Source of the DNA: Sediminicoccus rosea
GTDB taxonomy: Bacteria > Pseudomonadota > Alphaproteobacteria > Acetobacterales > Acetobacteraceae
NCBI RefSeq assembly: GCF_033547095.1
Contig: NZ_CP137852.1
Coordinates: 2,845,501 to 2,909,500 of the forward strand
Direction: 5' to 3'
DNA: 64,000 bases
Below, one piece after another: positions 1 through 64,000 of this stretch. The notes beneath the pieces are model-generated. The model worked only from the letters and a program-made list of their open reading frames with translations, ran no database searches and was not told the origin of the DNA. Every line of letters begins with the position of its first letter. The first letter of the stretch is position 1. The translations under genes were made by a program, and so were the position numbers.

Positions 1-194
1 GGGGGCTGGTGGCCGAGCTTGGCCTCGCCGTCTTCTTCGTCACGCATGACATCGCGGCGGCCCGCCTGCTGGCGCATCGCATCATCGTCATGCGGCGGGG
101 CCGCATCGTGGAGGAGGGCCTGGCCGACCGCGTGCTGGATGACCCGCGCCACGAATACACCCAGTTGCTGGTCGCCTCGGTGCTCTCGGCATGA
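1..194 (+). CDS. phnK: PhnK, C-P lyase complex ATPase subunit (3' end only)
   Basis: The reading frame is open from the window edge, so only the C-terminal 60 or so residues are present. It contains the ABC H-loop region (VTHDIAAARLLAHRIIVMRRG) and the PhnK-like tail DDPRHEYTQLLVASVL. PhnK is an ABC-type ATPase that docks on the PhnGHIJ core of carbon-phosphorus lyase in the cytoplasm. Its stop overlaps the phnL start by 4 bases (ATGA). The assignment rests on this tail plus the phnL and phnM neighbours; the tail alone could also be read as a generic oligopeptide-type ABC ATPase. Confidence 0.8.
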   Translation, partial: GLVAELGLAVFFVTHDIAAARLLAHRIIVMRRGRIVEEGLADRVLDDPRHEYTQLLVASVLSA

Positions 195-889
195 GGCCCG
201 CGATCCGGATCGAGGGTCTGGCCAAGGGCTTCACCTTGCACCTGCAGGGCGGCATCGGCTTCCAGGTGCTGCGCGATGAGGCGCTGACCGTCATGCCGGG
301 CGAATGCGTCGCCCTCACTGGGCCATCGGGTGCGGGCAAGTCCACGCTGATGCGCTGCCTGCAAGGCAATTACGGTACGGATGCCGGCCAGATCTGGCTC
401 GCCCATCGGGGAGCCGAGGTGGACCTCGCCGCCGCCGATGCGCGGCTGGTGCGGGAGATCCGGCGTGAGACGCTGGGCTATGTTTCGCAGTTCCTGCGCG
501 TCATTCCCCGCGTCTCCGCGCGGGACGTGGTGGCCGAGCCGCTGCAGGCGCAAGGCATGCCCCGCGCCGAGGCCGAGGCGCGCGCCTCTGCCTTGCTGAC
601 GCGCCTGAACCTGCCACCCCGCCTGCACGGCCTGCCGCCCGCCACCTTCTCGGGCGGCGAGCAGCAGCGCGTGAACCTCGCCCGCGGCTTCGCCCCCCAC
701 ACCCCCATCCTGCTGCTGGACGAACCGACGGCGAGCCTCGACGCCGCCAATCGCGAGGTGGTGATCGCCCTGATCGCCGAGGCCAAGGCGCGCGGCACGG
801 CGCTCGTGGGAATCTTCCATGACATCGAGGTGCGGGACCGGGTGGCGGATCGCACGCATGACATCCTTCCGCTAGAAGACGCCGCATGA
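191..889 (+). CDS. phnL: PhnL, C-P lyase system ABC ATPase
   Basis: This 232-residue single-domain ABC ATPase has Walker A GPSGAGKST near residues 44-52, signature FSGGEQQR near 153-160 and Walker B ILLLDEPTA near 173-181. Its length is usual for PhnL. PhnL is known to assist the PhnGHIJK complex in joining phosphonate to ATP-derived ribose triphosphate; it is not a transporter subunit. It lies between phnK and phnM with ATGA overlaps on both sides, which fits a C-P lyase operon running in from the left edge. Nothing is truncated or unusual. Confidence 0.93.
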   Translation: MRPAIRIEGLAKGFTLHLQGGIGFQVLRDEALTVMPGECVALTGPSGAGKSTLMRCLQGNYGTDAGQIWLAHRGAEVDLAAADARLVREIRRETLGYVSQFLRVIPRVSARDVVAEPLQAQGMPRAEAEARASALLTRLNLPPRLHGLPPATFSGGEQQRVNLARGFAPHTPILLLDEPTASLDAANREVVIALIAEAKARGTALVGIFHDIEVRDRVADRTHDILPLEDAA

Positions 890-2022
890 CCGCAGAGACC
901 GTCCTGACCAATGCCCGCCTCGTCCTGCCCGAGGCGGAGATGGAGGGCACGCTTGTCCTCCGCGACGGCCGCATCGCCGAGATCCAGCCCGGCCGTGCCC
1001 ATCACGCCAGCGCCCTGGACTGCGAGGGGGACATCCTCATCCCCGGCGTGGTGGATGTGCACACCGACAACCTCGAGCGCCAGGTGCAGCCGCGTGCCAA
1101 TGCCCGCTGGCCCTCGCGCTCCGCCTTCATCGCGCATGACGCGCAATGCGCGGCGGCCGGCGTCACCACCGTGCTGGATGCCCTCTGCCTCGGCGATCTC
1201 GGCTTCGACCAGGGGCGCGACCAGACCTTCCATGACGGGGTGCGCGACCTGACGGCGCTGCATGGCCAGCCCTTCATGAAGGCCGAGCATCTGCTCCACC
1301 TGCGTTGTGAATTGCCCGCGCGCGACATGCCGGGCCTGCTGGAGGGCGTGGCCGACCACCCGCTGGTCGCGATGGTGAGCCTGATGGATCACTCGCCCGG
1401 CGTCGGTCAGTACCGGGACCTCGCGCGCTACCGCGCCATGCGCATCAAGCAGACGCGCATGACGGACGCTGAGGTGGAGGTCCGCATCCTCAAGCTCCAG
1501 GCCCAGCGCGCCGAGCTGCGCGAGCGGCAGCGCCGCCTCGTCATTGACCGCTTCGCCGGGCGCGGCATCCCGCTCGCCAGCCATGACGACGAGGATGCAG
1601 CCGAGGTGCGCCGCAATGCCGAGGACGGCATCCGCGTCAGCGAATTCCCCGTAACGATGGAAGCCGCCATCGAGGCGGCGCGGATCGGCGTCGGCGTCAT
1701 CGCGGGCTCGCCCAACATCGTCCGGGGCGGCAGCCATTCGGGCAACGTCGCCGCGATGGATCTGGTGCGCGCCGGCGCGGTGCATGTGCTGGCGAGCGAC
1801 TATGTCCCGCCCGCGCTGATCGAGGCCGCCTTCCTCATCGCGCCGGACATCGGCCTGCCAGCGGCCATCGCCACCATCACCCGCGCACCCGCCGCCATGT
1901 GCAATCTGAATGACCGTGGGCGGCTGGAGGCCGGGCTGCGCGCCGATCTCGTCCGCGTCACGCGGCATGGCACGATGCCGGTGGTGCGGCAGGTCTGGCG
2001 CGCCGGGGAACGCGTGATCTGA
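886..2022 (+). CDS. phnM: PhnM, alpha-D-ribose 1-methylphosphonate 5-triphosphate diphosphatase
   Basis: This 378-residue amidohydrolase-fold enzyme removes diphosphate from the ribosyl-triphosphate phosphonate intermediate of the C-P lyase pathway. The metal-binding segment GVVDVHTDNLERQ lies near residues 54-66, followed by the conserved SHDDED stretch and, near the C-terminus, the HVLASDYVPPALIEAAF segment seen in PhnM proteins. The ATG overlaps the phnL stop (ATGA), and the stop overlaps the next start (TGATG). Length and both metal-site regions are intact, so it should be functional. Confidence 0.94.
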   Translation: MTAETVLTNARLVLPEAEMEGTLVLRDGRIAEIQPGRAHHASALDCEGDILIPGVVDVHTDNLERQVQPRANARWPSRSAFIAHDAQCAAAGVTTVLDALCLGDLGFDQGRDQTFHDGVRDLTALHGQPFMKAEHLLHLRCELPARDMPGLLEGVADHPLVAMVSLMDHSPGVGQYRDLARYRAMRIKQTRMTDAEVEVRILKLQAQRAELRERQRRLVIDRFAGRGIPLASHDDEDAAEVRRNAEDGIRVSEFPVTMEAAIEAARIGVGVIAGSPNIVRGGSHSGNVAAMDLVRAGAVHVLASDYVPPALIEAAFLIAPDIGLPAAIATITRAPAAMCNLNDRGRLEAGLRADLVRVTRHGTMPVVRQVWRAGERVI

Positions 2023-2696
2023 TGCGCGTCGCCATCTACTGGGCGCCCGAACTGGACGACCCCCTGCACGCCGCCGGCAGCGCCTGGCTTGGCCGCGACG
2101 CGGAGACTGCCGCGCGCGTGCAGCAACCCGCCATCCCGGGCATTGCCGAAATCACGAGCGACCCGCGCGGCTATGGCCTGCATGCCACGCTGAAGCCGCC
2201 CTTCCGGCTCTCCACCGGCTACCAGGCCTTCATGGCCGATGCCGCGCGCTGGGCCGCGAGCATTGCGCCCTTCGAATTGCCCCCGCTCTCCGTGCAGGAC
2301 CTCAAGGGCTTCCTCGCCCTGCGCGAGACCGCGCCCTGCCCGAGCTTGCACGCGTTCGCGGATTCGGCGGTCTCCGCCCTCGATCACCATCGCGCACCTC
2401 CCACCGAGGAGGAGCTGGCGCGCCGCCGCAAGGCGAAGCTCACGCCCACGCATGAGGTGCTGCTGGCCCGCTGGGGCTACCCCTATGTGATGGAGGAATG
2501 GCAGTTCCACGTGACGCTGACGCACCGCCTGCCGCCCGAGGAAGCGTCGCGCATCCGCCCGCTCGCGGAGGCGCATTTCGCGGGGCTGGTGGAGCAGCCC
2601 CGCGTCGTCGGGACGGTCTGCGTCTTCACGCAGGCCGCCCCGGGTCAGCCCTTCCTGATCGCTGAACGGCTTCCGCTCAGCGGGCGGGCGGCGTAG
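2022..2696 (+). CDS. DUF1045 2H phosphoesterase-like protein of the phosphonate operon
   Basis: This 224-residue protein carries two HxT motifs, HATLKPP near residue 54 and HVTLTHR near residue 163, the hallmark of 2H phosphoesterases. Proteins of this family (DUF1045, often named putative phosphonate metabolism protein) commonly sit in C-P lyase operons. It is translationally coupled to phnM. By inference it may act on a cyclic or phosphodiester sugar intermediate, possibly the step PhnP performs in E. coli; no phnP or phnN is visible here, though the operon extends beyond the left edge. The last 20 bases overlap the convergent EF-hand gene. Confidence 0.85.
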   Translation: MRVAIYWAPELDDPLHAAGSAWLGRDAETAARVQQPAIPGIAEITSDPRGYGLHATLKPPFRLSTGYQAFMADAARWAASIAPFELPPLSVQDLKGFLALRETAPCPSLHAFADSAVSALDHHRAPPTEEELARRRKAKLTPTHEVLLARWGYPYVMEEWQFHVTLTHRLPPEEASRIRPLAEAHFAGLVEQPRVVGTVCVFTQAAPGQPFLIAERLPLSGRAA

Positions 2697-3225
2697 CCGG
2701 CGCGTCACCGCGCGGGCCGCGATGATGGTGCTGGCCGCGCTGCGGCAGCTCATCCCGCGCCACGGCGCCATCCCCGTTCACGTCCATCGCGCGGAAGCGG
2801 GCTTCCGCCATCGGGCGGATCTCGATCAGCGTGACCTGGCCGTTGCGGTCCGCATCCAGCGCGCGGAACATCGCGCCGCGCATCTGCTCGGCCCGCGCGG
2901 CATATTCCGGCCGCGGCGCCGGCGCATCGGCGGCGCGCAGCCGCATCGTGGCGAATTCCTCGATGGTCAGCCCGCCGCTGCGGTCGGTATCGGCCGTGTT
3001 GAACCGGGTGGTCACGAAGGTCCAGGATTCCTCCCAGGTGACGCGGCCATCGCGGTTCGCGTCCACCAGCTCGAACATCCGCGCACCCCGGTCGCCACGC
3101 GGGCCTCGGTCGGGGCGGGCATCGGTGGCGGCGGGGGGAGCGGCGGGCGGGGTGGCGGTTTGGGCCAGGGCAGCGCCGGCGCCGAGCAGGGCCAGGCCAA
3201 ATCCGAGGGTCGCTGCGGTCTTCAT
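2677..3225 (-). CDS. Secreted EF-hand protein with four calcium loops
   Basis: The start at 3225 gives a clean signal peptide (MKTAATLGFG onward, cleavage expected near residue 21) and has GGAGAAG upstream; upstream in-frame ATGs would add a basic non-secretory extension. Four EF-hand loops are visible in the 182-residue product: DANRDGRVTWEE (55-66), DTDRSGGLTIEE (79-90), DADRNGQVTLIE (124-135) and DVNGDGAVARDE (148-159). The third and fourth lack part of the consensus spacing, so their affinity is uncertain. The tail is His/Pro/Arg-rich. It is probably a periplasmic calcium-binding protein; no enzymatic domain is seen. It is convergent with, and slightly overlaps, the DUF1045 gene. Confidence 0.85.
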   Translation of the reverse strand: MKTAATLGFGLALLGAGAALAQTATPPAAPPAATDARPDRGPRGDRGARMFELVDANRDGRVTWEESWTFVTTRFNTADTDRSGGLTIEEFATMRLRAADAPAPRPEYAARAEQMRGAMFRALDADRNGQVTLIEIRPMAEARFRAMDVNGDGAVARDELPQRGQHHHRGPRGDAPATPPAR

Positions 3226-3290
3226 TGTGATCTTCTCCAGTTGCGGGAGGCGGCGTGACTGTCGCTCCGTTGAGGGGAAGATGGGCCTTG

Positions 3291-3319
3291 ATTGTAACAG
3301 GCGCATGCCGGACCTGACC
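3291..3319 (-). promoter_or_regulatory. Candidate promoter for the EF-hand gene
   Basis: On the minus strand a TACAAT hexamer (3296 to 3291) matches the sigma-70 -10 consensus at five of six positions. The -35 region near 3314-3319 (GGTCAG) is poor. It would place the transcript start about 60 bases before the EF-hand ATG. The call rests on the -10 only. Confidence 0.3.
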
Positions 3320-3402
3320 GCGGCGCGTGAGGAAATGTGTCGCGCCCGGATCGGCTTGGGAAGGTTGGCCCGGAGGGGGCGCTGCCGGGGGCGCAAGGGG
3401 AA

Positions 3403-3474
3403 TGCCGGGTGTCGGATTTGAACCGACGGCCTACCGCTTACAAGGCGGTTGCTCTACCCCTGAGCTAACCCGGC
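3403..3474 (-). tRNA. tRNA-Thr (anticodon TGT)
   Basis: Read on the minus strand from 3474, a 72-base cloverleaf is visible. The acceptor GCCGGGT pairs with ACCCGGC; the D arm is GCTC..GAGC; the anticodon stem ACCGC/GCGGT encloses the loop CTTGTAA, with TGT at positions 34-36; the T arm contains GGTTCAAATCC. Discriminator A follows at 3403, and CCA is not encoded. TGT reads ACA (threonine) codons. It lies alone between the EF-hand gene and rlmB. Confidence 0.95.
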
Positions 3475-3542
3475 GCACCGTCCCTTATCTAGGCCAGCGC
3501 CACGCCGCTTGCCAGCGGGCGCCGCGCGGGCTTCATGGGCGG

Positions 3543-4310
3543 ATGCGCCAGAACCGACACCGCCCCCGCCCCCAGGATGCCAGCCCGGCGCGCGATGAGG
3601 GCGGCGTCTGGCTCTACGGCCTGCACGCGGTCTCGGCCGCGCTTGCCAACCCCGCCCGCCGGCTGCGCCGCCTGCTGGTGACGCGCGGCGCCGAGCAGGA
3701 GCTGGCCGAGCGATTCTCGCCGCCCTGGCGCATCGCGCCCGAACTGGTGGAGCGCAACCGGCTGGACGCCATGCTGCCGCCCGACGCGATCCACCAGGGT
3801 GCCGCGCTGATGGCGGAGCCCCTCGCCTCGCCCAACATGGAACGTCTGCTGGAAGGCACGAGCGGCCCCGTCCTCGTGCTCGACCAGGTGACCGATCCAC
3901 GCAATGTCGGCGCCATCCTGCGCTCGGCCGCCGCCTTCGGCGCCGCGGCCCTGGTGGTGCAGGAACGCCACGCGCCGCCCGAGACCGGCGCCCTCGCTCG
4001 CGCCGCCTCCGGTGCCCTCGAGGTCGTGCCCATCCTGCGCGAGGTGAACCTCTCCCGCGCGCTGGAGCAGCTGAAGAAGGCCGGCCTCTGGGTCGTGGGC
4101 CTGGAGGCCGCCGGCCCCGTCACCCTCGCGCAATCAGGCCTCACCGGCCGCCGCGTCGCGCTGGTGCTGGGCGCCGAGGGCGAGGGGCTGCGCCGCCTGA
4201 CGCGCGAGACCTGCGACGAGTTGGTGCGCCTGCCGATCCAGGCCAGCATGGAAAGCCTCAACGTCTCGGCGGCCGCCGCGGTCGCCCTCTACGAACTCGC
4301 CCGGGAGTGA
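3543..4310 (+). CDS. rlmB: SpoU-family rRNA 2'-O-methyltransferase, RlmB/TrmH type
   Basis: This 255-residue SPOUT methyltransferase has an N-terminal substrate-binding domain (WLYGLHAVSAALANP near residues 23-37) and the knotted catalytic domain with DQVTDPRNVGAILRSAAAFG and, at the end, LPIQASMESLNVSAAAAVALYE. RlmB methylates the ribose of a 23S rRNA guanosine in the peptidyl-transferase region. The start at 3543 was chosen because earlier in-frame codons run into tRNA-Thr. Ribosomal versus tRNA substrate cannot be decided from sequence alone, but the N-terminal domain favours RlmB. The following gene starts 4 bases after the stop. Confidence 0.88.
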   Translation: MRQNRHRPRPQDASPARDEGGVWLYGLHAVSAALANPARRLRRLLVTRGAEQELAERFSPPWRIAPELVERNRLDAMLPPDAIHQGAALMAEPLASPNMERLLEGTSGPVLVLDQVTDPRNVGAILRSAAAFGAAALVVQERHAPPETGALARAASGALEVVPILREVNLSRALEQLKKAGLWVVGLEAAGPVTLAQSGLTGRRVALVLGAEGEGLRRLTRETCDELVRLPIQASMESLNVSAAAAVALYELARE

Positions 4311-4314
4311 AAAT

Positions 4315-5079
4315 ATGAGCCAAGCCGCCGATCTGATCCTTGCCGCCTGGAAGGCGAAGCGCGTCCTCGCCCCCCTCGGCGCCGCCGCGCCGCGCGACGT
4401 GGCCGAGGGCTACCGCGTGCAGCGCGAGGTGGCCGAGGCCCAGGGCGCCGTCCCGCCAGCCGGCTTCAAGATCGGCGCGACCACGAAGCAGATGCAGGCC
4501 TATCTCGGCCTCAGCCACCCGGCAGCCGGCTTCGTGCCGCGCTCGAGCCTGAACGCCGATGGCTTCACCGCGCCCTTCGCCGATTTCATCGCGGTCGGCG
4601 TCGAATGCGAGGTGGGTGTGCGCCTCGGCCGTGACTTGCCCTTCGGCCCGACGAGCCGCGCCGAAGCCGAGGCCGCCGTGGCCGAGGTCTTTCCCGCCAT
4701 CGAGATCGTCGAGAAGCGCTATGGCGATCTCGCCGAGCTCGGCACGCCGACGCTGATCGCGGATCAGGTCTTCCATGCCTCCGGCGTGCTCGGCCGCCCG
4801 GCGGCGGATTGGCGCAAGCTCGACCTCGGCGCCATGCGTGGCGAGCTGTTCGTGGACGGCGCCTCGAAGGGCGGTGGCCATGGGCGGGACCTGCTGGGCC
4901 ACCCGATGGAGGCGCTGGCCTGGCTCGCGGGCTCGGGTGCGGCCGAGGTCTTCGGCGGCCTGAAGGCGGGCCAGGTGGTGTGGCTCGGCTCCGTCACGCC
5001 GCCCATCTGGCTGGACGGCCCCTGCGAGGTGCGAGTGGCCTTCGAGGGGCTGGGCGAGGTCCGCACGCGCTTCACCTGA
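4315..5079 (+). CDS. 2-keto-4-pentenoate hydratase (MhpD family)
   Basis: This 254-residue protein belongs to the fumarylacetoacetate hydrolase superfamily, hydratase branch. Typical stretches are AGFKIGATTKQMQAYLG (residues 49-65), the acidic metal-site segment VGVECEVGVRLGRDL and VFPAIEIVEKRY. Such enzymes hydrate 2-hydroxypenta-2,4-dienoate-type products of aromatic meta cleavage. No other meta-cleavage genes are adjacent, so the substrate is unknown. It follows rlmB by 4 bases, a spacing that suggests co-transcription rather than a functional link. Confidence 0.8.
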   Translation: MSQAADLILAAWKAKRVLAPLGAAAPRDVAEGYRVQREVAEAQGAVPPAGFKIGATTKQMQAYLGLSHPAAGFVPRSSLNADGFTAPFADFIAVGVECEVGVRLGRDLPFGPTSRAEAEAAVAEVFPAIEIVEKRYGDLAELGTPTLIADQVFHASGVLGRPAADWRKLDLGAMRGELFVDGASKGGGHGRDLLGHPMEALAWLAGSGAAEVFGGLKAGQVVWLGSVTPPIWLDGPCEVRVAFEGLGEVRTRFT

Positions 5080-5155
5080 GCCGCAAGGCTCTGTTAACGC
5101 GACTCCATCTACGGTTCCGGGATCGAAACCCACCGCCAGAAGGGCGGGCAAGCGG

Positions 5156-5398
5156 ATGACCTTTCCCATGCCCCCGCCCTCCGACTGGAAGGACATGCCG
5201 GACGAGCTGCAGCTTGTCCTGGCGCGCGAGGCCCTGCGCCGCGCGGCAGAAACACTGGCCGAGCACGCGGAGCTCCTCGCCCTCGAAATGGAGGACGGTG
5301 CCCTGCGCGACCGTGGCGGCCCCGATGCGCTCCGTCTCTTCGCCTCCGTCGTGCGGGCCACCAGCCTCGATTCGCTCGGGCCCGTGGGCCATGCCTGA
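5156..5398 (+). CDS. Small hypothetical protein, helical
   Basis: This 80-residue product is acidic and probably all-helical (ELQLVLAREALRRAAETLAEH and ELLALEMEDG). It has no signal peptide, cysteines or recognisable motif. It starts with ATG at 5156 after an AGCGG stretch; the Shine-Dalgarno site is weak. Codon use looks like that of its neighbours, supporting a real gene. I do not recognise the family, and the neighbours (hydratase, phnD) give no clear hint of a job. Confidence 0.5.
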   Translation: MTFPMPPPSDWKDMPDELQLVLAREALRRAAETLAEHAELLALEMEDGALRDRGGPDALRLFASVVRATSLDSLGPVGHA

Positions 5399-5454
5399 AG
5401 AGGGCCGCTGACAGCGCCACCCCGGGGCGCTATGTGAAAAATCAGATGGCAGAT

Positions 5455-5498
5455 CGTGGCGTGCGCCACGGCCTGTCGTTTCGCAAACCGGGGAAACG
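5455..5498 (+). promoter_or_regulatory. Two inverted repeats in the phnD leader
   Basis: Two dyads lie just before phnD. CGTGGCG-TG-CGCCACG is a perfect 7-base repeat at 5455-5470. CGTTTC (5477-5482) pairs with GAAACG (5493-5498) across a 10-base loop. The second overlaps the purine-rich GGGGAAA stretch that would serve as the ribosome site. They could be operator sites or a small translational switch. No T-run follows, so they are not an ordinary terminator. Confidence 0.35.
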
Positions 5499-5505
5499 AA
5501 CCGTC

Positions 5506-6570
5506 ATGATCAGGATGCTTCTGGCCACCGCCGCCATCGCGCTGTTGCCCGGCCTCGCTGCCGCGCAGGGCACCACCTGCTCGCATCGCGGCGCGCTGGA
5601 CGACGCGTATTGCGACGAGAATCGCGACCTCGTCGCCGATGCGCCGGCCGATCCGGCCCGCCTGCGCAACCCGAGCACGCTGGTCTTCGCCTATACCCCG
5701 GTGGAAGACCCCGCCCTCTATGCCAGCCAGTTCCGGCCGCTGCTCGACTACCTGACCCAATGCACCGGCAAGCGCGTGGTGTATTTCCAGGTGACCAGCA
5801 ACGCGGCGCAGGTGGAGGCCATGCGCTCTGGCCGGCTGCACATCGCGGGCTTCTCGACCGGCCCCACCGCCTTCGCCGTGAACCTCGCCGGCGCCGTGCC
5901 CTTCGCCATCAAGGGCAATGAGCGCGAGTTCGAGAGCTATCGCGTCGTCGTCATCACGCGCGCCAATTCCGACATCCGCACGCTGGCCGATCTGCGCGGC
6001 AAGCGGGTGGCCCACACCTCCGCCACCTCCAATTCCGGCAACCTCGCCCCGCGCGCGCTCTTCCCGGCGGCCGGCGTCACGCCGGATACGGATTACCGCG
6101 TGCTCTTCTCGGGCGGGCATGACCGCTCGGTGATGGGCGTGAACGCCGGCGATTTCGACGCGGCGCCTGTCGCGAGCGATGTCTACAACCGCATGGTGGC
6201 GCGCGGTCAGGTGCAGGCGGCCAATCTCCGCACCATCTGGCAGAGCGACCCCTTCCCGACCAGCAGCTTCGCCCTGGCGCATGACCTTCAGCCGGAGCTT
6301 GCGGCGCGCATCCGCCAGTGCTTCTACGATTTCCGCTTCCCGGCCTCGATGTCGCGCGACCTCGGCGGCAATGATCGCTTCTGGCCCGCCACCTACCAGC
6401 GTGAATGGGCGCCGGTGCGCGCGGTGGCGGATGCGGTGAACGCCCCCTATACCCGCGCCGCCTTCGACCAGGAAAGTCGCCGCGAGCTGGAGGCCGAGGC
6501 CCGCCGTCGCGCCGCCCAGCAACAGCAGCAGCAGCCCGCGACGCCGGCCCCGGCCGCCCGCCCGCAGTGA
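5506..6570 (+). CDS. phnD: PhnD-type periplasmic phosphonate/phosphate-binding protein
   Basis: Start 5506 gives a signal peptide ([20 protein letters not shown]) and a 354-residue precursor. The PhnD-type fold is evident from [37 protein letters not shown], the [25 protein letters not shown] linker region and [11 protein letters not shown]. It delivers phosphonate, phosphite or phosphate-like ligands to the permeases encoded downstream. The C-terminus ends in an unusual run of six glutamines plus Pro/Ala repeats that is outside the fold. GTGA overlap couples it to phnC. The exact ligand cannot be read from the sequence. Confidence 0.88.
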
Positions 6571-7328
6571 GTGCCGCGCCGATCCTGAAGATCCAGGGGC
6601 TGGAGAAATCCTACACCCCTGGAAGGCCGGTGCTGCGCGGCATCAACCTCGAGATCGGCGCGCAGGGCATCACCGCTGTCATCGGCCCGTCCGGCACCGG
6701 CAAGTCCACGCTGCTGCGCTGCATCAACCGCCTGGTGGAGCCGACTGCGGGCGCCATCCTGATGGGCGACGAGGACCTGGCGAAGCTGCGCGGCAGCGCC
6801 CTGCGCCAGGCGCGGCGGCGCATCGGCATGGTCTTCCAGGAGTACAACCTGGTCGAGCGCCTCTCCGTCATGGAGAACGTGCTGACCGGGCGCCTCGGCT
6901 ATGTGCCGCTGTGGCGCGCCTGGCTGCGCAAGTACCCGGAGGCCGACATCGCGCGCGCCTTCGCCCTCTTGGATGCGGTGGGCCTGCCCGATCAGGCGAC
7001 GCGCCGGGCGGACGCGCTCTCGGGCGGGCAGCGCCAGCGCGTCGGCATCGCGCGTGCGCTTATGCAGTCGCCCGCCCTGTTGCTGGCCGATGAGCCCACC
7101 TCCTCCCTCGACCCCAAGACAGCCGTCGAGGTGATGGAACTGATGGCGCGGCTGACCGGCGAGGCGGGCGTGCCCGTCATCGTGAACATCCATAATGTGG
7201 ATCTCGCCAAGCGCTTCGCCATCCGCATCATCGGCATGACCGGCGGCGCGGTGGTCTTCGACGGACCGCCCGAGGCGCTGGAGAACCACCATCTGCGCGA
7301 GATCTATGGCGGCGAGGACTGGCTGTGA
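6567..7328 (+). CDS. phnC: PhnC, phosphonate ABC transporter ATPase
   Basis: The GTG start at 6567 overlaps the phnD stop and directly precedes the family N-terminus ([15 protein letters not shown]). The 253-residue ATPase has Walker [10 protein letters not shown], the Q-loop MVFQEYNLV typical of PhnC, signature [15 protein letters not shown] and Walker [13 protein letters not shown], ending with [16 protein letters not shown]. It powers import through the two permeases encoded next. The gene order D-C-E-E is the standard phosphonate importer layout. Confidence 0.92.
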
Positions 7329-8104
7329 GCGCCAGCACGCGAAACCCCTTTCCGCCCAACTGGCCGCTGCGGATCGGGGCCGCGCTCGGCATCGCCTATA
7401 TCCTTTACGCCAGCGCCCAGCTCGGCATCACCGGCGAGCGCCTTCTGCATGGCATGGGCGAGGCACAGCGCTTCCTGGCCCGCATGTTCCCGCCGAATTT
7501 CGAGCGTTGGGGCCTGCTGGTGGAAGGCATGCTGGAGAGCCTGCAGATCGCCATCCTCTCGACCGCGATCGGCATCCTGCTCTCGCTGCCGCTGGGGCTC
7601 ATGGCCGCGCGTAACCTCTCGCCGGTCTGGCTCGCCGCCCCCACGCGGGGCTTCATCGCGGTCTGCCGGTCGCTGCACTACGTCATCGTGGCCATCGTCT
7701 TCGTGAAGGCGCTGGGGTTCGGCGCGCTGGCCGGGGTCGCGGCGCTGACGGTCGCGTCCATGGGCTTCATCGCCAAGCTCTTCGCCGAAGCCATCGAGGA
7801 GATCAGCATGAAGCAGGTGGAGGCGGTGCGGGCCTCCGGCGCCTCGGCGGCGGGGGTGCTGATCTATGGCGTGGTGCCGCAGGTGGCGTCCCGCTTCATC
7901 GGCTTTGGCATCTACCTTCTGGATTCCAACCTGCGCAATTCGACGCTGGTCGGCATCGTCGGCGCGGGCGGCATCGGCGGCACGCTCTTCGCGGCCTTCA
8001 AGCGCTTCGACTACGACTTCGTCTGCGCCATCCTGATCAGCATCATCGCGCTCATCTTCCTGGCCGAAGTCGTCTCGGGCCGCATCCGGGCGGCGCTGCG
8101 ATGA
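7325..8104 (+). CDS. phnE: PhnE, phosphonate ABC transporter permease (first copy)
   Basis: This 259-residue inner-membrane permease has about six hydrophobic segments and the EAA-loop region [20 protein letters not shown] that contacts the ATPase, followed by the [12 protein letters not shown] motif typical of PhnE. The N-terminal segment around residues 15-32 is the first membrane span. ATGA overlaps join it to phnC and to the second permease. It presumably forms a heterodimer with the product of the next gene. Confidence 0.9.
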
Positions 8105-8907
8105 GCGCGACCCTGCCCCTGCCCCGCCGATGGGTGCGCCATTCCTTCAGCGAGCGCCTGCTGCGATATTTCCTCTGGCTCGCGGCCATCGCCTCGCTGG
8201 TCTGGGCGGTGCGTTCCATCGAGATCATCCCGGAATTCCTGGCCGATGCGCCGGAGCAGATGGCGGACCTGCTGATCCGCATGTGGCCGCCCGACCTCGC
8301 GCATTACTACCCCTCGGTCCATGCCGCGATGATCGAGACGCTGCACATCGCGAGCCTCGGCACGGTGCTGGGCGTGGCGCTCGCCATCCCCGTGGCGCTG
8401 CTGGCCGCGCGCAACATCTGCCGCAATGCGGCTCTCAACGCCTTCGCCCAATTCCTGCTGGTCTCCTCGCGCAGCGTGAACAGCCTGGTCTGGGCGCTGA
8501 TCTTCGTGGCGGTCTTCGGCCCCGGGCCGGCGGCGGGCACCTTCGCCATCGCCTTCCGGTCGATCGGCTTCGTCGGCAAGCTGCTGGCCGAGGCCATCGA
8601 GGAATCCGCCCCCGGCCCGATCGAGGCGCTGGAGGCGAGCGGCGCGCCCTGGGGCCACCGGATGCTCAAGGGCGTCTGGCCGCAGGTGCAGCCGGCCTTC
8701 TGGGGCATCGCCCTGTTCCGCTGGGACATCAATGTGCGCGAATCCGCGGTCCTGGGCCTGGTCGGCGCGGGCGGCATCGGCGTGGTGCTGGATGACGCGA
8801 TCAACTTCTTCCAATGGGAGAGGGTTGCCACCATCTTGCTGGCTATCCTCGCGGTGGTCGTGGTGGCGGAGATCCTCGTCACGCGCATCCGCGCCAAGCT
8901 GATCTGA
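8101..8907 (+). CDS. phnE: PhnE, phosphonate ABC transporter permease (second copy)
   Basis: This 268-residue permease is related to the preceding one. The EAA-type loop reads EAIEESAPGPIEALEASGAP and is followed by GLVGAGGIGVVLDDAINFF. Several membrane spans are visible, the first near residues 20-36. Tandem non-identical phnE genes are common in alphaproteobacterial importers and imply a heterodimeric channel. Its stop is 10 bases before glpD, so glpD is probably on the same transcript. Confidence 0.9.
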   Translation: MSATLPLPRRWVRHSFSERLLRYFLWLAAIASLVWAVRSIEIIPEFLADAPEQMADLLIRMWPPDLAHYYPSVHAAMIETLHIASLGTVLGVALAIPVALLAARNICRNAALNAFAQFLLVSSRSVNSLVWALIFVAVFGPGPAAGTFAIAFRSIGFVGKLLAEAIEESAPGPIEALEASGAPWGHRMLKGVWPQVQPAFWGIALFRWDINVRESAVLGLVGAGGIGVVLDDAINFFQWERVATILLAILAVVVVAEILVTRIRAKLI

Positions 8908-8917
8908 CCGGGTGGCG

Positions 8918-10399
8918 ATGCAGGCATTCGATGTTCTGGTGGTGGGGGGCGGCGTCAATGGCGCCGGCATCGCGCGCGATCTCGCGGGCCGCGGCCATTC
9001 CGTGATCCTGGCCGAGCAGGGGGATCTGGCGCAGGCCACCTCCTCCGCCTCCTCCAAGCTCATCCATGGCGGCTTGCGCTACCTTGAGCATTACGAGTTC
9101 CGCCTGGTGCGCGAGGCGCTGGGCGAGCGCGAGGTGCTGCTGAAAATGGCGCCGCACATCATCTGGCCGCTGCGCTTCGTGCTGCCGCACCGGCCCGAGA
9201 TGCGGCCGCGCTGGATGATCCGCGCCGGCCTGTTCCTTTATGACAACCTCGCCCGCCGCGTTTCGCTGCCCGGGGCGCAGGCTTTCCAGACCGCGCAGAA
9301 CCCGATGGGCGCGGCCCTCAAGCCCGAGATCACCCACGCCTTCGCCTATTCCGATGCCTGGGTGGAGGATAGTCGCCTCGTCCTGCTGAACGCGCTGGAC
9401 GCCGAGCGGCGGGGCGCCGACATCCGCACCCGCACGCGCTTCGAGGACGCCACGCGCCACGCCCATCACTGGGAGGTGACGCTGCGCGGCCCCGACGCCC
9501 AGGGCCAGCGCATCCGCGTGCGCGCCATCGTGAACGCAGCCGGCCCCTGGGTTCAGCGCGCCCTCGATTCCGCCCATGCCGAGAAGCCCGGCGCCGTGCG
9601 CCTCATCCGCGGCAGCCACATCGTCCTGCCGCGCCTCTATGAGGGAAATCACGCCTTCATCCTGCAGAATGACGATCGTCGCGTCGTCTTCGTCATCCCC
9701 TATGAGGATGAGTTCAGCCTGGTCGGCACCACCGACGTGCCGCATGAGGGCGACGCCTCCACCGCGCATTGCACGCCGGAGGAGGCGGAGTATCTCTGCG
9801 CCGCCGTCTCCCGCCAGTTCCGCCGGCCGATCACACCGGCCGACATCGTCTGGTCCTATTCGGGCGTGCGCCCGCTGTTTGACGACGGCGCGGACGACCC
9901 ATCCGCCGTCACGCGCGACTATGTGCTGAAGCTGGACGAAAGCGCCGCCCCGCTGCTCAGCGTCTATGGCGGCAAGATCACCACCTTCCGCCGCCTGGCG
10001 GAGGAAGCGGCCGGCCGCGTGGCCAAGGCGCTGGGCCGTGAGGGCACGCCCTGGACGGCCGGCGCCACGCTTCCCGGCGGCGATCTCGGGGGCAAGACGC
10101 GCGAGGCCTTCGCGGCCGAGATGGCGCGCGCGCTGCCCTTCCTCGACCCGGTCTCCATCCCGCGCCTCGTTCGCACGCATGGCGGCGAATTACCGCGCGT
10201 CTTCGAGGGGCGGGAGCCTGGGCAGAGCCTGGGCGCGGGCCTGACCGAGGCGGAGCTCGACTGGATGCGCCGCCACGAGTGGGCCCGCAGCGCCGAGGAT
10301 GTTCTGTGGCGCCGCACCAAGCTCGGCCTGCACATGAGCGCCGCGGAGCGCGCGGGTATCGCCGCCCGGTTCGAGGGCGCCGCCGCGCTGCCGGGCTAG
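8918..10399 (+). CDS. glpD: Glycerol-3-phosphate dehydrogenase, FAD-dependent
   Basis: This 493-residue flavoprotein has the N-terminal dinucleotide fold VLVVGGGVNGAGIARDLAGRG and the GlpD hallmarks SSASSKLIHGGLRYLEHYEFRL, LIRGSHIVLPR, IPYEDEFSLVGTTDV and SVYGGKITTFRRLAEEA. It oxidises sn-glycerol 3-phosphate to dihydroxyacetone phosphate at the inner membrane, feeding electrons to quinone. The ATG at 8918 follows GGTGG; a GTG at 8912 is an alternative start. Its position after phnDCEE suggests the importer may bring in, or release, a glycerol-phosphate compound. The stop shares CTAG with the convergent gene's stop. Confidence 0.93.
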   Translation: MQAFDVLVVGGGVNGAGIARDLAGRGHSVILAEQGDLAQATSSASSKLIHGGLRYLEHYEFRLVREALGEREVLLKMAPHIIWPLRFVLPHRPEMRPRWMIRAGLFLYDNLARRVSLPGAQAFQTAQNPMGAALKPEITHAFAYSDAWVEDSRLVLLNALDAERRGADIRTRTRFEDATRHAHHWEVTLRGPDAQGQRIRVRAIVNAAGPWVQRALDSAHAEKPGAVRLIRGSHIVLPRLYEGNHAFILQNDDRRVVFVIPYEDEFSLVGTTDVPHEGDASTAHCTPEEAEYLCAAVSRQFRRPITPADIVWSYSGVRPLFDDGADDPSAVTRDYVLKLDESAAPLLSVYGGKITTFRRLAEEAAGRVAKALGREGTPWTAGATLPGGDLGGKTREAFAAEMARALPFLDPVSIPRLVRTHGGELPRVFEGREPGQSLGAGLTEAELDWMRRHEWARSAEDVLWRRTKLGLHMSAAERAGIAARFEGAAALPG

Positions 10400-11271
10400 C
10401 CCTCGCCCTCCGGCTCCAGATCAACGCTCACCGAAAGGCGGTGGTCGCCGCCGCCGAGCAGCACGCCGCGCAGCGGGGAGATGTCCGAGAAATCTCGCCC
10501 CCAGGCGAGGATGACATGCTCGTCCCGCACCACGATGCCGTTGGTCGGGTCAAGCTGCACCCAGCCCTGGCCCGGTCCCATCCAGGCCGAGACCCAGGCA
10601 TGCGACTGGTCCGCCCCGCGCCGCCGCACCTGGCCCGGCGGCGGGCGGGTCCGCACATAACCCGAGACATAGCGTGCCGGCAGGCCAAGCCCGCGGAGGG
10701 CCGCCAGCATCACCTGGGTGAAGTCCTGGCAGACGCCGCGCCGGTCCCGGAGCACATCGGCGATGGGTGTCGTGATACTGGTCACCCCCGCCTGGAAGAC
10801 GAAATCCTGCCGCATGCGCCGGTTCAGTTCGAGCAGCCCCTCCAGCACGCGCCGCCCGGGCGGGAAGGAGGTCCGCGCATAGGCGGTGGCCTCGGCCAGC
10901 AGGGGGACATGCCGCGTCGGCAGGATGAAATCGGCCGTCTCGACGCCGTGCGCCGCGGCCGCCACCTGCTCCCAGGGCAGGGTTTCGGCGCTGGGAGGCG
11001 GCGGGGCGAAATCCACCTCGACCAGGCTTTCCGCCGTCACCTCGAAGCTGGTGTGCGGGGCGACGAGGAAGAGGCGCGTCGCCGCATTGCCGAAATGGTC
11101 ATGCGTCTCGGTGTGGTGGTCCGGCCGGGGCGTGCAGGTCAGCCTGGCGGAAATCACGCGCTGGCCCGGAAGGGCACGGGGCTTCAGATGCAGCAGATGC
11201 GCCGCCAGATCCACCGTCTGGGCGTAGCCATAGGCGGTGCGGTGTCGAAGCCAATAGATCATCCGGCCCAT
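10396..11271 (-). CDS. Transglutaminase-like cysteine protease family protein
   Basis: This 291-residue protein has an N-terminal bacterial transglutaminase-associated beta domain and a transglutaminase core. The catalytic triad regions are visible: Cys in DRRGVCQDFTQ, His in ADQSHAWVSAW and Asp in VQLDPTNGI. It has no signal peptide, so it is probably cytoplasmic. It is the last gene of a three-gene minus-strand cluster with the ATP-grasp/alpha-E and DUF2126 genes. Start at 11271 or, nine bases on, at 11262 (MIYWLRH) is undecided because neither has a good ribosome site. Whether it cross-links, deamidates or cleaves peptides is unknown. Confidence 0.85.
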   Translation of the reverse strand: MGRMIYWLRHRTAYGYAQTVDLAAHLLHLKPRALPGQRVISARLTCTPRPDHHTETHDHFGNAATRLFLVAPHTSFEVTAESLVEVDFAPPPPSAETLPWEQVAAAAHGVETADFILPTRHVPLLAEATAYARTSFPPGRRVLEGLLELNRRMRQDFVFQAGVTSITTPIADVLRDRRGVCQDFTQVMLAALRGLGLPARYVSGYVRTRPPPGQVRRRGADQSHAWVSAWMGPGQGWVQLDPTNGIVVRDEHVILAWGRDFSDISPLRGVLLGGGDHRLSVSVDLEPEGEG

Positions 11272-11323
11272 TGTGACGGATGGGCGACGCCGCGCCTACC
11301 GCCCCCCTTCGCTCGCCTGGCGA

Positions 11324-13774
11324 TCAGGCCGTGAGGATCGCCGCCTCGCCCATATCCACGCCCACGGCGCGGGCCGGCGGCAGCAGCGCGAAATAGCGCC
11401 GCGAGAGCTGGTCCGAGAGGGTCGCGATCTCGCCCGCCATGCCGCGCAGCAGGGCGGGCAGCTCGGCCGTCGCCGCCTCGGCCTGATCGGGCGCCGCAAG
11501 CAGCCGGGGCGTGATCGCCTCGGCCTCCGCCAGCAGCCGGCGCAGCTCGCGCGCCGTCTCGGCCTCGGCCTCGCCCGAAAGCTCGCGCAGCGCGGTGCCG
11601 ATCGCCTCCAGCTGGAAGGCGAGGCCGCGCGGATTGGAGGCATCGGCCAGCACGAGGTCCAGCGCCGGGGCCGGTTGCAGCACGGCGAGGTAGCGGCTGC
11701 GATAGGTGATGACGCTGTCGCAGAGCTCAAGCGTGAGGCGCAGGCCGGCCTCGATGCGCTGGGCGGGCGCGTCCAGCGCCACCGCCACCTCGCTCGCCAC
11801 CGCCATGGCACGCTCGATCCGCCGGCCGAGCTCGAGGAAGAGCCGCGCGCCGCCGCGCACCATGTTCTCGGAGGCGATTCCCGCCACCGCATTGGCGAAG
11901 CGCAGCGAAGGCAGCAGCGCGCGGGCGAGGTCGGGCAGTTCGGGCGCGGAATTGTCCAACGCCTCTTCCGCCGCGCGCAGCGTCTGGGTCAGCGTCGCGT
12001 GCATGTCGGCGGTCAGGCGATCGCGCACCGATTCCACCAGCGTGCCGATCGTGCCCTGGAGCTGGCGCACCGCCGGCCGGCCTACCGCTTCCAGCGCATT
12101 GGCGAGAGAGGCGAGGTTGCCGGCGCTGGGCCGCGCCTCCTCATCCAGCAGCTGCGCCTCGCGCAGGCAGGTGGCGAGGGTGCCGAGTTCGGCCAGTTCG
12201 CGCGGCAGGGGCGCGCCGCGCCGCAGGCGGGTGATGGTGGCGCGCATCAGACGCGCCGCGCGATCCAGCCGCTCTACATAGCGGCCAAGCCAGAAGAGGT
12301 TGTCCGCGACGCGCGAGGGGATGGCGCCCGCGGTGCGGCGGATCGCAATCGGCGGGCCGCTTTGCGCGGCGGGGCCGATGATCGCCTCGGAGGGATCGGC
12401 CGGCACCCAGGCATCCTTGCACCAGCCGCCGCCCGGAAGCCGCCCGGTGAGCTTGGCGCCGGGGGTGACGAGGCGGGCGATGCCGCCGGGCAGAACCTGC
12501 CATGACGCACCGTCGGAGACGGCGAACATCCGCAGGATGAAGGGGGCCGGCGTCAGCGCGCCGCCCTCGAGCGCGGGGGCCACCGGCAGGGGCGGCAGGG
12601 CGATGGCGGCCACCGCCCCCTGCCCTGGCCGCTCGAGGGATTCGGAGGCGCTGCCCTGCCCCGCCGGACGGAAGACCCAATGGGCATGGCCCTCGGGCAA
12701 GGCCGGCGTCGGCGTGGCGGCATCGGGCAGCCAATGGGTGGGCAGGTTGGGGAGCTGGAGCGCCTCGCCCAGCATGCTGGGTGCCAATGCGCCGAGCCAT
12801 GCGCCCAGCGCCGGCATCTCGGCCAGCGCCGCCCCTGGCGCGTTCAAGAGGGTGAGCGCGCCATGGCGCACCGCATCCAGCAGGCCCGGCACGCCGCTGC
12901 CCGCCGGCGCCTCCGGTTGGTCCAGCGGGTCGAGGGAGGCGGCATCCACGCGCGAAAGCACGACATCCACCGGCTGCAGGCCGCTCAGCGTCTTCAGGAA
13001 GAGCGCGCCGCCGCGCATGGTGAGGTCACCGGTCTCGACCAGGGCGCAGCCCAGCTCGCGCGAGAGGACCACGTGTTCGAACCAATGCGGATCGCGCGTG
13101 CCCGGCGAGAGCAGCGCGATGGCGGGGTCGTTCATGCCGTGCGGGCCGAGCCGGCCCAGCGCCTCCTGCCAGAGCTCGAAGAAGGGCGAGATGCTGCGCG
13201 GCTGGGTGGCGCGGGCGATCTCGGGCATGGCGGTGCCGATCAGGCGCCGGTTCTCGCGCAACTGGCCGAGGCCCGAGGCAAGGCCGGTGCGGTCCTGCAG
13301 CACCGCCCATTTCCCATCATGCCCGCGCACCAGGTCCACGGCGTAGAGATGCAGCAGGGGGCGCCGGGGCGGGCCCTTGCTGCGGCGCGCGGTGCGCTGG
13401 AAGGCCGGGCTGGCGAAGATCAGCGGCGCCGGGATCTGGCCGCTCGTCAGCAGGTCCTGCGGGCCGTAGAGATCGGCCAGGATCGCATCCAGCAGCCGGG
13501 CGCGCTGGGTGATGCCCGCCGCCAGCGCCTCGAATTCCTCCGCCGGGATGGGCAGCGGCAGCGGGTCGAGCCGCCAGAGCGCAGCCCCCGAGGCGCCGGG
13601 CAGCAGCGAGGCCACGCCGTCATCAGCCATGGCGCGGGCCAGCCTCTCACCGCGCTCGGCGAGGCCGGCGCGGCCAAGGCCACCCACGACGCCCATGACG
13701 CCGCGCCAATGCGGGCGGATGCGCCCCTCGCCGGAGACCATCTCATCAGGCCCGCCGGCGAGAAGCTCAAGCAC
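11324..13774 (-). CDS. Fused circularly permuted ATP-grasp and alpha-E domain protein
   Basis: The product has 816 residues. Roughly the first 480 form a circularly permuted ATP-grasp ligase region (LYGPQDLLTSGQIPAPLIF, LHLYAVDLVRGHDGKWAVLQDR, DVVLSRVDAASLDPL). From about residue 490 the all-helical alpha-E domain begins with the signature PSRVADNLFWLGRYVERLDRAARL. These two domains are often separate genes; here they are one polypeptide. Known family context (transglutaminase, alpha-E, permuted ATP-grasp) was proposed to make or modify peptides, but no substrate is established. The start overlaps the end of the upstream DUF2126 gene by 8 bases, indicating tight coupling. Confidence 0.87.
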   Translation of the reverse strand: MLELLAGGPDEMVSGEGRIRPHWRGVMGVVGGLGRAGLAERGERLARAMADDGVASLLPGASGAALWRLDPLPLPIPAEEFEALAAGITQRARLLDAILADLYGPQDLLTSGQIPAPLIFASPAFQRTARRSKGPPRRPLLHLYAVDLVRGHDGKWAVLQDRTGLASGLGQLRENRRLIGTAMPEIARATQPRSISPFFELWQEALGRLGPHGMNDPAIALLSPGTRDPHWFEHVVLSRELGCALVETGDLTMRGGALFLKTLSGLQPVDVVLSRVDAASLDPLDQPEAPAGSGVPGLLDAVRHGALTLLNAPGAALAEMPALGAWLGALAPSMLGEALQLPNLPTHWLPDAATPTPALPEGHAHWVFRPAGQGSASESLERPGQGAVAAIALPPLPVAPALEGGALTPAPFILRMFAVSDGASWQVLPGGIARLVTPGAKLTGRLPGGGWCKDAWVPADPSEAIIGPAAQSGPPIAIRRTAGAIPSRVADNLFWLGRYVERLDRAARLMRATITRLRRGAPLPRELAELGTLATCLREAQLLDEEARPSAGNLASLANALEAVGRPAVRQLQGTIGTLVESVRDRLTADMHATLTQTLRAAEEALDNSAPELPDLARALLPSLRFANAVAGIASENMVRGGARLFLELGRRIERAMAVASEVAVALDAPAQRIEAGLRLTLELCDSVITYRSRYLAVLQPAPALDLVLADASNPRGLAFQLEAIGTALRELSGEAEAETARELRRLLAEAEAITPRLLAAPDQAEAATAELPALLRGMAGEIATLSDQLSRRYFALLPPARAVGVDMGEAAILTA

Positions 13775-16700
13775 CTGCGAAGGCCCTCAGATCCAGCGTG
13801 CAGGGATGCTCCAGGCTCGGCCGTGGCTCGGCCACGACGCGCGCGCCGGGGGTATGGCCATGGGCGAAGAAGCGCGAGCGGCGCCGCGCCTCGGCCGAAT
13901 TGGCATTGACCGGGAAATCCTCATAGGCGCGGCCACCCGGATGGGCGACGTGGTGCGAGAGCCCGCCCAACGAACGGCCCGTCCAGCGATCCTGCACGTC
14001 CAGCACCAGGGGCGCCTGGGCGCGCACCGAAGGGTGCAGCGCCGAGGGCGGATCCCAGGCCTTGAAGCGGATGCCGCCGATGAATTCGCCCGCGCGGCCG
14101 GTGGGCTGCAATGGCACGGCAACGCCGTTCGCGGCCAGGAGGAAGCGCTCCGGCACCCAGTTGGTTACGCGCGCCTGCACGCGCTCGGCGCTGCTATCGA
14201 CATAGCGGACGGTGCCGCCGGCCGCCTGTTCCTCACCGAGCACATGCCAGGGCTCCAGCGCCTCGCGCAGTTCGAGGCTGATGCCGGAGACATTGACCTC
14301 GCCGATCTTGGGGAAGCGGAACTCCACATGCGGCGCGAACCAGGCGGGGTCGAGCCCGAAGCCCATCTGCCCCAGCTCCTCCAGCGCGCCGTGCAGGTCT
14401 TCGCGCGCGTAATGCGGCAGCATGAAGCGGTCATGCAGGGAGGTGCCCCAGCGCACGAGCGAACGCCGGTAGGGCTGGTCCCAGAAGGCGGCCAGCGCCG
14501 AGCGCATCAGCAGCATCTGTGCCGCGCTCATCTGCGCGTGCGGCGGCATCTCGAAGGCGCGGAACTCGACCAGGCCACGGCGGCCGCTGGCCGAGTTCGG
14601 GTCATACATCTTGTCGATGCAGAACTCGGTCCGGTGCGTGTTGCCGGTCATGTCGGCCAGGATGTTGCGGAACAGCCGGTCGGTCATCCAGGGCGGCGGG
14701 TTGCCGCCCATGCGGTCCAGCTCGCCGAAGGCGATCTCCAGCTCGCGCAGCGCATCCATCCGCGCCTCGTCCACGCGGGGGTGCTGGCTGGTGGGGCCGA
14801 TGAACAGGCCGCTGAACATGAAGCTCAGCGAGGGGTGGTTGTGCCAGAAGGAGACGAGGCTGCGCAGCAGGTCCGGCCGGCGCAAGAAGGGCGAATCCTC
14901 GGCGCGGGCCGCGCCCATCACCACATGGTTGCCGCCGCCGGTGCCGACATGCCGGCCATCCTGCATGAACTTCTCGGTCGAGAGGCCGATCTGCCGCGCC
15001 TCCTCGTAGAGCTGCTCGGTGCGCTGGACCATTTCCGGCCAGGACTCGGCCGGGTGGATATTGGCCTCGATCACGCCGGGATCGGGCGTGATGGAGAAAT
15101 GCTGGATGCGGGAATCCTCGGGCGGCAGATAGCCCTCGATGATCACCTTGCGGCCGGTCTCGGCCGCCGTGTCCTCGATGGCCGCGATCAGTTCCAGCCA
15201 GTCCTCCGCGGCGTAGAGCGGCGGCAGGAAGACATGGATCATGCCGCCGCGCGGCTCGACGCAGAGCGCGGTGCGGACCTGCGCCGGGTCATCCAAGCCG
15301 ATCTCTGGTGCGGGCTGCGGCGTGGGCCGCTGGTCGGCCGGGAGCGCATAGGGATCGGCGCCGGTGCCCGGCGTGCGGAAGCTCGCGCGGATCTGTTCGA
15401 GCAGCGGCAGTTCGGTCTCGGGCGCGAAGGGATCGGCCGGGCTGTCCAGCTCCTTCGCGAGTTCTGCCGGATCAATCCAGGGCAGCGAGGTCAGCGGCAG
15501 GCGCAAGCCCATCGGCGCATCGCCCGGGGTCAGGAAGAGCGTATCGTCGCGGAAGAACCAGCGGCCCGACTGCCAGCGGCGCTGGCCGCCCTGGACCACA
15601 CGGCGCAGCGGCAGCACCGTGCCGGTGGGCGTCGCGAGCCCGCCGCGGAAGAGCCGCGCGAAGCGCTTGCGCTCCAGCGGGTCGGCCAGCTTGCTGTCCT
15701 CGGCCACGACATTCGCCGGCAGGCGGCTCTCGCGCCAAAGGTAGTAGTGGATGTCCTCATGCGCGGCGGTGGCGAGTTCGGGCGGGACCTGCAGCCGCTC
15801 GGCCAGGCTCGCCGCGAAATGCGCCGCCGCCACATGCGTCGCGTCATCCGTGTCGTCATCGGAGGCGAGCAGCGTGGGGTCGCGCCAGATGGGCTGGCCG
15901 TCCCGCCGCCAATGGGCGGAGAGGGCGAAGCGCGGCAGCGGCTCGCCCGGATATTGCTTGCCCTGGCCCGTGTGGATCACCGCCCCCGGCGCCCAGAGCG
16001 GGATGAGGCGGCGCAGCAGGCGCCCCGCATAGGCGCGCTTGGTGGGGCCCAGCGCATCCGTGTTCCATTCCGCCGCCTCGCGGTCGGAGGCCGCGACGAA
16101 GGTCGGCTCGCCGCCCATGGTCAGGCGCATGTCCTGCCGGCGCAGCGCTTCGTCCACGCGGTCGCCGGCGGCGCGGATCGCCGCCCACTGCTGCTCCGTG
16201 TAGGGTTTGGTGACGCGCGGCGTCTCGACGATGCGCGTGACGTGCATGTCGAACTCGAATTCCGTATCGGCCTTCTCGACCATGCCGGAGATGGGCGCGG
16301 CGGAAGCGGGCTCGGGCGTCGCGGCCAGCGGGATATGCCCCTCGCCCGCCATCAGGCCGGAGGTGGCGTCGAGGCCGACCCAGCCCGCGCCGGGCAGGTA
16401 GACCTCGGCCCAGGCGTGCAGATCGGTGAAATCCGACGTCGGACCTTCCGGCCCCTCGACCGGCTTCACATCGGCGACAAGCTGGATCAGGTAGCCCGAC
16501 ACGAAGCGCGCGGCGAAGCCCAGGTGCCGCAGCGCCTGCACCAGCAGCCAGGCGGAGTCGCGGCAGGAGCCCCGGCCCTCGCCCAGCGTGCGCTCCGGCT
16601 CCCAGACGCCCGGCTCCATCCGAACGATGTAGGAGATGCGCGACTGCACGAGCTGGTTGATGGAGACCAGGAAGTCCACCATCCGCGCCTTCTCGCGCGG

Positions 16701-17102
16701 GATCTCGGCCAGCAGCGACTTGAAGAGCGGGCCATAGGGGGCGAGCTTGCGGAACGGTGCCAGCTCCTCGTCCAGCACATGGTCGTAGGCGAAGGGGTAG
16801 TGCTCGGCCTCCGGCTCCAGGAAGAAGTCGAAGGGGTTGATCGTCGCCATGTCGGCGATCAGGTCCACCGTCACGTCGAAATGCGTGACGCGCTCGGGGA
16901 AGACCACGCGCGCCTGGAAATTGCCCTGCGGGTCCTGCTGCCAGTTGATGAAGTGCGGCTTGGGCTCGATCTTCAGCGCGTAGGAGAGGATGGGCGTGCG
17001 CGCATGCGGCGCGGGGCGCAGCCGAATGGTCTGCGGCCCGAGGGCCACGGGCCGGTCATAGCGATAGCTGGTGCGATGGGTGAGGGCTGCGTGGATGGAC
17101 AT
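13767..17102 (-). CDS. DUF2126 transglutaminase-family protein
   Basis: Start 17102 (MSIHAALTHRTSYRYDRP) matches the family N-terminus and gives 1,111 residues, the usual size. An N-terminal transglutaminase domain shows Cys in GRGSCRDSAWLL, His in TDLHAWAEVYLPG and Asp in GLDATSG. The long C-terminal DUF2126 region contains LTMGGEPTFVAASDRE, WHNHPSLSFMFSGLFIGPTSQHPR and GNTHRTEFCIDKMYDP, rich in conserved His and Glu, which suggests a metal- or ATP-dependent enzyme. It leads a three-gene operon. A 144-base gap upstream could hold the promoter, but I see no clear one. Confidence 0.9.
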   Translation of the reverse strand: MSIHAALTHRTSYRYDRPVALGPQTIRLRPAPHARTPILSYALKIEPKPHFINWQQDPQGNFQARVVFPERVTHFDVTVDLIADMATINPFDFFLEPEAEHYPFAYDHVLDEELAPFRKLAPYGPLFKSLLAEIPREKARMVDFLVSINQLVQSRISYIVRMEPGVWEPERTLGEGRGSCRDSAWLLVQALRHLGFAARFVSGYLIQLVADVKPVEGPEGPTSDFTDLHAWAEVYLPGAGWVGLDATSGLMAGEGHIPLAATPEPASAAPISGMVEKADTEFEFDMHVTRIVETPRVTKPYTEQQWAAIRAAGDRVDEALRRQDMRLTMGGEPTFVAASDREAAEWNTDALGPTKRAYAGRLLRRLIPLWAPGAVIHTGQGKQYPGEPLPRFALSAHWRRDGQPIWRDPTLLASDDDTDDATHVAAAHFAASLAERLQVPPELATAAHEDIHYYLWRESRLPANVVAEDSKLADPLERKRFARLFRGGLATPTGTVLPLRRVVQGGQRRWQSGRWFFRDDTLFLTPGDAPMGLRLPLTSLPWIDPAELAKELDSPADPFAPETELPLLEQIRASFRTPGTGADPYALPADQRPTPQPAPEIGLDDPAQVRTALCVEPRGGMIHVFLPPLYAAEDWLELIAAIEDTAAETGRKVIIEGYLPPEDSRIQHFSITPDPGVIEANIHPAESWPEMVQRTEQLYEEARQIGLSTEKFMQDGRHVGTGGGNHVVMGAARAEDSPFLRRPDLLRSLVSFWHNHPSLSFMFSGLFIGPTSQHPRVDEARMDALRELEIAFGELDRMGGNPPPWMTDRLFRNILADMTGNTHRTEFCIDKMYDPNSASGRRGLVEFRAFEMPPHAQMSAAQMLLMRSALAAFWDQPYRRSLVRWGTSLHDRFMLPHYAREDLHGALEELGQMGFGLDPAWFAPHVEFRFPKIGEVNVSGISLELREALEPWHVLGEEQAAGGTVRYVDSSAERVQARVTNWVPERFLLAANGVAVPLQPTGRAGEFIGGIRFKAWDPPSALHPSVRAQAPLVLDVQDRWTGRSLGGLSHHVAHPGGRAYEDFPVNANSAEARRRSRFFAHGHTPGARVVAEPRPSLEHPCTLDLRAFAGA

Positions 17103-17246
17103 GCGCGCGATAAGTCCCGGCCGAGATGCTGCGCCGCTTATAGGCCCGTTTGGCAGCCCTGGCAGCCAATGGATTCGCTGTTTTTGCCGTGGCCGCACAC
17201 GCGCCGCGCATGGCGCGGGCGGAATGCCGCCTTCTTCAGCGCCCCC

Positions 17247-18041
17247 TCAGCGTCCCTTGAAGACCGGTGCCCGCTTCTCGCGGAAGGCGCGCAGGCCCTC
17301 CTGCAGGTCCTCGCTCGCCTGGCTCGCCTTGGCCCGGGCGATCGCGCCTTCCACGTCGAATTCCTGGCGGGCGATCTCGTTCAGGCTGCGCTTCACGCCC
17401 TGCACGGCAAGCGGCGCCATGGCGGCAAGGCGGTCCGCCAGCGCATCCACGCGGGCATCGAGTTCCGCGGCCGGCACCATCTCGGTCAGGTAGCCGATGG
17501 CGAGCATCTCCGCCGCCTGGATCTTCTCGGCCGTCAGGAAGAGCTTCTTGGCGGCATTCAGCCCGAGGCGGCTGACATAGCGGATCATGCCCGAGGGGTA
17601 GTAGTGCAGGCCAAGGCGCGCGGCCGGCATGAACATCTCCGCCGTGTCCACGCCGATGCGGAAGTCGCAGCAAAGGGCGAGGTCGGTCGAGCCGCCATAG
17701 ACGCCGCCATTCAACCGGCAGATGGTCGGCACCCTGAGCCGCTCGAGCTGGTCGGCCACACCCTCGAAGGAGGGCGCATCGGCGCGGGCCGTGACATCGG
17801 CATTGGGGCGCTCGGCCATGTCGCCCAGGTGGTAGCCGGAGGAGAAGGACTTGCCCGTGCCGGTCAGCACCAGCACGCGGATCTCAGGATTGGCTTCCAC
17901 CGCCGCGAAATGCTCACCGAGCTTCACGAGGTCGGCCGGCTCGATGCGGTTGTGCACGGCGGGCCGGTTCAGCCGGATGGTGGCCCGCGCCCCTGAGATG
18001 GTGAGCAGGGGCGTGGTCGCCTCCGCCGCCTGGATGTTCAT
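17247..18041 (-). CDS. Enoyl-CoA hydratase/isomerase family protein
   Basis: This 264-residue crotonase-fold protein has the CoA/oxyanion segments FSSGYHLGDM and NGGVYGGSTDLALCCDFRIG. The place of the usual catalytic glutamate in GGG-x-E is occupied by Asp in GGSTDLALCCD, while a typical second acidic region (EKIQAAEMLAIGYLTEMVP) is present. That variation makes a classical hydratase role uncertain; an isomerase, decarboxylase or hydrolase is possible. The C-terminal FREKRAPVFKGR is the standard crotonase ending. It is probably a single-gene unit, with the DUF2126 gene downstream on the same strand after 144 bases. Confidence 0.85.
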   Translation of the reverse strand: MNIQAAEATTPLLTISGARATIRLNRPAVHNRIEPADLVKLGEHFAAVEANPEIRVLVLTGTGKSFSSGYHLGDMAERPNADVTARADAPSFEGVADQLERLRVPTICRLNGGVYGGSTDLALCCDFRIGVDTAEMFMPAARLGLHYYPSGMIRYVSRLGLNAAKKLFLTAEKIQAAEMLAIGYLTEMVPAAELDARVDALADRLAAMAPLAVQGVKRSLNEIARQEFDVEGAIARAKASQASEDLQEGLRAFREKRAPVFKGR

Positions 18042-18106
18042 GCCCGCTCTCCCTGATCGGCCCGGGCAGAATACAGCCCGGGACGCGTGGTGGAAGGGCC
18101 GCCGCC

Positions 18107-18799
18107 TCAGGCGGCCTGGCGCAGGCCATCAGCGGGCCGGGCCTCGGGCCGCCGGGCCGGCGGGGCGGCCGGCGGCTGCGCCCCCGGCGCCGGCTGGCCC
18201 CCCTCCGTCGCCCACCAGGCCAGGCGCATCATCAGGACGAAGGCGATGGGCACCAGCGCGGCGAGCGCCCAGAGCAGCACCTGCGGCGTGACGTAGTAGG
18301 CGAGGAGTGCCAGCGCCATCGCGACATTGGCAAAGAAGAGCAGGATGCCCCGGCCCAGCTCATCCTCGGCGCGCTGGTCCGCGGCCGGTGGCGCGGGCGT
18401 GAAGCCGGGCTCCACTGCGGCCTCGGCCGCGCGGCGCGCGAAGACCGAAAGCCCGAGCGTCGCCAGCAGCGCGATCACCGCCAGCGCCACGCCCTCGCCG
18501 CTCCACCAGAGCCAGGCCGCGCCCGCGAGGCCGATCCCCAGCATGGCGAAGGGCAGCAGCGCCGCCAGCCGCGCAGCGAGGCCAAGGCGCGAGGCCGCCC
18601 CCATGGAATTGCCGAGCTGCCGCAGGTTCTGGATCCAGAAGAGCCCGGCCAGCGGCAGCGAGGTCGCCAGCAGGACCCAGCCGATGGGTGACTGCCAGGC
18701 CTCCACCCCGCCGCGCATCCCCGCGGCATAGAAGCCGCCCCAGAGGAGGAAGGGGGTCAGCATGAAGATGGCGATGGCGAAGGGCAGCAGGCGGGGCAT
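18107..18799 (-). CDS. Integral membrane protein of unknown function
   Basis: Starting at 18799 (MPRLLPFAIAIFMLTPFLL) the product has 230 residues with about six hydrophobic segments, an amphipathic acidic loop (PPAADQRAEDELGRG) and a Pro/Ala/Arg-rich cytoplasmic-like tail. An earlier in-frame ATG would add 22 polar residues before the first span and is less likely. I do not recognise the family. It lies between the enoyl-CoA hydratase and the copper-related operon and could share a transcript with either; the 121-base gap upstream suggests its own promoter. Confidence 0.65.
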   Translation of the reverse strand: MPRLLPFAIAIFMLTPFLLWGGFYAAGMRGGVEAWQSPIGWVLLATSLPLAGLFWIQNLRQLGNSMGAASRLGLAARLAALLPFAMLGIGLAGAAWLWWSGEGVALAVIALLATLGLSVFARRAAEAAVEPGFTPAPPAADQRAEDELGRGILLFFANVAMALALLAYYVTPQVLLWALAALVPIAFVLMMRLAWWATEGGQPAPGAQPPAAPPARRPEARPADGLRQAA

Positions 18800-18920
18800 C
18801 GGGACATTCCGGGACGAGGCTTGAGGAAGGGCGCGCGGATCGGGCTCCGGGCGGCACTCCACCACCCGAACATGAACAATTCTTCACCTAGACGCGCGCG
18901 CCCGGCCGGGCAAGCCTGGA

Positions 18921-19397
18921 TCAGTGGCGATGATGGCCCGGCGAGCGCGCGCCCGCCGCCTGCACGGCGAGCTGGATGGTCACCTCGCCCGCCCGCTCGA
19001 AGCGCAGCGTGACCGGGATGGTCTGGCCGGCGTTCATGGGCTGGGTCAGGCCGATCAGCATCAGGTGCAGGCCGCCGGGCTGGAGCGAAACCTCACCATT
19101 GGCGGGCACGGGGATGTCGTTCACGGGGCGCATGCGCATCACATCGCCGTCGCGGACATGGGTGTGCAGCTCCATGCGGCCCGCCGCCGGCGAACTGGCC
19201 GAGACGAGCCTGTCCGGCGTCGCGCCCGTGTTGCGGATGACGAGGAAGCCGCCGCCCTGCATCCCCTGCCCCGCCGCGCGGGTCCAGGGGTTCACGATGC
19301 GGAGCGGGCCGAGCTCGGTCACGCGGTCCTGCGCGAGGGCGGGGCCGGCCAGCGGCAGCAGGGCGGTGGCCAGCAGAAGGTGGCGACGATGGGTCAT
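18921..19397 (-). CDS. PCu(A)C-family periplasmic copper chaperone
   Basis: This 158-residue protein has a signal peptide (cleavage expected after LAQ near residue 23). The family copper site H-x10-M-x21-H-x-M is complete: His78, Met89, His111, Met113, with Met75 nearby. PCu(A)C proteins bind Cu(I) in the periplasm and deliver it, for example, to the CuA centre of cytochrome c oxidase. The tail ends PGHHRH, offering an additional metal ligand patch. It closes the minus-strand operon containing the TonB receptor and YcnI-like protein, pointing to copper supply rather than detoxification. Confidence 0.93.
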   Translation of the reverse strand: MTHRRHLLLATALLPLAGPALAQDRVTELGPLRIVNPWTRAAGQGMQGGGFLVIRNTGATPDRLVSASSPAAGRMELHTHVRDGDVMRMRPVNDIPVPANGEVSLQPGGLHLMLIGLTQPMNAGQTIPVTLRFERAGEVTIQLAVQAAGARSPGHHRH

Positions 19398-19420
19398 GGT
19401 TTGGGTTCCTGAGTTGGGGT

Positions 19421-19729
19421 TCAGAAAGATGCTGGGCGGGGCTGTTCGGCCCGCGCCTCGATCCGGCCGGCGACGCGCGCGAGCCGTGCCGCGTCGCGCG
19501 CCGCGGCCGCCGGGTCGCCCTCGGCGCAGATGCGCCGAAGGCTGTTAAGCTGGGATTGCAGCGAGGCCGCCTCCTGCGCGCGGGCGAGTGGCAGGGCGGC
19601 TTCCACCGCCTCGGCGGCGCCAGTGGTGGCGGCGCTGCAGATCTCGGTCATCGCGCGTTCCATCTCGTCAGGGTCGCAGGCGATGGCGGGCGTGGCGAGC
19701 AGCATCGCCATGGCGAGCAGCGCGCGCAT
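19421..19729 (-). CDS. Small periplasmic protein with three cysteines
   Basis: This 102-residue product begins with a signal peptide (MRALLAMAMLLATPAIA), so Cys18 would be the first mature residue or close to it. Cys31 and Cys68 follow in a helical, Ala-rich body. The Ala-Cys junction is not a clear lipobox (no Leu at -3), so an ordinary secreted protein is more likely than a lipoprotein. It starts inside the YcnI stop (ATGA overlap) and is followed 23 bases later by PCu(A)C. I do not recognise the family; position and cysteines suggest a copper-related partner. Confidence 0.7.
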   Translation of the reverse strand: MRALLAMAMLLATPAIACDPDEMERAMTEICSAATTGAAEAVEAALPLARAQEAASLQSQLNSLRRICAEGDPAAAARDAARLARVAGRIEARAEQPRPASF

Positions 19730-20235
19730 CAGCGGGCACCGAGCCGCAGCATCGGCGCGGGGCTGCGCGGGCGAGGCTGGCCGGGCTCGGCCAGTTCTAC
19801 CCAGGCATGCTGCGCGCCGCCCTCGCAGCGCTGCACCACGGGGAAGACCAGGGTCGTGCCGGGCTGGTCGGGCGCGCGGATCATCATGATGAACTCGTCA
19901 TAATGGGCATCCGGCAGCGGGCCGCCGCGCCAAGCGATGCTGGCCGGCGCCTCGCGCACCAGGCCATGTCCGCTCGAGACCGGGCGCGCCAGGGGGCGCC
20001 TCTCGATGGCGATGTCCCAGCCGGGCTTGGGCATCGGGCGCGCCATGGAAACCCCCTCGGGCAACGCCACCTCGATCGCGATGGTGGCGGCCGTGCCGCA
20101 GCCATGGCCGACGCGAAAGGCGAGCCTCGCGTAGGAATGCGCGGCGACCTCCGCCGGTTCGATCACGACATGCGCCTTGGCTGGCGTCGCCCAGGCCAGG
20201 GCCGGGACCAGCATCAGGGTGATGAAGCGCTTCAT
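19729..20235 (-). CDS. YcnI/DUF1775-family copper-binding protein
   Basis: Start 20235 (MKRFITLMLVPALAWATPAKA) has AAAGGA nine bases upstream; an ATG three codons earlier abuts that site and is less likely. The 168-residue precursor should be cleaved after Ala21, leaving His22 (HVVIEPAEV) as the new N-terminus. In the characterised B. subtilis YcnI this mature N-terminal His forms a Cu(II) site. The body holds the DUF1775 features GWDIAIERR, a central Trp, and YDEFIMMIRAPDQPGT. No C-terminal membrane anchor is visible. Fourteen bases separate it from the TonB receptor gene. Confidence 0.88.
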   Translation of the reverse strand: MKRFITLMLVPALAWATPAKAHVVIEPAEVAAHSYARLAFRVGHGCGTAATIAIEVALPEGVSMARPMPKPGWDIAIERRPLARPVSSGHGLVREAPASIAWRGGPLPDAHYDEFIMMIRAPDQPGTTLVFPVVQRCEGGAQHAWVELAEPGQPRPRSPAPMLRLGAR

Positions 20236-20249
20236 TGGCGTCATTCCTT

Positions 20250-22304
20250 TCAGAAGCGGTAGAGCATGCCGGCATAGGCGGTGGTGCCGATGCCGGGCTC
20301 GTAGAGCGCGGGATTGCCGAGCGCGATGGGCGTGACCGAGGCGGAGCTGATGAAGCGGCTGTTCGCCAGGTTGCGCCCCTCGAGGAAGACGCCGAGGCGG
20401 CCGTCCATCAGGTCCGCACCGCCGCGCAGGCCGAGCAGCGTGTAGCTGTCGGTCCGGCGGGTATTGGCATTGTCCACGTAGAAGCCCTCGGGCACCCAAT
20501 CCACATTGGGCGCGATCCACCAGCCCGACGGATGGCGATAACGTGCCTCCGCCCGCAGCACATGCGGCGGCACGCCGGGGAGCTGGTTGTTGCGGAAGAT
20601 CGGGTCGTTGTCGAAGAAGAAATCGCTGAAGGTGTAGGCGCCGCGCAGCGTGATCGAATCCTGCGCCGTGAACACGTTGCGCCCCGCGACGTAGCTGGCC
20701 GCGAGCTCCACGCCCTGGTGCACCGTCTTGTCCGCGTTGCGGGCGAAGCTGGTGCCCGGCTGTTGGCCGGCAAAGAGCTGAATCTCGTTGTCCAGCCAGC
20801 TGTAGTAGTAAGCGCCGTCGAAGGTGAAGTCGCCCACCGTGCCGCGCGTGCCGATCTCGGCCGTGATGGCGCGTTGCGGCGCCAGCAGGCGGAAGCCGCC
20901 CAGCGGCACCAGGGCCACGAGGTCCGAAAGCGTCGGCGGCTCGGTAGACCAGGTGACGTTCGCATAGGCCTGGACATTGGGCGTGGCCTGCCAGAGCAGG
21001 CCGGCGCGCGGATTGAGGAAGTTCCATTCGCCGCTGCCACTGAGCGCCGCGTTCAGCCGGTTCTCGCTGCGCCGCACCGCCTGCCCGCCCGACAGCCCGG
21101 CCACGAGCGCAAGGTCGGGCAGCACATAGAAGCTGTTCTCGACATAGGCGTCGGTGGTGGAGGCGGTATCCCAGGAGGCGAAGGTCTGCGCGCCGCGCAC
21201 GCCGCTCAGGTTCACGAAGCGGCGATTGTCATTGGTGCCCCAGGCCGCGTTGACGCCGGCCACCAGCCGGTTGCGGAAGCCGCCCAGCGTGCCGTCCCAG
21301 GTGACGCGCCCGAAGAGGTTGAAGTCGTTGGTGTGGTTGTCGATGTACTGGAAGATCGGATGGTCGAGCTGCCGCTGGACGAAGCTACCGCCCATCTCCA
21401 CCAGCGTCTCCGCATTGGGGCGGATCGCGGTGATCGTCCCCAGCCGGAAGCTCTCGATATTGCGCTGGTAGTTGAGCTGGACATTGGTCGGGTTGGCCAG
21501 CCGCGGCGTCTGCGTCGCCGAATTGCGCGTCACCGTGCCCGGGATATCCTGCTGGATGGCGTTGTAGGTGAAGAAGACGCGCGTCTCGGCATTCTCGGCC
21601 CAGCGATAGGCGCCGTTCGAGTTCATCCGGCCGGCACTGCCCGAGGAATGGTTGCGCCAGCCATCCTGGTTCAGCATCGTGCCGCTGACCCAGCCATCCC
21701 AGGGCCCGCTGACGCCGCCCATCTGGGTGTTGCCACGCACGAAGCCCCGGCTGCCGCCCTCCAGGCGGAAGGTGACCCCCTGCCCTTCCTGCTGCCGCGC
21801 CGTGGGCGTCACGAAGTTGATCGCGCCGCCCAGGGTGTTGGCGCCGAGCGCGAAGCCATTGCCGCCGCGAAACACCTCGGCGCGCAGGAAGCTCGTCGGG
21901 TCCAGCTCCTGCAGGTCACCGCTGCCATCGGCCTGGTTGATCGGGATGCCGTCCTGGAAGACGCGCACGCCGCGCAGGTGGAAGTTGCGCGCGATGCCCG
22001 AGCCGCGGATCGAAAGGCGCGAATCCTCGCCCCATTTCGGCTGCGCGAAGACGCCGGGCGTGAACTCGAACATGTCCCGCATGGAGAGCACGCCCGGGCG
22101 GTCCCGGAATTCGGAGGCGGGCACCACCGTGTTGTTGCCCGGGCTGAGCCAGAGCCTGAGCCGCGCCTCGTTGTTGCTCTCGGAGGTGAGCGGCGGCGGG
22201 GCTGCGGTGACCACGGTATCCGGGTGGGCGCGGATTTCGGTCTGCGCGAGGGCGGGCGTGGCCAAAAGGGGCGCGCTCAGCAGCGCGCGACGCAAGAGGG
22301 ACAT
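20250..22304 (-). CDS. TonB-dependent outer-membrane receptor, probably for copper or a copper complex
   Basis: Start 22304 (MSLLRRALLSAPLLATPALA) gives a signal peptide and 684 residues. A TonB-box-like DTVVTA lies near the mature N-terminus, followed by the plug domain (RDMFEFTPGVFAQ, SIRGSGIARNF, EVFRGGNGFALGANTLGGAINFV) and a beta-barrel ending in the aromatic YAGMLYRF. The family imports scarce ligands using TonB energy. Ligand specificity is inferred from neighbours (YcnI, PCu(A)C, DUF2946), all linked to copper. A siderophore-type ligand remains possible because the plug resembles ferric-complex receptors. Confidence 0.9.
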   Translation of the reverse strand: MSLLRRALLSAPLLATPALAQTEIRAHPDTVVTAAPPPLTSESNNEARLRLWLSPGNNTVVPASEFRDRPGVLSMRDMFEFTPGVFAQPKWGEDSRLSIRGSGIARNFHLRGVRVFQDGIPINQADGSGDLQELDPTSFLRAEVFRGGNGFALGANTLGGAINFVTPTARQQEGQGVTFRLEGGSRGFVRGNTQMGGVSGPWDGWVSGTMLNQDGWRNHSSGSAGRMNSNGAYRWAENAETRVFFTYNAIQQDIPGTVTRNSATQTPRLANPTNVQLNYQRNIESFRLGTITAIRPNAETLVEMGGSFVQRQLDHPIFQYIDNHTNDFNLFGRVTWDGTLGGFRNRLVAGVNAAWGTNDNRRFVNLSGVRGAQTFASWDTASTTDAYVENSFYVLPDLALVAGLSGGQAVRRSENRLNAALSGSGEWNFLNPRAGLLWQATPNVQAYANVTWSTEPPTLSDLVALVPLGGFRLLAPQRAITAEIGTRGTVGDFTFDGAYYYSWLDNEIQLFAGQQPGTSFARNADKTVHQGVELAASYVAGRNVFTAQDSITLRGAYTFSDFFFDNDPIFRNNQLPGVPPHVLRAEARYRHPSGWWIAPNVDWVPEGFYVDNANTRRTDSYTLLGLRGGADLMDGRLGVFLEGRNLANSRFISSASVTPIALGNPALYEPGIGTTAYAGMLYRF

Positions 22305-22369
22305 GGATGGATTCCGGCAAGGCGTGAACAGGCGCGGCACCCGGTTGGCCGGGCGCGCGGGCGGGGTGT

Positions 22370-22750
22370 TCAGGCGATGACGGGTGGCGCGCGGGTCGTG
22401 TAGGGCGGCGCGCGGGCGGGCGGCAGCCAGCCATCGCCGGGCGCCATGGCCCAGCTGACGGCCTCGCCCAGCCAGGCGGGGGTGGAGAGCAGCGGCGGCG
22501 CGGGCAGGTCCACCGCCGGCAGGCCGTGGCAGGCCGGGCAGAAGCCGCTCTCGCCCCCCGGCGCGTGGTCTGCCGCGGGCTCGCCATTCGCATCGAGGCG
22601 GATGGTCCGCATACCCTCGGTCGAGCAGATCTCGACCAGCATCCCCTCGCCCGCGCCCATGCCGCGCAGACAATGCGCGACCGCCACGCCCGACTGCAGG
22701 AGCAGCACGGCCGCGAGGAGGCGGATCAACAGGGATCGCAAGGATGACAC
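22370..22750 (-). CDS. DUF2946-like secreted protein with Cys/His sites
   Basis: A GTG at 22750 gives 126 residues beginning SSLRSLLIRLLAAVLLLQSG, a plausible signal sequence; a TTG at 22786 is an alternative that adds 12 residues. The mature part holds AHCLRGMG, a Cys in VEICSTEGM and the pair FCPACHGLP, resembling the DUF2946 family (CPVCH-type motif). Several DUF2946 proteins sit beside copper TonB receptors. The Pro-rich C-terminus has no further motif. It lies 66 bases upstream of the TonB receptor in the same direction. Start codon is the main uncertainty. Confidence 0.7.
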   Translation of the reverse strand: MSSLRSLLIRLLAAVLLLQSGVAVAHCLRGMGAGEGMLVEICSTEGMRTIRLDANGEPAADHAPGGESGFCPACHGLPAVDLPAPPLLSTPAWLGEAVSWAMAPGDGWLPPARAPPYTTRAPPVIA

Positions 22751-22782
22751 GTGGGAGGGTTTAGGCCCGCCCGGCGAAACCC

Positions 22783-23319
22783 TCAAGCGGCCAGGTCGTA
22801 CTCGACCTCAGGCGTATAGACCGCCGCCTCCTTCCCGAGCTGGGAGGAATAGAGCACGAAGCGCTCCACCATCACAGGCTCGGTGCGGAAGAGGTTGTGC
22901 GCCTGGATGAAGCCCGCGAGCTTGGGCAGCGCCGCCCCTTCGGTCCGGGCGAGCGTGACATGGGGCGCGAAGCGCTTGCGCTCGGCCGGCAGTCCCGAGC
23001 GTTGCAGCGCCGTCTCGATCTTCGATTGCAGATGCGCGAGGCCGGGCGTGCGCTCGGCCACCACATGCAGCGATTGCACGCGCCCGCCCTTCTCGAAGGT
23101 GCCGAGGCCCGAGAGGCTGAGCGGAAACGGCTTGGCGCGGATGGCAGCGAGCGCGAGGTCGAGTTCCTCGGCCAGATGGCCCGGCACCTCGCCGATGAAG
23201 CGCAGCGTCAGGTGGTAATTCTCCGGCCGGACCCAGCGCACCCCGGGCAGGCCGCCGGCCAGCGATGCGAGGCGATCCTTCACTTCCGGTGGAAGCTCGA
23301 GAGCGACGAAGAGACGCAT
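22783..23319 (-). CDS. thpR: RNA 2',3'-cyclic phosphodiesterase (ThpR/LigT family)
   Basis: This 178-residue 2H phosphoesterase has its two motifs YHLTLRF (His36) and APHVTLAR (His120), the correct spacing for ThpR. The start MRLFVALELPPEV is the classic family N-terminus. These enzymes open 2',3'-cyclic phosphate RNA ends to 2'-phosphate and are often able to ligate tRNA halves in vitro. It sits 32 bases before the DUF2946 gene on the same strand and might be co-transcribed with the copper genes, without an obvious functional link. Confidence 0.9.
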   Translation of the reverse strand: MRLFVALELPPEVKDRLASLAGGLPGVRWVRPENYHLTLRFIGEVPGHLAEELDLALAAIRAKPFPLSLSGLGTFEKGGRVQSLHVVAERTPGLAHLQSKIETALQRSGLPAERKRFAPHVTLARTEGAALPKLAGFIQAHNLFRTEPVMVERFVLYSSQLGKEAAVYTPEVEYDLAA

Positions 23320-23349
23320 GGGCCAAGCCCCCTTCCCGGATTCGCGCGA

Positions 23350-24028
23350 CTATCCTGCCGGGGAAGGCGGCACCCGGTCCAGCAGTTGTTCCGTGGCGGG
23401 CAGCATGTGGCGGATCATCGCCGCGACGCCGCGCGCGTTGGGGTGGATGCCATCCGCCTGGTTCAGCGCGCGGTCACCGGCGACACCTTCCAGGAAGAAA
23501 GGCACGAAGATCACCTGCGGCCGCTTCGTCGCCGCCTCGGTGAAGACGGCATGGAAGGCGCGGCCGTAATCGGCACCGAGATTGGGCGGCGCATGCATCC
23601 CAGCCAGAAGCGTCGGGATGCGGCGCGCCTCGAGGCGGGAGAGGATGCTCTCCAGTGCCTCCGCCATGCGGGCGGGAGGCAGGCCGCGCAGTCCGTCATT
23701 GCCGCCCAACGCCACGATCGCGGCCTGCGGCCGGTCCGCCATGGCCCAGTCGAGCCGCGCCGCGCCGCCCGCCATGGTGTCGCCCGAGACGCCGCCATCG
23801 AGCACGCGCACCGGGCGCCCACGCGCCACCAGCGCGGCCTGGAGCTGGGGGACGAAACCCTCGCCGCGCGGCAGGCCGTAGCCCGCGGTCAGCGAGTCGC
23901 CGAGGGCAAGCAGCCGCACCGGCGCCCCTGCCGGCAACCCGGCCTGCGCCAAGGCGGGCCCGGCGCCGGCCGTGGCAAAAAGCAACAGGCCCTTTTGCAG
24001 CGCAGCGCGCCGCCCATATGCGACCACC

Positions 24029-24030
<2 letters not shown>
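23350..24030 (-). CDS. TesA-like SGNH arylesterase/lysophospholipase
   Basis: This 226-residue SGNH hydrolase begins with a signal-like segment (KGLLLFATAGAGPALAQ). Block I LLALGDSLTAG holds Ser46, block II is GGVSGDTMAGG, block III VALGGNDGLRG and block V DGIHPNARG holds the catalytic Asp and His. E. coli TesA is a periplasmic thioesterase/esterase encoded divergently from the ybbA-ybbP ABC genes, exactly the layout seen here. Its ATG (24030 to 24028) overlaps the ATG of the divergent ABC gene within one CATG, so its own ribosome site would lie inside the other gene's coding sequence. Confidence 0.88.
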
Positions 24031-24747
<717 letters not shown>

Positions 24748-24751
<4 letters not shown>

Positions 24752-27246
24752 GGAACCTTGCTCTCGGGTTCAAGCTCGCGCGGCGGGAGCTGCGCGGCGG
24801 CGTGAAGGGCCTGCGCATCGTGCTGGCCTGCCTGGCGCTGGGCGTAGCCGCCATCGCGGCCGTCGGCACGCTGCGCGCGGGCATCAATGCGGGGCTGCAG
24901 GCCGATGGCGCCCGCATCCTGGGCGGCGACCTCGAAATCCGCGCGGGCTATGAGCCAGCCAACCCCGAGGCGCTGGACTGGGTCCGGGCCCGCGGCGGCG
25001 TGATCAGCGAGGTCGCGCTGCTGCGCGCCATGCTCATCGCCCCGAATGGCGAGCGTACGTTGGTGGAGCTGAAGGCCGCCGACGGGCGCTATCCCCTCTA
25101 TGGCGCGCTGACGCTCGACCCCGCTCAGCCGCTGCAAGGCCCGATCCTGGTGGCCGAGCCCTCGGTGGCCGAGCGCCTCAGCCTCGCGCCCGGGGATGAG
25201 GTGCGGCTGGGCGAGGCACGCATGCGCTTCGCCGGCCGCATCGCGGAGGAGCCGGACCGCGTCGCCACCCCAACCGTCTTCGGCCCGCGCGCCATCATCC
25301 CGCTGGACCAGCTGCGCGCCACCGGCCTTGCCCAGCCGGGCAGCATGATCACCCACGAATATCGCATCCGCCTGCCGGAGGGCGTCTCGGCCCGCGCCTT
25401 TGGCGAGGAGCTGCGCGCCGCCTTCCCCACCGCACCCTGGCGCATCCGCCGGGCGGACCAGGCGGAGCCGGGGGTCAACCGCTTCCTGGACCGCGCCGCC
25501 TCCTTCCTCACGCTGGCCGGCCTCACCGCGCTGCTGGTGGGGGGCATCGGCGTCGCGACCGGCGTGCGCGCCTGGCTCGACGCCCGCAGCCGCACCATCG
25601 CGACCCTGCGCTGCATGGGCGCGCCGACGGCGGCGATCTTTTCCGCCTATCTCTTCCAGGTCATGGCATTGGCCGCCCTCGGCATCCTGATCGGCCTCGT
25701 GGCCGGCTGGGGGCTGACGGCCCTGGCGGCAACGGCGCTGAGCGGCACCCTGCCCGTCCCGGCGCGGGTTGGCCTCTATCCGGCCCCACTGCTGCTCGCC
25801 GCCCTCTACGGCGTGCTGACGGCGCTGACCTTCGCGCTCTGGCCGCTCGGCCGGGCCGGGCGCATCCCGGGGGCCGCGCTCTTCCGCGACGTGCTGGGCG
25901 CCGGCGGCTTCTGGCCGGGCTGGGGCGTCGGGCTGGCCAATGCCCTGGCGGCGGCCGCCCTGGTTACGCTGGTCATCGTGACGGCCGAGCAGCGCTTCTT
26001 CGCCATTGCTTTCTGCGGCGGCGCGGCGGCGGCCATGCTGCTGTTCCGCCTCGGCGCCTGGGGGCTGATGGCCGGCGCGCGCGCGCTGAGCGGCATCCGC
26101 CGCCCGGCCTGGCGGCTTGGTCTCGCCAACCTGCACCGGCCGGGGGCGCCGACACCGATCATGCTGGTGGCCCTCGGCCTGGGGCTCACCACGCTTGCCG
26201 CCATCGCCCAGATCCAGGGCAACCTCCGTTCCGCCATCGGCAACGAGATGCCGGCCCGCGCGCCCAATTTCTTCTTCATCGACATCCAGCCCGACCAGGT
26301 GGCCCGCTTCGACGCCCTGGCGCGCGAGACGCCTGGCGTGGACGAGGTGCGCCGCGTGCCAAGCCTGCGCGCCCGCATCTCCGCCGTGAACGGCGTGCCG
26401 GCCGAACAGGTGCAGGCCACGCCCGAGACCGCCTGGGCGCTGCGCGGGGACCGCGGCCTGACCTACAGCGCGACCCCGCCCGCCGGCACGCGCATCACCG
26501 AGGGCGCATGGTGGGCGGCCGATTATGACGGGCCGACGCTCGTTTCCTTCGACGCAAACCTCGCACGCGGCTGGGGCATCGGCCTCGGCGACACCATCAC
26601 GGTCAATGTGCTGGGCCGCGACATTGATCTGCAGATCGCCAACCTCCGCAATGTCGAGTGGCGGTCGCTCGGCATGAACTTCACGCTCATCGCCTCGCCC
26701 GGGCTGCTCTCCTCCGCGCCGCATACCCATATCGCGACCGTCCGGGGGGACCCCGCGCAGGACCAGAACCTGCTGCGGCGGATCACCGATGCCCTGCCCA
26801 ATGTCTCGGGCATCCGCGTCCGGGAAGCGCTGGAGCAGGTTGGCATCCTGCTCGGCCGCATCGGCACGGCGCTCACGGCGGTTGGCTCCATCACGCTGAT
26901 GGCCGGCGCCCTGGTGCTGGCGGGCGCCGTGGCCGCCGGGCAGCAGCGCCGCATTCGGGAGGCGGTGCTGCTGAAGACGGTGGGCGCCACGCGGGGGCAG
27001 ATCCTGCGGGCCTTCCTGGTCGAGTTTGGCGTGCTGGGCGGCTTTGCCGGCATCCTTGCGGCCCTCGCCGGCACGGCGGCGGCCTGGGGCGTGGTGGTGG
27101 GCATCATGCGCCAGGAATGGGTCTTCCTGCCCGGCACCTTGGCGCTGACGGTCCTGGGGTGCATGATCCTCGTGCTCGCCTTCGGCTATGCCGGCACGGC
27201 CATGGCGCTCAGGGTCCGCCCCGCGCCGCTCCTGCGTAACGAATGA
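24748..27246 (+). CDS. FtsX-like ABC permease (YbbP-like)
   Basis: This 832-residue inner-membrane protein has an N-terminal span (GLRIVLACLALGVAAIAAVGTL), a periplasmic MacB-type domain with DGARILGGDLEIRAGYEP, and two FtsX blocks with clusters of membrane spans around residues 250-430 and at the C-terminus (IREAVLLKTVGATRGQILRAF precedes the last spans). The duplicated FtsX architecture and length match YbbP, near 800 residues in E. coli. It is coupled to the ATPase by ATGA overlap. It probably acts as a mechanotransmission or lipid/protein extraction complex rather than a channel. Confidence 0.9.
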
Positions 27247-27274
27247 CAAAGCCCGCCGGGACTTCCGAATTGGA

Positions 27275-27304
27275 TTGAATCTGATTACAGAAGTTCCATA
27301 TCCT
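27275..27304 (+). promoter_or_regulatory. Sigma-70-like promoter for the Bax inhibitor-1 gene
   Basis: TTGAAT (27275-27280) and TATCCT (27299-27304) are separated by 18 bases in an AT-rich island that stands out from the surrounding GC-rich DNA. Each hexamer matches consensus at four positions. The predicted start near 27311 precedes a small GGGGC/GCCCC hairpin (27313-27326) and a strong GGAGGA ribosome site at 27342-27347. Confidence 0.55.
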
Positions 27305-27356
27305 ATCCATCCGGGGCGGAGGCCCCACGTCTCGTCCTTCTGGAGGAACTGAACTC

Positions 27357-28151
27357 ATGGCACTGCAACCCGAATCGCGCTGGACGCAGCCGCTGGGCGG
27401 CCAGCAAGGCTGGGGCCGGACCGCGGGCGTGGACGCCGCCGCGATCGACGCCGGTCTGCGCGCCTATATGCTCCGCGTCTACAACTGGATGGCCTCCGGC
27501 CTGCTGGTGACGGCGATCGTCGCCTATGCGGTGGCCAATACCGGCCTCTCGGAGCTGTTCTACACCGTGGTCCGCACGCCGCGGGGCCTCGCCACCGCGC
27601 CGACGATCCTTGGCTACGTCGCGATGTTCGCGCCGCTCGCCTTCATCCTGGTCCTCTCCTTCGGCATCAACCGGATGAGCAAGACCACCGCGCAGGCCCT
27701 GTTCTGGACCTTCTGCGGCGTGATGGGCGCCAGCATGGCGAACATCTTCGTAATCTACACGGGTGCCTCGATCGCCAGCACCTTCTTCATCACCTCGGCC
27801 ACCTTCGCCTCGATGAGCCTGATCGGCTACACGACGAAGCGGGACCTGACGAAGATGGGCAGCTTCATGCTGATGGGCCTGATCGGCATCATCCTCGCCT
27901 CGCTGGTCAACATCTTCCTGGCCTCCTCGGCGCTGGCCTTCGCCATCTCGGTGCTCGGCGTGATCATCTTCTGCGGTCTCACCGCCTATGACACGCAGCG
28001 CATCAAGAACGACTACATCGAGTATTCCTACGCCGAGGGCACGGATGAAGCCGGCAAGCGCAGCGTGATGGACGCGCTGGGCCTCTACCTGAACTTCATC
28101 AACCTGTTCCAGTTGCTGCTGTCCTTCATGGGCAACCGCAACCAGGGCTGA
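27357..28151 (+). CDS. Bax inhibitor-1 family membrane protein (YccA/YbhL-like)
   Basis: This 264-residue protein has a soluble N-terminus (about 45 residues) and seven hydrophobic spans. The BI-1 signature region includes YNWMASGLLVTAIVAY at span 1, the SMSLIGYTTKRDLTKMGSF segment and the C-terminal GLTAYDTQRIKNDYIEY followed by LYLNFINLFQLLL. Conserved Asp residues of the calcium/proton site lie in this last part. Family members act in membrane proteostasis (YccA binds FtsH) or as calcium leak channels. It has its own promoter, a strong ribosome site and a terminator, so it is monocistronic. Confidence 0.92.
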   Translation: MALQPESRWTQPLGGQQGWGRTAGVDAAAIDAGLRAYMLRVYNWMASGLLVTAIVAYAVANTGLSELFYTVVRTPRGLATAPTILGYVAMFAPLAFILVLSFGINRMSKTTAQALFWTFCGVMGASMANIFVIYTGASIASTFFITSATFASMSLIGYTTKRDLTKMGSFMLMGLIGIILASLVNIFLASSALAFAISVLGVIIFCGLTAYDTQRIKNDYIEYSYAEGTDEAGKRSVMDALGLYLNFINLFQLLLSFMGNRNQG

Positions 28152-28179
28152 GCCTCGGCCACAAGGCCCAGGACATGGG

Positions 28180-28210
28180 AAACCCGGCGGAGCGATCCGC
28201 CGGGTTTTTT
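28180..28210 (+). terminator. Rho-independent terminator after the Bax inhibitor-1 gene
   Basis: AACCCGGCGGA (28181-28191) and TCCGCCGGGTT (28196-28206) form an 11-base perfect stem around a GCGA loop and run into TTTTTT (28205-28210). It begins about 30 bases after the stop codon. The opposite strand lacks an equally long T-run, so it mainly serves the plus-strand gene. Confidence 0.93.
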
Positions 28211-28226
28211 CATGTGCGCGGCGCGC

Positions 28227-28556
28227 TCAGTGCGGCGTGGCATGGGAGAAGAGGTTGATGACGGCGACACCTGCCACGATCAGCCCGATGCCGAGCACCG
28301 CCGGCAGGTCGAGCGCCTGGCCGAACCACAGCCAGCCTGCGGTCGAGATCAGCACGATCCCGATGCCCGACCAGATGGCATAGGCGATCCCCATCGGGAT
28401 GGCGGTGAGCGTGAGCGACAGGAAATAGAAGGCGACGCCGTAGCCCAGGACCACCACGGCGGAAGGCAGCGGCAGGGTGAAGCCCTGCGAGGCGCGCAGC
28501 GCCAGCGTGCCCGCCACCTCGGCCAGGATGGCGACCAGCAGGTAGAGCCAGTTCAT
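28227..28556 (-). CDS. Small multidrug resistance (SMR) family transporter
   Basis: This 109-residue protein has four membrane spans and the essential membrane glutamate in span 1 (AILAEVAGTLALR, Glu13). The YAIWSGIGIVLIS stretch in span 3 is the EmrE/SugE signature. SMR proteins are proton-coupled dimers exporting cationic drugs, guanidinium or polyamines. GAGGA lies seven bases before its ATG, which is 25 bases after the copZ stop, so it probably belongs to the copA-cueR-copZ transcript. The sequence does not decide between EmrE-type and guanidinium-exporter (SugE/Gdx) type. Confidence 0.88.
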   Translation of the reverse strand: MNWLYLLVAILAEVAGTLALRASQGFTLPLPSAVVVLGYGVAFYFLSLTLTAIPMGIAYAIWSGIGIVLISTAGWLWFGQALDLPAVLGIGLIVAGVAVINLFSHATPH

Positions 28557-28581
28557 GATGGCGTCCTCGTCGCGGCGCGGC

Positions 28582-28794
28582 TCAGTCCCGCGTGCAGGGC
28601 AGGACCTTGTAGCCCTCGCTTTCGATGGCCTGGATCGCGCTTGCGCGGTCCAGCATCGTCTCGGCGCTCACCAGGCCCTCGGCGAGGTCCACCTGCACCC
28701 GGGCATGCGCATCCCGCGCCTGGATGGCCTTGGTCACCGTCTGCACGCAATGGCCGCAGCTCATGCCGCTGACCTTCATCTCAAGCACTGGCAT
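28582..28794 (-). CDS. copZ: CopZ-like copper chaperone (HMA domain)
   Basis: This 70-residue single HMA domain has the Cu(I) motif GMSCGHC at residues 10-16 and the usual beta-alpha-beta pattern ending EGYKVLPC. A further Cys near the C-terminus (LPCTRD) is an extra feature. CopZ carries Cu(I) in the cytoplasm to the P-type ATPase and to the regulator. Its start lies 14 bases inside the cueR 3' end, so it is translationally coupled. Length is normal for the family. Confidence 0.9.
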   Translation of the reverse strand: MPVLEMKVSGMSCGHCVQTVTKAIQARDAHARVQVDLAEGLVSAETMLDRASAIQAIESEGYKVLPCTRD

Positions 28795-29182
28795 CGACCT
28801 TCCCCTCCATATGGTCGAGGATCGGGCATTCCGGCCGCGCATTGCCTTGGCAGGACTGCGCCAGATGCCTGAGCGAATCCGCCACGGCCTTGAGCGAGCG
28901 CGCCTTCTCCTCCAGCGCATCAACGTGGCCGAGCGCAATTCGGCGCACCTCGGCCGATTGCCGCCCGTCATTCTGCCAGAGCGCCAGCAGCCGCTTCACC
29001 TCGGAGAGCGGGAAGGCCAGGTCCCGCGCATGGCGGATGAAGCGGAGCACGGCGACGTTCTGCTCGGTGTAGGCGCGGTAGTTGTTGGCGCGCCTGAGCG
29101 GCGTGATCAGGCCGAGCGTCTCGTAATGCCGGATCATCTTGGCACTGACACCGCTCGCCGCGGCCGCTTCGCCGATGTTCAT
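28781..29182 (-). CDS. cueR: CueR/HmrR, MerR-family copper-responsive activator
   Basis: This 133-residue MerR-type regulator has an N-terminal winged helix (NIGEAAAASGVSAKMIRHYETLGLI), a dimerisation helix and the metal-binding loop CQGNARPECP with Cys111 and Cys119, matching the two Cu(I) ligands of CueR. It binds between spaced -35 and -10 elements and twists promoter DNA when Cu(I) is bound. Unusually it lies inside the operon, between copA and copZ, with overlaps on both sides, so it would induce its own synthesis from the copA promoter. Confidence 0.92.
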   Translation of the reverse strand: MNIGEAAAASGVSAKMIRHYETLGLITPLRRANNYRAYTEQNVAVLRFIRHARDLAFPLSEVKRLLALWQNDGRQSAEVRRIALGHVDALEEKARSLKAVADSLRHLAQSCQGNARPECPILDHMEGKVDASA

Positions 29183-31542
29183 TTGCTTTTCTCCCTCAAT
29201 TGGCCCGTTGGGCGCCAGCGCGCCAGCAACAGGGCATTGCCGAGCACCGACACGGAGGAGGCCGCCATGGCCGCTCCCGCCAAGGCCGGTGACAATCCAC
29301 CCAGCGCCGCCAGCGGCAGGCCCGCGGCGTTGTAGGCAAAGGCCCAGAACAGGTTCTGCCGGATCTTGCCGCGCGTGCGCCGCATCAGCTCGAGCGCCTG
29401 CGGCACCAGCGCCGGGTCGCCGCGCAGCAGCGTGACGCCCGCGGCCGCCATCGCCGCATCCGTGCCAGTTCCCATGGCGATCCCGAGATCGGCCGCGGCC
29501 AGTGCCGGCGCGTCATTCACGCCGTCCCCCACCATCGCCACCCGCTCGCCCGCGCTGCGCCAGGCGGCGATGCGGGCGGATTTGTCGGCCGGCAGCAATC
29601 CGGCCTCGATCTCGGCCAGGCCAAGCCGCGCGCCCAGCGCCTCGGCCGCCGCCGGGCTGTCGCCCGAGAGGACGGTGACGCTGAGGCCCATGCCCTTCAG
29701 CGCGGCCACCGCCTCGGCGGAATGCGGCTTCACCGCATCTTCGAAGGCCAGCAGGGCGAGGACCTGCCCCTCCTCCAGCAGCCAGGCCAGCGTCCGCCCC
29801 TGTGAGGATTCCGCCTGGGCCGCCGCCGCCAGATAGGCATCGGGCGTGGCGCCCGACTCGCCCAGCATGCGGGGCGAGCCGAGGCTGAGCGCCCGCCCTT
29901 CCACCTCGCCCCGCACGCCACGCCCGGGCAGGGCGCGGAAGGCGGCGACCGGCGGCGGGGGCGCGCGGTGGGCCGAGCCATAGGCGGTCAGCACGGCGCG
30001 GGCCAACGGATGCTCGCTGCCCGCCTGGAGCGCTGCAGCCAGGCGCAGCGCGCCAGCCTCCATCTCGTAGAGCGCGGCCAGCACCGGCTTGCCCTCGGTC
30101 AGCGTGCCCGTCTTGTCGAAGGCGACGCGGGTGATGCCGGCTGCGCGCTCGATCGCCTCGGCGTCACGGACCAGGATGCCGGCGCGGGCCGCCGCCCCGG
30201 TCCCGGCCATGATGGCGGCGGGCGTGGCGAGGCCGAGCGCGCAGGGGCAGGCGATGACCAGCACTGCCACCGCATGCATGATCGCGGCCTCCAGCCCCGC
30301 GCCGGCGAGCCACCAGCCGAGGAAACTCAGCAGCGCGATGCCGATCACCACCGGCACGAAGACGGCCGAGATGCGGTCCACCAGCTTCTGGATGGGCGCC
30401 CTGCTGGCCTGTGCGGCGGAGACCAGGGCCGCGACACGCGCCAGCACCGTCTCCTCGCCGATGGCCGTCACCCGCATGACCAGGCGACCGTCCAGCACCA
30501 CCGTGCCGGTGGAAAGCGCCGATCCGGGCGCCTTGGCGACGGCTTGGCTCTCGCCGGTGAGGGCGCTCTCATCGAGGCCGGCCTCGCCCTCCGTCACCAC
30601 GCCATCGGCCGGCACGCGCTCGCCTGGGCGGATGACGACGAGGTCGTCCAGCTTGAGCAGCGCCGCCGGCACCTCCCGCTCCTGCCCGGCCTCGAGCCGC
30701 ATGGCGGTTCGGGGCTTGAGATCGAGCAGCGCGCGGATGGCGCCCGCCGTCGCCTGCTTGGCGCGCGATTCCAGGTGCTTGCCCAGCAGCACGAAGAAGA
30801 TGACGAGGGCCGAACCCTCGAAATAGAGATGGTGATGGCCGCCCCGCAGCTGCCAGACCGAGAGCGCATAGGCGGCGCTGGTGCCGAGGGCCACCAACAG
30901 GTCCATATTGCCGGTGCGCGCCCGCAGCGCGCCCAGCGCGCCGCGGTAGAAGCGGGCGCCCAGCACGAATTGCAGCGGCGTCGCGAGCGCCAGCTGCCAC
31001 CAGCCGCCGGGCATCCAGTCCCGCCCCACCGCCATGCCGAGCATGCCGATCAGGAAGGGCGCCGCCAGCAGCCCCGCCGCCAGGAGCTCGACCTTGTCGC
31101 GCGGAAAGCGTGCCTCCGTGCTTTGCCCGGCCACGGCGTAGCCGGCCCGGCCCAGCGCCGCCTCCAGCGAATCGATGGACGTCCCTGCCAGCACCTGCAG
31201 GGTCGCGCGCTCGCTGGCCAGGTTCACGGCGACCGCCAGCACCCCCGGCACCGCCTGAAGCGCCCGTTCCACACGCCCCACGCAGGAGGCGCAGCTCATT
31301 CCCGTCACCTGCAGCTCGAGCACCTGCTCCCGCAGCGCGTAGCCCGCGCCGCGCAAGGCCGCGTCCAGCGCGGGGAGTTCCGCGCTGCCCACCACCTCGG
31401 CCGATTCGGTGGCGAGGTTCACCTGCACCCCGGCGACGCCGGGCACCCCCTCCAGCGCGCGGGCTACGCGGCCGGTGCAGGAGGCGCAGCTCATGCCCGC
31501 GATGGGCAGGGTGAGGCGCGGGAGGGGTGTGTGACGGTCCAT
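29179..31542 (-). CDS. copA: CopA, Cu(I)-exporting P1B-type ATPase with two HMA domains
   Basis: The product has about 787 residues. Two N-terminal HMA domains each carry GMSCASC (about residues 18-23 and 83-88). Further hallmarks are the TGES actuator loop (near 330), the membrane copper motif CPC (near 434), the phosphorylated Asp in DKTGT (near 477), the HP motif in SEHPLARAV and VGDGVNDAPAL. It pumps Cu(I) from cytoplasm to periplasm. Start 31542 is preferred over 31545 because GGAG is then better spaced. It heads copA-cueR-copZ-SMR and is divergent from a secreted protease gene. Confidence 0.95.
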   Translation of the reverse strand: MDRHTPLPRLTLPIAGMSCASCTGRVARALEGVPGVAGVQVNLATESAEVVGSAELPALDAALRGAGYALREQVLELQVTGMSCASCVGRVERALQAVPGVLAVAVNLASERATLQVLAGTSIDSLEAALGRAGYAVAGQSTEARFPRDKVELLAAGLLAAPFLIGMLGMAVGRDWMPGGWWQLALATPLQFVLGARFYRGALGALRARTGNMDLLVALGTSAAYALSVWQLRGGHHHLYFEGSALVIFFVLLGKHLESRAKQATAGAIRALLDLKPRTAMRLEAGQEREVPAALLKLDDLVVIRPGERVPADGVVTEGEAGLDESALTGESQAVAKAPGSALSTGTVVLDGRLVMRVTAIGEETVLARVAALVSAAQASRAPIQKLVDRISAVFVPVVIGIALLSFLGWWLAGAGLEAAIMHAVAVLVIACPCALGLATPAAIMAGTGAAARAGILVRDAEAIERAAGITRVAFDKTGTLTEGKPVLAALYEMEAGALRLAAALQAGSEHPLARAVLTAYGSAHRAPPPPVAAFRALPGRGVRGEVEGRALSLGSPRMLGESGATPDAYLAAAAQAESSQGRTLAWLLEEGQVLALLAFEDAVKPHSAEAVAALKGMGLSVTVLSGDSPAAAEALGARLGLAEIEAGLLPADKSARIAAWRSAGERVAMVGDGVNDAPALAAADLGIAMGTGTDAAMAAAGVTLLRGDPALVPQALELMRRTRGKIRQNLFWAFAYNAAGLPLAALGGLSPALAGAAMAASSVSVLGNALLLARWRPTGQLREKSK

Positions 31543-31561
31543 CATGACTCCGAGGTGGCGA

Positions 31562-31582
31562 TTGCCATCGTGGCAGGGTCAA
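31562..31582 (-). promoter_or_regulatory. Candidate CueR/HmrR operator of copA
   Basis: On the minus strand TTGACC (31582-31577) is followed by the imperfect dyad CTGCCA-CGA-TGGCAA. This resembles MerR-family copper operators, in which such a dyad fills an overlong spacer. The -10 at the expected 19-base spacing is poor (CACCTC), and it would put the start of transcription at or next to the ATG. Site assignment is therefore tentative. Confidence 0.4.
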
Positions 31583-31594
31583 GGGGAACAGACC

Positions 31595-31608
31595 TTGCGC
31601 TGGCGCAA
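31595..31608. promoter_or_regulatory. Perfect palindrome TTGCGC-TG-GCGCAA in the copA/protease divergent region
   Basis: A 6+2+6 base perfect inverted repeat lies between copA and the divergent trypsin-like protease gene, 24 bases before the protease start. It could be an operator for either direction. It is not explained by the adjacent CueR-like site. Confidence 0.3.
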
Positions 31609-31631
31609 ACAGCTAGGCACATGCGCGAATC

Positions 31632-32723
31632 ATGCGCATCGCCATCATCCCCCTCGCCTCCCTCCTGGCGCTGGCCGCCCCGGCGCCAGGGATCATCGCC
31701 CCCGCCTGGGCCCAGAACGCGGCGGAGCCGTCCGGGTTCCGGGTGGTGAACCGCACGGGCACCGATGCCACGGCACTGCATGCCGTGCGCAGCCCGCGCG
31801 GCGGCCAGGGCGACTGGGGCGGCAACCTGCTGCGTCCCGACCGGCCGCTGACCGAGGGCGGCGGCTTCCGGGTGAACCCCGCGGCCGATGCCGGCTGCCG
31901 CTTCGACCTCCGCCTCGTCCTGAACGACGGGCGGGAGGCGGTGCTGCGGGACCAGGACATCTGCGTGAACCGCAACATCGACCTGGCCAACGCCACCCGC
32001 CCAGCCGCGCCCACGCCGCCGCGCCCCCTGCCCATGGCTGGCCCGGCAAGCCGCGAGACGCCGCTCGCGCAGCCCAACCAGCAAGCGCGCCAGGTCTCGA
32101 CCGGCACGGGCTTCCTCGTCGCGAATGAGCGCGTGATGACGAATCACCACGTCATCGACAATTGCAACCGCGTCCTGCTCCGCACCCCTTCGGGCCATTG
32201 GCTGGCGGCGGCCCCGCCCGCGCGCATGGACGCGCAGCTCGACGTGGCGCTGCTGAACGTGCCGGGCCTGGTCGGCCCGGCACTGGCCTTCCGCAGCGGG
32301 CCGGCCGTGCGCCGTGGCGAGGGCGTCGTGGCCTACGGCTTCCCCCTGGCCGGGCTGCTCAGCTCCGACCCCAAGCTCACGCGGGGCGAGGTGAACGGGT
32401 TGCGCGGTATCGGCGACAACCCGAACCAGTACCAGATCAGCGCCGAGGTGCAGCCGGGCAATTCGGGCGGGCCGCTCGTGGACATGCAGGGCCATGTGGT
32501 CGGCGTCGTTGTCTCGAAGCTCAACGCCCAGGCCGTCAGCCGCCGCACGGGCGACATCGCGCAGAACGTGAACTTCGCCATCCAGGGCCAGGCCGCACTC
32601 GCCTTCGCGCGCCGCGCGGGCGTCGAGCCGCGCCTCGCCGAGAGCAGCGGCCCGGACCGCGCCACGGCGGATGTCGGTGAGATCGCGCATCGCAGCACGC
32701 TGTTCATCCGCTGCGAGAAATAA
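31632..32723 (+). CDS. Secreted trypsin-like serine protease
   Basis: This 363-residue protein has a signal peptide (MRIAIIPLASLLALAAPAPG onward), a beta-rich N-terminal region of about 120 residues with two Cys (89 and 111), a Pro-rich linker and a trypsin-like domain. The catalytic triad is visible: His173 (TNHHVID), Asp204 (QLDVALL) and Ser278 (QPGNSGGPL). No PDZ domain follows, so it is not a DegP-type protease. The N-terminal domain may bind a substrate or cell-wall component. It is divergent from copA and separated by 63 bases from the next operon. Confidence 0.87.
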   Translation: MRIAIIPLASLLALAAPAPGIIAPAWAQNAAEPSGFRVVNRTGTDATALHAVRSPRGGQGDWGGNLLRPDRPLTEGGGFRVNPAADAGCRFDLRLVLNDGREAVLRDQDICVNRNIDLANATRPAAPTPPRPLPMAGPASRETPLAQPNQQARQVSTGTGFLVANERVMTNHHVIDNCNRVLLRTPSGHWLAAAPPARMDAQLDVALLNVPGLVGPALAFRSGPAVRRGEGVVAYGFPLAGLLSSDPKLTRGEVNGLRGIGDNPNQYQISAEVQPGNSGGPLVDMQGHVVGVVVSKLNAQAVSRRTGDIAQNVNFAIQGQAALAFARRAGVEPRLAESSGPDRATADVGEIAHRSTLFIRCEK

Positions 32724-32786
32724 GGCCCCCTCGCGGAGAGGCGCGGGCTTGGCTAGTCTCTGCCCAACCCCGAGGGAGACTTCCGC

Positions 32787-33824
32787 ATGCAACGCCGTGT
32801 CCTGCTCGCCGCCCCCGCACTGGCCGCGCCGCTGATCCCGGTGCAGGCCCAGGCGCAAGCCGCGCGCATCGTCACCGAGGAATTCATGGTGCCGGCCAGC
32901 GATGCCGGCATCGAGCTCTTCGTCCGCAACAAGCGGCCGGAGAGCATGACGAGCTTCACACCCGGCCGCACCATCATCATGGTGCATGGCGCGACCTATC
33001 CCGCACACACCGCCTTTGACCTGCCGCTCGGCGGCCTTTCCTGGATGGATTACATCGCGAGCCGCGGCTTCGACGTGTGGTGCATGGATATCCGCGGCTA
33101 TGGCCGCAGCACCCGCCCGCCCGAGATGTCCCAGCCGCCCGAGGCCAATCCGCCGCTGGTGCGCGGCGTGACGGCGGTCGCCGACATCCTGAGCGTCTCC
33201 AACTTCGTGCGCGGCCGCCGCTCCATCCCGAAATGCGTGCATTTCGGCTATTCCTGGGGCACCGCCCTGATGGGCCGCTTCGCCGCCGACAATCCGGCCG
33301 TGGTGGAGCGCCTCGTGCTCTACGCGCCGATCTGGAACCGGCAGACGCCTTCGCTGGTGGACCAGGGCGGGACCATCGGCGCCTATCGCTTCGTCACGCA
33401 GGAGCAGGCGCGCGCCCGGCGTGGCGCCGGTGTGCCCGAGGCGCATCGCGCCGGCCTCGTGCCGCCCGGCTGGTTCGAGCATTGGGCGGGTGTGACCTGG
33501 GCGACCGACCCCGAGGGGCTACGCCGCAACCCGCCCGCGCTGCGCGCGCCGAACGGCGTGGTGGCGGATGGCCGCGAATACTGGTCCGCCGGGCGCCCCT
33601 ATTACGACCCCGCCAAGATCACCGCCCCCACCCTGCTGGTGCTGGGCGAATGGGACCAGGACACGCCGCCCTACATGGCGCAGACGCTGTTCCCGTTGCT
33701 CACCGCCTCGCCCGGCAAGCGCCTCGTCATCCTGGGCGAGGGCACGCATGGCATGTGGATGGAGCGCAACCGTGGCGCGCTGTTCCAGGCCGTCCAGGTC
33801 TTTCTTGAGGAAGCCGCCGCATGA
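32787..33824 (+). CDS. Secreted alpha/beta hydrolase
   Basis: This 345-residue alpha/beta-hydrolase has a signal-like N-terminus (QRRVLLAAPALAAPLIPVQA). The oxyanion region is MVHGATYPAHTAF, the nucleophile elbow is GYSWGTALMG, the acidic residue lies in LGEWDQDTPP and the catalytic His in EGTHGMWME. It probably hydrolyses an ester or amide in the periplasm, as the first step for the operon's substrate. ATGA overlap links it to the D-2-hydroxyacid dehydrogenase gene. GAGGGAGA about ten bases before the ATG is a good ribosome site, consistent with the first gene of an operon. Confidence 0.85.
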   Translation: MQRRVLLAAPALAAPLIPVQAQAQAARIVTEEFMVPASDAGIELFVRNKRPESMTSFTPGRTIIMVHGATYPAHTAFDLPLGGLSWMDYIASRGFDVWCMDIRGYGRSTRPPEMSQPPEANPPLVRGVTAVADILSVSNFVRGRRSIPKCVHFGYSWGTALMGRFAADNPAVVERLVLYAPIWNRQTPSLVDQGGTIGAYRFVTQEQARARRGAGVPEAHRAGLVPPGWFEHWAGVTWATDPEGLRRNPPALRAPNGVVADGREYWSAGRPYYDPAKITAPTLLVLGEWDQDTPPYMAQTLFPLLTASPGKRLVILGEGTHGMWMERNRGALFQAVQVFLEEAAA

Positions 33825-34789
33825 GCCAGTTCCCTGCCAACCCGACCATCTGCTTCGCGCATGTGGCCTATCGCTGCGCCGACCGCTTTGCCGCGCGCGG
33901 CGCGCCCTATCCGCATTTCGAGGTGCGCAGCCTGGACGAACTTCAGGCCCGCATCCCCGAGGCGGATGTGCTGGTGGTCAGCGGCTTCTGGCGCAACACG
34001 CTGCCCACGCTCACCAAGCGGCTGAAATTCGTGCAGTCGCTCTCGGCCGGCACCGATCAGTATGACCGCCCGACCTTCAAGGAGCACGGCATCGCGCTGG
34101 CCTCGGCCGCCGGCGGCAATGCGGCGGCGGTGAGCGAGCATGCGGTGAGCCTGATGCTCGGCATCACGCGCAAGCTCTTCATTGCGCGCGATGACCAGCA
34201 CAAGAAGTTCTGGTCCGGCATGAAGGGCGACTTCACGCAGCGCGAGGACGAGTTGAACGGCAAGACGGCGATCGTCGTCGGCATGGGCGCCATCGGCAAG
34301 CGGGTGATCCGCGTGCTCAAGGCGCTCGACATGACGGTGATCGGCGTGCGCGCCAACCCGGCCTCTGGCGCGGAAGGCGCGGATGAGGTGCACGGCACCG
34401 CGGCGCTGCCGCTGATCCTGCCGCGCGCCGATTTCGTGGTGCTGGTCTGCCCGCTGACGGCGGAGACGACGGGGCTGATCAACGGCGCTGCGCTCGCCGC
34501 CATGAAGCCCACCGCCTACCTCATCAACTGCGCGCGCGGGAAGGTGGCCGATGAGGAGGCGCTGATTGCCGCTCTCAGGAACGGCACCATCCGCGGCGCC
34601 GGCCTCGACGTGATGGCGACCGAGCCGCTGCCGCCGGAATCCCCGCTCTGGACGCTGCCCAACGCCTTCCTCACGCCGCACACGGCGGGCGAGACCTGCG
34701 CCTACGAGGACAATGTGCTGGACCTGATGATGGAGAACATCAAGCGCCTCCAGGCCGGCCGCAGCGACCTCGTGAACCGGGTCGTCTGA
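33821..34789 (+). CDS. D-isomer-specific 2-hydroxyacid dehydrogenase
   Basis: The product has 322 residues. It has the NAD(P)-binding motif GMGAIGKRVIRVL in the middle and the catalytic residues Arg in NCARGKVADEEAL, Glu in MATEPLPPESPLW and His in LTPHTAGE. It interconverts a D-2-hydroxy acid and a 2-keto acid in the cytoplasm. The Rossmann fingerprint does not tell me whether NADH or NADPH is used. The next gene starts immediately after the stop, so it is embedded in a catabolic operon. Confidence 0.88.
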   Translation: MSQFPANPTICFAHVAYRCADRFAARGAPYPHFEVRSLDELQARIPEADVLVVSGFWRNTLPTLTKRLKFVQSLSAGTDQYDRPTFKEHGIALASAAGGNAAAVSEHAVSLMLGITRKLFIARDDQHKKFWSGMKGDFTQREDELNGKTAIVVGMGAIGKRVIRVLKALDMTVIGVRANPASGAEGADEVHGTAALPLILPRADFVVLVCPLTAETTGLINGAALAAMKPTAYLINCARGKVADEEALIAALRNGTIRGAGLDVMATEPLPPESPLWTLPNAFLTPHTAGETCAYEDNVLDLMMENIKRLQAGRSDLVNRVV

Positions 34790-36178
34790 ATGATCGTCCT
34801 CTCCCCCCGCTGGCTCTGGTGCGCCGAGACCGGGTTGCGGGAGGGGGCGCATCTCATCATCCAGGGCGATCGCATCGCGGATATCGTGGGCGAACGCCCG
34901 GGCCTCGATGCCGAGTGCATCGAGGTGCCGGACGGGCTGCTCACCCCCGGCCTGATCAACCTGCACAACCACGCCTTCTCCGCGCCGCTGTTCCGGGGCC
35001 TGGCTGATGACATCCAGCCGGGCGACCTGCCCGGGCACATCCTGTTCTCCCTGCTGATGCCTTTGGGGGACCTCGTCTCCGAGATCATGTCACCGGACGC
35101 CATCGGTGATGCGGTGGAGATGGCGTTGCTGGAATGCCTGATGACGGGCACGACCGCGATGCTCGACATCTGGCGGCCGCAGCAGCACCAGTTCGTCCCG
35201 CGCGCGACCGCCCTCGGCCTGCGCAGCTGGTCTTGCCCCTATCTCTTTACCCAGCCCAACCTCGCCATGGACGAGGATGGCAAGCCCGCCTGGCGCGGCG
35301 CGGATGCAAGCGAGGCCAGCTTCGACTTCGTCATGCGGCTGCATGCCGCGCAGCACCGGGGGCCGGATGGTCTGGCCTCCATCGGCTTCGGGCCACATGG
35401 GCCGGACAGCAACTCGCCCGCGCTCTTGCGCCGGATTGATGCGGCGGCGCGCGAACTGGGCGCCATCGTCTCCATCCATTGCGCGCAGAACCCGATGGAG
35501 GTGGCCGCCGTGAAGGCCGCGCAAGGCAAGGGCAGCGTGGCGCATGTCGCCGATTGCGGGCTGCTGCGGCCGGGCGTGATCCTGGGCCATGCGATGTTCG
35601 CGACCGATGAGGAAATCGCGATGGTGCGCGATGCGGGCGCCACCATCGCCTCCTGCCCGCTGGGCTTCGCGCGCTCGGGCCGTGGCGTGCCGCTGGCGCG
35701 CTTCCTGCAATCGGGCGTGCGCCTTGGCATCGGCACGGATGGCGTCACGCTGGACATGGTGGATGAGCTGCGCGCCGCCGCCGTGCTGGCCAAGACGCAA
35801 TCCGGTGTGGCGGGCCTAGGCAGCGCCGAACGCCTACTGACGGCCGCCACGCGCGACGCGGCCGATGCGCTGCAACGCCCCGATCTCGGCCGCCTCACGC
35901 CCGGCAGCCGCGCCGACCTGGTGATCTTCGACCTCTCCCGCCCGCGCTACCAGCCGGTCTGGAATCCGCTGCGCGCGCTGCTCACCAATGGCCAGGGCAG
36001 CGACGCGCATACCGTGATCACGGCGGGCGTCCCGCGCGTCCGGGACCGGCAGCTTCTCCGCGGCGACGCCGCCGCAATCACGCGGCGAGGACGCGCGGCC
36101 ATCGAGGCGGTCTGGGCCGAGGCGGCGCGGCGCGGCGCCATCCCCGCGAAGCTCGCCACGCAGAGGCAGTTCGCATGA
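34790..36178 (+). CDS. TRZ/ATZ-type amidohydrolase (cytosine deaminase/chlorohydrolase-like)
   Basis: This 462-residue metal-dependent hydrolase of the amidohydrolase superfamily shows the HxH in LINLHNHAF, a third His in SIHCAQNP, the fourth in ILGHAMFATD and the metal Asp in GIGTDGVTLD. That single-metal pattern is typical of the TRZ/ATZ group, which deaminates or dechlorinates aromatic N-heterocycles. The exact substrate is unknown. Its ATG directly follows the dehydrogenase stop, and its stop overlaps the Bug receptor start, so it belongs to the same transcript. Confidence 0.87.
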   Translation: MIVLSPRWLWCAETGLREGAHLIIQGDRIADIVGERPGLDAECIEVPDGLLTPGLINLHNHAFSAPLFRGLADDIQPGDLPGHILFSLLMPLGDLVSEIMSPDAIGDAVEMALLECLMTGTTAMLDIWRPQQHQFVPRATALGLRSWSCPYLFTQPNLAMDEDGKPAWRGADASEASFDFVMRLHAAQHRGPDGLASIGFGPHGPDSNSPALLRRIDAAARELGAIVSIHCAQNPMEVAAVKAAQGKGSVAHVADCGLLRPGVILGHAMFATDEEIAMVRDAGATIASCPLGFARSGRGVPLARFLQSGVRLGIGTDGVTLDMVDELRAAAVLAKTQSGVAGLGSAERLLTAATRDAADALQRPDLGRLTPGSRADLVIFDLSRPRYQPVWNPLRALLTNGQGSDAHTVITAGVPRVRDRQLLRGDAAAITRRGRAAIEAVWAEAARRGAIPAKLATQRQFA

Positions 36179-37143
36179 AGCGGCGCATGCTCCTCGCGGC
36201 GGGCCTTGCGGTGCCGGCCGTCGCCCAGGCGCAGCGGCGGACGCTGCGCGTCATCGTCCCCTTCCCGCCCGGCGGCGCGGTGGACAGCCTGGGCCGCATC
36301 CTGGCGGACCGCCTGACGCCTCTCCTGGAGCAGACCGTCATCGTCGAAAACCGCGTGGGCGCGGGCGGCGTGGTGGGCGCAGATGCGGTGGCGAAGTCGG
36401 CGCCGGATGGCAGCACCATCGGCATCGTGGGTGCGGCCAGCATCCTGGCGGCACCCCTGCTGCAACCCTCCATGCCCTTCGACGCCATGCGGGACCTGCT
36501 GCCGGTGACGCAGATCACTGATGCTGCCGTGCTCTGCGTGGCGAATGCCGAGACGGCGCGCCGCGAGAACTGGCGTGGCCTGCCCGACCTCCTGGCCACC
36601 GCCCGCGCGCGGCCGGGCGCCATCCGCATCGGCACCACCGGCGTCGCCACCGTCTCGCACCTGGCGCTGGCCGCGATCGCCGCCGGGGCAGGCGTCGAGT
36701 TCCTGCATGTGCCCTATCGCGGCGGCAGCGAGGCGATGCAGGCCGTGCTGGCCGGCGAGGTGGACGGGCTTTGCGACCTGCCGCCCCTGCTCTCGCCCCA
36801 GGTGGCGGCCGGGCGGCTCCTCGCGCTCAGCGTGAGTTCGCGTGCGCGGCTGCAATTCCTGCCCGACGTGCCCGGCTTCGGTGAGGTGCCGGCGCTGGCG
36901 CGCTTCGACATCCGCAGCTGGAACATGATCATGCTCGCCGCAGGTACGCCGGGGGGCGAACGCGCGCGGCTCTTCGCTGCACTAACCCGCATCGGCCGCG
37001 ACGAAGCCTTCCGCGCGGCGCTCCGCCCGCTCTCCTATGACGCCGTGGTCTCGGACAGTCCCGAGGCCGCGCAACGCTTCATCACCGACGAAGCGCCACG
37101 CTGGCGCGAACTGGTTCGACTTTCCGGGGCACGGGTTCATTGA
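36175..37143 (+). CDS. Bug/TctC-family periplasmic solute receptor (first)
   Basis: This 322-residue protein has a signal peptide (MKRRMLLAAGLAVPAVAQAQ). Family features are LRVIVPFPPGGAVDSLGRILA, VENRVGAGGVVGADAVAKSAPDG and LHVPYRGGSEAMQAVLAGEVDG. Bug proteins bind carboxylates, amides or aromatic acids for tripartite tricarboxylate transporters. No TctA or TctB membrane gene is adjacent, so it is an orphan receptor that may share a distant transporter. It is coupled to the amidohydrolase by ATGA overlap. Confidence 0.9.
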   Translation: MKRRMLLAAGLAVPAVAQAQRRTLRVIVPFPPGGAVDSLGRILADRLTPLLEQTVIVENRVGAGGVVGADAVAKSAPDGSTIGIVGAASILAAPLLQPSMPFDAMRDLLPVTQITDAAVLCVANAETARRENWRGLPDLLATARARPGAIRIGTTGVATVSHLALAAIAAGAGVEFLHVPYRGGSEAMQAVLAGEVDGLCDLPPLLSPQVAAGRLLALSVSSRARLQFLPDVPGFGEVPALARFDIRSWNMIMLAAGTPGGERARLFAALTRIGRDEAFRAALRPLSYDAVVSDSPEAAQRFITDEAPRWRELVRLSGARVH

Positions 37144-37145
37144 GC

Positions 37146-38357
37146 ATGACGACAGACCAGATCATCGCGGCGATCCGCGCCCATGCCGGCTACCGGAAGG
37201 CCTGCGAGGTGATGCGCGCCGAGCATGACCGCACCGTGGCCGACATCATCACCCTGACGGAAATCCCAGCCCCACCCTTCGCCGAGGAGAAGCGCGCGTC
37301 CGCCTATCTCGACATGCTGCGCGCCCATGGCCTGGAGGAATGCGCGCAGGACGAGGTGGGCAATGTGATGGGGCTCCGTCGCGGCTTCGGCAATGGCGAC
37401 ATCCTGGTCGTCGCGGCCCATCTGGACACCGTCTTTCCCGCCGGCACCGATGTGCGTGTGCGGCGCGAGGGCACGAAGCTCTTCGCCCCTGGCGTCGGCG
37501 ATGACACGCGCAGCCTGGCCGTGAATCTCGCCTTCCTGCGCGCCATGGACGCGGCGGGGCTGCGCACGCGGCATGACATCCTCTTCGTCGGCGATGTCGG
37601 CGAGGAAGGGCTGGGCGATCTGCGCGGCATCCGGCACCTCTTCGCCCATCACCCGAAGCGCGAGCGCATCCGCGCCTTCCTGACGGTGGACAGCCCGGAT
37701 GTGGATCGCATCGTGACGGGCGGCATCGGCTCGCGCCGCTTCCGCGTCACCTTCCGCGGCCCCGGCGGCCACAGCTATGCCGCCTTCGGGATGGTGAACC
37801 CGATGTATGCGATGGCGGACGCCGCCCGCCACCTCGGCGCCATCCAGGTCCCGCGCGAGCCGGTGACGACGCATTGCGTGAGCGTCGTCTCGGGCGGCAC
37901 CTCGATCAACGCGATCCCCGAGACGGTGACCATGGAGGTGGACCTGCGCTCCGCCAGCGCCGAGCAGCTCGCGCGGCTGGAAAAGCAGTTCCTGGACGGC
38001 GTCCATGCCGCCGTCGCCGCCGAGAATGCGGCGCGCGAGGGCACGATCACCGTGGATCTCGTCCCCGTCGGCGATCGTCCGGCCGGGCACACGCCCAATG
38101 GCTCGCCCATCGCGCGGCTGGCCTCGGCCGCCGTCGCGGCGGAGGGCTACCAGCCCAGTTTCGAATGGTCCTCGACGGACGCCAATATCCCGATGAGCCT
38201 CGGCATCCCCGCGCTGCGGATCGGCTCGGGCGGTACGGGCGGGCGGGCCCATTCACTGGAGGAATGGATCGACGTGGAGACCGAGAGCTCGCTGCGCGGC
38301 ATGCGCGCGAGCCTCGCCACCATCCTTGCGATCGCCGAGATGGAGATGGCGGAATAA
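37146..38357 (+). CDS. M20-family metallopeptidase/amidohydrolase
   Basis: This 403-residue protein begins at ATG 37146 (TTDQIIAAIRAHAGYRK); a TTG at 37140 overlapping the Bug gene stop is an alternative. M20 metal ligands are visible: His in AAHLDTVFPAG, Asp in GVGDDTRSLA, Glu pair in GDVGEEGLGD and the late His in GGRAHSLEEW; the dimerisation domain carries FRGPGGHSYAAFG. Such enzymes hydrolyse peptides, N-carbamoyl or N-acyl amino acids. Lack of a signal peptide places it in the cytoplasm. The substrate is not readable from sequence. Confidence 0.88.
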   Translation: MTTDQIIAAIRAHAGYRKACEVMRAEHDRTVADIITLTEIPAPPFAEEKRASAYLDMLRAHGLEECAQDEVGNVMGLRRGFGNGDILVVAAHLDTVFPAGTDVRVRREGTKLFAPGVGDDTRSLAVNLAFLRAMDAAGLRTRHDILFVGDVGEEGLGDLRGIRHLFAHHPKRERIRAFLTVDSPDVDRIVTGGIGSRRFRVTFRGPGGHSYAAFGMVNPMYAMADAARHLGAIQVPREPVTTHCVSVVSGGTSINAIPETVTMEVDLRSASAEQLARLEKQFLDGVHAAVAAENAAREGTITVDLVPVGDRPAGHTPNGSPIARLASAAVAAEGYQPSFEWSSTDANIPMSLGIPALRIGSGGTGGRAHSLEEWIDVETESSLRGMRASLATILAIAEMEMAE

Positions 38358-38377
38358 CCGCCACCCGGGAGGAACAC

Positions 38378-39343
38378 ATGACCCTGCAACGCCGAAGCCT
38401 TCTCGCCGCGAGCCTCGCGGCCCCCACCATTGCGAATGCGCAGATCGAATGGCGGCCGAGCCGCCCGATCACCTTCATCCTGCCCTTCGCGGCCGGCTCC
38501 GGCACGGATGCCGTGGCCCGCGTGCTGGCGCAGATGTTGGGCGCCGAGCTTGGCGTGAACATCACGGTGGACAACCGCGCGGGGGCGAATGGCACCATCG
38601 CCGCTGCGGCCGCCATGCGCGCCGCCCCGGACGGCCACACGCTGTTCGTCACCACCAACACCACGCATGGCGCCAATTCCTGGCTGCTGAAGCGGCTGGA
38701 CTACGACCCGATCGCCGACTTCACGCCGATCTCGCGCCTCGGCCAATACGTCTTCTGGCTGACCGTGGGCGCCGATGTCCCGGCGCGCAACTTCCAGGAG
38801 TTCATCGCCCTCGCGCGCGCAAGGCCGGGCCAGATCAGCTACGCGAGCGGCAATGGCACTGGCATCGTGGCGGGCGCCACCATCGCGCGCCTCGCGGGTG
38901 TGGAGATGCTGCACGTCCCCTATCGCTCCACGCCGCCCGCGCTGACCGATGTGCTGGCCGGGCGCGTCACCTCCATCGTGGTGGATCTGACGCCGACCCT
39001 CGGCCATGTCCGGGACGGCCGGCTGCGCGCACTGGGACAGACCAACAAGCGCCGCTCCGCCCTCATCCCCGACGTGCCGACGCTGGACGAGGTGGGGCTG
39101 ACCGGCTTCGATCTGCAGAGCTTCGCCGCCCTCTTCGGCCCGGCCCGCCTGCCGCCCGAGGTCGTCGCCACGCTCTCGGCCGCCATGCAGCGCATCGGCG
39201 CGCGGCCCGAATACCGGACCCGCATGGCCGAGCTGGGATTCGATGGCTTCACCTCGACGCCGGAGGAGTTGAACCGCTTCGTCGTCGAGCAGATCGCCGC
39301 CTGGGGCGAGATGATCCGCGGCGCCGGGATCGAACCGGAATAG
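38378..39343 (+). CDS. Bug/TctC-family periplasmic solute receptor (second)
   Basis: The ATG at 38378 follows GGGAGGAAC, and the 321-residue product begins with a signal peptide (MTLQRRSLLAASLAAPTIANAQ). Family motifs: ITFILPFAAGSGTDAVARVLA, VDNRAGANGTIAAAAAMRAAPDG and LHVPYRSTPPALTDVLAGRV. It is clearly divergent from the first Bug receptor three kilobases upstream, so the operon encodes two receptors of probably different ligand specificity. No TctAB genes are nearby. One base separates its stop from the penicillin acylase start. Confidence 0.9.
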   Translation: MTLQRRSLLAASLAAPTIANAQIEWRPSRPITFILPFAAGSGTDAVARVLAQMLGAELGVNITVDNRAGANGTIAAAAAMRAAPDGHTLFVTTNTTHGANSWLLKRLDYDPIADFTPISRLGQYVFWLTVGADVPARNFQEFIALARARPGQISYASGNGTGIVAGATIARLAGVEMLHVPYRSTPPALTDVLAGRVTSIVVDLTPTLGHVRDGRLRALGQTNKRRSALIPDVPTLDEVGLTGFDLQSFAALFGPARLPPEVVATLSAAMQRIGARPEYRTRMAELGFDGFTSTPEELNRFVVEQIAAWGEMIRGAGIEPE

Positions 39344-39344
39344 G

Positions 39345-41630
39345 ATGCCGCGCCGGCGCCGCAAGACCGGCCTGCTTGGCCGCCTGCTGCTGGGGCTGCT
39401 GCTCCTGGTGCTGGCTGTGCCCGCGGGCCTGCTCGGCGCCGTCTGGTGGACACTGCCGCCGGACGCGACGGAGCTTCGCGTGCAGGGCCTGTCCGCCCCC
39501 GTCCGCATCACGCTGGACGAGGCGGGCCTGCCGCGCATCCAAGCGGCTGGCGAGCGCGATGCGGCCATCGCCATGGGTTACCTCCATGCGCGGGACCGGC
39601 TCTTCCAGATGGAGATGATGCGGCGCGGTGCCGAAGGGCGCCTCGCCGAAGTCGCGGGTAGCGCCATGCTGCGGCTCGATCGCTTCAGCCGCACGCTCGG
39701 CCTCAGGCAGGCGGCCGAAGCGGATTTCGCGGCGCTGGACAGCGAGACGCGCGGGCTGCTCGAAGCCTATGCAGTGGGCGTGAATGCCTGGATCGCCGAG
39801 CGCGGGCGCTTCGCCGCGCCCGAATTCCTCGCCCTCGGCCCGCCCGAGCCGTGGCAGCCGCAGCATTCGCTGCTCTGGGCCAAGGTGATGGGGCTCTGGC
39901 TCTCCGGCAATTGGCGTACCGAGCTGGAGCGCGCGCGCCTGGCCTCTCGCCTGCCGCCCGAGCGGCTCTGGGAACTCTGGCCCGCCGACCGCAGCGCCGG
40001 GCGGCCCGATGTCGCGGCGCTGCCGGGCGTGGAGCGCATCCTGGCCGCGCTGCCCGTCTTCGGGGTGGACGCTCCCCTTCCCGCCTCCGCTTCCAATGCC
40101 TGGGCGGTGGCCGGTTCGCGCAGCGCCTCGGGCGCGCCGCTCCTCGCGTCGGACCCGCATCTGGGCTATGGCGCGCCCGTTCTCTGGTACCTCGCGCGGA
40201 TCGAGCTGGCGGATGGGCGTATCCTCTCGGGCGCGACCGCGCCGGGCACGCCGCTCGTGATCATCGGCCGCAATGCCGATCTCGCCTGGGGCTTCACCAC
40301 CACCCATTCCGATACGCAGGACGTCTTCCTGGAGACGCCGGCCGATGTGCGGCGCACCCGCACCGAGATCATCGCCGTGCGTGGCGCGGAGCCCGTGACG
40401 CTGACGGTGCGCGAGACTGCGAATGGCCCCGTCATCTCCGACCTCGACGAGACACCGCGGCTGGACGGGCGACTGCTGAGTGTCCGCATGGCGAACCTGG
40501 AGCCGGGCGACACCTCCGCCCGCGGCTTCCTGATGCTGAACCGGGGGCGGAGCATCGCCGATGCCCGGGCGGCGGCCGCGCTGATTACATCGCCGCCGCA
40601 GAACCTCATGGTTGCGGACCGCGCGGGTGGCATCGCCATGTACCTGACCGGCCGCACGCCGATCCGCGCCAGCGGCGACGGCAGCCTGCCCGTGCCGGGC
40701 GACCAGCCCTGGCAGGGCTTCGTGCCCTTCGACGAATTGCCGCATGTGGAAAATCCCGAGAGCGGCGTGCTGGTGAACGCCAACAACCGCGTGAGCCCCG
40801 AGGGGCATGCGGTGCATCTCTCGCGCGAATGGTATGCCGACTGGCGCTTCCGCCGCATCCATGAGCGACTGGCGGCCGACCCGGTGAAGGGCCCGGCCGA
40901 ATTCGCCGCGATCCAGATGGACACGCTCTCACTGCTGGCACGCGAAAGCCTGCCCTTCCTGAACAGCCTGCCGCGCGGCACGGGCCCGCTCGGCCAGGCG
41001 CAGGCGCTGCTGGCGGAATGGGATGGCGAGATGGCGCCAGGCCTGCCGCAACCGCTGATCTGGAACGCCTTTGCCCGGCGGATGCCGGCCCTCGCCTTGC
41101 GCCAGGCGCGCGTGCCGGAGGCGCGCGGGACGCCCGAATTCCTGCGCTTCCTGCTCACCGCGCCCGAGGCGGGCTGGTGGTGCGGTGGGGATTGCCGGGC
41201 CATGGCAGCGCTGGCGCTGGCAGAATCAGTCGCTGAACTCGGCACGCTCTTCGGGGCGGACCCGGCGCAATGGCGCTGGGGCCAGGCGCATCTGGCGCGC
41301 TTCGAACATCCGCTGCTGCGCTTCATCCCCGGCGTGAACCGCCTGATCGGCCTCAGCACGCCGGTCGGCGGCGATGGCGAGACGGTGCAACGCCAATCCG
41401 TGCGCGGCAGCGGCGCCGAGCCCTACCAGGCGATGCATGGCGCAGGGCTGCGCTTCGTGGCCGATCTCGGCGCGCCGGATGCGAGCTTCGCCATCATCGG
41501 CACCGGCCAGTCGGGCCACCCCCTGTCGCGCCACTGGGGCGACCTGCTGGAGACTTGGCGCGCGGGCGGGATGCTGCGCATCGGCCGCGAGGCCACGCAG
41601 GTCACCGCCACCATCCGCCTCTCGCCGTAG
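39345..41630 (+). CDS. Penicillin acylase family Ntn-hydrolase
   Basis: This 761-residue precursor has an N-terminal membrane/signal segment (LLGRLLLGLLLLVLAVPAGLL), an alpha-chain region and the autoprocessing site before Ser250 in ASASNAWAVAGSRS, the N-terminal nucleophile of the beta chain. Further beta-chain features are SDPHLGYGAPVLWY, the oxyanion Asn in VNANNRVSP and the TTTHSDTQDVF segment. Family members cleave amides such as beta-lactam side chains or acyl-homoserine lactones in the periplasm. Its place in a multi-hydrolase operon suggests catabolism of an N-acyl compound. BenE-type permease follows after five bases. Confidence 0.9.
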   Translation: MPRRRRKTGLLGRLLLGLLLLVLAVPAGLLGAVWWTLPPDATELRVQGLSAPVRITLDEAGLPRIQAAGERDAAIAMGYLHARDRLFQMEMMRRGAEGRLAEVAGSAMLRLDRFSRTLGLRQAAEADFAALDSETRGLLEAYAVGVNAWIAERGRFAAPEFLALGPPEPWQPQHSLLWAKVMGLWLSGNWRTELERARLASRLPPERLWELWPADRSAGRPDVAALPGVERILAALPVFGVDAPLPASASNAWAVAGSRSASGAPLLASDPHLGYGAPVLWYLARIELADGRILSGATAPGTPLVIIGRNADLAWGFTTTHSDTQDVFLETPADVRRTRTEIIAVRGAEPVTLTVRETANGPVISDLDETPRLDGRLLSVRMANLEPGDTSARGFLMLNRGRSIADARAAAALITSPPQNLMVADRAGGIAMYLTGRTPIRASGDGSLPVPGDQPWQGFVPFDELPHVENPESGVLVNANNRVSPEGHAVHLSREWYADWRFRRIHERLAADPVKGPAEFAAIQMDTLSLLARESLPFLNSLPRGTGPLGQAQALLAEWDGEMAPGLPQPLIWNAFARRMPALALRQARVPEARGTPEFLRFLLTAPEAGWWCGGDCRAMAALALAESVAELGTLFGADPAQWRWGQAHLARFEHPLLRFIPGVNRLIGLSTPVGGDGETVQRQSVRGSGAEPYQAMHGAGLRFVADLGAPDASFAIIGTGQSGHPLSRHWGDLLETWRAGGMLRIGREATQVTATIRLSP

Positions 41631-41635
41631 GTCGC

Positions 41636-42775
41636 ATGCTGCAACCCATCCTGCTCGGCCTTCTGGCCGCCTTCGTCGGCTTCGCCTCGTCCTTTGCCGT
41701 CGTGCTGGCTGGCTTTGCCGCGATGGGGGCGACGCCCGAGCAGGCAGCCTCCGGCCTCATCATGCTCTGCCTGCTGATGGGCCTGCTTGGCGCGGGGTTC
41801 TCCATCATCTGGCGCATGCCCGTCTCCATCGCCTGGTCCACGCCGGGTGCCGCGCTGCTGGTGACAACGGGCGCGCCGGAGGGCGGCTTCGCGGCGGCCG
41901 TCGGCGCCTTCCTCGCGGCCTCGCTGCTGCTGGTGGCGGCCGGGCTTTGGCGGCCCTTCGCGCGGGCGGTGGAGCGCATCCCGCCGCCCATCGCGGCCGC
42001 CATGCTGGCCGGCGTGCTGCTGGACCTCTGCCTCGCCCCCGTGCGCGCGGTCGGTGCCCTGCCCTGGCTGGCCTTGCCGGTCGTGCTGGCCTGGGCGGTG
42101 ATGCTGCGCGTCAACCGCCTCTGGGCCGTGCCGGCGGCCGTGCTGGTTGCCGTCGCGGCCCTGCTGCTGGGGCCGGGCCTGCCGGGTGCGGGCAGCTGGG
42201 AGCCGCCGCGCCTCGTCTGGGTGACGCCGGGCTTCGAATGGGGGGCCATGGTGGGCATCGCGCTGCCGCTGTTCCTCGTCACCATGGCGTCGCAAAACCT
42301 GCCCGGCTACGCGGTGCTGCAGGCGAACGGGTACAAGCCCGAGATGCGTTCGGTGTTCCTGGTGACCGGCGGGGGCAGCTTCCTCGGCGCCTTCTTCGGC
42401 GGGCAATTGGTGAACCTGGCCGCCATCACCGCCGCCCTTTGCGCCGGGCCGGAATCCCATCCGGACCCGAAGCGGCGCTGGGTGGCAGGCCTGGTCGCGA
42501 GCCTCGGCTATCTCGGCTTCGCGATGGTGGCGGGTGTCGCGGCGGCGGTGGTCGCGGCGGCGCCACCCCTGCTGATCCAGGCCGTCGCCGGCCTTGCCTT
42601 GCTCGCCTCGCTGGCCGGCGCGCTGACCGCCGCCATGTCTTCCGAGGCCTTGCGCGTGCCCGCCATCGTGACCTTCGTGGTCTCCGCCTCCGGGCTCAGC
42701 GTGGCGGGCATCGGTGCCGCCTTCTGGGGGCTGGTCGCTGGCGGCGCGCTGATGTGGCTGCTGCGCGCGAAGTAG
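41636..42775 (+). CDS. BenE-type benzoate/aromatic acid:H+ symporter
   Basis: This 379-residue polytopic protein has about 11-12 hydrophobic spans. BenE-like stretches are FVGFASSFAVVLAGFAAMGATPEQ, AWSTPGAALL, PLFLVTMASQNLPGYAVLQANGY and GGQLVNLAAITAALCAGPESHPDP. BenE transports benzoate with protons across the inner membrane. Here it ends an eight-gene hydrolytic operon, so it may import the aromatic or carboxylate product formed in the periplasm. It is convergent with the BKACE gene after five bases. Confidence 0.88.
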   Translation: MLQPILLGLLAAFVGFASSFAVVLAGFAAMGATPEQAASGLIMLCLLMGLLGAGFSIIWRMPVSIAWSTPGAALLVTTGAPEGGFAAAVGAFLAASLLLVAAGLWRPFARAVERIPPPIAAAMLAGVLLDLCLAPVRAVGALPWLALPVVLAWAVMLRVNRLWAVPAAVLVAVAALLLGPGLPGAGSWEPPRLVWVTPGFEWGAMVGIALPLFLVTMASQNLPGYAVLQANGYKPEMRSVFLVTGGGSFLGAFFGGQLVNLAAITAALCAGPESHPDPKRRWVAGLVASLGYLGFAMVAGVAAAVVAAAPPLLIQAVAGLALLASLAGALTAAMSSEALRVPAIVTFVVSASGLSVAGIGAAFWGLVAGGALMWLLRAK

Positions 42776-42780
42776 GCGCC

Positions 42781-43653
42781 TCAGCCGCCCTTGAGGATGG
42801 CCCGCGCCTCGGCCGGCGTGGCCACATGCTCGCCAAGCTCCTCGACGATCCGCCGCGCGCGCGCCACCAGCGGGGCATTTCCCTCGGCAAGCACGCCACG
42901 CGCCATATAGAGGTTATCCTCCAGCCCGACGCGGACATGCCCGCCCAGGATCACGGCCTGCGCCACCATGGGGAACTGCGCGCGGCTGATGCCGAAGGCG
43001 GACCAGATGCCGCCCGCCGGGACCATCTGCTTCAGCGCCAGCATGGCTTCCGTCGTCGCCGGCGCGCCCCAGGCAATGCCGAGGCAGAGCTGAAACCAGG
43101 GCGGCGCCTCGAAGAGGCCGCGCTTCACCATGTCCGCCGCCAGCGCCGCATGGCCGAGGTCGAACACCTCCAGCTCGGGCTTCACGCCAGCCGCGCGGAT
43201 CATCTCGGCCATGGCGGCCAGGTGCGCAGGCGTGTTCACGAAGGCGGTCGGCCCGAAATTCATCGTCGCGATGTCGAGCGAGCAGATGTCGGGGCGCAGC
43301 TCCAGCACATGCGCTACCCGCTCCTCCGGCGTCGCCATGCCGCGCGCGCGGGCGTTCACGTTGGGGTCCTCGCCGGGGGCGAAGCTGGCGCCGGGGCCGG
43401 TGGTGAGGTTGATCAGCACGTCGCTGCCCGCATCGCGGATGCGCTTCACGGTTTCGCGATAGAGCGCCACATCGCGCGACGGCTTGCCCGTCTCGGGGTT
43501 GCGGACATGGATGTGGACGATGGCCGCACCTGCCGCACGGGCGGCCAGAGCCTCGCTCGCGAGCTGGGCCGGCGTGATGGGCACATGCGGCGAGGCGCCG
43601 GTGCTGTCGGCGCCGCCGGTCAGTGCCGCCGTGATGATGATGGGGCGGGTCAT
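42781..43653 (-). CDS. BKACE beta-keto acid cleavage enzyme (DUF849)
   Basis: This 290-residue TIM-barrel protein of the BKACE family has the zinc motif VHIHVR (His47, His49), the N-terminal IIITAALTGG, NLTTGPGASF and the late GGHVRVGLEDN with the conserved Glu. The family condenses a beta-keto acid with acetyl-CoA, releasing acetoacetate and a new acyl-CoA. The natural keto acid here is unknown; beta-ketoadipate is attractive because pobA is in the same operon. It overlaps the upstream oxidoreductase gene by 4 bases. Confidence 0.9.
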   Translation of the reverse strand: MTRPIIITAALTGGADSTGASPHVPITPAQLASEALAARAAGAAIVHIHVRNPETGKPSRDVALYRETVKRIRDAGSDVLINLTTGPGASFAPGEDPNVNARARGMATPEERVAHVLELRPDICSLDIATMNFGPTAFVNTPAHLAAMAEMIRAAGVKPELEVFDLGHAALAADMVKRGLFEAPPWFQLCLGIAWGAPATTEAMLALKQMVPAGGIWSAFGISRAQFPMVAQAVILGGHVRVGLEDNLYMARGVLAEGNAPLVARARRIVEELGEHVATPAEARAILKGG

Positions 43654-44612
43654 GCCGCGAGGATCCCCTCGACGATCTCCTGCACCGAGAGCGCCTCCTC
43701 CAAGGTGGCGAGGTCCACCGCATGGCCCCGCGTCAGCGCGGCGAGCTTCTCGAGCTGGCCGCCCAGGGTCAGGGGCCGCATTTTCTCATTGGGCAGCGCG
43801 TCGGGTGCCGCGTGCCAGGTGCCATCCGCGGCGAGCTTCTCGGCGAATGACCAGTGGCGCAGGCGGATTGCCCCCTTGCTGCCCTGGATCCGCGTGATGT
43901 TGTGGTCATCGGCCAGAGTGATGCCGACGCCACCGGAAATGCTCACCGGCACATCTCCAGCCGAGAGCCGGGCTGCAATGGCCGTCTCGCTCCCCGTGCC
44001 GGGCGGGTAGCTGACCCGAGCCTGGGCGAGGCGGAGCGGCCCTCCCAGGCGCTGGGCCAGGAAGAGGAAATGCGACACCACCTCCCGCGTGAAGCCGCCC
44101 TCGGCGCGCTCGGAGAGCCAAGCGGCCGCGCCCTGCTGCCAGCCGCGCGGCCAGGCGGCGAAGGCGGCCGTGATCTCGATGCGCTGGAGGGGCCCGATCT
44201 CCGGCAGCCACGCGCGCAGCTGCGCGATGGCAGGCGAGGACGCCATGGGGAAGTTCACCGCGGCGCGCTGCCCCCTCGCCCCGGCCACGAAACCGCGCGC
44301 GGCCACCAGGTCCGAGGCAAGCGGCTTTTCGAGGAAGAGCGCCCTGCCCGCCGTCAGCACCTGCTGGCCGAGCGCGATATGCGAGGCGGGGGGTGAGGCG
44401 ATATAGACCGCGTCACTCGCCGCGATCACGGACGCCGCATCGGCACTCATCATAATGTCAGGCGTGATGGAGGCGAGGCGCGCCACGGCGGCGGGGCCGG
44501 GATCCCAGATGGCCGTGACCTGCGTTCCGTCATGCGCGAGCGCCGCGCGCATCAGGCGCTCGCCCATGATGCCAAGGCCCAGGATGCCCAGGCGGAGAGG
44601 TTCAGACGTCAT
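43650..44612 (-). CDS. Gfo/Idh/MocA-family oxidoreductase
   Basis: Start 44612 (MTSEPLRLGILGLGIMGERL) gives 320 residues and puts the dinucleotide motif GLGIMG near the N-terminus; an ATG five codons earlier is possible. The conserved EKP motif is seen in ALFLEKPLASD. The C-terminal alpha/beta domain binds a sugar or cyclitol in typical members. Whether NAD or NADP is used is unclear. It overlaps pobA by 11 bases and BKACE by 4, so all three are co-translated, an unusual partner for aromatic genes. Confidence 0.85.
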   Translation of the reverse strand: MTSEPLRLGILGLGIMGERLMRAALAHDGTQVTAIWDPGPAAVARLASITPDIMMSADAASVIAASDAVYIASPPASHIALGQQVLTAGRALFLEKPLASDLVAARGFVAGARGQRAAVNFPMASSPAIAQLRAWLPEIGPLQRIEITAAFAAWPRGWQQGAAAWLSERAEGGFTREVVSHFLFLAQRLGGPLRLAQARVSYPPGTGSETAIAARLSAGDVPVSISGGVGITLADDHNITRIQGSKGAIRLRHWSFAEKLAADGTWHAAPDALPNEKMRPLTLGGQLEKLAALTRGHAVDLATLEEALSVQEIVEGILAA

Positions 44613-45762
44613 AGGGCAGCCCCACATATTGCTCGGCGAGGCCGGTTCGCGCGGCCTCGGAATTCACCAGGTAGTCCAGCTCGGCCACCTGCACGCGGTG
44701 CTCGAAGGGGTCGTTGTCGCTGAACTTGTGCAGCATGGCGGTCATCCACCACGAGAAACGCTGCACCTTCCAGATCCGCTTCAGGCAGATCTCGCTGTAG
44801 CGGTCGAGCAGGCCCATCCCCTGGCCGCGATAGAAGGCGGTGAGGCCCTGGGCCAGCACCCGCACATCAGCCACGGCGAGGTTCATGCCCTTGGCGCCGG
44901 TTGGCGGGACGATGTGCGCCGCATCGCCCGCCAGGAAGAGGCGGCCGTGGCGCATGGGCTCGGCCACGAAGCTCCGCATGGCGGTGACGCCCTTCTGGAA
45001 GATCGGGCCCTCATTCACCCCGCCCAGGCGCTGGTGCAGCCCCTCCCAGATGCGCGCATCGGACCACTGGCTGAGGTCCTCATCCGGCGCGCATTGCAGA
45101 TAGAGGCGCGAGACGGTGTTGCTGCGCATCGTGGCGAGCGCGAAGCCATCGGCGTGCCGCGCGTAGATCAGCTCATGGCTGATCGGCCTGGCCTCGGCCA
45201 GGATGCCGAGCCAGGCGAAGGGATAGACGCGCTCATAGATGCGCAGCACCTCGGGCGGCATCGCGGCGCGGGAGATGCCGTGGAAGCCGTCGCAGCCCGC
45301 CACAACGTCGCAGCGCAGCTCGCGCATCTCACCATCCAGGGTGAAGGTGATGCGCGGCTGGTCGGTCGCGATGTCATGCAGCGCCGCGTCCTCCACCTCG
45401 AAATGCAGCGGGCGGCCAGTGGCGAAGCGGGCGGCCACCATGTCCTTCACCGCCTCCTGCTGGCCATAGATCGTCACGCGCTTGCCGGTCAGGCCATGCA
45501 GGTCGATCCGGTGGGAGGCGTCGTTGAAGCGCAGCTCCATGCCGTCATGCGCCAGGCCTTCGCGGTGCAGCCGATCGGCGAGACCCGCCTCGGTCAGCGT
45601 GTCCACGCTGCCCTGCTCCAGCAGGCCCGCGCGGATGCGGCCCTCGATATAGGGGCGGGACTTCGCCTCGATGATGACGCTGTCGATCCCGGCTCGGTGC
45701 AGCAGGTGTGCCAGCAACAGGCCGGCCGGCCCGGCGCCCAGAATTCCCACCTGTGTCCGCAT
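44602..45762 (-). CDS. pobA: 4-hydroxybenzoate 3-monooxygenase
   Basis: The product has 386 residues, close to the usual 394. Start 45762 (MRTQVGILGAGPAGLLLAHLL) begins the FAD-binding GxGxxG; CGGGAG lies seven bases upstream. Diagnostic parts are the Arg-rich GRIRAGLLEQGSVD, the NADPH/FAD DG segment DVVAGCDGFHGISR, the GRLFLAGDAAHIVPPTGAKG motif and the C-terminal EQYVGLPYD. It converts 4-hydroxybenzoate to protocatechuate. No protocatechuate ring-cleavage gene lies in the window; the BKACE gene downstream could handle a later keto acid. Confidence 0.92.
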   Translation of the reverse strand: MRTQVGILGAGPAGLLLAHLLHRAGIDSVIIEAKSRPYIEGRIRAGLLEQGSVDTLTEAGLADRLHREGLAHDGMELRFNDASHRIDLHGLTGKRVTIYGQQEAVKDMVAARFATGRPLHFEVEDAALHDIATDQPRITFTLDGEMRELRCDVVAGCDGFHGISRAAMPPEVLRIYERVYPFAWLGILAEARPISHELIYARHADGFALATMRSNTVSRLYLQCAPDEDLSQWSDARIWEGLHQRLGGVNEGPIFQKGVTAMRSFVAEPMRHGRLFLAGDAAHIVPPTGAKGMNLAVADVRVLAQGLTAFYRGQGMGLLDRYSEICLKRIWKVQRFSWWMTAMLHKFSDNDPFEHRVQVAELDYLVNSEAARTGLAEQYVGLPYDV

Positions 45763-45830
45763 CGTCGAACTCCCGCTACCCGAGAGCCCGGCAATGGCGC
45801 AGAATGGGGCGCTCGACAACGGGGTTTCTC

Positions 45831-46448
45831 ATGGAACAGCCACGCCGCATTGATGTCATCTCGGATGCGATCTGCCCCTGGTGCTGGATCGGCAAGCGGC
45901 AGATGGAGCGCGCGCTGGCCATGCTCGACCAGCCCTTCACCATCCATTGGCGCCCCTACCAGCTCAACCCCGACATGCCCGTGGAAGGCGTGGAGCGTGC
46001 CGCCTATCGCGCCGCCAAGTTCGGCAGCGTCGAGCGCGGGCGGGAGCTGGATGCCAATGTGGCCGAGGCCGGACGCGCCGTGGGTCTGGAATTCCGTCAT
46101 GACCGGATGCTCCGCACGCCCAACACCATCGCCGCCCATCGCCTGATCCGCTGGGCGGGCACGAAGCAGAACGAGATGGTGGAGGCCCTGTTCCAGGCCT
46201 ATTTCCACGATGGCCAGGACATCGGCGACCACGCGACGCTCACCGCCATCGCCGCCACGCTCGAGCTGGATGCGACGGAATTTCTTGCCTCCAGCGAAGG
46301 TGATGCGGAAGTCCGCGCCGAGGACGCGCAGTTCCGCCGCATCGGCATCAATGGCGTGCCGAGCTTCGCCCTGGACGGCCAGGTGATGTTCTCGGGCGCC
46401 TATCCGGCCGAGCACATGGCCCGGATCTTCGGCCGGCGCGCGGCCTGA
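45831..46448 (+). CDS. DsbA-family (FrnE-like) oxidoreductase
   Basis: This 205-residue thioredoxin-fold protein starts at 45831 (MEQPRRIDVISDAICPWCW). The active site CPWC is at residues 15-18, and the cis-Pro loop is INGVPSFALDG. No signal peptide is present, so it acts in the cytoplasm like other FrnE/YwbO-type proteins, rather than as periplasmic DsbA. These proteins are thiol-disulfide isomerases or glutathione-transferase-like. It shares its last base with the ATG of pncC (TGATG). It is divergent from pobA across a 68-base region. Confidence 0.88.
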   Translation: MEQPRRIDVISDAICPWCWIGKRQMERALAMLDQPFTIHWRPYQLNPDMPVEGVERAAYRAAKFGSVERGRELDANVAEAGRAVGLEFRHDRMLRTPNTIAAHRLIRWAGTKQNEMVEALFQAYFHDGQDIGDHATLTAIAATLELDATEFLASSEGDAEVRAEDAQFRRIGINGVPSFALDGQVMFSGAYPAEHMARIFGRRAA

Positions 46449-46945
46449 TGCAGGCTGTGCTGGACCGCGCGGCGGGCCTGGGCGAGCGCCTGCGCGCGCG
46501 GGGCGAGACCATCGCGGTTTCGGAGTCCTCCACGGGCGGGCTGATCTCGGCCGCGCTCCTCGCCCTGCCCGGGGCCTCGGCCTATTTCATGGGCGGCGCG
46601 GTGACCTACACCACCACGGCGCGCGGCGCGCTGGTCGGCATCACGGCCGAGCAGATGGTGGGGCTCCGCTCGGCCAGCGAGCCTTATGCGCTGCTGCTGG
46701 CCCGCACCATGCGCGAGCGGATGGGCACCACCTGGGGCTTGGCGGAGACCGGCGCCTCAGGCCCCACCGGGAACCGCTATGGCGATGCGGCGGGCCATAC
46801 CTGCTTTGCCATCTCCGGTCCGGTCGAGCTGGTTCGCACGCTAGAGACCGGCCGTGCCGAGCGCTGGCCCAACATGATGGAATTCGCGCTGGCCACGCTC
46901 GGCCTGCTGGACGAGGCGCTCAGCGCGCCAGCGCCGCACCCTTGA
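46448..46945 (+). CDS. pncC: PncC/CinA C-terminal family nicotinamide-nucleotide amidase
   Basis: This 165-residue stand-alone CinA-C domain has the signature IAVSESSTGGLISAALLALPG and later AETGASGPTGNRYGDAAGHTC. PncC deamidates nicotinamide mononucleotide to nicotinate mononucleotide for NAD recycling. The N-terminal molybdopterin-like domain of full CinA is absent, as in PncC/YgaD. The gene overlaps the FrnE-like gene by one base and the convergent NTF2-like gene by 26 bases. Confidence 0.9.
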   Translation: MQAVLDRAAGLGERLRARGETIAVSESSTGGLISAALLALPGASAYFMGGAVTYTTTARGALVGITAEQMVGLRSASEPYALLLARTMRERMGTTWGLAETGASGPTGNRYGDAAGHTCFAISGPVELVRTLETGRAERWPNMMEFALATLGLLDEALSAPAPHP

Positions 46946-47513
46946 GCCAAGCGGCGCCATCGGCATAGAGGCGCTCCACTTCCGCGCCCTTCAGCCCGGG
47001 CATGTCCCGCTTCACCGCATAGCCGATGCGGGTCTGCAGATAGGCCAGGTGCCGGTAGCCCTCGGGGAATTGCGCGAGCAGCGCGGCATCCAGGGAAAGC
47101 CGCGCATCGGGCGCGACGGGGTCCATCCGATCCTTCTCGTAGATCGGCTGGCGCAGCCGCAATTTCCAGGCGTCCTCATGCTTCTCGACGAAATCATAGA
47201 AGCGGCCGGTGCAGACCACATCCACCAGCACGCCCTCCACCTCCGCGCGCTGGCTGATGGTCATCTTGGTCTGGGCTATGGCGCGCTCGCCCGCGATTTC
47301 GCTGCTGTGCCCGCCCAGGAAATGCAGGATGGAAACGCCGCGATTCCATCCCTCGATGCTGGCCGCGATGAACTCCGCCGCCGTGCCCTGCTTCCAGGTG
47401 GCCATCATCCGGCCCTCCGGATGCCAGCAGGTGGAAAAGCGCGCCCAGTCGCCGGCATCGCGCCAGACCGCCCAGTTCTCGATGAGGGCGCGGATCTCCG
47501 CGGCGTCGTCCAT
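46920..47513 (-). CDS. NTF2-like (SnoaL-type) protein
   Basis: Start 47513 (MDDAAEIRALIENWAVWRDAG) gives 197 residues. The cone-shaped NTF2 fold is indicated by WARFSTCWHPEGRMMATWKQG and the later VVCTGRFYDFVEKHEDAWKLRLRQP. Such proteins are small-molecule isomerases, dehydratases or ring-hydroxylating beta-like subunits; the residues do not identify one. It lies two bases after the stop of the alpha/beta hydrolase gene, so the two are co-transcribed and probably act in one pathway. Confidence 0.78.
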   Translation of the reverse strand: MDDAAEIRALIENWAVWRDAGDWARFSTCWHPEGRMMATWKQGTAAEFIAASIEGWNRGVSILHFLGGHSSEIAGERAIAQTKMTISQRAEVEGVLVDVVCTGRFYDFVEKHEDAWKLRLRQPIYEKDRMDPVAPDARLSLDAALLAQFPEGYRHLAYLQTRIGYAVKRDMPGLKGAEVERLYADGAAWLKGAALAR

Positions 47514-47515
47514 GC

Positions 47516-48400
47516 TCAGCGCTTTGCCGCGATGATGCCGCCCGACATGCTGGCCGGGATGCGGTCTCGCCAGGCGCCGGAATCCACAGCCGTGATGAAG
47601 TCGAGCAGGGCGCGGTTGAAGGCGTCCGGATCCTCGAGGTTCATGGTGTGGCCGCATTTCGGCATGACCAGCAGGGCCGAGCTGGTGATGGTGCGCTTGA
47701 GGTAGAGCGCGGGCTCGAGCGTCGGGTCGTCCTCGTCGCCGGCGATGATGAAGGTGGGCAGCTTCAGCTGGCGGAACTGGGCCTCCAGTTCAAAGAGCGA
47801 CGGGCGCTCGCGCTGCACGCCAAGCATGGTGAGCGCCGAGCCCTCGGCCGAGTGCTCGCCCATCTGCGCCTCGAATTCCGCGAAGCCGCGCGGGTCCTTC
47901 TCCTCGAAGACCAGGCGCGTGGGGCCATGGGCATAGGTGTGGGCGAAGGCCTGCATGCCCTCGGCCCGCAATTGCGCGACGGAGGCGTCGAGCTCCGCCT
48001 GGAACTGCGCGCGCTTGCCGGGGGCGGCGCCATAGCCGACGCCCGCCGCCGTCAGGCTGCGCGCCAGATGCGGATGGCGCAGCCCGAGATGCAGCGTGGC
48101 GAAGGCACCCATGGAGAGGCCCACCACATGGGCGGGCGCCAGGTTCAGCCCCTTGATGACGGCGGCGATGTCATCGGTCGCGCGGTCCTGGCTGTAGGAT
48201 TTCGGGCTGCTGGGCACGCTGCTCGGCGGATAGCCGCGGGCATGAAAGGCGATGCAGCGGTAGCGACGCGAGAAGAAGCGGATCTGCGGTTCCCAGCTCC
48301 GCGCATCGCCCGCAAATTCGTGGGCGAAGATCAGCGGCGTGCCCTCCCCCGCCTCGATGTAGTGCAGGTCAACGCCATCCTCGGTGCGGATGCTGGGCAT
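47516..48400 (-). CDS. Alpha/beta hydrolase
   Basis: Start 48400 (MPSIRTEDGVDLHYIEAGEG) has GGAGAGGAG upstream and gives 294 residues. Family elements: FAHEFAGDARSW in place of the common HG oxyanion loop, nucleophile elbow GLSMGAF, acid region IAGDEDDPTLEP and catalytic His in MPKCGHTMNLEDP. It resembles enol-lactone or C-C bond hydrolases. No signal peptide is seen. It is divergent from the ring-opening amidohydrolase gene, with an 89-base region between that carries ribosome sites for both. Confidence 0.85.
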   Translation of the reverse strand: MPSIRTEDGVDLHYIEAGEGTPLIFAHEFAGDARSWEPQIRFFSRRYRCIAFHARGYPPSSVPSSPKSYSQDRATDDIAAVIKGLNLAPAHVVGLSMGAFATLHLGLRHPHLARSLTAAGVGYGAAPGKRAQFQAELDASVAQLRAEGMQAFAHTYAHGPTRLVFEEKDPRGFAEFEAQMGEHSAEGSALTMLGVQRERPSLFELEAQFRQLKLPTFIIAGDEDDPTLEPALYLKRTITSSALLVMPKCGHTMNLEDPDAFNRALLDFITAVDSGAWRDRIPASMSGGIIAAKR

Positions 48401-48489
48401 GCGGTCGGACTCCTCTCCAAGCCTGGGCAGCTTGCGTCGCGGGCCGGGGCGCGGCAAGGGACGCCCGCCTTTCGCCCAGGAGTTTCGCC

Positions 48490-49590
48490 ATGCCCCGCCA
48501 AGCCCTCGCCTTCCGCGTGCCGATGCGCCACCCGGGCGATGTGTCAGAGATCGCCGCCCTCTTCGAGGCGGCCGCGCTGCGGCCGGAGGAAGTGGTGGCG
48601 ATCCTCGGCAAGACCGAGGGCAATGGCTGCGTGAACGACTTCACCCGCGCCTATGCCGTCAGCGCCTTGGCCGGGCTGCTCGGCGCCCGGCTCGGCACGA
48701 CGGCGGAGGCGGTGATGGCGCGCGTGGCGCTGGTCATGTCGGGCGGGACCGAGGGCGGGCTCTCGCCGCACTTCCTGGTGCTGGCGGTGCGTGAAGTGGC
48801 GGCACCCGCGACGGGCGCGCTGGCCATCGGGGTCGGCTTCACGCCGGATTTCGCGCCGGAGGAGATCGGCCGCATGGCCCAGCTCCGGACCACCGCCGCC
48901 GCCGTGCGCGCCGCCATGGCCGATGCCGGCATCACCGATGCGCGGGAGGTCCACTACGTCCAGGTGAAGTGTCCCCTCATCACCTCGGCCAAGGTGGCGG
49001 ATGCCGCCGCGCGCGGCCGGGATGTCGCGACATCCGACACCTATGCGTCCATGGGCCTCTCGCGCGGAGCGGCGGCGCTGGGCGTGGGGCTTGCGCTGGG
49101 TGAATTGGATGAGGCCACGCTGTCGGATGCCGCGATCGGCGAAGACTGGGCGCTGCATTCGGGACGCGCCAGCTGCTCGGCCGGCGTGGAGCTGGAGCGC
49201 TGCGAGGTAATCGTGCTCGGGAACAGCCCGGCCTGGGCGGGGGATCTCATCATCGGGCACGATGTCATGGCCGATGCGTTGGATTTCGGCGCGGTGCAGC
49301 GCGCCCTGGCCTCGGTGGGGCTTGGTGCCCCCGGGCAATTGGCGCCGGCGGCCCTGGCGCGGCTTGTGGCCGTCCTGGCCAAGGCCGAGCCTGCGAGCAC
49401 CGGCAGCATCCGCGGCCTGCGCCACATCATGAACGACGACAGCGACATCAATGCCACACGCCATGCCCGGGCGCTGGTGGGCGGCGTGATCGCGGCCGCG
49501 GTGGGCCGGACGGACCTCTTCGTCTCGGGCGGAGCCGAGCATCAGGGGCCGGATGGCGGGGGGCCTGTTGCCGTCATTGCGCGGAAATAA
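48490..49590 (+). CDS. Ring-opening amidohydrolase (cyanuric acid amidohydrolase/barbiturase family)
   Basis: This 366-residue protein matches the AtzD/barbiturase family size. Three internal repeats each offer a Ser-Lys or Ser-containing segment: ILGKTEGNGCVNDFTR with VMSGGTEGG, VQVKCPLITSAKVADA with HSGRASCSAGVELE, and LAKAEPASTGSIRGLRHI with VSGGAEHQGPDGGGP. Members open cyanuric acid to carboxybiuret or barbiturate to ureidomalonate; sequence alone does not separate the two for me. AGGAG lies seven bases before the ATG. No biuret or allophanate hydrolase gene is nearby. Confidence 0.9.
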   Translation: MPRQALAFRVPMRHPGDVSEIAALFEAAALRPEEVVAILGKTEGNGCVNDFTRAYAVSALAGLLGARLGTTAEAVMARVALVMSGGTEGGLSPHFLVLAVREVAAPATGALAIGVGFTPDFAPEEIGRMAQLRTTAAAVRAAMADAGITDAREVHYVQVKCPLITSAKVADAAARGRDVATSDTYASMGLSRGAAALGVGLALGELDEATLSDAAIGEDWALHSGRASCSAGVELERCEVIVLGNSPAWAGDLIIGHDVMADALDFGAVQRALASVGLGAPGQLAPAALARLVAVLAKAEPASTGSIRGLRHIMNDDSDINATRHARALVGGVIAAAVGRTDLFVSGGAEHQGPDGGGPVAVIARK

Positions 49591-49666
49591 TGCCGGTGGA
49601 ATCGCGGCGGGGACTGGAAACCGGACGCGGTTGGTCCTATTTGAACGTCACCGCAGGAGAACGCCG

Positions 49667-50122
49667 GTGCTGAAACTCTCCAGATTGACCGATTACGCCG
49701 TGGTGGTGCTGTCGCGCATGGGGCGGGACAATGCGCCGCTCCAGAGCGCGCCCGGCATCGCCGCCCGCACCGGGCTGGCCGAGCCGACCGTCGCCAAGGT
49801 GCTGAAGATCCTCGCCCAGTCCGAGATCGTCGAGGGCTTGCGTGGGGCGCGGGGCGGCTATCGGCTGACCCGCCCGCTCAGCAGCATTACCCTGGCCGAG
49901 GTCATCGTCGCCTTCGATGGCCCGATCGCGCTCACCGCCTGCGTGGATGGCGGGACGGGCGGTTGCGAGAGCGAGCATCTCTGCCCTGTCCGGGGCCGCT
50001 GGGACCCCGTCAACCACGCCATCCGCGAGGCCTTGGCCGGCATTTCCGTCGCCGATCTGGCGGGCGGGAATTGCGGGGCCAGCCTTCCGTTCACCACCGA
50101 CCATTTCGTCGCCGCCGAGTAG
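49667..50122 (+). CDS. Rrf2/IscR-family regulator of the SUF operon
   Basis: A GTG at 49667 preceded by AGGAG six bases upstream gives a 151-residue Rrf2 protein beginning [17 protein letters not shown]. The winged helix is [17 protein letters not shown] with the wing RGARGGYRL. Three cysteines ([15 protein letters not shown]) are placed as in Fe-S-binding IscR-type sensors. It probably binds a [2Fe-2S] cluster and adjusts expression of the following suf genes according to cluster demand. It starts the operon; sufB follows after eight bases. The promoter must lie in or just after the end of the ring-opening amidohydrolase gene. Confidence 0.9.
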
Positions 50123-50130
50123 GAGCACCT

Positions 50131-51585
<1,455 letters not shown>

Positions 51586-51588
51586 GTC

Positions 51589-52325
<737 letters not shown>

Positions 52326-52329
<4 letters not shown>

Positions 52330-53594
52330 ACGCCATGACCCCCGGCGGCTTCTCCGCCCGTTTCGCGGGGCTGCGCGAGCACCTGCCCGGCGGCCGTACC
52401 CCTTGGGTGGCGGCGCTGCGCGGAGCCGCAGCGGAGCATTTCGCCGCGACTGGCCTGCCGCATCGCAAGCTGGAGGCCTGGCGCTACACCGACCTCTCGC
52501 CCATTGCCCAGGCACAGTTCACCGAGGCGCTGACGCTGGCGGCCGAGCACCCGGTGCTGCCGCCCATGCGCGCGCCTTACCGCGCCGTCTTCGTGGATGG
52601 GCGCTTCGCCGCCGGCCTCTCCACCCTGCCCGCCTGGTGCCGGCCACTCGCCGCGTATCTGAACGAGGCGGAAGGCTGGCTCGGCGCGCTGGCGCAGGCG
52701 CTGCCCGTCGTCTCGCTCAACACCATGCTCTTCGAGGATGGGCTGTTGCTCGACCTGCCGGCGGGCGTCGAGGGTGACGCGCTGGAGTTGCTGAGCCTCG
52801 CCAGCCACACCGGCCGGGCCATCGCCTTCCATCCGCGCCACCTGATCCGGCTCGGCGAGGGCGCGACGCTCACGCTCGTCGAGACCAGCCTCGGCCCCGA
52901 TGGCGCGAGCTACCTGCACAACCCGGTCTTCGAGATCCAGGTCGCGGCCGGCGCCACGCTCAGCCATGTGCGGATCCAGCGGGAGGGGCGCGCGGGCTTC
53001 CAGCTCTCCACCGTCCTCGCCGCGGTGCAGGCGGGCGGCACCTATGACAACTTCACCCTGAATGCCGGGGCGAAGCTGGTCCGCAACGAGATCCACACGG
53101 CGCTGCTCGGCCCCAAGGCCGCCTGCCACATGAATGGCGCGCAGCTCGCGGGCAACGGCCAGCATGCCGACACCACCACCTACCTGGATCACGCGGCGCC
53201 GGATTGCGCGAGCCGCCAGACCTACAAGACGGTGCTGGCCGGAAAGTCGCGCGGCGTCTTCCAGGGCAAGATCCTGGTGCGGCAGGTGGCCCAGCGCACC
53301 GATGGCTACCAGATGAACCAGGCGCTCCTCCTCTCCGAGGACGCCGAGATCGACGCCAAGCCGCAGCTTGAGATCTATGCCGACGACGTGAAGTGCAGCC
53401 ACGGTGCCACCGTCGGCGCGCTGGACGAGGCGCAGTTGTTCTACCTGCGTGCCCGCGGCATCCCGGCCGAGGCGGCGCGGGCCATGCTGGTCCAGGCCTT
53501 CCTCACGGAAGCGATCGAGGGCGTCACCCACCCCCTTGCCCAGGCCGCGCTGGCCGAAGCCACCGAGGGCTGGTGGGAACGGGAAGCCGCGTGA
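52326..53594 (+). CDS. sufD: SufD, Fe-S cluster assembly subunit
   Basis: This 422-residue protein has the SufD N-terminal helical region (LPHRKLEAWRYTDLSPIAQA) and beta-helix core, with YLDHAAPDCASRQTYKTVLAGKSRGVFQGKI and the terminal KCSHGATVGALDEAQLFYLRARGIP containing the conserved His. It partners SufB in the SufBC2D scaffold. Both ends overlap neighbours (ATGA with sufC, TGATG with sufS). Length is normal. Confidence 0.94.
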
Positions 53595-54841
53595 TGGACA
53601 CCCACGTCGCGGCCAGCTTCGACGTCACCCGCATCCGGCAGGATTTCCCGATCCTGTCCACGCAGGTGCGCGGCAAGCCGCTCGTCTTCCTCGACAGCGG
53701 CGCCTCGGCGCAGAAGCCACGCCAAGTGATCGCGGCGATGACGCGGGCGATGGAGACGGCCTATGCCAATGTCCATCGCGGCGCCTACCATTTGAGCGAG
53801 GTGGCGACTGAAGCGCACGAAGCCGCGCGCGGTGCCGTGCAGCGCTTCCTGAACGCGGCCGAGCCGGAGGAGATCATCTTCACCGGCAATGCCACCGGCG
53901 CCTTCAACCTCGTCGCCCACAGCTTCGGCCGCGGCATGCTCAAGCCCGGCCAATGCGTGCTGGTGAGCGAGATGGAGCACCATGCGAACCTCGTCCCCTG
54001 GCAGATGCTGCGGGATGCGGGGCTCGGCATCGGGCTGCGTTTCGTCCGCGTGACCGACAGCGGCGAGCTGGACCTGGACGACCTCTCGGCCAAACTGGCC
54101 GATGGCACGGTGGGCCTCGTTTCCATCACGCACATGTCCAATGTGCTGGGCTCGGTCACGCCGGCCGCCACGATCATTCGCATGGCGCATGAGGCGGGCG
54201 CGCGGGTCATGCTGGATGGCAGCCAGGCCGCGGTGCATCGCGCCGTGGATGTGCAGGCGCTGGACGTGGATTTCTATGCCTTCACCGGCCACAAGCTCTA
54301 CGGCCCCACCGGTATCGGTGTGCTCTACGGCAAGCGCGCGCTGCTGGATGCGATGCCGCCCTTCTTCGGCGGCGGCGACATGATCGAGACGGTGACGCTG
54401 GAGCGCAGCACCTTCGCCGCCGCCCCCGCGCGATTCGAGGCGGGCACGCCCGCCATCATCGAGGCAGTCGGCCTGCATGCGGCGATCGACTACGTGAACG
54501 CCATCGGCATGGGGGCGATCGAGGCGCATGAGCGTGGCTTGGTGGACCATGCGATGCGCGTGCTGACGGAAGTTGAGGGGCTTTCGCTGCTGGGCGCCGC
54601 GCAGGACCGCGGCGGCGTCTTCGCCTTCGCGCTGGACGGCGTGCACCCGCATGACCTCTCGACCTACCTGGACCGCTCGGGCATCTGCGTCCGCGCCGGC
54701 CGCCATTGCGCCGAGCCTCTGCATGCGCGCTTCGGGCTGGAGGGCGGCAGCACCCGCGCCTCCTTCGGCCTCTACACCACGCGGGAGGAAATCGATTTCC
54801 TCGCGCAGAAGCTGACCGACGCGCGGAGGTTCTTTGCGTGA
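53594..54841 (+). CDS. sufS: SufS, group II cysteine desulfurase
   Basis: This 415-residue PLP enzyme has the PLP lysine in FTGHKLYGPTGIGVLYG, the EMEHHANLVPWQ and DGSQAAVH cofactor segments, and the catalytic Cys in AGRHCAEPLHARFG. It removes sulfur from cysteine as a persulfide and hands it to SufU. ATG 53594 is inside the sufD stop; a GTG one codon earlier is possible. Its stop overlaps the sufU start. Confidence 0.95.
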   Translation: MDTHVAASFDVTRIRQDFPILSTQVRGKPLVFLDSGASAQKPRQVIAAMTRAMETAYANVHRGAYHLSEVATEAHEAARGAVQRFLNAAEPEEIIFTGNATGAFNLVAHSFGRGMLKPGQCVLVSEMEHHANLVPWQMLRDAGLGIGLRFVRVTDSGELDLDDLSAKLADGTVGLVSITHMSNVLGSVTPAATIIRMAHEAGARVMLDGSQAAVHRAVDVQALDVDFYAFTGHKLYGPTGIGVLYGKRALLDAMPPFFGGGDMIETVTLERSTFAAAPARFEAGTPAIIEAVGLHAAIDYVNAIGMGAIEAHERGLVDHAMRVLTEVEGLSLLGAAQDRGGVFAFALDGVHPHDLSTYLDRSGICVRAGRHCAEPLHARFGLEGGSTRASFGLYTTREEIDFLAQKLTDARRFFA

Positions 54842-55308
54842 TGTCCGCCGGGGCCGCGGGATTCGAGGAATTGCAGGACCTGTATTCCAAGGTGCTGCGC
54901 GACCTTGCCCGCACGCCCATCCATCGCGGCCGGCTGGAGAACCCGACAGCCGCGGCCCGCGGCGACAACCCGATGTGCGGGGACCGCGTGGATCTCTCGC
55001 TCAACCTCGCGGGCCAGGTCATCACTGAGGCGATGTTCCAGGGCCGTGGCTGCGAGATCAGCCAGGCCAGCGCCGCGCTGCTCACGGAACTCGTGCGCGG
55101 CAAGTCGCCGGCCGAGGCACGGGCGATGGGACAGGCCGTGGCCCGCATGGCGCGGGGCGAGGCGTTGGATGCGACAAGCCCGGAGCTGGACCGCCTCGCC
55201 ATCCTCTCCGTCGTCAAGAAATTTCCGAGCCGCGTCAAATGCGCCACCCTGGCGTGGCGCGCCCTCGACGCCGCCCTTGCGGGCGTGAAGGAGACCAGCA
55301 GTGAGTGA
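54841..55308 (+). CDS. sufU: SufU-type sulfur transfer protein
   Basis: This 155-residue NifU-N-like protein has the zinc/sulfur-acceptor residues in NPMCGDRVDL (Cys and Asp), GRGCEISQASAALL and FPSRVKCATLAW. The long insertion between the second and third Cys regions (RGKSPAEARAMGQAV to SPELDRLAILSVVKK) is the mark of SufU rather than IscU. In characterised systems SufU accepts persulfide from SufS by swapping zinc ligands. It replaces SufE, which is absent here. ATG 54841 overlaps the sufS stop. Confidence 0.9.
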   Translation: MSAGAAGFEELQDLYSKVLRDLARTPIHRGRLENPTAAARGDNPMCGDRVDLSLNLAGQVITEAMFQGRGCEISQASAALLTELVRGKSPAEARAMGQAVARMARGEALDATSPELDRLAILSVVKKFPSRVKCATLAWRALDAALAGVKETSSE

Positions 55309-55657
55309 AAACGCGACCCATGGCAGCTGGACCCCAGCGGGCGAGTCGCTGCCCGCCGTAACGGAAGAGGGCGTGATCACCGCCATCAAGACCGTCTTCG
55401 ACCCCGAGATCCCGGTGGACATCTACGAACTCGGCCTGATCTACGCGATCGAGCTCGGCGATGACGGCAAGGTGAAGGTGGAGATGACCCTCACCACCCC
55501 CTCCTGCCCCTCGGCGCAGGAATTGCCCAGCATGACCGAGGAAGCCATCCGCCAGATCCCCGGCGTCACCGATTGCGAGGTCGAGGTCGTGTGGGATCCG
55601 CCATGGGACCAGTCGCGCATGAGCGAGGATGCTCGCCTTGCGCTCAACATGTTCTGA
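55301..55657 (+). CDS. sufT: SufT-like DUF59/MIP18 Fe-S assembly protein
   Basis: A GTG start at 55301, with GGAG seven bases upstream and 8 bases of overlap with sufU, gives 118 residues. The DUF59 core is TVFDPEIPVDIYELGLIYAIE, MTLTTPSCPSAQELP with the conserved Cys, and VEVVWDPPWDQSRMSEDARL. Members assist maturation of Fe-S proteins, possibly as a carrier between SufBCD and targets. Position between sufU and sufA supports that role. Confidence 0.9.
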   Translation: MSENATHGSWTPAGESLPAVTEEGVITAIKTVFDPEIPVDIYELGLIYAIELGDDGKVKVEMTLTTPSCPSAQELPSMTEEAIRQIPGVTDCEVEVVWDPPWDQSRMSEDARLALNMF

Positions 55658-55669
55658 GGGAGACACGCG

Positions 55670-56038
55670 ATGAGCACCACCACCGCCCCCCCGCGCGTCA
55701 AGCGCGAATTGCCGCCCCTGATGACGCTCTCCGACAGCGCGGCCGAGCGCCTGCGCAAGCTCTACGAGAAGGCGGAGGCGGGCAAGCTGCTGCGCATCGG
55801 GGTGAAGACCAAGGGCTGCTCCGGCATGGCCTACGACCTGAGCTTCGTGGACGAGGCGGGCCCGGGCGATGAGCGCGTAACGGACAAGGGCCTCTCCATC
55901 CTGGTGGACCGCAAGGCCAGCCTCTACCTCATCGGCACCATGATGGACTACGAGGTGAAGGCGATGAGCGCGGGCTTCGTCTTCGTGAATCCGAATGAGA
56001 AGGGCCGCTGCGGCTGCGGCGAGAGCTTCCACGTCTGA
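55670..56038 (+). CDS. sufA: SufA/HesB-type iron-sulfur carrier
   Basis: This 122-residue A-type carrier has the three conserved cysteines in KTKGCSGMAYDL and GRCGCGESF. The N-terminal ten or so residues are Thr/Pro-rich and flexible. A-type carriers receive clusters from SufBCD and pass them to apo-proteins. It is the last gene of the operon; a weak GGCGG/CCGCC dyad between its stop and the convergent TauE gene has no T-run. Confidence 0.94.
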   Translation: MSTTTAPPRVKRELPPLMTLSDSAAERLRKLYEKAEAGKLLRIGVKTKGCSGMAYDLSFVDEAGPGDERVTDKGLSILVDRKASLYLIGTMMDYEVKAMSAGFVFVNPNEKGRCGCGESFHV

Positions 56039-56059
56039 ACGACGTGGCGGCTACCCGCC

Positions 56060-56881
56060 TCAGGTGAAGAGGCTGTAGAACATCCGCAGGCTCGTTGCCG
56101 CCAGGAAGATCGCGAAGGCGCGCTTCAGCCAGATCGGCGGGATGGTGTGCGCGAGCTTCACGCCCCAGGGGGTGGCGATGATCGAGGTGGGGACGATCAG
56201 CGCGAAGCCCACCAGGCTCACATAGCCGAGCGAGTAGGGCGGCACGCCCGGGTCGTTCCAACCGCCCCAGATGAAGCCGATGGTGGCGGGCACCGAGATG
56301 ATCAGGCCAAACACGCTGGACGTCGCGACAGCGGCGCGGATCGGGTAGCCGAACATGGAGAGGATGGGCACGCCCAGCGTCCCACCGCCAATGCCCATCA
56401 TGGCGCTCACGGAGCCCATGCCCATGCCGAGTGCGGCGCGCGGCGGGCCCTCGGGCAGCTTGTCCGCCACGCGGAAATCCACGCCGGTGAAACCCATGTT
56501 CAGCGCCACCAGCAGCGCCACCATGCCGAAGACGGCCGTCAGCCCCTCGCCGCGCACGTGGACCGCAAGCGCCGTGCCCAGCGCCACGCCCAGCATCATC
56601 GGCAGCCAGATAGAGCGCAGCAGCGCCTCATCCATCGCGCCCGTCGCGCGATGCTTGCGGGCTGAGACGATGGAGGTGGGGATGATGGTGGCGAGCGAGG
56701 TGCCGACGGCGAGTTTCATCTGCATCGCCTCCGGGATCCCGAAGAGCGGAAAGACGTTGAACAGCAGCGGCACGATGACGATGCCGCCCCCCACGCCCAA
56801 CAGCCCCGCCAGCGTGCCGGAGACAAGGCCTGTCGCCGCCATTGCCGCCGCAAGCGCGGCCAGCCACACAACCTCGTTCAT
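56060..56881 (-). CDS. TauE/SafE-family sulfite/organosulfonate permease
   Basis: This 273-residue integral membrane protein has about eight spans. Family motifs are SGTLAGLLGVGGGIVIVPLLF near residues 21-41 and MGIGGGTLGVPILSMFGYPIRAAVATSSVFG in the second half, an internal duplication. TauE/SafE proteins export or import small sulfur or carboxylate anions. Convergence with the SUF operon does not by itself indicate a sulfur role. The 146-base region upstream separates it from the divergent SDR operon. Confidence 0.9.
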   Translation of the reverse strand: MNEVVWLAALAAAMAATGLVSGTLAGLLGVGGGIVIVPLLFNVFPLFGIPEAMQMKLAVGTSLATIIPTSIVSARKHRATGAMDEALLRSIWLPMMLGVALGTALAVHVRGEGLTAVFGMVALLVALNMGFTGVDFRVADKLPEGPPRAALGMGMGSVSAMMGIGGGTLGVPILSMFGYPIRAAVATSSVFGLIISVPATIGFIWGGWNDPGVPPYSLGYVSLVGFALIVPTSIIATPWGVKLAHTIPPIWLKRAFAIFLAATSLRMFYSLFT

Positions 56882-57027
56882 TGAAAAACCCCGGCAGTCT
56901 CGTTCTTGCTGGCGTGTCTAACGCTTGCGTCATCCGGTGCGAAGCATCGGCGCGGTAGCCCACCTTCCCGCCCGGCGCATGGCGTTCTAGCCTTCGCGCC
57001 GAATCAATCGCACGGAGGGAAAGCGCC

Positions 57028-57936
57028 ATGATGCTCAAGGACAAGGTCGCCATCGTCACCGGTTCGGGGGGCGGCATCGGCCGCGAGATCGCCATCGCCA
57101 TGGCCGAGGCGGGCGCCAAGGTCGTCATCAACGACATCGGCGCGTCGCTGGGTGGCGAAGGCTTCTCGGCCACGCCGGCGGAGCAGACCAAGGCCATCAT
57201 CGAGCAGAAGGGCGGCCAGGCGGTCATCAACACCGACAGCGTCTCCGAATGGGAGAACGCGAAGAAGATCGTCCAGACCGCCATTGATGCCTTCGGCCGC
57301 GTAGACATCGTGGTGAACAATGCCGGCATCCTGCGCGACCAGATCTTCCACCGGATGACGCCGGAGGAGTGGCTCTCGGTCATCAATGTCCACCTGAACG
57401 GCAGCTTCTTCGTCAGCCGCGCGGCGGCCGAGCATTTCCGCAAGCAGGAAAGCGGCAGCCTGGTGCACATCACCAGCACCTCGGGCCTCATCGGCAATTT
57501 TGGCCAGGCGAACTACTCCGCCGCCAAGCTCGGCATCGTGGCGCTGTCCAAGTCCATCGCGCTGGATATGAAGCGCTACAATGTGCGCTCGAACTGCCTG
57601 GCGCCGTTCGCCTGGTCGCGCATGACCAGTTCCATCCCGGCCGAGACGCCGGAGCAGAAGGCGCGCGTCGAGCGCATCATGAAGATGGGCCCGGAGAAGA
57701 ACGCGCCGCTCGCGGTCTTCCTCGCCTCCGACGCCGCGAAGGAAGTGACCGGCCAGATCTTCGCGCCGCGCATGCATGAGCTGTTCCTGTTCAGCCAGAA
57801 CCGGCCGATCCGCTCGGTGCACAGCGAGAGCGGCTGGACGCCGGAGAAGATCGCCGAGATCGCGCTGCCGGCCTTCCGCTCCAGCTTCGTGCCGATGGAG
57901 CGCTCGGGCGACGTCTTCAGCTGGGATCCCGTCTGA
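57028..57936 (+). CDS. Short-chain dehydrogenase/reductase (multifunctional-enzyme-like)
   Basis: This 302-residue SDR has the cofactor motif TGSGGGIGREIA, NNAGIL, and the catalytic Ser in HITSTSGLIGNFGQ with Tyr-x3-Lys in NYSAAKLGI. Sequence style (long first loop GASLGGEGFSATPAEQT, RDQIFHRMTPEEW) resembles 3-hydroxyacyl-CoA dehydrogenase SDRs of peroxisomal multifunctional type. A GGAGGGAAA ribosome site precedes the ATG. It leads an operon with acyl-CoA dehydrogenase and acyl-CoA synthetase, fitting fatty or branched acid catabolism. Confidence 0.88.
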   Translation: MMLKDKVAIVTGSGGGIGREIAIAMAEAGAKVVINDIGASLGGEGFSATPAEQTKAIIEQKGGQAVINTDSVSEWENAKKIVQTAIDAFGRVDIVVNNAGILRDQIFHRMTPEEWLSVINVHLNGSFFVSRAAAEHFRKQESGSLVHITSTSGLIGNFGQANYSAAKLGIVALSKSIALDMKRYNVRSNCLAPFAWSRMTSSIPAETPEQKARVERIMKMGPEKNAPLAVFLASDAAKEVTGQIFAPRMHELFLFSQNRPIRSVHSESGWTPEKIAEIALPAFRSSFVPMERSGDVFSWDPV

Positions 57937-57937
57937 C

Positions 57938-59095
57938 GTGAATTTCCAGCTGAACGAGGAACAGGCAGCCTTCCAGCAGGTGGTGCGCGGCTTCGCCGAG
58001 CGCCACCTGGCGAAGGGCGCGGTGGAACGCGCGCATACCGTGGGCTTTCCCTGGGATGTCGCGAAGCTGATGGCCGATCAGGGCCTCTTCGGCATCATGC
58101 TGCCGGAGGAGGATGGCGGTGCGGGCGGCACGGTGTTCGATGCCGTGCTGGCCATGGAGCAGATCGCCCAGGTCTGCCCGCGCAGCGCCGATGTGCTGCA
58201 GGCCGGCAATTTCGGCGCCTTCCGCACCTTCGCCGAGTATGCCTCGCCCTATCAGAAGGAACGCTTCTTCAAGCCGCTTCTGGCCGGCGAGGCGGTGGCG
58301 GCGGTGGGCATGACCGAGCCCGATGCGGGCTCGGCGCTGACCGACCTCAAGACCTTCTGCACGCCGGACGGCGAGGGCTTCCGGCTGAACGGCCAGAAGG
58401 TCTTCACCACCAATTCGGCCGAGGCCAATGTCTTCGTCATCTATTGCCGCTTCGGGCCGGGCGTGGGCGGCATCGGCTCGGTGCTGGTGGAGCGCGGCAT
58501 GGAGGGCTTCCGCCTTGGCCAGCCCAGCCTCTACATGAATGACGAGGAGTGGTGCGCCCTCTACTTCGACAATGTCTACATCCCGCCCGAGATGGTGCTG
58601 CTCGGCCCCGGCGGCTTCAAGAAGCAGATCGGCGGCTTCAACGTGGAGCGCGTGGGCAACACGACGCGGGCGTTGGCACTGGGCGAATATTGCTTCAGCG
58701 CGGCGCGCGATCACGCCATGCAGCGCACGCAGTTCGGCCGCAAGCTCATGGAGTTCCAGGGGCTGCAATGGAAATTCGCGGAGATGCGGGTCGCGCTCGA
58801 CAGTGCACGGCTGCTGCTCTACCGCGCGGCCATCAATGCCGGCCGCGGGCTGCCGGATGGGCAGGAGGTCGCGATGGCCAAGTATGCCTGCAACCAGGCG
58901 GGCTGGATGGCGGCCAATGAATCCATGCAGGTCATGGGCGGGACCGGCTACTCGAAGGACCTGCTGATCGAATACTGCGTCCGACGCACGCGCGGCTGGA
59001 TGATCGCGGGCGGCAGCCTCGAGGTGATGAAGAACCGCATCGCCGAGGGCGTCTTCGGGCAGAGCTTCTCGCAGCGGCCACCGCGCGCGTCATGA
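57938..59095 (+). CDS. Acyl-CoA dehydrogenase
   Basis: A GTG at 57938, one base after the SDR stop, gives 385 residues starting NFQLNEEQAAFQQVVRGF. The domains are the helical N-terminal part (PEEDGGAGGTVFDAVLAMEQ), the FAD loop VGMTEPDAGSALTDLKTF and the C-terminal four-helix bundle with RTQFGRKLMEFQGLQWKFA and QVMGGTGYSKDLLIE. The catalytic Glu position in the last bundle is not certain from inspection. It oxidises an acyl-CoA to the enoyl-CoA in the cytoplasm. The following gene overlaps by 4 bases. Confidence 0.9.
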   Translation: MNFQLNEEQAAFQQVVRGFAERHLAKGAVERAHTVGFPWDVAKLMADQGLFGIMLPEEDGGAGGTVFDAVLAMEQIAQVCPRSADVLQAGNFGAFRTFAEYASPYQKERFFKPLLAGEAVAAVGMTEPDAGSALTDLKTFCTPDGEGFRLNGQKVFTTNSAEANVFVIYCRFGPGVGGIGSVLVERGMEGFRLGQPSLYMNDEEWCALYFDNVYIPPEMVLLGPGGFKKQIGGFNVERVGNTTRALALGEYCFSAARDHAMQRTQFGRKLMEFQGLQWKFAEMRVALDSARLLLYRAAINAGRGLPDGQEVAMAKYACNQAGWMAANESMQVMGGTGYSKDLLIEYCVRRTRGWMIAGGSLEVMKNRIAEGVFGQSFSQRPPRAS

Positions 59096-61104
59096 GGGAG
59101 TTGCTGGCGCCGCGCAGCATTGCCCTGATCGGCGCCTCGGGCGACCCCGCGCGTCTCACCGCGCGGGCGCAGGTCTACCTTCGCAAGCATGGCTATGATG
59201 GCGCGCTGCACCCGGTGAACCCGCGCTCGCCGGAAGTCCTGGGCGAGCGTGCCTATGCGACCGTGGAGGACATCCCCGGCGAGATCGACTTCGCCTATAT
59301 CCTCCTCAACACCGAGCATGTGGAAGGCCAGATCGCCGCCGTCGCCGCCAAGGGCGCCAAGGTCGCCTGCATCCTGGCTGATGGCTTCGCGGAGGCCGGG
59401 CCCGAAGGCCTGGCCCGCCAGCAGCGCTGCGTGGAAGCGGCGAAGGCGGCCGGACTGCGCCTGCTCGGCCCCAATTCCATGGGCCTCATCAACATTCCGG
59501 CGCGCATCGCGGTCAGCGTGAACGCGGCGCTGGAGGCCCCTTCCCTGCCCGCTGGCCGCATCGCCCTGGTCAGCCAGTCCGGCTCCATGCTCGGGGCCAT
59601 CATGTCGCGGGGTGCCGCGCGCGGGATGGGCTTCAGCCACCTGATCGCGACCGGCAACGAGGCCGACCTGAGCGCGGGCGAAATCGCCGCGATGCTGGTG
59701 GATGACCCCGGCGTGGATGCGGTCATGCTCTTCCTGGAGGCGATCCGCCAGCCGCAGCACTATGCCCATGCCGCCTGGAAGGCGCATCGCGCGGGCAAGC
59801 CGCTCATCGCCTACAAGCTGGGCCGCTCGCCCTATGGGGCGGAGCTGGCCACCAGCCACACCGGCGCACTGGCGGGCTCGGATGCGGCCGCCGAAGCCTT
59901 CTTCCGCGCCCATGGCATCCTGCGCGCGACGATGCTGGAGAGCTTTCTGGAGCTTCCCGCGCTCGCCCTCGGCCGGCGTCCAGCCGTTCGGCCGCATCGC
60001 GCGGTGTCCGTGCTGACCACGACCGGTGGCGGCGGGGCAATGGTGGTGGACGCCCTGGGTGTCGCCGGCATCGAGGCCCGCGTGCCCGACGCCACCGCTT
60101 CCGCCGCCCTGGAAGCGGTGAACATGCACGGCCATGGCCGCCTGCTCGACATGACGCTGGCCGGCACCAAGCCCGACCGCATCGAGGCCGCGATCCGCGC
60201 GCTGGACAAGGCGGGCGACACGGATGCGATCATTCCCGTCATCGGCTCCTCCGCGCAGTTCCGGCCCGCCGATGCGGTGGCGGGCATCCTGGCTGCCGCG
60301 CCGCATGTGCGGCCGGTCGCCGCCTTCCTGGTGCCCCAGGCCGATGCCTCGCTGAAGCTGCTGGCCGAGGCCGGCATCCCCGCCTTCCGCACGCCGGAGA
60401 GCCTGGCGGATGCGATGCGCGCCTTCCTGGACTGGCGCGCCCCCCTCGCCGCCCCGCATGTCGCGCTGCCGGACATCGCGCTCCCGGAGGCGCCGGACGA
60501 GGCCGATGCGCGTGATCTCTTCGCTGCCCTGGGCCTGCGCACCGTCTATTCGCGGGAGTTGGAGGCGGATCATCGTTTCCCGGTCGCGCTGAAGATCCTC
60601 TCGCCCGACATCGCCCACAAGACCGAGCTTGGCGGCGTGTCCCTCAACATCCCCGATGCCGCGGCCCTGCGCGAGGCGGCGGCGGCGATGCAGGCGAGCG
60701 TGGCGAAGGCGGCCCCTGCGGCGCGTCTTAACGGCTTCCTCATCCAGCCTATGGCCAAGGGCCTGGCCGAGGTCATCCTGGGCTTCCGGCGCGACCCGGA
60801 GATCGGCCCCGTCGTCCTGCTCGGCGCGGGCGGCGTGCTGGCGGAACTGCACCGCGACGTGGCGCTGCGCCTCGCTCCGCTGCACGAGGCGGAGGCCCGC
60901 GAGATGATCGCAGAGGTCCGCGCGCTGCGCGTGATCGAGGGCTGGCGCGGGCTGCCGCGCGGCGATGTGGAGGGCCTGGTGCATGCCATCGTCGCCGTCT
61001 CGCGCCTGGCCGCCCTGCCGGAAATCCGTGAGGCGGAGATCAATCCCCTGATGATCCATCAAGAGGGCCTGACCGTGGCCGATGCCTGGGTGGTGCGCGC
61101 ATGA
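59092..61104 (+). CDS. ADP-forming acyl-CoA synthetase (acetate-CoA ligase family), fused subunits
   Basis: The 670-residue protein fuses a CoA-binding domain (SIALIGASGDPARLTA), a succinyl-CoA-ligase-like domain with the phosphorylated His256 in TSHTGALAGSDAA, and a C-terminal ATP-grasp domain (HRFPVALKILSPDIAHKTELGGV, PVVLLGAGGVLAELHRDVALRL, EINPLMIHQEG). These enzymes make or use acyl-CoA with ADP/ATP and phosphate. The substrate is unknown; neighbours suggest a fatty, branched-chain or hydroxy-aromatic acid. Both ends overlap neighbours by 4 bases. Confidence 0.9.
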   Translation: MRELLAPRSIALIGASGDPARLTARAQVYLRKHGYDGALHPVNPRSPEVLGERAYATVEDIPGEIDFAYILLNTEHVEGQIAAVAAKGAKVACILADGFAEAGPEGLARQQRCVEAAKAAGLRLLGPNSMGLINIPARIAVSVNAALEAPSLPAGRIALVSQSGSMLGAIMSRGAARGMGFSHLIATGNEADLSAGEIAAMLVDDPGVDAVMLFLEAIRQPQHYAHAAWKAHRAGKPLIAYKLGRSPYGAELATSHTGALAGSDAAAEAFFRAHGILRATMLESFLELPALALGRRPAVRPHRAVSVLTTTGGGGAMVVDALGVAGIEARVPDATASAALEAVNMHGHGRLLDMTLAGTKPDRIEAAIRALDKAGDTDAIIPVIGSSAQFRPADAVAGILAAAPHVRPVAAFLVPQADASLKLLAEAGIPAFRTPESLADAMRAFLDWRAPLAAPHVALPDIALPEAPDEADARDLFAALGLRTVYSRELEADHRFPVALKILSPDIAHKTELGGVSLNIPDAAALREAAAAMQASVAKAAPAARLNGFLIQPMAKGLAEVILGFRRDPEIGPVVLLGAGGVLAELHRDVALRLAPLHEAEAREMIAEVRALRVIEGWRGLPRGDVEGLVHAIVAVSRLAALPEIREAEINPLMIHQEGLTVADAWVVRA

Positions 61105-61916
61105 CCGATCCCCGTTCCCTCATCGAACTCCGCTACGGCCACATGCCCTTCGACCCGCCGGCCGAGGTGCCGCCCGCGCTGGGCGCGCTGCTGGACCGCC
61201 GCGTCACGCGCCGCTTCAAGCCCGACGCGATCCCCGCGCCGCTGCTGGACACCGTGCTTGCCGCGGCGCAATCGGCACCCTCCAAGAGCGACATGCAGCA
61301 GTATTCCATCGTCGTGCTCGAGGATGCGACGCGCATCGCCGCCATCGCCGACTGGATCGGCACCATGCCCTGGATCAAGGACGCCCCGAACCTCCTGATC
61401 TTCTGCGCCGATATCCGCCGCAACCGCGGCATCTGTGACCGCGCCGGGCGAGAGCATGCCAATGACAACCTGGACACGCTGCTGAACGCGACGGTGGATG
61501 CGGCACTCGCCATGGGCATGTGCATCGCGGCCGCCGATGCGGCGGGCCTCGGCACCTGCCCCATCTCCTATGTGCGCAACCACATGGAGAAGGTGGCGCC
61601 GCTGCTCTCGCTGCCCAAGGGCGTCTTCCCGATCGCGGGCCTCTCCCTCGGCTGGCCCGCCGCGCGCAACGAGCCGAGCGCGCGCCTGCCGCCCTCCGTC
61701 GTGATCCATCGCGACCGCTATTCCACGGAAGGCGAGGCCGAGGCGCTGGCCGCCTATGACGCACGCCGCGGCCGCGCCAAGCCGCGCTACCCGGAGATCC
61801 ATGGCCCCGCGCCGGAGGGCTGCACCTGGACGGAGAATGTGGCGCGCCAGCTCTCCGTGCCCGAGCGGGCCGGCTTTCGCACCTGGTTGCGCTCGCGCGG
61901 CTTCGCGCTTGACTAG
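61101..61916 (+). CDS. Nitroreductase-family flavoprotein
   Basis: This 271-residue FMN protein has RRVTRRFKPDAIPAPLLDTVLAAAQSAPSKSDMQQYS, the FMN-phosphate region, and the AGLSLGWPAARNEPSARLPPSVVIHRDRY segment typical of NfsA/Frp-like nitroreductases. Members reduce nitro, quinone or flavin substrates with NAD(P)H. Placement after acyl-CoA genes, with ATGA coupling, suggests a redox step for the same or a related substrate. The family alone does not define it. Confidence 0.87.
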   Translation: MTDPRSLIELRYGHMPFDPPAEVPPALGALLDRRVTRRFKPDAIPAPLLDTVLAAAQSAPSKSDMQQYSIVVLEDATRIAAIADWIGTMPWIKDAPNLLIFCADIRRNRGICDRAGREHANDNLDTLLNATVDAALAMGMCIAAADAAGLGTCPISYVRNHMEKVAPLLSLPKGVFPIAGLSLGWPAARNEPSARLPPSVVIHRDRYSTEGEAEALAAYDARRGRAKPRYPEIHGPAPEGCTWTENVARQLSVPERAGFRTWLRSRGFALD

Positions 61917-62589
61917 ATCCGATGACAATCCGGGCGGTGCGGATGCCGGCGGCCGCAAGCCGCGCCGCGCCGTACGCCCCAAGGATGCGGCCAGCCTGAT
62001 CCTTTGGCGCGACGGCCCGAACGGCACCGAGGTGCTGATGGGCCGCCGCCACCGCGACATGCGCTTCATGCCGGGCGTGCTGGTGTTTCCGGGCGGGCGC
62101 GTGGACCTCGCCGATTATCACGCGCGGCCGATGAGCGACCTCTCGCCCACCACACGGCGCATGCTGGAGATCAGCGCGCGCCCCACCCAGGCCGAGGCGC
62201 TCTGCGCCTGTGCCATTCGCGAGCTGCATGAGGAGGCGGGCCTCGTGATGGGGCGGATCGAGGGGCGGCGTGACAGCCTGTTCCCTGACTTCGCCCCCTT
62301 GCACTACCTGACGCGCGCCATCACCCCCGCCGACCGGCCAATGCGCTTCCATGCCCGCTTCCTGGTGGCCGAGGCGAAGCACGCCAAGGGCGAGATCCGC
62401 GGCTCGGGCGAGCTGGAGGAGGTGCGCTTCTTCGCGCTGAGCGAGCTGCACGCCCAGCCACTCGCCAAGATCACCGGCATGATCCTGGAGGAATTCTCCG
62501 TCTGGCTCGCCCTCTCGCCGCAGGCGCGGGCACGGCGAAAGCTGATCAGCATCCAGGGGCGCGATAGCCGGCGGCCGGAGCGCGCCTAG
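61909..62589 (+). CDS. NUDT19-like Nudix hydrolase
   Basis: The only plausible in-frame start before the conserved region is TTG 61909, overlapping the nitroreductase stop by 8 bases; it gives 226 residues. The Nudix box is split: GGRVDLADYH lies about 40 residues before RELHEEAGLV, the insertion seen in NUDT19/RP2-type CoA diphosphatases. Such enzymes cleave CoA or acyl-CoA into phosphopantetheine and 3',5'-ADP, which fits the acyl-CoA genes upstream. A rare TTG start and lack of a strong ribosome site are the weak points. Confidence 0.82.
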   Translation: MTRSDDNPGGADAGGRKPRRAVRPKDAASLILWRDGPNGTEVLMGRRHRDMRFMPGVLVFPGGRVDLADYHARPMSDLSPTTRRMLEISARPTQAEALCACAIRELHEEAGLVMGRIEGRRDSLFPDFAPLHYLTRAITPADRPMRFHARFLVAEAKHAKGEIRGSGELEEVRFFALSELHAQPLAKITGMILEEFSVWLALSPQARARRKLISIQGRDSRRPERA

Positions 62590-62609
62590 GCCCAGGCGCC
62601 CTCCCTTCC

Positions 62610-64000
62610 CTAACCGCCGGCTTCACCCTCGGCCACCGCCGGCTGGCCGAGGCCGTGGCGCGCCATCCTGTAGCGCATCGTATCCCGGCTCACGCCGAGC
62701 AGCCGGGCGGCGCGGGAGACATTGCCGCCGGTCCGCTCCAACGCGCGCTGCAGGGTCTGCAACTCCATCTCGGGCAAGGTCACCGTGGACTGAACCGGGG
62801 CATGCGGATGCAGGGCCTGCGGCAGGGGCGCGAGGGCGACATGGGCGGCACCGAGCGCCTGCCCCGGCACGGCCGAGAGCGTCGCCTGCTCCATCGCGTT
62901 CCGCAACTCGCGCACATTGCCTGGCCAGGCGTGGCGCGCCACGACGGCTCGCGCCGTCGCATCGAGCGTGAGATGCGGCTTGCCGTAGCGCTGGCCGTGC
63001 AGCTCCAGGAAATGCGCGGCCAGCAGCTCCGCATCGCCCAGCCGCTCCCGCAGCGGCGGCACGGTGAGCGGCACGACGGAGAGCCGGTAATAGAGGTCGG
63101 CCCGGAACTTCCCCTCGCGGACCAGCTCCTCCAGCGGGCGATGCGTGGCGGCGACGAAGCGCACATCCACCTGCCGCTCGCGCACGGCGCCGATCCGCCG
63201 GACGCTGCGGTCCTCCAGCACCTTCAGCAGCTTGGCCTGCACCGCGTGATCCAGATCGCCGATCTCGTCGAGGAAGAGCGTGCCGCCATGCGCGGCCTCG
63301 ACCAGGCCGATCCGTCGCTCCCTCGCATCGGTGAAGGCGCCGCGCTCATGGCCGAACAACTCGCCCTCGACCAGCTGTGCCGGCAGGGCCGAGCAATTGA
63401 GCTCGATGAAGGGCCCTTCGGAGCGGCGTCCATCATAATGCAGCGCGCGGGCGACAAGCTCTTTGCCCGCGCCGGTCTCGCCGCGGATCAGCACGGGCGG
63501 CGGTGCATCGCCCGGCGCCATCGCCGCCTCCGCCGCCAGCAGGTTCTCGATGCGGGCCTTCAGGTCGGCGATGGCCTGGGACTCGCCGATGATGGCCGCG
63601 ACACCGCTGCCGCGCGCCTCGCGGCCCCGGTAATAGGAGAGCGTCTCCTCCAGGCGCTCCTGGCCCAGGGCCTTGTCCACCAGCAGCTTGAGCTCGCCGA
63701 GCGCGACCGGCTTGGTCAGGTAGTCCCAGGCGCCCGCCTTCATCGCCTCGACCGCGGTCTGCACGCTGCCATGGCCGGTCAGGATGATCGCCTTCGCCTG
63801 GCGGTTGCGGGCACGCAGCCGGGCAAGCAGCTCGATGCCGGAGCCATCCGGCAAGGCGAGGTCGAGCAGGATGAGGTCGGGGCGGAATTCCTCGAAGGCC
63901 GCTTCGCCCGCGCGCAGGGTGCCCGCGATCCGCACCTCGAATCCCTCGCGCTCCAGGTAGCGCTGGATGTTGCGCGCCAGTGTCGCCTCGTCCTCCACCA
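62610..64000 (-). CDS. NtrC-type sigma-54-dependent response regulator (5' end outside window)
   Basis: The frame is open at 64000; the visible part begins within the REC domain ([15 protein letters not shown]). The phospho-acceptor Asp lies in [13 protein letters not shown] and the switch Lys in YLTKPVAL. The AAA+ domain has Walker A GETGAGKE, a sigma-54 contact loop reading GAFTDA instead of GAFTGA, Walker B LFLDEIGD and the arginine-finger region [10 protein letters not shown] Fis-type helix-turn-helix ends the protein ([18 protein letters not shown]). A histidine kinase partner would be expected upstream of the window edge. Confidence 0.92.

What the first reader, a model, noticed from the sequence alone, without database searches (positions are those of the whole stretch)
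18921..22750. Probable copper-acquisition operon: DUF2946 protein, TonB receptor, YcnI, small Cys protein, PCu(A)C
Five genes on the minus strand, with gaps or overlaps from -1 to 66 bases, join an outer-membrane TonB receptor to periplasmic copper-binding families with intact ligands (His22 after the YcnI cleavage site; H78/M89/H111/M113 in PCu(A)C). YcnI and PCu(A)C bind copper by established work; TonB-type copper import is known but poorly characterised. Inference: one import route from outer membrane to oxidase maturation.
Basis: partly seen in the sequence, partly recalled or inferred. Interest (0 to 1): 0.62.

Follow-up and report, generated by a model that had tools for sequence, protein, structure and literature searches.

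The report
Copper-sensing leader heads copper-uptake operon
These five genes are a copper-uptake operon of a kind already known from related bacteria, and the first gene is probably not a transport protein but a short copper-sensing leader peptide that shuts the operon off when copper is plentiful; the one undescribed part is a small protein with three conserved cysteines.

Summary
The five minus-strand genes are real and conserved as a block in the genus. The copper reading is right, but the first gene was misread. It is a DUF2946 protein of CruR type: CPAC (CXXC), exactly 45 residues, RAPP, three residues, stop. In Bordetella pertussis CruR is a copper-responsive upstream ORF: without copper a ribosome stalls at RAPP and the operon is transcribed; with copper Rho terminates it (PMC9426467). 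That paper already lists TonB receptors, YcnI and PCuAC behind CruR, and Bradyrhizobium's copper-starvation operon (pcuABCDE) as CruR-headed. So this is a new member of a known kind. The receptor family sits behind a CruR-type leader in nearly every relative with enough flank. It is not OprC-like (no Cys) and lacks the key PqqU residues. Two His (H109, H315) are almost invariant across the class; their spacing matches the predicted copper site of Caulobacter TccA (His116/His321), a receptor needed for aa3 oxidase. Least known is the 102-residue protein with three invariant cysteines: no Pfam or PDB relative, predicted three-helix bundle, found almost only in CruR-type copper operons. Copper response, Rho termination and copper binding are inferred, not shown here.

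The parts
22370..22750 (-). cruR: DUF2946 leader ORF (GTG start, 126 aa); hydrophobic N-terminus, CPAC (CXXC), 45-residue spacer, RAPP, VIA, stop; a second RAPP seven residues upstream of the first
   Evidence: Pfam PF11162 above cut-off; CXXC-45-RAPP-3 pattern unique in the window, 0 hits in 60 simulated 64-kb sequences; spacing 44-45 in the genus members that match
22340..22424 (-). C-rich, G-poor stretch over the RAPP codons, stop codon and start of the intergenic region: candidate Rho-utilisation region
   Evidence: highest C-minus-G 78-nt window of the operon strand (0.36 at 22420); this level is reached by about 0.01% of all windows on both strands of the 64 kb; partly explained by Pro/Arg codons
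22305..22369 (-). 65-nt gap between cruR and the receptor; no structure hiding the receptor start codon beyond shuffled controls
20250..22304 (-). TonB-dependent receptor of the PcuB type (684 aa); invariant H109 in the plug and H315/Q319 at the beta7-beta8 hairpin; no Cys
   Evidence: Pfam; model pTM 0.83; conservation; neighbours
19729..20235 (-). YcnI/DUF1775 periplasmic copper-binding protein (PcuD type); H22 becomes N-terminal after the predicted cleavage, W145
   Evidence: Pfam E 1e-42
19421..19729 (-). small exported protein (102 aa), invariant C18, C31, C68; predicted three-helix bundle; undescribed family
   Evidence: no Pfam/NCBIfam/PDB match; alignment; model pLDDT 88; neighbours
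18921..19397 (-). PCu(A)C copper chaperone (PcuC type), H78-x10-M89-x21-H111-x-M113
   Evidence: Pfam E 4e-40; PDB relatives; ligands

Best explanation
A copper-starvation operon under a CruR-type leader. When copper is scarce, a ribosome translating the leader stalls at the C-terminal RAPP motif and covers the Rho-loading region, so RNA polymerase reads on. When copper is present it is sensed by the CXXC of the nascent leader, the stall is released and Rho ends transcription before the receptor gene. The expressed genes bring copper, probably as a small chelate, across the outer membrane (receptor, with H109 and H315 as likely copper contacts), and hold it in the periplasm (YcnI, small three-Cys protein, PCuAC) for the CuA site of cytochrome oxidase. 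Shown here: gene families, motifs, spacing, conservation and synteny. Inferred from characterised relatives: copper sensing, stalling, Rho termination, transport, delivery. Unknown: the role of the three-Cys protein.
For: CruR signature: PF11162 hit; CXXC-45-RAPP-3, no other hit in the window and none in simulated controls. [quoted passage not shown] Spacing 43-48 in 82 distinct relatives. Of 80 receptor relatives, 73 have a full CruR motif in the locus, 71 immediately before the receptor; six of the other seven still show the C-terminal motif. Peak C>G stretch on the leader's 3' end, as in Bordetella. YcnI and PCuAC downstream. One CuA-type COX2 and two Sco genes in the genome. TccA: aa3 oxidase activity lost without it, restored by copper, not iron; predicted site His116/His321 (PMC12617631); a His pair with the same spacing is conserved here.
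Against: Gap to the receptor is 65 nt, against 162 in Bordetella, leaving less room for a separate Rho stop point. The C-rich stretch is partly a by-product of Pro/Arg codons. PcuB deletion in Bradyrhizobium gave no phenotype. DUF2946 relatives can work the other way (CutF is needed for copper-dependent expression). No expression, copper or binding data exist for this organism. Membership of TccA in this receptor family was not tested by alignment, because its sequence could not be fetched.
Confidence: 0.8

Rival explanations
1. The leader works like Rhodobacter CutF: copper favours translation of the next gene by opening a stem-loop over its ribosome-binding site, so the operon would be copper-induced.
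For: CutF belongs to the DUF2946-like proteins, has paired Cys and a proline-rich C-terminus and lies in an alphaproteobacterium (PMC9973294).
Against: CXXC and RAPP here, not the CXXXC of CutF; downstream genes are acquisition genes, not a multicopper oxidase; the receptor start region is no more structured than shuffled controls in the window (0.66 unpaired against 0.60) and in most of 26 relatives.
Confidence: 0.08
2. The receptor imports an iron siderophore or another nutrient such as PQQ and shares the operon by chance or for a mixed metal response.
For: Nearest solved structures are the PQQ transporter PqqU/YncD (Z 36) and then the ferric citrate receptor FecA (Z 33).
Against: Identity to PqqU is about 23%; its key residues R304 and R365 are S and N here; the receptor family stays behind a CruR-type leader in two orders; TccA loss is rescued by copper and not iron (PMC12617631).
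Confidence: 0.08
3. The DUF2946 product is itself a periplasmic copper carrier and not a regulatory leader.
For: Hydrophobic N-terminus, CXXC and a semi-conserved Cys; this was the first proposal for CutF (PMC8456105).
Against: The fixed 45-residue spacing and a RAPP motif right before the stop are what an arrest peptide needs; in Bordetella a frameshift that removed the export signal kept the regulation and the protein was not detected (PMC9426467).
Confidence: 0.06

Closest known systems
Bradyrhizobium japonicum pcuABCDE operon (Serventi 2012, read here only as cited in PMC9426467, PMC8424229 and PMC12617631)
   Same: Bradyrhizobium loci fetched here have CruR leader, same receptor family (44-46% identity), PCuAC and YcnI in one operon; Roy 2022 states that the copper-starvation operon is CruR-headed
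   Different: Gene order differs (PCuAC before YcnI in Bradyrhizobium); no three-Cys gene was found there by profile; PcuE, the membrane protein, has no counterpart in this operon
Bordetella pertussis cruR-crtA-bp2921
   Same: DUF2946 leader with CXXC, 45-residue spacing, RAPP; TonB-dependent copper receptor second
   Different: Intergenic region 162 nt against 65; PepSY_TM third gene instead of YcnI/three-Cys/PCuAC; receptor not shown to be of the CrtA cluster
Caulobacter vibrioides TccA (CCNA_03615)
   Same: Receptor feeding copper to aa3 oxidase; neighbours PCuAC (PccA) and Sco1; predicted copper site of two His 205 residues apart, as in this receptor family (203-208)
   Different: Homology to the window receptor not tested directly; gene context not identical
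Rhodobacter capsulatus CutF-CutO-CutG
   Same: DUF2946-like exported leader controlling a copper operon
   Different: CXXXC, stem-loop over the Shine-Dalgarno, positive effect of copper, multicopper oxidase downstream
Pseudomonas aeruginosa OprC
   Same: TonB-dependent copper receptor; Roy 2022 notes a cruR homolog before oprC
   Different: Only a general TBDT fold match (Z 31); window receptor has no Cys and OprC does not appear among its sequence matches

Membership tests
CruR (DUF2946 copper-responsive uORF) | PF11162 match above gathering cut-off | tested here: met
   34.1 bits against 23.7
CruR (DUF2946 copper-responsive uORF) | CXXC motif | tested here: met
   CPAC; CXXC in the genus relatives
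CruR (DUF2946 copper-responsive uORF) | RAPP near the C-terminus, 45 +/- 2 residues after CXXC | tested here: met
   45 residues, RAPP then VIA-stop
CruR (DUF2946 copper-responsive uORF) | first gene of a copper-related operon | tested here: met
   TBDT, YcnI, PCuAC follow on the same strand; caveat: the upstream gene (LigT family) is also on the minus strand, 32 nt away, and no promoter was predicted
CruR (DUF2946 copper-responsive uORF) | C>G bubble at the end of the leader | tested here: met
   peak of the operon strand, with the codon-bias caveat
CruR (DUF2946 copper-responsive uORF) | Rho-dependent termination prevented by stalling; copper repression | not testable with these tools
   needs expression work
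CutF | CXXXC motif | tested here: not met
   CPAC is CXXC
CutF | stem-loop covering the next gene's Shine-Dalgarno | tested here: inconclusive
   accessibility not below shuffles in the window; a subset of relatives slightly below
PcuB-type receptor family (defined here by conserved neighbours and residues) | CruR leader upstream, H109 and H315 equivalents | tested here: met
TccA | sequence homology to CCNA_03615 | not tested
CrtA | CrtA cluster and site residues E337, Q356, H358, R395, W265, Y130 | not tested
   CrtA sequence not available here
OprC | copper site with Cys/Met ligands (own knowledge) | tested here: not met
   receptor contains no Cys (sequence); no OprC sequence match at E up to 1
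PqqU | Y/F/W99, R304 and R365 (criterion of PMC12124388) | tested here: not met
   F108 present, but R304 -> S307 and R365 -> N360
PCu(A)C | H-x10-M-x21-H-x-M ligands | tested here: met
   H78, M89, H111, M113
YcnI | N-terminal His after cleavage, Trp, Glu | tested here: inconclusive
   H22 and W145 present; Glu equivalent not established

The most novel reading that the evidence does not exclude
The small three-Cys protein is a new periplasmic copper-handling protein. A three-helix bundle would place C31 and C68 opposite each other on neighbouring helices, with C18 at or next to the mature N-terminus, as a Cu(I) site or a thiol redox partner that hands copper to PCuAC. In the same operons an invariant His pair between plug and barrel forms the copper gate of a receptor family that unites PcuB, TccA and this protein.
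Probability: 0.35. Interest if true: 0.5.

Novelty: new member of a known kind. Interest (0 to 1): 0.33.

Why it matters
It turns a vague 'probable copper operon' into a specific, testable regulatory prediction: off with copper through a nascent-peptide sensor. It adds a well-conserved group in which CruR action outside Bordetella could be tested. It also names an undescribed, copper-linked protein family and a pair of receptor residues to mutate, on the open question of how copper crosses the outer membrane and reaches the oxidase.

Tried and rejected
Profile and fold searches for the three-Cys protein gave nothing useful: Pfam, NCBIfam, PDB by sequence; best Foldseek hit E 0.56, ordinary helical bundles. 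The Bradyrhizobium paper PMC3493923 is not held. A receptor-start stem-loop of CutF type was looked for and not found. No sigma-70 promoter and no intrinsic terminator on the operon strand were predicted; this says little in such a GC-rich genome. CrtA's structure was not seen among the listed PDB hits for the receptor. Considered and rejected: the receptor as an OprC-type or PqqU-type transporter, and the leader as CutF-type (see membership tests).

Full report
Observation. The window lies in an alphaproteobacterial genome (G000, 5.1 Mb); the closest named relatives are Roseococcus and other Acetobacteraceae. The five minus-strand ORFs are present and fall into DUF2946, TonB receptor, DUF1775/YcnI, no family, and PCuAC. 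The block is conserved in the genus with the same flanking genes; the leader was found in 18 of 20 further genus genomes.

The first gene. DUF2946 is not merely a domain of unknown function. Roy et al. 2022 (PMC9426467) showed in Bordetella pertussis that a DUF2946 protein, CruR, is an upstream ORF that represses its operon when copper is present: its CXXC senses copper, its C-terminal RAPP arrests the ribosome, and Rho terminates transcription once the arrest is released. The window protein has CPAC, 45 residues, RAPP, three residues and stop, the same spacing and tail as Bordetella CruR. The pattern occurs once in the window and never in 60 simulated sequences of the same length and dinucleotide make-up. 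In the genus-level relatives the spacing is 45 with hardly an exception; 82 distinct relatives range from 43 to 48. The most C-rich, G-poor 78-nt stretch of the operon strand lies on the RAPP codons and stop, where Bordetella has its C>G bubble; proline and arginine codons contribute to this.

Variation in the leader. Acetobacteraceae leaders carry a doublet, for example ARAPPYATRAPPVTA: a second RAPP seven residues upstream. In several Roseomonas-type loci the downstream copy has become TGPP while the upstream copy is intact; Bradyrhizobium leaders have only the downstream copy. In four loci (L118, L119, L121, L124) the doublet is intact but the second Cys of CXXC is gone (CCDL or CCDM). These are natural variants for testing which copy arrests and whether the Cys pair is needed.

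The receptor. A scan of 84,980 species genomes gave 80 loci from Acetobacteraceae and from Bradyrhizobium, Rhodopseudomonas, Afipia, Nitrobacter and relatives. A CruR motif is found in 73 loci, immediately before the receptor in 71. Of the other seven, six still show the leader's C-terminus (two cut by the contig end, four with altered Cys) and one contig starts too close to judge. Bradyrhizobium loci read CruR, receptor, PCuAC, YcnI, which is the pcuABCDE arrangement; Roy et al. state that this copper-starvation operon is headed by a cruR homolog.

What the receptor may bind. The predicted structure (pTM 0.83) is closest to PqqU/YncD, then FecA, with OprC lower. The key PQQ-binding residues R304 and R365 of PqqU are replaced, and there is no cysteine, so neither PQQ nor an OprC-type site is supported. 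H109 in the plug and H315 at the beta7-beta8 hairpin are invariant in 25 of 25 family members, where YncD has Gly and Ile, and present in 28 and 29 of 29 further members from across the class, 203-208 residues apart. In Caulobacter, TccA, a receptor required for aa3 oxidase activity and rescued by copper but not iron, was modelled with a copper site of His116 and His321, 205 apart; PccA (a PCuAC) and Sco1 are encoded nearby (PMC12617631). Contrary evidence: deletion of PcuB in Bradyrhizobium gave no phenotype.

The small three-Cys protein. C18, C31 and C68 are invariant in two alignments of 17 and 15 sequences, with ACD at the predicted cleavage site, a CxxGDP turn and an RIEAR-like end. It was found in 17 of 200 family genomes, two of those matches weak, and in only two genomes outside the family among 385 class genomes. 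Of twelve loci outside the genus, eleven have a CruR-type leader upstream; the partner genes are YcnI or a YNCE-like beta-propeller, and usually PCuAC and sometimes Sco. The model is a three-helix bundle (pLDDT 88) without a significant fold match. A copper or thiol role is inference.

Modularity. In relatives the leader stays while its cargo changes: leader-PCuAC only (L034), a different receptor (L036), a 39% identical receptor (L040), and a larger paralogous operon of leader, propeller, Sco, three-Cys, PCuAC, MbnP, MbnH, then a second leader, receptor and a DJ-1/PfpI protein (L050, L056). The window's own genome has a second leader-PCuAC-Sco operon (G000:C1:3426436-3427843), one CuA-type COX2 and two Sco genes.

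Verdict. A new member of a known kind: a CruR-controlled copper acquisition operon of the pcu type. The undescribed three-Cys protein and the conserved receptor His pair are the parts worth bench work.

Noticed in passing
G000:C1:3426436-3427843 (L180:2440-3733): Second CruR-type leader in the same genome (CPLC, 46 residues, RAPP, six residues) heading PCuAC and Sco genes; a third PCuAC lies about 5 kb away beside a gene that looks like a P-type ATPase.
   Followed up: partly
L118, L119, L121, L124, upstream of position 5001: Leaders with an intact RAPP doublet but with CCDL/CCDM in place of CXXC: possible copper-blind or altered sensors.
   Followed up: partly
L105-L126 (Roseomonas-type loci): In several leaders the downstream RAPP is TGPP and the upstream copy, 38 residues after CXXC, stays RAPP or RGPP: the arrest motif may have shifted by seven residues.
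   Followed up: partly
L050:2053-10827 and L056:1824-10617: Large operon with two CruR-type leaders, YNCE-like propeller, Sco, three-Cys protein, PCuAC, MbnP, MbnH, a FoxA-like receptor and a DJ-1/PfpI protein.
   Followed up: partly
L036:4569-5129: 186-residue protein without Pfam family between a different receptor and PCuAC behind a CruR leader.
   Followed up: no
window 22370-22673: The receptor reading frame stays open upstream through most of cruR (807-aa ORF from a TTG), a GC-rich frame coincidence that could mislead automatic annotation.
   Followed up: no
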